Virus record (IMG/VR): IMGVR_UViG_3300037847_001887
Coordinates: 1 to 20,489 of that record
Source of the DNA: a virus
Strand: one strand, 5' to 3'
DNA: 20,489 nucleotides
In this document: one piece after another, positions 1 through 20,489 of the stretch
How positions within the stretch are numbered: the stretch's first letter is position 1
Layout of the letters: each line of letters opens with the position of its first letter
Translations under genes and position numbers: made by a program
The notes under the pieces: model-generated
What the model saw: only the letters and a program-made list of their open reading frames with translations
What the model was told of the DNA's origin: nothing
Databases searched by the model: none

Positions 1-1382
1 CCAGAACTTCTTTTCCATATTTTTTTGAAAATGTTTTAGGTTGGGAGTTTGCTAAACACCAAGAAGAGTGGCATGAACTTATGAACTCTACCCAAAGAAC
101 AGTAATCATCTGTTCAAGAGGTCACGGAAAATCTGTATTTATGCACAGTTGGGTAGTTTGGAATTTAATTTTTCAGCCACCCCCTTATCAAATGCTTTAC
201 ATTTCATCTAACCAAAAACAGACGATGGTTCACATGAGAGACATTGACAAAATATTTAATCACCCTGCTTTGAAAAAATTCAAACCTGCGAAGGGTTGGG
301 CTATTGGAAATATTACTTTAACAAATGGAAATCAAATCTTAGAGCGTTCAGTCGGTTCACAGATTCGTGGATTGCACCCACAAGAAATTATTATTGACGA
401 CCCTTTGAAAGAATTTAGTATTAGTGCTATTCAGAAAGTTACTGATTGGTTTTATGGAGACATGATTCCTACTCTTCACCATTCTGCATCACTTAGAGTA
501 ATAGGAACTCCATTTAGTTACACTGATATTTACACTGAACTGTCAGAAAATGCCGCCTATACTGTTAGGACTTATCCTTGTTTTAATGCGCTTAATGAAC
601 CTCTTTGGCCGAGTAGATGGGACTATGATTCCCTAATGGCTCGTAAGGCTGAAATCGGCTCTCTTAAATTTACGAGAGAATATCTTTGTGTTCCAGTTTC
701 TACAGGAACTTCTCTATTCAACCCAGAATATTTAGAAAGTGCCAAACATAAGGATTTAGTAATTAAGCCAATGAGAAGAGAAGGCTACAAGTATTTCGTT
801 GGGGTTGACCCTGCTATTTCCACTGATGGAGACTACAATGTAATTACTGTATTAGAAGTAGATGAGCATGATAACAAATCTATCGTTTATGTAGACCGTT
901 CTAAGAATGTTGAGTTTAGAGAGAACATAGAGAAGGTAAGAATTATTGGAAAGATATTCAATCCCGAAGCAGTTCTATTTGAGACAAACACTTTTGCTAA
1001 ATCGTTTACTCAAGAGTTGAGAAATGTATCTGATATTAATGTTCATGACTTCACAACGACTAGAAAAAAGAAACAAGAAATTATTCTTAACTTACAGATG
1101 AACTTTGAAAATGGTAAAATAAGATTACCTTATGGGAATGAAGAGAGTAGGCGAGTTTCTTCTGCATTAATAGAAGAATTGTCTATGTTTACAATTACAG
1201 ATAGAGGTAAATTTGAGGGTGTAGGGGCGCATGATGATATGGTAATGAGTCTTGCTTTAGCAAATGCGGCCACACATACAGTAAGTGAAAAGTTTATTCA
1301 TTTGGACGATTTAGGAATTTTTGATGATAGGCCGGTAGTTAAACCATTTAGAGGAAGAGGTATTATTGGTCTAAATTTTTAA
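1..1382 (+). CDS. terL: Terminase large subunit (packaging ATPase/nuclease), 5' partial
   Basis: Motor protein that pumps viral DNA into the procapsid through the portal and cuts it. The frame is open back to base 3 without a stop, and the translation before the first ATG (base 81) reads as terminase-like sequence (LGWEFAKHQEEWHEL), so the gene starts outside the window and ATG 81 is not the true start. Seen: Walker A CSRGHGKS (bases 111-134), Walker B IIIDDP (387-404), a GTP-containing coupling-type segment (VIGTPFS, about residue 141 counted from ATG 81), then an RNase H-like nuclease with acidic residues at GVDPA (Asp codon 807), LFET (Glu codon 981) and HDDM (Asp codon 1233). Both catalytic centres look intact. 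The stop lies 9 bases before the next gene. Identification is by motifs and by the portal and capsid genes downstream; no small terminase subunit is recognisable nearby. Confidence 0.93.
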   Translation, partial: RTSFPYFFENVLGWEFAKHQEEWHELMNSTQRTVIICSRGHGKSVFMHSWVVWNLIFQPPPYQMLYISSNQKQTMVHMRDIDKIFNHPALKKFKPAKGWAIGNITLTNGNQILERSVGSQIRGLHPQEIIIDDPLKEFSISAIQKVTDWFYGDMIPTLHHSASLRVIGTPFSYTDIYTELSENAAYTVRTYPCFNALNEPLWPSRWDYDSLMARKAEIGSLKFTREYLCVPVSTGTSLFNPEYLESAKHKDLVIKPMRREGYKYFVGVDPAISTDGDYNVITVLEVDEHDNKSIVYVDRSKNVEFRENIEKVRIIGKIFNPEAVLFETNTFAKSFTQELRNVSDINVHDFTTTRKKKQEIILNLQMNFENGKIRLPYGNEESRRVSSALIEELSMFTITDRGKFEGVGAHDDMVMSLALANAATHTVSEKFIHLDDLGIFDDRPVVKPFRGRGIIGLNF

Positions 1383-1391
1383 GGTGATATT

Positions 1392-2747
1392 ATGGCAACT
1401 CCGGATGAAAAAAGACAAGCGGCTGAAAGGCTAATGCAAGTGGCTGATTTAGAAGAGGAAGCGGAAGATGCTAAATCTGAAATAGAAACTTCACTTGATA
1501 TTAAATTAACAGGGTTTTTACAAGACTTAGGAATTGTAGATGAGTCAGAGGCAATTATAAAAATTAGCCAAGAGTTTGGCATTAATGCTTCTATAGCAAG
1601 AAAGCACTTGGATAATTTTCCAGATAAATATTTGATAAAAGAACAATATGTTCCAGATATTGTCAAAGAAATGAGAAAAGAAAGAAGGGGTCTAAAAGGG
1701 GAATATAGAGACAAAATGTCAAAAGCAATTGACACTTTGATTGATGGTTATTCTGAACATTTAGAAAAGTGCATCGATAGTATCTATTGGTTGAGTCCCT
1801 ACAAACCAGCCCTACAGCAGATGCGATACACAGAGGGAGATTTACTGAAACTACATTCCGTTAAAGATGTGGCGACTCGAAGAAATATAATAGAACCAAT
1901 ATGTAAATATTGGGAGTCACAAATAGAGCAGAGTGGAATGCCCTATGGAGAAAAATATTCTGCCTTACAAAAGAAAATGAATATTTCTAAGAGAGAATTT
2001 AGGAAAAGGATTACAGACATAGGTAACATAAAAAAATCCATTAGGCAGGAAACTAACGAGTTCATCCTAAAATCTGTTTGTGATAACCAAGGGATTAGTG
2101 CTAGGGAAATTTTAGAGAGCATGCCACAGAAATTATACAAAAGAAACAGCATAAAAATGATACCGCAACTAGTTAAAAAATTAGACATTACAGATGTAGA
2201 TGGGGCATATTACAAATTGGATGATGAAATTAAGAAAAACATTTGGGCTTATACTGCGGCTTTCATAGATTCCGATGGATATATTACAGTGGATAGGAGT
2301 ATGAATCCTAGAGTTGGTTTGGTTGCTACAGGTGATAGGGGTAAGGCTTTCATGTTGGAAATACACAAGGCTATCGGTTTTGGTAGATTGCACCTAGACC
2401 AAAAATCTCCACAAAATACTAGACCTGTTAATAGATTAAACTTTTATTCTCAAGATGATGTGAGAAAATTATTAACCCATTGTAGGCCGCACTTTAGAAT
2501 GAAGGGTAAGAATGCAGACCTTCTCTTAGAATTAGTTAGGATGAAAAAATCGCATAAGAAGGCAGAATGGTATAAGCAAAGGTGTGACGAAATCTTCAAA
2601 TTAATGAAATATGAAAACCATAAAGACCATGTTGGATATGATTTTACTAAAGATAACATAGATATCGAAACTGTAGCAAAGTTACACAACAATTGTAAAA
2701 TGAATATTATGGATGAACTAGAAAATGTTGGAGCGATATTAGCATGA
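1392..2747 (+). CDS. Winged-helix protein with C-terminal LAGLIDADG endonuclease-like domain
   Basis: 451 residues. ATG follows GGTGAT at 1383-1388. Residues 1-220 are helical and charged and of no recognised family. Residues 223-280 look like a winged helix (NQGISAREILESMPQ... then a short beta wing). Residues 283-405 match a single LAGLIDADG domain: the core YTAAFIDSDGYITV (287-300) has the two helix-end aspartates Asp293 and Asp295, followed by a beta-rich stretch and a PHFRMKGKNADLLLELV segment typical of these enzymes. With one motif copy it would act as a dimer, either as a homing endonuclease or as a DNA-binding protein that has lost cutting. It sits directly after the terminase and overlaps the lyase gene by 4 bases (ATGA), so the two are translationally coupled. 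It could alternatively be a diverged small terminase that acquired the domain. No sign of intein splicing was seen. Confidence 0.72.
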   Translation: MATPDEKRQAAERLMQVADLEEEAEDAKSEIETSLDIKLTGFLQDLGIVDESEAIIKISQEFGINASIARKHLDNFPDKYLIKEQYVPDIVKEMRKERRGLKGEYRDKMSKAIDTLIDGYSEHLEKCIDSIYWLSPYKPALQQMRYTEGDLLKLHSVKDVATRRNIIEPICKYWESQIEQSGMPYGEKYSALQKKMNISKREFRKRITDIGNIKKSIRQETNEFILKSVCDNQGISAREILESMPQKLYKRNSIKMIPQLVKKLDITDVDGAYYKLDDEIKKNIWAYTAAFIDSDGYITVDRSMNPRVGLVATGDRGKAFMLEIHKAIGFGRLHLDQKSPQNTRPVNRLNFYSQDDVRKLLTHCRPHFRMKGKNADLLLELVRMKKSHKKAEWYKQRCDEIFKLMKYENHKDHVGYDFTKDNIDIETVAKLHNNCKMNIMDELENVGAILA

Positions 2748-3571
2748 ATATTTATGAGGTAGCACCTAGGGATGGAATACAGAACTCACCTGTTCCAATA
2801 TCTACCTCTGAAAAAGTATTTATGATTGAGTCCCTACATTCTGCCGGAATTAAAAATATGGAAATTACTTCCTTCGTCAACCCTAAACTAGTTCCTCAAA
2901 TGTCTGATGCCGCAGAAGTGTTTCAACAAACTAAACATCTAGGAAATTTCGATGTACTAATTCCTAATAAAAGAGGGTTCGATAATGCTAAGAATATAGG
3001 GGCGAAGAATTTTAACATATTCTTTTCACCTTCCAAAGAATTTAACCATAGGAATTTGAACAGAACATTAGATGAAAAGTTTGAGGAATTGGATTCTATG
3101 TTAGTAGAAACAGATAGGAGTAATGTTAGAGCATATATTTCCTGTGCATTTGGGTGTCCCTTTGAAGGAAAGCCATCTGAATATGCTCTAAAAAACGCTA
3201 TGCTCAAAGCAGACTATCTGGCAGATACGATAGTTTTGTGTGATACTATTGGGGTGGCTCATCCTACCCAAATGCTACAAACTCTAGAACTAACCAAAGG
3301 GTTAGATGCTGAAATAGCCCTTCATTTACATGAGAATAAAAAAATAAGGAATGATATATTTTCTAATGTTAAGGTCGCTGTTGAATGGGGAGTTGAGACA
3401 TTTGATTCAAGTATTAATGGGTTAGGTGGATGCCCATTTATACCTAACAGTGGGGGTAATTTATCTACTAATAGGTTAATAAATTGGGCAAATGATAATG
3501 GCTATGAGACTGGAATAGAACTAGAAAACCTTAGAGAAATCACCGAATGGGTTAATAGAAAACATAGTTAA
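2744..3571 (+). CDS. HMG-CoA lyase-like DRE-TIM metallolyase
   Basis: 275 residues, a little shorter than cellular HMG-CoA lyases (about 300). The family cleaves 3-hydroxy-3-methylglutaryl-CoA to acetyl-CoA and acetoacetate using a divalent metal. Family signatures run in order: EVAPRDGIQN (5-14), MEITSFVNPKLVPQM (39-53), YISCAFGCPFEGK (131-143), CDTIG (166-170), LHLHEN (193-198), GLGGCP (226-231) and GGNLST (237-242). Residues equivalent to the human enzyme's Arg41, Asp42, Glu72, Asp204, His233, His235, Cys266 and Asn275 are all present (Arg9, Asp10, Glu40, Asp167, His194, His196, Cys230, Asn239). The usual Asp after the second metal His is Glu here. The shortening is at the C-terminus. It is coupled to the upstream gene by an ATGA overlap and precedes the portal. 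Family assignment is strong; actual substrate is inference. No similar gene is expected in a head operon. Confidence 0.85.
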   Translation: MNIYEVAPRDGIQNSPVPISTSEKVFMIESLHSAGIKNMEITSFVNPKLVPQMSDAAEVFQQTKHLGNFDVLIPNKRGFDNAKNIGAKNFNIFFSPSKEFNHRNLNRTLDEKFEELDSMLVETDRSNVRAYISCAFGCPFEGKPSEYALKNAMLKADYLADTIVLCDTIGVAHPTQMLQTLELTKGLDAEIALHLHENKKIRNDIFSNVKVAVEWGVETFDSSINGLGGCPFIPNSGGNLSTNRLINWANDNGYETGIELENLREITEWVNRKHS

Positions 3572-3615
3572 GTTGATAAGTGGCACACTTTAGTTAAAAA
3601 CACGGAGGTTATATT

Positions 3616-5259
3616 ATGGCAGAAAAGAGAAGGTTTTCTTTGACCAATTTATTTAGGAAAACTACCCCTACTCCAGCAGACAGGGAAGTTTACAACATAG
3701 GCATACAAGAAAAAACACCTGCTCAATTATTAAATGGACCCCTAATTTACAATATAGTCCAAAATTCAGTTATTGTTAGAACCTGTATTACTCAATTAAA
3801 ACAGGAAGTTTTCAGAAGAGGATATGTCTGGGAAAAAGCCTACGAAGCAAGATGTAATAATTGTGGAAAGGAACATAAGAGACCTGTTCAAGAATGTTCT
3901 AGGTGTGGAAGTACAGACTTAAAAGTTCCAGATGTTAAACAATTAGAATATGCTGAAAAGTTCTTGGAAGGATATGTTAATTCATCAGAACAATTATTCA
4001 TTGATGTTCTTAAAGAATTAGAAGATGACTTGAATATTATGGATGATGCCTATATTGTATTTGTAAAAGAGTATTATATTGATGGTAATGGTAAAATTAG
4101 AATGCATCGCATTAAAGAAATTTTTAGAGGAGACCCTGTTACTATGCACATTTATGCTGATGAAGAGGGAACAAGAGGAACTAAAGGATTCACTTGTATT
4201 CACCATAGAGAAATAATAGTTAAAGAGCCACATGAAAATTGTGAGATTTGTGGAGATGCACTTTATCCAGTTCATTATGTAAATAGGGCAAAGGATAAAG
4301 ACCAGCATTTTATCAAAGGAGAAGTTTTACATTTCAGTAAATATAGTCCTAGTAGACTCTATGGCCTATCCCCTATTCTCACACTATACAACCATATCAT
4401 GACTCTTATTGCTATGGAGAATTATGTCAATGCTTCCTATACTAAGAGTAGAATGCCAAGGGGATTACTTGCAGTTCAAACTCGTAATATGGAGTCTATG
4501 ATGAGTTTTTGGCGTGGGGTTAAAGAAAGAATGGAACAAGACCCCCACTATATTCCTGTAATGGGAGTGGAAAGTGAAGGTGGAAAGGGTTCTATTGAAT
4601 GGATTAAGTTCATGGATAGTCTAAAAGAAATGGATTATATTTCTGTAAAGGATGATTTAAGAGATAGAATTTCTGCTTTCTTTGGAGTTAGTAAAATATT
4701 CATGGCGGATTCTACCGCAAGTGGTGGATTAAATAATGAAGGAATGCAAATACTTGTAACTAATAGGGCAGTTCAGATGGCTCAAAATGTGTATAATGAA
4801 TATGTATTCCCATTCCTCACTACACAATTTGGTATTACTGATTGGAATTTGAAACTACCTCCTTCCGAAGAAGAAGATGAAATTGCTAAATTAAGGCAAA
4901 GGGAAATCCAAGTTAATATTGCTGCCTCGACTAAAAATTTAGGGTTTGAAGTGGATATGGATGAAGATGGTAACTTTACTTTTACTAAGCCAGAACCAAA
5001 AGAACAAGAAGGTGGAGAAGAACAAGAAGAAATTGAATTAGACCCGTATGCTGGAACTAATATAGATAGGAGTCAATTGGGACAGATGATGGAAGAAGGA
5101 ACTAAGCCTACTATGGAAGATGCTGGAAAACCAGCAAAGGTTAAATCTAATAGAAATAAGCCGAGTATGGAAACGGGACCCGATAAGAGATTTAGTGGGC
5201 TTCCTAAAGAAGCAGGAAATCAGAATGTAGATTCAAGAACAGAAAGGAGAGTTGGTTGA
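3616..5259 (+). CDS. Portal protein with two embedded zinc-binding-like segments
   Basis: 547 residues. ATG is preceded by GGAGGT at 3604-3609. Forms the ring at the capsid vertex through which DNA enters. Portal-like core: GPLIYNIVQNSVIVRTCITQLK (41-62, N-terminal region of the clip/stem fold) and KGEVLHFSKYSPSRLYGLSP (234-253), followed by a long helix with YTKSRMPRGLL and later FFGVSKIFMADSTASGG. Two insertions carry Cys/His sets: CNNC...CSRC (Cys80, Cys83, Cys94, Cys97), a classic zinc ribbon, and C-x-H-H...CEIC (Cys194, His196/197, Cys209, Cys212). The C-terminal ~100 residues are acidic then basic and probably disordered. Identification rests on these segments plus its position after the terminase. 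The zinc ribbons are unusual for a portal. Confidence 0.85.
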   Translation: MAEKRRFSLTNLFRKTTPTPADREVYNIGIQEKTPAQLLNGPLIYNIVQNSVIVRTCITQLKQEVFRRGYVWEKAYEARCNNCGKEHKRPVQECSRCGSTDLKVPDVKQLEYAEKFLEGYVNSSEQLFIDVLKELEDDLNIMDDAYIVFVKEYYIDGNGKIRMHRIKEIFRGDPVTMHIYADEEGTRGTKGFTCIHHREIIVKEPHENCEICGDALYPVHYVNRAKDKDQHFIKGEVLHFSKYSPSRLYGLSPILTLYNHIMTLIAMENYVNASYTKSRMPRGLLAVQTRNMESMMSFWRGVKERMEQDPHYIPVMGVESEGGKGSIEWIKFMDSLKEMDYISVKDDLRDRISAFFGVSKIFMADSTASGGLNNEGMQILVTNRAVQMAQNVYNEYVFPFLTTQFGITDWNLKLPPSEEEDEIAKLRQREIQVNIAASTKNLGFEVDMDEDGNFTFTKPEPKEQEGGEEQEEIELDPYAGTNIDRSQLGQMMEEGTKPTMEDAGKPAKVKSNRNKPSMETGPDKRFSGLPKEAGNQNVDSRTERRVG

Positions 5260-5260
5260 A

Positions 5261-5590
5261 ATGAGTTGGAAAGATATAATAAAACAAAATAAAACTATGG
5301 CTGATTTAAGCGATAGTGATAGAGAAAAACTTTTGCGAATAAAAGAAAAATATGATAAAACGATAGCAGAGTATCCCGAAAACTATTATACTTTTCAAGA
5401 AATGGTGGATAAATTGTTATCTAAAGGAAAAAGCGTTGATGAGATTATAGATTTTATTATTAAAGAAATAGAAGAAGAAGAAGAGTATTTGGATGAAGAT
5501 GATAACCAAATGGAAGAGATGGAAAGACGCAGGGAAAGAAGTGCTGATGCTTATTTCTCCGGTGGCGGATATAATACAGGTGATTATTAA
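5261..5590 (+). CDS. Small acidic helical protein, unknown
   Basis: 109 residues from ATG 5261. A TTG at 5252 is in frame but sits only 2 bases from the GGAG at 5246-5249, so ATG 5261 is preferred. Begins MSWKDIIKQNKT, is helical throughout, has a strongly acidic stretch EIEEEEEYLDEDDNQMEEME near residue 80, and ends in a glycine/tyrosine-rich tail SGGGYNTGDY. No family recognised. It starts 1 base after the portal stop and shares 1 base (TAATG) with the next gene, so it is translated within the portal operon. A head accessory role is guessed from position only. Confidence 0.75.
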   Translation: MSWKDIIKQNKTMADLSDSDREKLLRIKEKYDKTIAEYPENYYTFQEMVDKLLSKGKSVDEIIDFIIKEIEEEEEYLDEDDNQMEEMERRRERSADAYFSGGGYNTGDY

Positions 5591-5817
5591 TGGCAGAAGA
5601 TTTGAAACAAAAAGAAATGAGATTGAAAAAAGAACTAGCAAAGATTAGGACACAAAATGCAACAACTGATAGAGTTGTTAAGAAAAATCGTGACTATGAT
5701 ATTGCGGGAGTAGATGCAAGAACTACCCATAAGGCTACACATGGCGGAGCAGAAGTTCCCGATGTAGTTTTACTCCCTAAGAAGAAAAGAAATAAGAAAG
5801 AAAATATTCCTTTTTGA
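5590..5817 (+). CDS. Small basic protein, unknown
   Basis: 75 residues, start overlapping the previous stop by one base (TAATG). A lysine-rich N-terminal helix (residues 1-20), a middle segment GVDARTTHKATHGGAEVPDV, and a basic C-terminus VLLPKKKRNKKENIPF. The charge is opposite to that of the acidic neighbour upstream, and the two overlapping genes could encode partners; this is inference. No family recognised. Confidence 0.7.
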   Translation: MAEDLKQKEMRLKKELAKIRTQNATTDRVVKKNRDYDIAGVDARTTHKATHGGAEVPDVVLLPKKKRNKKENIPF

Positions 5818-5819
5818 TA

Positions 5820-5824
5820 GGTGA
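5820..5824 (+). promoter_or_regulatory. Ribosome binding site deciding a TTG start
   Basis: GGTGA followed by 5 bases and TTG at 5830. An in-frame GTG at 5821 lies inside the GGTGA itself and cannot be used with it, so the start is TTG 5830. The same GGTGA plus 4-5 base layout recurs before most genes here. Confidence 0.75.
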
Positions 5825-5829
5825 TTCAT

Positions 5830-7347
5830 TTGTCCACAGAAGTTACATTAGCCGTAAGAAGGGCATTTGGCGAGTGGACTAAGATTGCTAAATATTTAAA
5901 AGAATATCCAAAGGCAACAGAATCTAGAAGAAGAAGAATATTGGGCTATTTAAGAAATAGGAGTAAAGTCAAGGGGTCAGCGCAAGCAAAAATAGATGAC
6001 ACCCTTTCAATACTAAATAGAATTAATAATGGTGAAGAAGTCCTATCATTAATATTAAGAGGATATGAGCCTATAGGTGATGCAGTAGCATTAGAAAATA
6101 AGATTGAAGAATATCTTACCCAAGGAATTGAATCTAATGAATTTAAAAAGCCAGAAGAATCAGAGGAAGAACTAGATGAAGAATCAGAGGAAGAAAAACT
6201 CCAAAAACTAATAGATGAAAAATTAACACCTTTTTCTTCTACTGTTAGATATTATGGAATTGATATAACCGATAACGCAGTTAAAATATATACCGAAGAT
6301 GAAAAAGACGCAGCCTACATTGAAAAAATCCTAAACGACCCAAATTTGCCAATTTTTACTATATCTATAAATCCTATATCTGAAAAGTATTCCATGCTTA
6401 CTCTCTTAGAAGACGACTATAAGGAAGAATTTGGCGAATATCCTAGTTATCTAATAAGGGAAAAACTCGCCATGGCATTAGCAAAAATAACTTCTCAATT
6501 AGGTAAAGAGCCATTAGAAGTGGCTGAAAAATCCGAAGATATTAGAGATATATTGGATAGCCTAGAAGGTGCTTTTGATGACTTAAAACAAATACCGGAA
6601 GAAGAAAAATATATCAATTTAATTGACGAAAAGATAAAAAAATTAAAAGACAGTAGGGAAGAAATAGAAAAAAGGGTAGAAGATATTCAACAAAAAATTG
6701 ATGAATTCAAAAATTTAAGAAACCCCAAAAATAAAGAAAGGGGTAGATTAAAAATTAATCTTTTACAAAATAAACTAGACCCTCTAAAAGAAATTGTAAA
6801 AGAAATATTGATAGAAGAGGGAGATTTAGACGAATTAAAAAAATTAGTTAATGCGTCTATAAAATCGTATGAAAAAGGTTCTGACCAACTAATTAACACA
6901 ATAAACGAATTTACTAGAGAGGCTAGTAAGATAAGAAGGGCGACTGTTGCTAAACAAGGAAGGCGAGTTAAACAAAACCCAGAATATAATAGATTGATGG
7001 CTAAATTAATTAAAATATTAAATATTGAAGCATCAGAAGTAAAGAAGGGAGTTAAAATTATTCTTAGTGTTGTAAAGGATATAGATAAACTATTTACCAC
7101 TTATGAAGAATATAGTGAGGAATTAGACGATATGTTTTCTGATAAAATGAGCGAAGAGTTAAAAGAGGGTAAAACTATAGAGGTTGGCTTTTCTACCGAA
7201 ACACAACGGAAGCGTAGAAAACTCCTCGAAGAACATGAAGACCTATTAAAACTTCTTAAGTTTGCAGAGAAGCCAACCTACACAAAAGCAGACAGAGGGC
7301 AAGTAGAAGCATTAATTCGCCAAATATACAAATTAAGAGGGAAATAA
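5830..7347 (+). CDS. Long coiled-coil protein, unknown
   Basis: 505 residues from TTG 5830, chosen because GGTGA lies 5 bases upstream. The N-terminal ~75 residues are basic and helical (RRAFGEWTKIAKYLKEYP, ESRRRRILGYLR) and could bind nucleic acid or a structural partner. Residues about 105-125 are very acidic. A compact mixed segment follows (about 128-200, VRYYGIDITDNAVKIYTEDE), then extended coiled coil (about 250-390) with many Lys/Glu heptads, and a basic C-terminus. No enzyme motif, membrane segment or known family seen. It lies between portal and scaffold genes; an internal head or assembly protein is possible but unproven. Very rich in AAA and GAA codons. Confidence 0.8.
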   Translation: MSTEVTLAVRRAFGEWTKIAKYLKEYPKATESRRRRILGYLRNRSKVKGSAQAKIDDTLSILNRINNGEEVLSLILRGYEPIGDAVALENKIEEYLTQGIESNEFKKPEESEEELDEESEEEKLQKLIDEKLTPFSSTVRYYGIDITDNAVKIYTEDEKDAAYIEKILNDPNLPIFTISINPISEKYSMLTLLEDDYKEEFGEYPSYLIREKLAMALAKITSQLGKEPLEVAEKSEDIRDILDSLEGAFDDLKQIPEEEKYINLIDEKIKKLKDSREEIEKRVEDIQQKIDEFKNLRNPKNKERGRLKINLLQNKLDPLKEIVKEILIEEGDLDELKKLVNASIKSYEKGSDQLINTINEFTREASKIRRATVAKQGRRVKQNPEYNRLMAKLIKILNIEASEVKKGVKIILSVVKDIDKLFTTYEEYSEELDDMFSDKMSEELKEGKTIEVGFSTETQRKRRKLLEEHEDLLKLLKFAEKPTYTKADRGQVEALIRQIYKLRGK

Positions 7348-7348
7348 C

Positions 7349-7681
7349 ATGGATTGGGACTGGTATGACGACATAGAGAAAGCCGAAATATTGGCTTCAT
7401 TAGAAGAAAAACAGAAAAAGAGATTGAAGAAAACGCTACAAGCGGCAGAACCTACAGAGTATTTTGGTCAAGATTTTACTAAGTTAGGTGAATTATTAGA
7501 CATGATGAAAGAGTTGGATTTAGTAAAGTCTGATAAAAAATTGTCTAAGAAAATGGAAACTATGGATGAACAAAACATTGATATTATAGCCACCGCCAGC
7601 AAACTTCGTAAAGAGTATGAAACACTCTATAGACAAATCCGAAAATTAGTATATCCAAAGAAGGGGGATGATTTAAGATGA
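7349..7681 (+). CDS. Small helical protein with N-terminal MxWD[YW]Y motif
   Basis: 110 residues, ATG 1 base after the preceding stop. Begins MDWDWYDDIEKAEIL, resembling the starts of the proteins at 7917 and 8186 (MTWDYY). The rest is helical with Lys/Glu-rich stretches and ends KKGDDLR. No known family. Its stop overlaps the next gene by 4 bases (ATGA). It belongs to a run of small genes between portal and ligase, probably co-translated. Confidence 0.75.
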   Translation: MDWDWYDDIEKAEILASLEEKQKKRLKKTLQAAEPTEYFGQDFTKLGELLDMMKELDLVKSDKKLSKKMETMDEQNIDIIATASKLRKEYETLYRQIRKLVYPKKGDDLR

Positions 7682-7917
7682 CAGAAGTAAATGATGAAGT
7701 AGTAATGCTACTAAAGGAACTTGTTCAAAGAGTACAACAATTAGAAAAGGTCGCATATGACAATGACAATGTTCTGATGAAGTCCGGATTTGTTGTAACT
7801 AACAGTCCGACTCCTACAATGAATAACAAAATCGCTTCCACTTTCTCAATGGATGATGTAGCAAATATGTCATTCGATGAAATGGCAAAAATAATTGAAA
7901 GGGCGGGTGCGAAATAA
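7678..7917 (+). CDS. Miniature scaffold-related protein
   Basis: 79 residues, coupled to the upstream gene by ATGA. The N-terminal half is a short coiled coil containing QLEKVAYDN (residues 21-29); the C-terminus contains SMDDVANMSFDEM (57-69). The scaffold half of the protease-scaffold gene carries QLEKIAYDN and SMDEVANMSWADL in the same order, the second also at its very C-terminus. A Pro/Thr linker (TNSPTPTMNN) separates the two parts here. It therefore looks like a shortened relative of the scaffold. In scaffolds of tailed phages the C-terminal helices often bind the coat protein, so this protein may be carried into the procapsid or help nucleate it (inference). Confidence 0.78.
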   Translation: MTEVNDEVVMLLKELVQRVQQLEKVAYDNDNVLMKSGFVVTNSPTPTMNNKIASTFSMDDVANMSFDEMAKIIERAGAK

Positions 7918-8180
7918 TGACTTGGGATTATTATAATGATAAAGAAATAAAAAAGAGTAGCACATTTAGTATGCTTATGAGAGTTAGCGTTCTTCTAGAA
8001 AGAAACGGGGAAGATGTTCAATCAAATGAAATCGGTATTTCTGAAAGAGAATTGCATGGAATAGTCGAAGATATTCTACAACAGGCTAAAGGCACAAGAT
8101 ATTCTACCGAAGTAGAAGATGATGAAGGAGAAGAAACTCTTATCGAAGTGACTATTGAAGATGTTATGGAGAATAGGTGA
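7917..8180 (+). CDS. Small protein with N-terminal MTWDYY motif
   Basis: 87 residues; ATG overlaps the previous stop by one base. Starts MTWDYYNDKEIKK, nearly the same as the protein at 8186. The body is RVSVLLERNGEDVQ...ERELHGIVEDILQQAKG, followed by an acidic tail VEDDEGEETLIEVTIEDVMENR. The helical body aligns loosely with the next protein, so the two may be tandem paralogues. Function unknown. Confidence 0.75.
   Translation: MTWDYYNDKEIKKSSTFSMLMRVSVLLERNGEDVQSNEIGISERELHGIVEDILQQAKGTRYSTEVEDDEGEETLIEVTIEDVMENR
8176..8180 (+). promoter_or_regulatory. Ribosome binding site deciding ATG 8186
   Basis: GGTGA with 5 bases to ATG 8186. An in-frame GTG at 8177 falls inside this site, so the longer reading with three extra residues is not used. 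The site overlaps the stop codon of the upstream gene, a sign of coupled translation. Confidence 0.75.
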
Positions 8181-8185
8181 GTGAA

Positions 8186-8389
8186 ATGACTTGGGATTAT
8201 TACGATATTAAAAAGGAAGAAGAAGAGTATTTTACTTCTACTAATAGAATTCGAGATTTTGGCGTAATTAGAACAAAGGTGTATAATTCCATCGTTGATA
8301 TTTCTAAAGAATTTGATTTAGATAAACAAGAAACTCTTTCTGTTGTAAAGAGAGTTCTAGCACATATGGAAGGAAGAGATAGTCTTTGA
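8186..8389 (+). CDS. Small protein with N-terminal MTWDYY motif (paralogue of the preceding gene)
   Basis: 67 residues from ATG 8186. Starts MTWDYYDIKKEEEEYF, then a helical body ending LSVVKRVLAHMEGRDSL that parallels ELHGIVEDILQQAKG of the preceding protein. It lacks that protein's acidic tail. The first 17 bases of the two genes are identical. Unknown function; the conserved start suggests a shared binding partner. Confidence 0.75.
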   Translation: MTWDYYDIKKEEEEYFTSTNRIRDFGVIRTKVYNSIVDISKEFDLDKQETLSVVKRVLAHMEGRDSL

Positions 8390-8402
8390 CAATTATAAAA
8401 TA

Positions 8403-8407
8403 GGTGA
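8403..8407 (+). promoter_or_regulatory. Ribosome binding site deciding ATG 8413
   Basis: GGTGA with 5 bases to ATG 8413. An in-frame GTG at 8404 lies within the site and is rejected as the start. Confidence 0.7.
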
Positions 8408-8412
8408 GTAAA

Positions 8413-8787
8413 ATGCCGGAAAGAATGACAAAAGAAGAAGCAAAAATACAACGAGCAATCGAAGCCGCTAGAATAGCAAAGCAAACACTACTAGAAGAAA
8501 CAAGGGATAGAATGCCTTTGGAAGTAGAGGAAGATTTAGTTAAAGTCAAAAGACCAAAGGCTGAAAATGTTACTATTAAAATTCCTAATCAAGATAAGGA
8601 AGGCTACGGTCTTGCAGGTGTAGAAGAAGAATATAAAGTCAAGAAATCTGATTCTAGATATATGATGTCACCACTTGCTGACATGGATATAGATGAGTTA
8701 AGAAATTTAGTCGAAAGAAATTTAGTTAATTTATCTAAACTAGAATTGCTTGAAATTATAGAAAACTATCAGATTGGCGAATTGTGA
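8413..8787 (+). CDS. Small helical protein with a possible scaffold-like motif
   Basis: 124 residues from ATG 8413. The basic/acidic N-terminal helix MPERMTKEEAKIQRAIEAAR is followed by a beta-like middle (KAENVTIKIPNQDKEGYGLAG) and a helical C-terminus. The segment SPLADMDIDELRNLVE (about residues 85-100) lines up with SMDDVANMSFDEMAKII of the protein at 7678 and SMDEVANMSWADLNRIA of the scaffold, though with more changes. Function unknown. The stop is 6 bases before the ligase start. Confidence 0.75.
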   Translation: MPERMTKEEAKIQRAIEAARIAKQTLLEETRDRMPLEVEEDLVKVKRPKAENVTIKIPNQDKEGYGLAGVEEEYKVKKSDSRYMMSPLADMDIDELRNLVERNLVNLSKLELLEIIENYQIGEL

Positions 8788-8793
8788 TGCCCT

Positions 8794-11277
8794 ATGCCTA
8801 AAACCGGCCTTCTATTTGAGAAGGATAAATCAATTTCGAGTGAAATTCTTTCTCTATTTGAAAAATCAAGAGTAGCATATCTTTCTGCAAAGAGTGACCC
8901 AAAGAACTACGGTTCTCGATGGAGAAAGATTGTAGAAGATATTAGAGATTCTTATGATGATTTGGACTACTTAGGTGGACAACTAAAATCCTATATTACT
9001 GATGATATTATTTCTGATAAAGAAGTCCTTAATCCAGAAAGCCGTATTGCTAGTAAGTTATATGAAGGCATAAAACAAATGCGTTTTGAGTCGGATGATG
9101 TTCAAGACCCATTTGCTAAAAAATTCAAAGGAGATGTTTTAGAAGCATTGATGGAAGATAGTGGAGTAATGGTAAAGTTTATTCATTACGCTATTAGGTC
9201 TGATAATGAAGTTTTACCGGATGAACTTTATGCAATTAAAGATATAGAGCCGGATGATTTAACCGTTGGTCTAAAAGGAATGGATTTAGACCCCAAAGAT
9301 ATTCCCCTCTATATTACAGAACATTATGGTGATGGTAAAGATTCTAAGAAGATAGAAGGTAAAGTTAAGAATGGATTATCCATGCTTAAATTATTTTATA
9401 CTTCTAAAAATTCAGAAGAAGACTGGAACAAGTTATTAGGAGTCGAGTTAAAGAAGTCCGAAGAAGAAAAAGCGGCAATAGATTTCATCGTTCCAAACAA
9501 GCCAATGTATAGAATATTTGAATTAGAGGACATAGAAGACCTACAAGGCTTCACTGGAGAATATGTCATACAAGAAAAATATGATGGCATGAGAATACAA
9601 ATACATAAGATAGACAATAATGTTAAAATTTATTCGTATAATGAAAAAGATATTACAGATAAATGTAAGGCTCAAGTAGAAATAATGAAAGCAAAACATT
9701 TTGGAGACTGTATTCTTGATGCAGAATTAATTTTATTTGATGGGGATGAAGCACTACATAGAGCAGATACTATTGCACATGTATTCAAAAATAAATATAA
9801 AGATGCTCAATTAAGAGTTCATGTTTTTGATATTATGAGACATGATGATAGGGATATGACTCAAGAACCACTTAGGGATAGAATAGACATTTTGTTTACA
9901 AATTATTCTATGCACAGTGATGAAAAATTAGCGTTCCCTTCTAAAAAGGATACTAGAATTGCTGATAACATGAAAGACATGAAAGAATATAGTGAAGCAA
10001 TTATGGAAATGCCAACTGCGGAAGGTGTTGTAATTAAAGATATAGAATCTACATATTTCATCGGCACTAAGAAAAACCCAAAGTGGATTAAATGGAAGAA
10101 GTTTGTTGACTTGGATTTAATAGTTCTAAATAAAAAGAAAACCAAATCAAATATGTATTCCTATACATTAGGTGCGGGACCCGTTGATGAAGGTGAAGAA
10201 ATAAATGGTAGAAAATACATGAATGTTGGTAAAGCAAATAATACCAAATTAAATGTAGATATTGGAGAAATCTTGCGAGTTAAAGTAGATGAGGTAAAGG
10301 GTTCAGAAGATAAATTTACTATTTACAACGCAGTTGCTATAGAAATACCGGAAGTAGAGCATCCCGAAAAAATAGTAACTTTAGAAATGTTATCCAAAGA
10401 AACAAAACCTTCACTTAAATTTAAAACAAAGGCGTTAGAAAAAGGTATTCTAGTTACAGACCATATTCACGGAGAAGCGATTCTAAAATCTATGGATGGA
10501 TTTACATTATATGAATTCGAGAGAAATAATTTAATGTCAAAACATGCTATGTTAAATTTAGATTCTTGGAAATCAGATGCAGAAAATATAATGAAAACTA
10601 AACAAAGTGAACTTACAGTAGCAGTGTTTCAAAAGTTACAAGATGGTGCATTGAGCATGAAAGAGTTGCATAATTTTTTGGTAAAAGACTATGGCAGATT
10701 ATATGATACTGTTTTAGAAAGCAAGATGGATAAAATAAAAGATTGGTTTAGTGCTAGAGATGGTATTAGTTTTGATTCAAAAACGAACAAGTTTTTCGCT
10801 GACGAGGATAAGATAATGATGAAAGCAGAATATAAAACGCCATCAGAATATAGAAGTGGCGGCTTTAAAATCTATTCTAGAAAAGATGATGATTTAAATT
10901 TAGCAATCAAATTAAAAGACACTACAATTTCTTGGACTATTGATATTAATAGTGATGATGATATATTCAATCTATTTGGTAAGGCTGGTAAGTTCCCTGC
11001 TCAAGTTTCTACAACTCCTGCTATAGATGGAAAAATAATAGATGAAGGGGAAATAGAATTAGGTGTTCAAAAACAAGGCTACCACGAATACTTTTTGAAA
11101 GGTAATAAGTTTGAAACTAAATTACATGTTAGAGTAGTCCCTGTAGATGGAAATGAAATGTGGTTGGCTTGGACTGGTTACAAACAAACTCCAGCAGATA
11201 AAGAAGGGGATGAAGGTCTTTGGGATATAAATAAAGATAAGTATTCTAAATTAGTAATAAATCCGGAAAAAGAATAA
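8794..11277 (+). CDS. ATP-dependent DNA ligase with long N- and C-terminal extensions
   Basis: 827 residues; seals nicks in duplex DNA through a lysyl-AMP intermediate. Nucleotidyltransferase motifs in order: EKYDGMR (261-267, Lys262 the AMP-carrying lysine), DAEL (309-312), VHVFDIM (342-348), AEGVVIKD (409-416) and WIKWKK (431-436), then an OB-fold-like stretch to about 525. All core residues are present, so it should be active. Residues 1-230 are helical and do not show a recognised DNA-binding domain. Residues 530-827 are extra: a possible winged helix (about 605-670) and a beta-rich end (690-795) loosely resembling the LigD 3'-phosphoesterase domain but without its histidines. A ligase gene inside a head operon, between portal and protease, is unusual. 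ATG 8794 follows GTGAT at 8784-8788. Confidence 0.9.
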   Translation: MPKTGLLFEKDKSISSEILSLFEKSRVAYLSAKSDPKNYGSRWRKIVEDIRDSYDDLDYLGGQLKSYITDDIISDKEVLNPESRIASKLYEGIKQMRFESDDVQDPFAKKFKGDVLEALMEDSGVMVKFIHYAIRSDNEVLPDELYAIKDIEPDDLTVGLKGMDLDPKDIPLYITEHYGDGKDSKKIEGKVKNGLSMLKLFYTSKNSEEDWNKLLGVELKKSEEEKAAIDFIVPNKPMYRIFELEDIEDLQGFTGEYVIQEKYDGMRIQIHKIDNNVKIYSYNEKDITDKCKAQVEIMKAKHFGDCILDAELILFDGDEALHRADTIAHVFKNKYKDAQLRVHVFDIMRHDDRDMTQEPLRDRIDILFTNYSMHSDEKLAFPSKKDTRIADNMKDMKEYSEAIMEMPTAEGVVIKDIESTYFIGTKKNPKWIKWKKFVDLDLIVLNKKKTKSNMYSYTLGAGPVDEGEEINGRKYMNVGKANNTKLNVDIGEILRVKVDEVKGSEDKFTIYNAVAIEIPEVEHPEKIVTLEMLSKETKPSLKFKTKALEKGILVTDHIHGEAILKSMDGFTLYEFERNNLMSKHAMLNLDSWKSDAENIMKTKQSELTVAVFQKLQDGALSMKELHNFLVKDYGRLYDTVLESKMDKIKDWFSARDGISFDSKTNKFFADEDKIMMKAEYKTPSEYRSGGFKIYSRKDDDLNLAIKLKDTTISWTIDINSDDDIFNLFGKAGKFPAQVSTTPAIDGKIIDEGEIELGVQKQGYHEYFLKGNKFETKLHVRVVPVDGNEMWLAWTGYKQTPADKEGDEGLWDINKDKYSKLVINPEKE

Positions 11278-11280
11278 AGT

Positions 11281-11289
11281 CTTAAATAC
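11281..11289 (+). promoter_or_regulatory. Possible archaeal TATA box upstream of the protease-capsid genes
   Basis: CTTAAATAC in one of the largest gaps of the window (11278-11318), preceded by an A-rich stretch (AATAAAG) that could act as a BRE. A start site about 25 bases downstream would fall near 11308, giving a very short leader at the ribosome site GAGGAGGT (11303-11310). The high-output capsid genes follow. Judged by eye only; AT-rich sequence makes chance matches common. Confidence 0.35.
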
Positions 11290-11318
11290 CAAATGTAAGA
11301 AAGAGGAGGTTGAGGAAA

Positions 11319-12512
11319 ATGGAAAGTGCTGTTATAGCAAAAAGCGAAATGGACTTCCACATACTCAAAAGCCAAAGCGATTTAATGATTGGAGGATATG
11401 CAAGCATAGAAATCGTGGATAAGCAAAATGATTTAATCACACTAAAAGCGTTGGAGGATGCAGTAAACAAATTTATGTCAAGAGACAGATATAGAAATGT
11501 TATGACAAACCACTCAAATGTGCAAGTAGGAGAAGTAGTAAAATCTTACAGAGATAAAAATGGAAAACTATGGAAAACAGAAGTAGATGATGTTGGGTTT
11601 TTTGTAGTAATAAAATTAAGAGATGACATAGAAAAAGCAAAAGAAATTGGAAGAGGAATTCGCAAAGGAACATTGAGGTCGTTTAGCATAGGAGGACAAG
11701 CGTTACAGAAAGTAAAAAAACAACATGATGAACTAGGAGAATATAGTGAAATCAGTAAGTTGGAGTTACACGAAGTTACAATATGCGAAAAAGGAATCAA
11801 TCCCGAAGCGAAGTTTGATATTTTGAAACAAGAAAAAGGTGAAAAAATGAGCGAAAAATTAGAGAAAGCACTTGAAGAACTTGACACTCTATTAGAGGAA
11901 GTCAATACTTTGAGAAAAGAAGACGAAGAAATGATGAAGCCAGAAGAAGAAAAAATGTACGGTGGAAACATGGATAAAGAAGACGAAGAAATGATGGATA
12001 TGAAAGAGACTATGGGTGGCGAATACATGGATGGAGAAGCAAAAGCGTATGTACCAACTGTAGATGGTGCTGGTGTAGAAATCGGTGATGTAGCAGACCG
12101 CATTGTAATTGACAATGGAAAGCCACGACACCAACCACAAACTGTAGTTAAGTCCTTTAACAACAGTGAAATCTCCTCACTAAATCTTTCTCCAGATAAC
12201 ATAGAGAAAGCATATGCAGAATTTAGGTCAGAACAACTAGAAAAGATTGCATACGACAATCTAGCAAAATCTTTTGAAGCAAGATTCGCAAAAGAAGTCT
12301 CTGAAAGAGAAGATATTATTTCAAAGCAAAACTATGATGCAAAGAGCGAAGTCTCCGCAATCAAGGAAGAACTTGCAGAACTAAGAAAATCATTTACAAC
12401 AGAAAAAGAAACTATTCTCAAAGCACAGCAACCAAAATCAGTTGCACTACCATCCATGGATGAAGTAGCAAATATGTCTTGGGCAGACTTAAACAGGATT
12501 GCTGGAAATTGA
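11319..12512 (+). CDS. Prohead maturation protease with C-terminal scaffold domain
   Basis: 397 residues. ATG 11319 lies 8 bases after GAGGAGGT; an in-frame TTG at 11310 is too close to that site. Residues 1-170 are an HK97/XkdF-type prohead serine protease: GGYASIEIVDKQNDLI (25-40), the catalytic-type histidine in VMTNHSNVQVGEV (His65), the serine in LRSFSIGG (Ser123) and LHEVTIC (150-156). Residues 177-397 are scaffold-like: coiled coil LEKALEELDTLLEEVNTLRK, an acidic Met-rich stretch with a repeated KEDEEMM, then long helices and a short C-terminal motif SMDEVANMSWADL. The protease would digest the scaffold and free the interior for DNA. It lies 13 bases before the major capsid gene, the standard order in tailed viruses. 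Confidence 0.88.
   Translation: MESAVIAKSEMDFHILKSQSDLMIGGYASIEIVDKQNDLITLKALEDAVNKFMSRDRYRNVMTNHSNVQVGEVVKSYRDKNGKLWKTEVDDVGFFVVIKLRDDIEKAKEIGRGIRKGTLRSFSIGGQALQKVKKQHDELGEYSEISKLELHEVTICEKGINPEAKFDILKQEKGEKMSEKLEKALEELDTLLEEVNTLRKEDEEMMKPEEEKMYGGNMDKEDEEMMDMKETMGGEYMDGEAKAYVPTVDGAGVEIGDVADRIVIDNGKPRHQPQTVVKSFNNSEISSLNLSPDNIEKAYAEFRSEQLEKIAYDNLAKSFEARFAKEVSEREDIISKQNYDAKSEVSAIKEELAELRKSFTTEKETILKAQQPKSVALPSMDEVANMSWADLNRIAGN
11838..11849 (+). promoter_or_regulatory. Internal ribosome binding site and in-frame ATG for free scaffold
   Basis: GGTGA at 11838-11842, then AAAA, then ATG at 11847, in frame with the protease-scaffold gene. This is the same arrangement that starts the genes at 1392 and 15006 (GGTGA plus 4 bases). 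Confidence 0.65.
11847..12512 (+). CDS. Nested scaffold protein (internal in-frame start)
   Basis: 221 residues, starting MSEKLEKALEELD exactly where the protease domain ends and the coiled coil begins. Supported by the ribosome site GGTGA 4 bases upstream. Phage lambda uses the same design: scaffold Nu3 is made from an internal start inside the protease gene C, so many free scaffold copies accompany few protease-scaffold fusions. Contains QLEKIAYDN and the C-terminal SMDEVANMS, both found again in the 79-residue protein at 7678. Not proven that the internal start is used. Confidence 0.62.
   Translation: MSEKLEKALEELDTLLEEVNTLRKEDEEMMKPEEEKMYGGNMDKEDEEMMDMKETMGGEYMDGEAKAYVPTVDGAGVEIGDVADRIVIDNGKPRHQPQTVVKSFNNSEISSLNLSPDNIEKAYAEFRSEQLEKIAYDNLAKSFEARFAKEVSEREDIISKQNYDAKSEVSAIKEELAELRKSFTTEKETILKAQQPKSVALPSMDEVANMSWADLNRIAGN
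11916..11996 (+). repeat. Direct repeat in the scaffold linker
   Basis: A perfect 21-base repeat at 11916-11936 and 11976-11996, exactly 60 bases apart, encoding KEDEEMM twice. The codons between encode the acidic Met-rich linker KPEEEKMYGGNMD. In frame, so copy loss or gain would keep the protein readable. Confidence 0.85.
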
Positions 12513-12525
12513 GGGGGAATAAAAA

Positions 12526-13869
12526 ATGGCAGGATACATTAACACAATTAGAGACTTAGAAGCAGAAACATACGGAATTGGTGGCGCATTTGGCGGCAAC
12601 GACATTCTAAAACAGGCAGGTGTAACACAAGGTTTGCACACTGCTCACGATATTGCAGATACAGCAGCATCCGGTGTAACCGGAATTAGCACTACAACTG
12701 GACTATACAATGTTCTTTACGGACAAAAAGTTTGGTCTATGTTAAACAGAGAAGTAAACGCACTATCTATGATTTCAAAGAGACCTTATACATCTTCCGG
12801 ATGGAGAGTTCTAAAGAGCAGACCTTTCGGTGGCTCTGGAAATACACTTGCAGAAGGACTACAAAGAGACGGAAGCGGTGGCGGAATTGGTGCAGATGAC
12901 GCACAATTTGATGAAATTGGTGGAGTAGCGGAAAACGCTGGACTATCAACTGCGGCTGATGGACTTGGTAGTATGGCTCCAACATATGCTCAACTATTTA
13001 TGAGTCCTAAAACTGTTGCACATCAATTCGATTTCAGCGAATTGGCTATGGAAATGGCAGCAATCGATGACGGAATTGGTGACATTAGAGCGCAATTGAG
13101 AGAAGATATGGGAATTGCTCACGCAGAAGCACAAAACATGATGCTTCTAACACCACTAGAAAACTATGGTGAAGCAAGCGCACTATCTAACATTGAGAGA
13201 AACTATACTTCTCTTAACAAAATCATTACAAGTCGTGCAGAACTTTTGGCTATTGACGGTGGAGTTATTGCTACTGATACTACAAGCGCATCAAACAACT
13301 TGGGTAAGATTTACGGAGACGAAAGATTCAGTGCGGCTTCTTTCCTAGATGCAGAAGTAGACTTTGGAAGCGGATACGCTAGTGGCGATGTTCGTTCTCT
13401 AACTCTAACACTATTGAACAACATGATTAGAAACCTAAGAATTGCTGGCGGTTCACCAAAAGTTATTCTAACAGGATATGACACTATTCAAGCAATCGCA
13501 GATTTGCTACAAAGCCAAGAAAGATTCATGGATAGAAAGGAAATTGTTCCAACTGTAAACGGTGTCCGTGGAGTAAAGGGAGCAGAAGTCGGATTTAGAG
13601 TAGCAACTTACTACGATATCCCACTAATTCCTTGTAAAGATATGGCTACTACTGGTGGAGCAAGTACAAAACTAAGTGATTTGCTTTTCCTTGACACAGA
13701 CCATCTATGGCTAGCAGTTATGAAACCAACACAATATTTCGAGGACGGTATTACTAATGGTAACCCATTCGGTGTTGGCAGACTAGGAAATCAAGCACTT
13801 TACCGAACAATTGGAGAAATGGGCTGTTCATTCTTTAAGGGTCAAGGAAAGATTACCAACATTCAGTGA
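12526..13869 (+). CDS. Major capsid protein, HK97 fold
   Basis: 447 residues; builds the icosahedral shell. ATG follows GAGGGGG with 8 bases between. Gly/Ser/Ala-rich N-terminus (about 1-60) is followed by YGQKVWSMLNREVNALSMISKRPYTSSGWRVL, an entry typical of HK97-type capsids in marine archaeal and bacterial viruses, a flexible loop region (about 105-150) and a helix-rich centre (SELAMEMAAIDDGIGDIRAQLREDM). The later segment RIAGGSPKVILTGYDTIQAIADLL (about 305-328) is typical of the capsid A-domain, and the end is QALYRTIGEMGCSFFKGQGKITNIQ. It has no attached scaffold domain, consistent with the separate scaffold upstream. The codon choice looks more uniform than in neighbouring genes (many GCA, CTA, GGA), as expected for a highly made protein. 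Assignment rests on sequence character plus position after the protease. Confidence 0.85.
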   Translation: MAGYINTIRDLEAETYGIGGAFGGNDILKQAGVTQGLHTAHDIADTAASGVTGISTTTGLYNVLYGQKVWSMLNREVNALSMISKRPYTSSGWRVLKSRPFGGSGNTLAEGLQRDGSGGGIGADDAQFDEIGGVAENAGLSTAADGLGSMAPTYAQLFMSPKTVAHQFDFSELAMEMAAIDDGIGDIRAQLREDMGIAHAEAQNMMLLTPLENYGEASALSNIERNYTSLNKIITSRAELLAIDGGVIATDTTSASNNLGKIYGDERFSAASFLDAEVDFGSGYASGDVRSLTLTLLNNMIRNLRIAGGSPKVILTGYDTIQAIADLLQSQERFMDRKEIVPTVNGVRGVKGAEVGFRVATYYDIPLIPCKDMATTGGASTKLSDLLFLDTDHLWLAVMKPTQYFEDGITNGNPFGVGRLGNQALYRTIGEMGCSFFKGQGKITNIQ

Positions 13870-13879
13870 GGTGTTTTGA

Positions 13880-14236
13880 TTGGCACATACTGTAACATTG
13901 TTGGCTGACCATAAAGGACAGACTAGACCTAGGGTTTCTGGTGACGAGTATTTTGTAGATGCAGTTATTGATATCACTAGCCACACTGCGGCTGGTGAGT
14001 CAATTTCTGCCTCTTCTCTAGGACTTTCTACAATTAATTGCGTAATAATTACAGGACAAGAAAAGGGTATTGGTAACTCCGGATTTTTGGCTACAGTGGA
14101 ATTATCTACTGCTGGAGCATATGAATCTTCGAGTGCTTTCCAAATAGTCGCTACTGACTTTGATGGAACTAATGCTTCTGCTTCAAATTCTGATGACATT
14201 GGCGCAGTTAGAGTAAGAGTTTACGGAAACCTTTGA
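13880..14236 (+). CDS. Small beta-rich virion protein, possibly capsid decoration
   Basis: 118 residues from TTG 13880, with GAGGTG at 13868-13873. Sequence VTLLADHKGQTRPRVSGDEYFVDAVIDI...GESISASSLGLSTINCVIITG follows a pattern common in small proteins encoded just after major capsid genes of tailed viruses (a beta-sandwich with a GES(L/I)(T/S)ASxLGLSTI segment). No catalytic motif, signal peptide or membrane segment. Decoration of the capsid surface is likely from position and composition, not proven. Confidence 0.7.
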   Translation: MAHTVTLLADHKGQTRPRVSGDEYFVDAVIDITSHTAAGESISASSLGLSTINCVIITGQEKGIGNSGFLATVELSTAGAYESSSAFQIVATDFDGTNASASNSDDIGAVRVRVYGNL

Positions 14237-14246
14237 GGTGAAATAG

Positions 14247-14612
14247 TTGGCTAAGATTATTCTTAGTGAATCTTCTGTAGTGGGAAGGTTGAGAATTGGG
14301 CGAGAAGAAATTACAAGAAATGTTTCTTGTGAAATATCTGCTCTAAAAGGTCTGCTGAAAATGCAAGACCCCAACCTTCTCATTACATTTGAAGAATCAG
14401 ATAGAGAAGAACTAGAAAATCTAAGTGAAAAAATATTGGTAATGGCTACTTCAATTTTAGACTTAGAAGAAGTTCCAACTGGAAAAGCGGTTGCTGAAAC
14501 CCTTTTACCTAAACCTAAGATAGTTGCTAAAGCAAAGAAAACTGCTAAGAAAGCGGCTAAAAAGGTAAAAGAAACTGTTGTCCCAACCGATACAGAAGAA
14601 GTCGCTGAATAA
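14247..14612 (+). CDS. Small protein with histone-like Lys/Ala tail
   Basis: 121 residues from TTG 14247, with GAGGTGA at 14234-14240. The N-terminal part (1-80) is a mixed domain of unknown family. The C-terminal part has a Lys/Ala-rich tail (residues 89-109, AKKTAKKAAKK core) resembling histone H1-type or bacterial nucleoid tails, then an acidic end. The tail could contact packaged DNA or the capsid lining. Sits between two small virion-like genes. Confidence 0.7.
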   Translation: MAKIILSESSVVGRLRIGREEITRNVSCEISALKGLLKMQDPNLLITFEESDREELENLSEKILVMATSILDLEEVPTGKAVAETLLPKPKIVAKAKKTAKKAAKKVKETVVPTDTEEVAE

Positions 14613-14664
14613 GCGATATATTCAAGTATCATAGGAATAACCCGTTTATAGGAGAGACAGAGAA

Positions 14665-14997
14665 ATGGATGCTTGTAGGTCTAGTGGAGTATTGACTAGT
14701 AGTAAGGTTATAGCGGCTCATCCGTGTAGATTGAAGAGTATTCACTTTGCTGGATTTGCCGCAGGTGGGGATAGTGTATTAGTACAGGTTTACGATTCTA
14801 AAGATTCTACCTTAACAGGAAATACAGAATTGGCTAGAATTATTATGGACGAACATAATCAATCAGCAGTAAATATAGAATATGACATGCATGGAGTTTT
14901 AGCAAGAGAAGGGCTTTATTTGAAAGTGACCGCTACTGCGGCTGGTGGAAGTCTTAATGCCGAAACAAGACAGGCAATTTCTGTGGAATTTAATTAG
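14665..14997 (+). CDS. Small beta-rich virion-like protein
   Basis: 110 residues. ATG follows GGAG at 14651-14654. Starts with a Ser-rich strand, then CRLKSIHFAGFAAGGDSVLVQVYDS and EGLYLKVTATAAGG...ISVEFN, the alternating pattern of a single beta-sandwich often found in small structural proteins of marine tailed viruses. Two cysteines at residues 4 and 21. It follows a 52-base gap, the longest in the window, which may mark a fresh transcript, but no convincing promoter was seen. Role inferred from fold character and position. Confidence 0.65.
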   Translation: MDACRSSGVLTSSKVIAAHPCRLKSIHFAGFAAGGDSVLVQVYDSKDSTLTGNTELARIIMDEHNQSAVNIEYDMHGVLAREGLYLKVTATAAGGSLNAETRQAISVEFN

Positions 14998-15005
14998 GTG
15001 ATAAA

Positions 15006-15401
15006 ATGCCAGCACTAGCACACGATACAAGATTAGTTATGACTATCCTATTTGTAGGGACAGTTAGCGGAGCGAATGTTTTCTTTTATGCTAACTACGG
15101 AACTAATTTCCCATATACAACTTTAGCCCATGCCACATTATTTGGATTAATTACCGTTGGTTCTATAATGATTTTAAAGGCGATATTCGATTTAGCCCTA
15201 AATGAAAAGATAGAAATGTATCTATTAGATAGAAGGGTTAGTCACTTTTGGGCGCAAAAGAGAAAGGAAGAAGAACAAAAACAAAAAATTAGAGAAACAA
15301 TGAAGAATTATAATACTGCTTATAATACTCAACCACAATTTGTTTCTCAAATTGAAACAGAAGGAATAGGGAACGAGTTTTTAGCGGCTATCGAACAGTG
15401 A
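15006..15401 (+). CDS. Two-helix membrane protein, unknown
   Basis: 131 residues. ATG 15006 follows GGTGA by 4 bases. Two hydrophobic helices (about 9-29 and 40-63) form a hairpin, followed by a charged cytoplasmic-type tail with a short coiled coil (QKRKEEEQKQKIRETMK) and a Gln/Asn-rich end. Holin-like proteins can have this shape, but its place directly before another membrane protein and a membrane-anchored GTPase suggests these three act together. No family recognised. Confidence 0.7.
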   Translation: MPALAHDTRLVMTILFVGTVSGANVFFYANYGTNFPYTTLAHATLFGLITVGSIMILKAIFDLALNEKIEMYLLDRRVSHFWAQKRKEEEQKQKIRETMKNYNTAYNTQPQFVSQIETEGIGNEFLAAIEQ

Positions 15402-15406
15402 GGTGA
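15402..15406 (+). promoter_or_regulatory. Ribosome binding site deciding TTG 15412
   Basis: GGTGA with 5 bases to TTG 15412. An in-frame GTG at 15403 lies inside the site. The site also overlaps the end of the upstream gene, indicating coupled translation. Confidence 0.7.
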
Positions 15407-15411
15407 GCCAT

Positions 15412-15624
15412 TTGGTTTTTACCGGATTCGATGAAAGTGCTATGGCATATGACCTACAAAGAGCGCACTCTGCTGATATTTGGTTTCTAAAATTTAGAGC
15501 CTATTTTTGGGGAGGTTGCGCTACTTTAGCGGGTTTCTTAATAGGAAATATACTTGGAGTATTTGATATTAATATCCTAGGGTGGATTCTAGGAACTTTA
15601 CAAGATGCTTGGAATCATATTTAG
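15412..15624 (+). CDS. Small membrane protein, unknown
   Basis: 70 residues from TTG 15412. A polar N-terminus with aromatic residues (DIWFLKFRAYFWGG) leads into a hydrophobic helix (about 33-50), then an amphipathic or second membrane helix (54-68, INILGWILGTLQDAW). Size and shape fit a holin or a small membrane adaptor. It lies between the two-helix protein and the GTPase with 10-base gaps. Confidence 0.65.
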   Translation: MVFTGFDESAMAYDLQRAHSADIWFLKFRAYFWGGCATLAGFLIGNILGVFDINILGWILGTLQDAWNHI

Positions 15625-15634
15625 GTGATTAGAT

Positions 15635-16297
15635 GTGTCAGTATTAGCAGGGTTCGCTATTGTTATTACAGAATTTGCTATTGGTTTTTATAAAAAAATT
15701 CACGCTATAAACTTTGGAGTTTACGGAGCAACTAAGGTAGGGAAAACTACCTTACACCATCAATTAAGAACTAGGGGTGAAGTTCCCGACATAAAAAAAA
15801 GAACCGTTGGTTTACATAAAGGAACTAGAAAAACAATCAAGTTAGAGGGAGAAACCCACACTGTAAAAACAGCAGATGTTGGTGGTGAATCTTTTTATTG
15901 GAAAGAATGGATTAAAGACATGAAAAGAAGAAAGGTAAATTATATTATTTTCATGATAGACCATAGACATTTAGATAGTGGCGCAAATTTAGAACACCAA
16001 CTGGCTTGGAAATTTTTAGTTGACTCGATTTGTTCTACTAGATGGCCTAATGGAAAAAAGAAGAAGGACAACGAGTATCCTTTAGCCATAGGCGTTTGGG
16101 CGAACAAATTTGACATTTGGAATAAAAAACACCCCCACAAAGGGGAAATACAAGACCACCCCATCTTCGAGCCTTTTAAATATGGGATGCAACGGTTAAA
16201 TGATAGAGGGATTCCTACTTTCAAGTATATTGTGTCGGCTAAATCACAACCGGAAATGGTTTACAGGGGAGTTACAACAATGATAAAGGATTATTGA
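15635..16297 (+). CDS. Membrane-anchored Arf/SR-beta-like small GTPase
   Basis: 220 residues from GTG 15635, with GGTGAT at 15624-15629. A hydrophobic N-terminal helix (3-19) is followed by a full G domain: G1 GATKVGKTT (31-39), G2 Thr57 in RTVGL (Arf family TIGF), G3 DVGGE (81-85), G4 NKFD (157-160) and G5 SAK (201-203). The DVGG form and a Trp shortly after (YWKEW) point to the Arf branch rather than Ras or translation GTPases. The catalytic Gln of Arf (DVGGQ) is Glu85, so hydrolysis may be slow or depend on a partner. There is a short Lys-rich insertion before G4 (residues 139-147). Likely a GTP switch on the inner face of the host membrane. Unusual in a virus head operon. Motif evidence is strong; cellular role is unknown. 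Confidence 0.88.
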   Translation: MSVLAGFAIVITEFAIGFYKKIHAINFGVYGATKVGKTTLHHQLRTRGEVPDIKKRTVGLHKGTRKTIKLEGETHTVKTADVGGESFYWKEWIKDMKRRKVNYIIFMIDHRHLDSGANLEHQLAWKFLVDSICSTRWPNGKKKKDNEYPLAIGVWANKFDIWNKKHPHKGEIQDHPIFEPFKYGMQRLNDRGIPTFKYIVSAKSQPEMVYRGVTTMIKDY

Positions 16298-16302
16298 TTA
16301 CT

Positions 16303-16665
16303 ATGTGGAAGATGATTTTAAAAGAAAATGGCTTTTTAGTCTATCTAAAAAAAGCCGAAACTAATGATGGATATTTGCCGGAAAACGCTGACTTTAAGAC
16401 TAGAGATGAAGCCTTTGATTATATCAAAGGAATGGCAAAACAAGTAGGATATACAGTAGTAGGTAGTGCTAAAGAAGGTAAAGTAGTAAAGATGGATAAT
16501 GAAATATTTCAAAGTCTTACTTCTCCTTCTCTTTATTATGTTATTAAAATGAATTCCGAAGGTAAACCATCAAATAATTATACTCCCGATACTCGCCAAT
16601 CTAATACAGGGGAAGGCACAAGAAGAAAGTTTAGAGGCGAGTTTGAATTAGATGAAGAATATTAA
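16303..16665 (+). CDS. Small protein, unknown
   Basis: 121 residues from ATG 16303; an in-frame TTG at 16294 would overlap the GTPase stop by 4 bases and is also possible, with AAAGGA at 16285-16290 as a weak ribosome site. N-terminal domain MWKMILKENGFLVYLKKAET... with a helix DEAFDYIKGMAKQ and strand VGYTVVGSA resembles a small alpha/beta fold. The C-terminal third (from YVIKMNSEGKPSNNYTPD) is polar and probably disordered. Directly follows the GTPase, so a partner role is possible but untested. Confidence 0.68.
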   Translation: MWKMILKENGFLVYLKKAETNDGYLPENADFKTRDEAFDYIKGMAKQVGYTVVGSAKEGKVVKMDNEIFQSLTSPSLYYVIKMNSEGKPSNNYTPDTRQSNTGEGTRRKFRGEFELDEEY

Positions 16666-16675
16666 GGTGAAATAA

Positions 16676-17323
16676 ATGTTTCAACAACCAAATTTAATAG
16701 GACAACAAATGAATACAACTGCACCATCAGCATTTTTGCCGCCATTACAAAGAGCGAGAGCAAGTGGACCCGTTGAAGAATATAAGTGTATTAATATTAA
16801 ACCAAAAAAACAATTGAAAGAATTGAGTAAGGTGCTAACTCCAGAAAAAAAATCTTTCTTAAAAATAAAATACGGACATAAATTTAATCTAAAAGACCGT
16901 TGCGTAGTGTGTGGTTCTCATCATGTTTGGGAAAGTGGCGACTATATGAGGCCACCAATTCCACTAACTCATGTTACTAAAGGTAGGCCAATGAGGGGAA
17001 CTTATTGTCCTAAACATGCAGGTATTCATAGACAAATGGAAATGCTTCAACAGCAGATTCTCGCAGAACAACACGGTTTAGAATTTAAGGCATTTATCCC
17101 AAAAATTCCTAGATTAACAAAGGCCAGCCCAATTAAAACACTAACCAAAGAAGATGTGGCTAGTTTGGTTTCAGCCGGATGGCTTATTAAACCGCCTACC
17201 TTAGCAGACAACAAGTCGGCTACTAATGAAGCAATCGAAATAGTAGGAGAAATAAATATTTTAACTGATAGGCTAAATCATTTAATGGTAAAACAGGGTG
17301 TAAAAGTAGAAGGAGAAGAGTAA
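16676..17323 (+). CDS. Protein with Cys/His zinc-binding motif, unknown
   Basis: 215 residues. ATG follows AAGGTGA. Disordered N-terminus (1-35) with Gln/Pro residues; zinc motif CVVC...YCPKHAGIH (Cys76, Cys79, Cys111, His114, possibly His118) with a 31-residue loop; then a helix rich in Gln (QMEMLQQQILAEQHG), a Pro/Lys segment, and a C-terminal coiled coil. No enzyme motif. Could be a structural or DNA-contacting protein. Stop is 1 base from the next ATG. Confidence 0.72.
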   Translation: MFQQPNLIGQQMNTTAPSAFLPPLQRARASGPVEEYKCINIKPKKQLKELSKVLTPEKKSFLKIKYGHKFNLKDRCVVCGSHHVWESGDYMRPPIPLTHVTKGRPMRGTYCPKHAGIHRQMEMLQQQILAEQHGLEFKAFIPKIPRLTKASPIKTLTKEDVASLVSAGWLIKPPTLADNKSATNEAIEIVGEINILTDRLNHLMVKQGVKVEGEE

Positions 17324-17324
17324 A

Positions 17325-17978
17325 ATGTTTGGAACAAGTAACGGCACAGTATTAACTGCGGTTCAAGCACAAGGCGACCAACAGTTCAAGAGTATGAATA
17401 ATTTATTATCTTTACAAGATAATCATGTAGAAGAATTCTTTCAATATCATGGAGAGAAATTTTTAGTAACTTTTGAAAAACTAATAGAAGATGTAGTAGA
17501 AAGAGTAGTTAGCCAAATGCTAGTAAAACTACAATTAATTCAAGATGATACCACTAAAAGTATTAAAGTTCATCCAGATTCTCTAAGAGAATACGAAAGA
17601 ATTACTCAAGAAAATATTCAATTAGATATTATCAATTTGTTAAATTCTGCCATAGATGCAGAAGTAATAAACCAAAGAAAGATGGCAAAACAACAATACT
17701 TGGAGTCACAAGGATTTGGTGGGGGAATGCCACAACAAATTTCAGCAGGTGCGGCATTAGCAGGAGTTACAGGAAATGCACAACAGTATCAACAAATGCA
17801 GGGGGCTATGAATAATGGTACTGGCTATCCTGTTCCTCCAAATGGAACTGATGCTTATGGTAGGCCATACTGGATAGACCCACAGACAGGGCAAACTTTG
17901 TATGAACCTCCTAAAAGTGGGCTAGGATTAGGTAGTGCTATTCAAAAAGGTGCGGCTTGGGCTAAATGGTTAATGTGA
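17325..17978 (+). CDS. Helical protein with Gln/Gly-rich, WW-like C-terminus
   Basis: 217 residues. Residues 15-125 are long helices (EEFFQYHGEKFLVTFEKLIEDVVERVVSQ and later QLDIINLLNSAID). Residues 126-170 are Gly/Gln/Asn-rich. Residues 178-196 (YGRPYWIDPQTGQTLYEPP) resemble the second half of a WW domain, which usually binds proline-rich peptides. Hydrophobic patch at the end (SAIQKGAAWAKWLM). Possibly a virion assembly protein; no family recognised. Confidence 0.7.
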   Translation: MFGTSNGTVLTAVQAQGDQQFKSMNNLLSLQDNHVEEFFQYHGEKFLVTFEKLIEDVVERVVSQMLVKLQLIQDDTTKSIKVHPDSLREYERITQENIQLDIINLLNSAIDAEVINQRKMAKQQYLESQGFGGGMPQQISAGAALAGVTGNAQQYQQMQGAMNNGTGYPVPPNGTDAYGRPYWIDPQTGQTLYEPPKSGLGLGSAIQKGAAWAKWLM

Positions 17979-17988
17979 GGCGGTTAAA

Positions 17989-19338
17989 ATGCCCACAAAA
18001 GTAGTAGATGGTGGTCAAATTAAAGAATGGCCTAATAAATATAGGGAAGAACTATTAAATTCGGTTATAACTGGAAAAGAAATAAAAATAGATTCCATAG
18101 TAAATGAATCTAGCACATATCCCGATTTAGATTTTGATATAGATATTTTTACTACAGAAGGCTTAGAAGAAATGCAAAAAATAAAAGAAAAAAATATTTT
18201 TGAATTATTAAATATGCAAGGTGATTTAGGTAGAGATGCCATAGCAGCAATAAAGAAAACAAGTGCATATAAAAAATACAAAGAATATACTCTTGAAGAT
18301 GTAATAGAAGATGATTTTAAAAGAAATCAATTGGTTGGGTTTTCTATATTTTCATATGTAGAAGAAAAAGACCCAGAAACGGGAGAACCTTTAACAGACA
18401 AAGATGGCAGACAAATTTGGTCTCCTTCTGAAATAGTTATATCAGATTATTCTTTACGCCCTACTTCTCAAGTCGGTAGGATTCCGGATTTAGATTACCA
18501 AGATTTAATTTTAGTTTCTTTTTCATCAAAAAATGAAATAAAAAGCGAAAGGGATATGTTAGAGGATTTAAAAGAACAAACAGAAAGGGACTCTAATGCC
18601 ATCTATAAAATTAAAGATTTACAAAAACTATTAGAGAAAAACTTAACTAAATACTACGATAATATTCAGTATGTAGAGGATAGAGAAGAACAGACAGAAC
18701 AGAAAAGGGAAAAAGAAACTTTTAGTAAAGAGAAATTTCGTGAACAACTTCTTAGAAAAATTGCTGGTGTTATAAACCCTTCATTGTATGCTAAATATGA
18801 AATAGTTTTAGAAGAAGTACTAGAAACTGATACGGAAATATCAGCAGAGATGACTATACTTGAAACACAAATGGGTAGATACGAAATCAGACCATTTGGT
18901 TCTCCTAAAAAATTCACCATAAGAGGAAGTGTAGACGATAAAGATAATTTTAAAGAGTGGTTGACAAGTCAAGACCCCGCTATAAAAATAGAAGGTTTTG
19001 AAGAAGATATCGGTGACCCAAAAATGGAAGATGATTTAGATAGTGCGTTAGATTTATTATTTGCAGATGAAGTAAAAAAAGAAAGGCTAGAAAGAGAATT
19101 AGATTACGAAGATTCCCCTAGACTTAAAGCAGTTCACAAAACAATAGTTAAACAAAAAATAAAATTCGATAAAGATATGAAAGAATTAGATAGTGGTTCA
19201 AAAGAAAAAAGAAAGAATATAGAATCATATAGAATGAACAGGAAGATGGATGATGCTCTACAGGATTTAGAAGAAAACTATGTTGTTTTAGAGGATGATA
19301 TTGAAAATGCTATTGAGTTACTGGGGGTAGATGATTAA
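17989..19338 (+). CDS. Large acidic helical protein, unknown
   Basis: 449 residues. ATG follows GAGGCGGT. N-terminal mixed domain (1-190) includes LVGFSIFSYVEEKDPETGEPL and a strand-rich stretch ending DLILVSFSS. A coiled coil follows (about 190-250, strongly charged), then a small beta segment ILETQMGRYEIRPFGSPKKFTIRG (about 285-308) and another charged coiled region to the end, which is acidic. No motif of a known enzyme. It overlaps the adaptor-like gene by one base. Resembles the protein at 5830 in charge and coil content but no direct similarity was seen. Confidence 0.75.
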   Translation: MPTKVVDGGQIKEWPNKYREELLNSVITGKEIKIDSIVNESSTYPDLDFDIDIFTTEGLEEMQKIKEKNIFELLNMQGDLGRDAIAAIKKTSAYKKYKEYTLEDVIEDDFKRNQLVGFSIFSYVEEKDPETGEPLTDKDGRQIWSPSEIVISDYSLRPTSQVGRIPDLDYQDLILVSFSSKNEIKSERDMLEDLKEQTERDSNAIYKIKDLQKLLEKNLTKYYDNIQYVEDREEQTEQKREKETFSKEKFREQLLRKIAGVINPSLYAKYEIVLEEVLETDTEISAEMTILETQMGRYEIRPFGSPKKFTIRGSVDDKDNFKEWLTSQDPAIKIEGFEEDIGDPKMEDDLDSALDLLFADEVKKERLERELDYEDSPRLKAVHKTIVKQKIKFDKDMKELDSGSKEKRKNIESYRMNRKMDDALQDLEENYVVLEDDIENAIELLGVDD

Positions 19339-20489
19339 TGCCAACCGTATTTTCCCCTAGTGACTACACTTCAATAAACCCAGATTATTCTACAGGAAAA
19401 GGATTCTATACTGACATTACTGCAATCTCTGATTTATTACAAATTCCTGCTTTTAGCGGCTCTACTAATCCTACTAATGCACAAGTCGGCTCGATAATAA
19501 AAAGAGTTGAAGGTATTATTGATGATAAAATTAAGCGGTCTTTTAGGCCGATTCGACATGAAACAGAGTTTCACGATTTCCATTTTGGTAGACACCCCGC
19601 AGATTCTTACTATGGGGGATATGTAGGATTTGTTCAACTACAACATATGAAAGTTAGAAAAATTGTCAGCCTACAAGTTTGGCAAGGTAATTCTTACAAA
19701 GAACTTGCTTCTGCTCAATCAAGTATCACAATAGATGAAAATAATTATGGAGACATTCATAGCATTATTTTAGTTTTGCCCGATGGAACTCAATTCACCA
19801 TGGAGTCTAGCACTAATGTAGGAACTTCATTAGTAGATTCTAAATTTAATAATAGATTTGGTTCTAAAACCACTGCAAAAGAAATAATTTCTTTAACTAA
19901 TGAACAATTTCCCTCTAACACAGCAACATTTACAGGAGCAGATAATAAAAAGAGTCTTACCGAAGATGGTGCAACTAATTTCAATGTATCTGATTTCTTC
20001 TATGCCGCTAGTGATTTAGATAATGGGAGAAAAATAAATATCTCCAGTTTGTTGATGGGTGAAGATGGTTCTGATTGCACATTAAAAGTATCTACCCAAC
20101 AATCCTGCACTACTGCGTCTGGAGATGCAACATTAACTGTAGCGGATTCTTCTAAATTAGCAGTTGGTATGACTGTTACAGGAACAGGAATTAGTGGAAG
20201 TATTACTATTGCATCTATAACAGATTCTACTACAGTTGAACTAAGTGGAACTGCAACAGGTAGTGGAACTAATACTCTTACATTTACTACGACAGATACT
20301 ATTCCAAATGTATGTGAAGTTGTTCCATTTACAGATAAGCAAAACATGAAAAGAATTGGTAGTTTTTGGAAAATAGGAAATGAGGGCAGATTATTCTTCT
20401 TGAAGGATTTCCCATATCATACTAATAATTCTGTAATTGTTTCTTATATTGCGGGAGACAAAAGAGTTCCTTCTGCTATACACGAGGCC
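19338..20489 (+). CDS. Head-tail adaptor-like protein with beta-rich insertion, 3' partial
   Basis: Open from ATG 19338 to the window end (384 residues, no stop), overlapping the previous stop by one base (TAATG). N-terminal helices (ISDLLQIPAFSG..., QVGSIIKRVEGIIDDKIKRSF), then a beta pattern FVQLQHMKVRKIVSLQVWQG and DENNYGDIHSIILVLPDG, and the segment VIVSYIAGDKRVPSAIHEA at the very end match head-tail connector proteins that sit under the portal (gp6-like: short helices, strands, then a VPxxIxxA helix). Between about residues 248 and 318 is a Thr/Ser/Gly-rich, Ig-like or surface-type insertion (GMTVTGTGISGS...). Its 3' end is outside the window. Confidence 0.75.
   Translation, partial: MPTVFSPSDYTSINPDYSTGKGFYTDITAISDLLQIPAFSGSTNPTNAQVGSIIKRVEGIIDDKIKRSFRPIRHETEFHDFHFGRHPADSYYGGYVGFVQLQHMKVRKIVSLQVWQGNSYKELASAQSSITIDENNYGDIHSIILVLPDGTQFTMESSTNVGTSLVDSKFNNRFGSKTTAKEIISLTNEQFPSNTATFTGADNKKSLTEDGATNFNVSDFFYAASDLDNGRKINISSLLMGEDGSDCTLKVSTQQSCTTASGDATLTVADSSKLAVGMTVTGTGISGSITIASITDSTTVELSGTATGSGTNTLTFTTTDTIPNVCEVVPFTDKQNMKRIGSFWKIGNEGRLFFLKDFPYHTNNSVIVSYIAGDKRVPSAIHEA

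Follow-up and report, generated by a model that had tools for sequence, protein, structure and literature searches.

The virus analysed here encodes a small GTPase in its head operon, and this GTPase belongs to the core gene set of one large magrovirus clade, in which it follows two small predicted membrane proteins at a fixed position. The protein is among the best-conserved magrovirus proteins of its clade, and it is a putative switch of the kind that governs membranes in eukaryotic cells. The window, that is the whole stretch of DNA under study, is a virus record of 20,489 bases and represents a genome fragment.

A small GTPase with intact G motifs

The sequence-only reading had listed all five G motifs of a small GTPase in their canonical order, and this is borne out, as they can be read directly in the 220-residue product. 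The gene and its motifs are as follows.

15635..16297, + strand: GTPase gene, GTG start, 220 aa; small GTPase
15635..15706, + strand: N-terminal helix, residues 1-24, leading directly into G-domain strand 1
15725-15751, + strand: G1 motif GATKVGKTT, residues 31-39
15800-15811, + strand: switch-1 RTVG (R56-T57-V-G59)
15875-15889, + strand: G3 motif DVGGE, residues 81-85
16100-16114, + strand: G4 motif ANKFD, residues 156-160
16235-16243, + strand: G5 motif SAK, residues 201-203

An IMG/VR protein search yielded 99 confirmed relatives and an alignment search yielded 360. Across 97 non-redundant homologues, G31, G36-K37-T38-T39, R56, T57, G59, D81, G83 and G84 are invariant, and so are N157, K158, D160, S201, A202 and K203. 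The dN/dS of the gene is about 0.06, as against 0.10 for the capsid protein, and an M-S start is common to 168 of the 172 homologues, which supports the annotated start. Because the key residues are invariant, the dN/dS is low and the start is shared, the G motifs are not a product of chance; a chance ORF at 15635-16297 is ruled out by conservation. The opposite strand of this interval is stop-rich throughout. The NCBIfam model small_GTP matches the window protein with an E-value of 2.3e-5, under its cut-off, and a non-GTPase P-loop protein is ruled out by the G4 and G5 motifs together with the fold described below. The product of 15635-16297 is almost certainly a small (Ras-like) GTPase of the TRAFAC class.

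In Ras, Glu in place of Gln61 still permits hydrolysis. The equivalent position in the viral family is occupied by Glu in 155 and by Gln in 17 of the 172 homologues, and by Glu in 35 and Gln in 30 members of a second, capsid-based sample, with no other residue in either. Glu dominates, and Gln is confined within one clade, where it arose via one or a few changes. The restriction to these two residues is as expected if GTP hydrolysis has been retained, and on this substitution pattern the site looks constrained for catalysis.

Predicted fold

The sequence-only reading had pointed to structure prediction and a fold search as a check, and these yielded a G-domain fold with small GTPases as nearest neighbours. 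The AlphaFold model that we use, the second, was built from 97 sequences and has a pLDDT of 77 and a pTM of 0.77, the P-loop and switch 1 being modelled with weak confidence. Its deeper alignment supersedes a poor first model from 25 sequences (pTM 0.64), for which the matches listed (50) were all G-alpha complexes. In VIA-align, where we count Z gaps under 1 as ties, the closest chains include Arl1 (Z 15.9 over 162 residues at 2.7 Å), ARF6 (15.7), an Asgard RagA-like protein (15.5), an Asgard Arf-related protein (15.2), G-alpha (14.5) and Rab (14.2). As many as 999 of the 1000 chains aligned reach a Z of 8 or higher, the top matches listed are all GTPases, and the viral proteins named among the best 50 are Ras, Rab, Ran and G-alpha proteins of giant viruses. 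The predicted fold is that of a small GTPase; Arf and Rag lead by a narrow margin, and the model supports nothing finer.

Relationship to the Arf family

The protein had been read as an Arf-type GTPase, and part of that reading stands: the fold rank, the D-x-G-G of the G3 motif and the helix before strand 1 are all in its favour. Membership of the Arf family, however, is not supported, with the fold in a near-tie with Rag and G-alpha, profiles that do not separate the families, a 24-residue spacing and a G5 motif of Ras/Rab type. Of the two signatures that had been called Arf-type, DVGG is present but continues with Glu (DVGGE), whereas the canonical Arf motif is DVGGQ, and the Thr-(I/V)-G of switch 1 is present but is common to Rab too. 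D-x-G-G is kept in all 172 homologues, the fifth residue being Glu in 155/172 and Gln in 17/172.

The distance from the switch-1 Thr to the G3 Asp is 24 residues in all 172 homologues; we take the same spacing to be 19 in Arf1, Arf6, Arl1 and Arl3, and also in G-alpha, and 22-23 in Ras/Rab. The short interswitch of 19 residues is the basis of the Arf interswitch toggle. HHalign comparison of the viral family gives E-values of 4.7e-6 with Arf and 3.3e-6 with Ras and does not separate the two; of the reference sequences used for HHalign and for the spacings, G-alpha-i1 is the one checked against the PDB. The window protein matches no Pfam family at its cut-off, and PF00025 (Arf) is not listed for it at E <= 1, with a weak match in 24 of 97 family members. 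PF01926 is the commonest weak Pfam match of the family, and PF09439 (SR-beta) matches 90 of 97 members weakly (best E 5.5e-5). Residue 2 is Ser in 168 of the 172 homologues, which therefore do not have the N-myristoylatable Gly2, and the 21 residues between G36 and T57 mean that there is no all-helical insert of G-alpha type. Since the interswitch length, SAK, Ser2 and the Pfam and HHalign comparisons speak against Arf membership, we regard the viral GTPase as a family of its own among the small G proteins of Ras/Arf type.

The N-terminal helix

A membrane helix had been proposed at the N-terminus, and for the window protein this is plausible, as residues 1-17 are strongly hydrophobic (KD 2.06). 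For the family it is less so: Glu13 is invariant in the 168 GTPases with the standard start, and 26 of the 172 homologues fall short of a lenient TM threshold. The helix spans residues 3-22 in the AlphaFold model; across the family, residues 3-12 are hydrophobic and residues 11-24 amphipathic (moment 0.41), with N16/K17 frequent. S2, G6, F7 and E13 are kept in nearly all homologues, and S2, G6 and E13 lie roughly on one helix face, as if this face bound a partner. Judged by its hydrophobicity, membrane anchoring of the window protein is plausible; insertion of the helix may be peripheral, by analogy with the Arf and ArvA helices. For many relatives, the residue patterns would fit better with a short, amphipathic helix, inserted or partner-bound, than with a free spanning anchor.

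The cassette and its neighbours

The following genes accompany the GTPase in the window.

12526..13869, + strand: major capsid protein (HCTV-5/HVTV-1 type), the head-module marker
15006..15401, + strand: TM131, 131 aa, two predicted TM helices, charged C-terminal tail
15403..15624, + strand: TM73, 73 aa, one predicted TM helix
16676..17323, + strand: o215, conserved Cys/His cluster (CVVCG...CPKH), downstream of the GTPase in nearly all loci
17325..17978, + strand: o217, conserved Pro-rich C-terminus

The head-operon location given by the sequence-only reading is correct: terminase, portal, prohead protease and capsid genes are present, and the GTPase gene sits between the capsid genes and a head-tail adaptor-like gene. 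TM131 is upstream in the cassette at every locus checked, the N-terminus of TM73 is conserved (YDLQRAHSADIWFL), and the predicted TM helices (two in TM131, one in TM73) are found in nearly all members. The intergenic gaps of TM131-TM73-GTPase are mostly about 0-15 nt. The genes whose distances track those of the GTPase most closely are o217 (partial r 0.44) and TM73 (0.40), a weak, suggestive hint of possible contact among genes that all share one tree. The conserved C-terminal stretch of o217, YGRPYWIDPQTGQTLYEPP, has a weak likeness to the WW domain (E 6.5e-4, under cut-off). Between the GTPase and o215 lies a 123-aa ORF (16294-16665, + strand), which is present in one other locus of the set alone and is probably a recent insertion.

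Virus identity

The capsid and portal proteins of the window are nearest to those of Haloarcula viruses of HVTV-1/HCTV-5 type, in agreement with the earlier view of a tailed virus with an archaeal host. An HVTV-1/HCTV-5-like capsid and portal are characteristic of Magrovirales, and the size, expected at about 90-110 kb, was judged from records of relatives, the long records homologous to the window being 84-103 kb. Between the terminase and the portal lies an HMG-CoA lyase-like gene (2744-3571, + strand; NCBIfam PRK05692, E 2e-71, just under cut-off), such as has been described for Aoguangviridae (PMC10768690). On the strength of these HVTV-1/HCTV-5-type head genes, the 84-103 kb relatives and the HMG-CoA lyase-like gene, gene content assigns the virus to the magroviruses. 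The magrovirus literature gives Poseidoniales as the host.

Within the head operon, just upstream of the prohead protease, an 827-aa ATP-dependent DNA ligase-like protein (8794-11277, + strand) is matched by ligase models in its middle only (about 220-480), with long N- and C-terminal parts unmatched, and the gene position is kept in about 150 related loci. A 451-aa protein by the terminase (1392-2747, + strand), with about 56-60% identity across the long records, has a LAGLIDADG-like stretch recognised by eye, FIDSDGYITVDRS, with no Pfam match, and is possibly a small-terminase-like protein that incorporates a homing-endonuclease-like domain. The portal (3616-5259, + strand) has apparent zinc-ribbon-like Cys pairs near its N-terminus, CNNCGKEHKRPVQECSRCG, and a later CEICG pair, with weak HypA/DZR matches.

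Conservation and distribution

The GTPase is present as a single copy in 22 of 22 long records (84-103 kb). To avoid circularity, loci were also sampled by the capsid gene alone, retaining those with at least 2.8 kb downstream of it, in two sets that are kept apart by query only and that each have contigs in common with the GTPase-based sets. The GTPase with TM131 and TM73 occurs in 59/59 and 65/65 of these loci (124/124). A search of related viruses for the same gene at the same position, the check proposed by the sequence-only reading, thus finds it there, behind TM131 and TM73 in every case. In the genome-wide ranking by identity the GTPase is 2nd of 46 proteins shared with G014, behind one terminase-position protein, and 5th of 51 shared with G009, and its conservation exceeds that of the capsid protein.

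In a sister magrovirus-like clade (L188-L260), sampled via the HCTV-5 capsid protein, profile searches found no counterpart to the GTPase or to TM131, TM73, o215 and o217, and a regular expression for the G-motif pattern matched none of the ORFs. Likewise, no GTPase homologue was found in HCTV-5 by profile or motif expression. PF01926 run over whole records found none, a search of low power that at E 0.1 also missed 16 GTPase-bearing records. The TM131-TM73-GTPase cassette therefore looks clade-specific. A thermosome-type chaperonin has a strong match in 8 of 9 long sister-clade records, whereas in the GTPase clade Cpn60 is either divergent or absent. In the cassette's place HCTV-5 carries gene 123 (L082 14328-14660), whose small product has a single predicted TM helix at its N-terminus and is flanked by a minor protein and a head-tail adaptor-like protein; a similar protein occurs in L186, and the positional match with the cassette is suggestive.

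The INPHARED phage set held no real match to the viral GTPase, and a scan of genome contigs for cellular homologues returned just two magrovirus contigs. These, L098 and L099, sit in a MAG labelled Maricaulis, an alphaproteobacterium, and most likely reflect genome contamination. ArvB (PF09846) was missing from 22/22 virus records in a search that detected its controls, which rules out a captured ArvABC operon.

Proposed role and alternative explanations

From the predicted fold, intact motifs, fixed cassette, strict conservation and head-module position of a protein whose members come from uncultured viruses, we infer a putative role in assembly or egress. The best explanation as a whole, held at somewhat less than even confidence, is a membrane-switch GTPase acting with TM131 and TM73. 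More particularly, we tentatively suggest a late membrane switch that, together with TM131 and TM73, organises assembly or egress at the host membrane. The GTPase would be made late, from the capsid operon, alongside TM131 and TM73. Its N-terminal helix would be embedded in the inner side of the host membrane or rest on it, probably up against TM73/TM131, with the G domain facing the cytoplasm, where it would switch between GDP and GTP and hydrolyse GTP through a catalytic Glu or Gln. When GTP-bound, it might recruit or polymerise viral partners at the membrane, the best candidate being o217. Assembling particles could thereby be docked, or the membrane deformed and opened for exit, as in ArvA vesiculation in Haloferax.

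A lysis or egress timer, in which TM131 (with TM73) forms a pore or disrupting patch whose opening the GTPase gates, is unlikely, although two small membrane proteins do stand in a fixed head-operon cassette and a review reports that isolated archaeal viruses have no identified holin gene and must lyse cells by another mechanism (PMC4456609). For archaeal viruses whose hosts lack a wall, exit has to differ from holin-endolysin lysis. TM131 and TM73 are about as conserved as structural proteins, and the sister clades without the cassette are nonetheless predicted to be lytic, both of which argue against a timer. Lysis proteins usually diverge fast. About as unlikely is a virion or morphogenesis factor, perhaps packaged, that serves as a checkpoint of head maturation or head-tail joining with its helix bound to a viral partner. 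The location of the gene between the capsid genes and the head-tail adaptor-like gene would suit such a factor, as would a constraint matching that on the terminase-position protein and the capsid protein; but TM131 and TM73 next to it are clearly membrane proteins by prediction, and to our knowledge tailed phages have no head-maturation GTPase, which counts against it.

Membrane regulation by small GTPases is found in Euryarchaeota, ArvA being an example (PMC10927574), and a host origin of the viral protein is plausible, so that it might instead imitate or antagonise a host small GTPase, be it a vesiculation switch like ArvA or some other regulator, for takeover, counter-defence or superinfection exclusion. 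The very low dN/dS and near-invariance across viruses are unlike an arms-race gene, and the head-operon position also speaks against this mimicry, which we consider improbable. We give still less credence to a static receptor like SR-beta, a GTP-bound membrane docking site that does not cycle: a putative N-terminal membrane helix followed by a G domain recalls SR-beta, and PF09439 is among the most frequent weak matches, but the limitation of the catalytic position to Glu/Gln suggests that hydrolysis is under selection. The membrane-switch reading itself has the short N-terminal helix of many members against it, and since sister magroviruses manage without the cassette, the role does not extend to tailed archaeal viruses at large.

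The sequence-only reading knew of no described role for such a GTPase in a tailed archaeal virus, and none was found in the literature searched. The search, which did not reach the founding magrovirus paper, found no description of a magrovirus GTPase, and the 2023 magrovirus survey, the 2021 archaeal tailed-virus survey and the Apasviridae and Aoguangviridae profiles mention no such GTPase. Magroviruses are possibly the third most abundant virus group of marine plankton (PMC10160649), and the route by which tailed archaeal viruses leave cells without peptidoglycan is an open problem (PMC4456609). A GTPase so strictly conserved, encoded with two membrane proteins in the head operon, offers a concrete, testable candidate for a membrane step. 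One lineage of tailed archaeal viruses may even possess, as an essential core function, a dedicated membrane-remodelling module made up of an Arf-like GTPase and two membrane proteins, with a G-protein switch running assembly or exit at an archaeal membrane, a possibility we rate slightly below the switch itself; if true, tailed viruses of prokaryotes would have their first example of a membrane step under G-protein control.

Comparison with known GTPase systems

Arf/Arl/Sar1 proteins resemble the viral GTPase in being the best fold match, in D-x-G-G and in a putative membrane-seeking helix immediately before strand 1, and Arf1 shares a Trp 11 residues past the G3 Asp. Unlike Arf, the viral protein has an interswitch of 24 rather than 19 residues, SAK in place of a CAT-type G5, Ser2, mostly Glu for the catalytic Gln, and no match to PF00025 in the window protein. 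G-alpha also has DVGG, and its DSICNNKW resembles the viral DSICSTRW, but in the viral protein the 21 residues from G1 to switch 1 leave out the helical domain, and there is no GPCR context. The GTPases of giant viruses are likewise virus-encoded, small and Rab/Ras-like, but differ in their eukaryotic hosts and their eukaryotic Ras/Rab/Ran annotation, and we know of none in a capsid operon.

SR-beta has an N-terminal membrane helix before its G domain, as the viral protein putatively does, with a weak PF09439 match in 90/97 members; this match is under cut-off for the window protein, and the window holds no SR-alpha partner. Compared with the single anchor of SR-beta, the viral helix is hydrophobic enough in the window but, in some family members, too short or too polar. 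By analogy, the closest functional precedent would be ArvA (OapA) of Haloferax volcanii, which, like the viral GTPase, is a single-domain small GTPase with an N-terminal amphipathic helix, a likeness drawn by description; ArvA is annotated as PF01926 (PMC10927574), to which the viral family has weak matches. Unlike the viral GTPase, ArvA is cellular and encoded in an operon with ArvB and ArvC. It is needed for vesicle budding, its overexpression leads to hypervesiculation, and its loss abolishes RNA-carrying vesicles (PMC10927574). Taken together with ArvA, the viral GTPase would extend to viruses the theme of euryarchaeal membranes under G-protein control.
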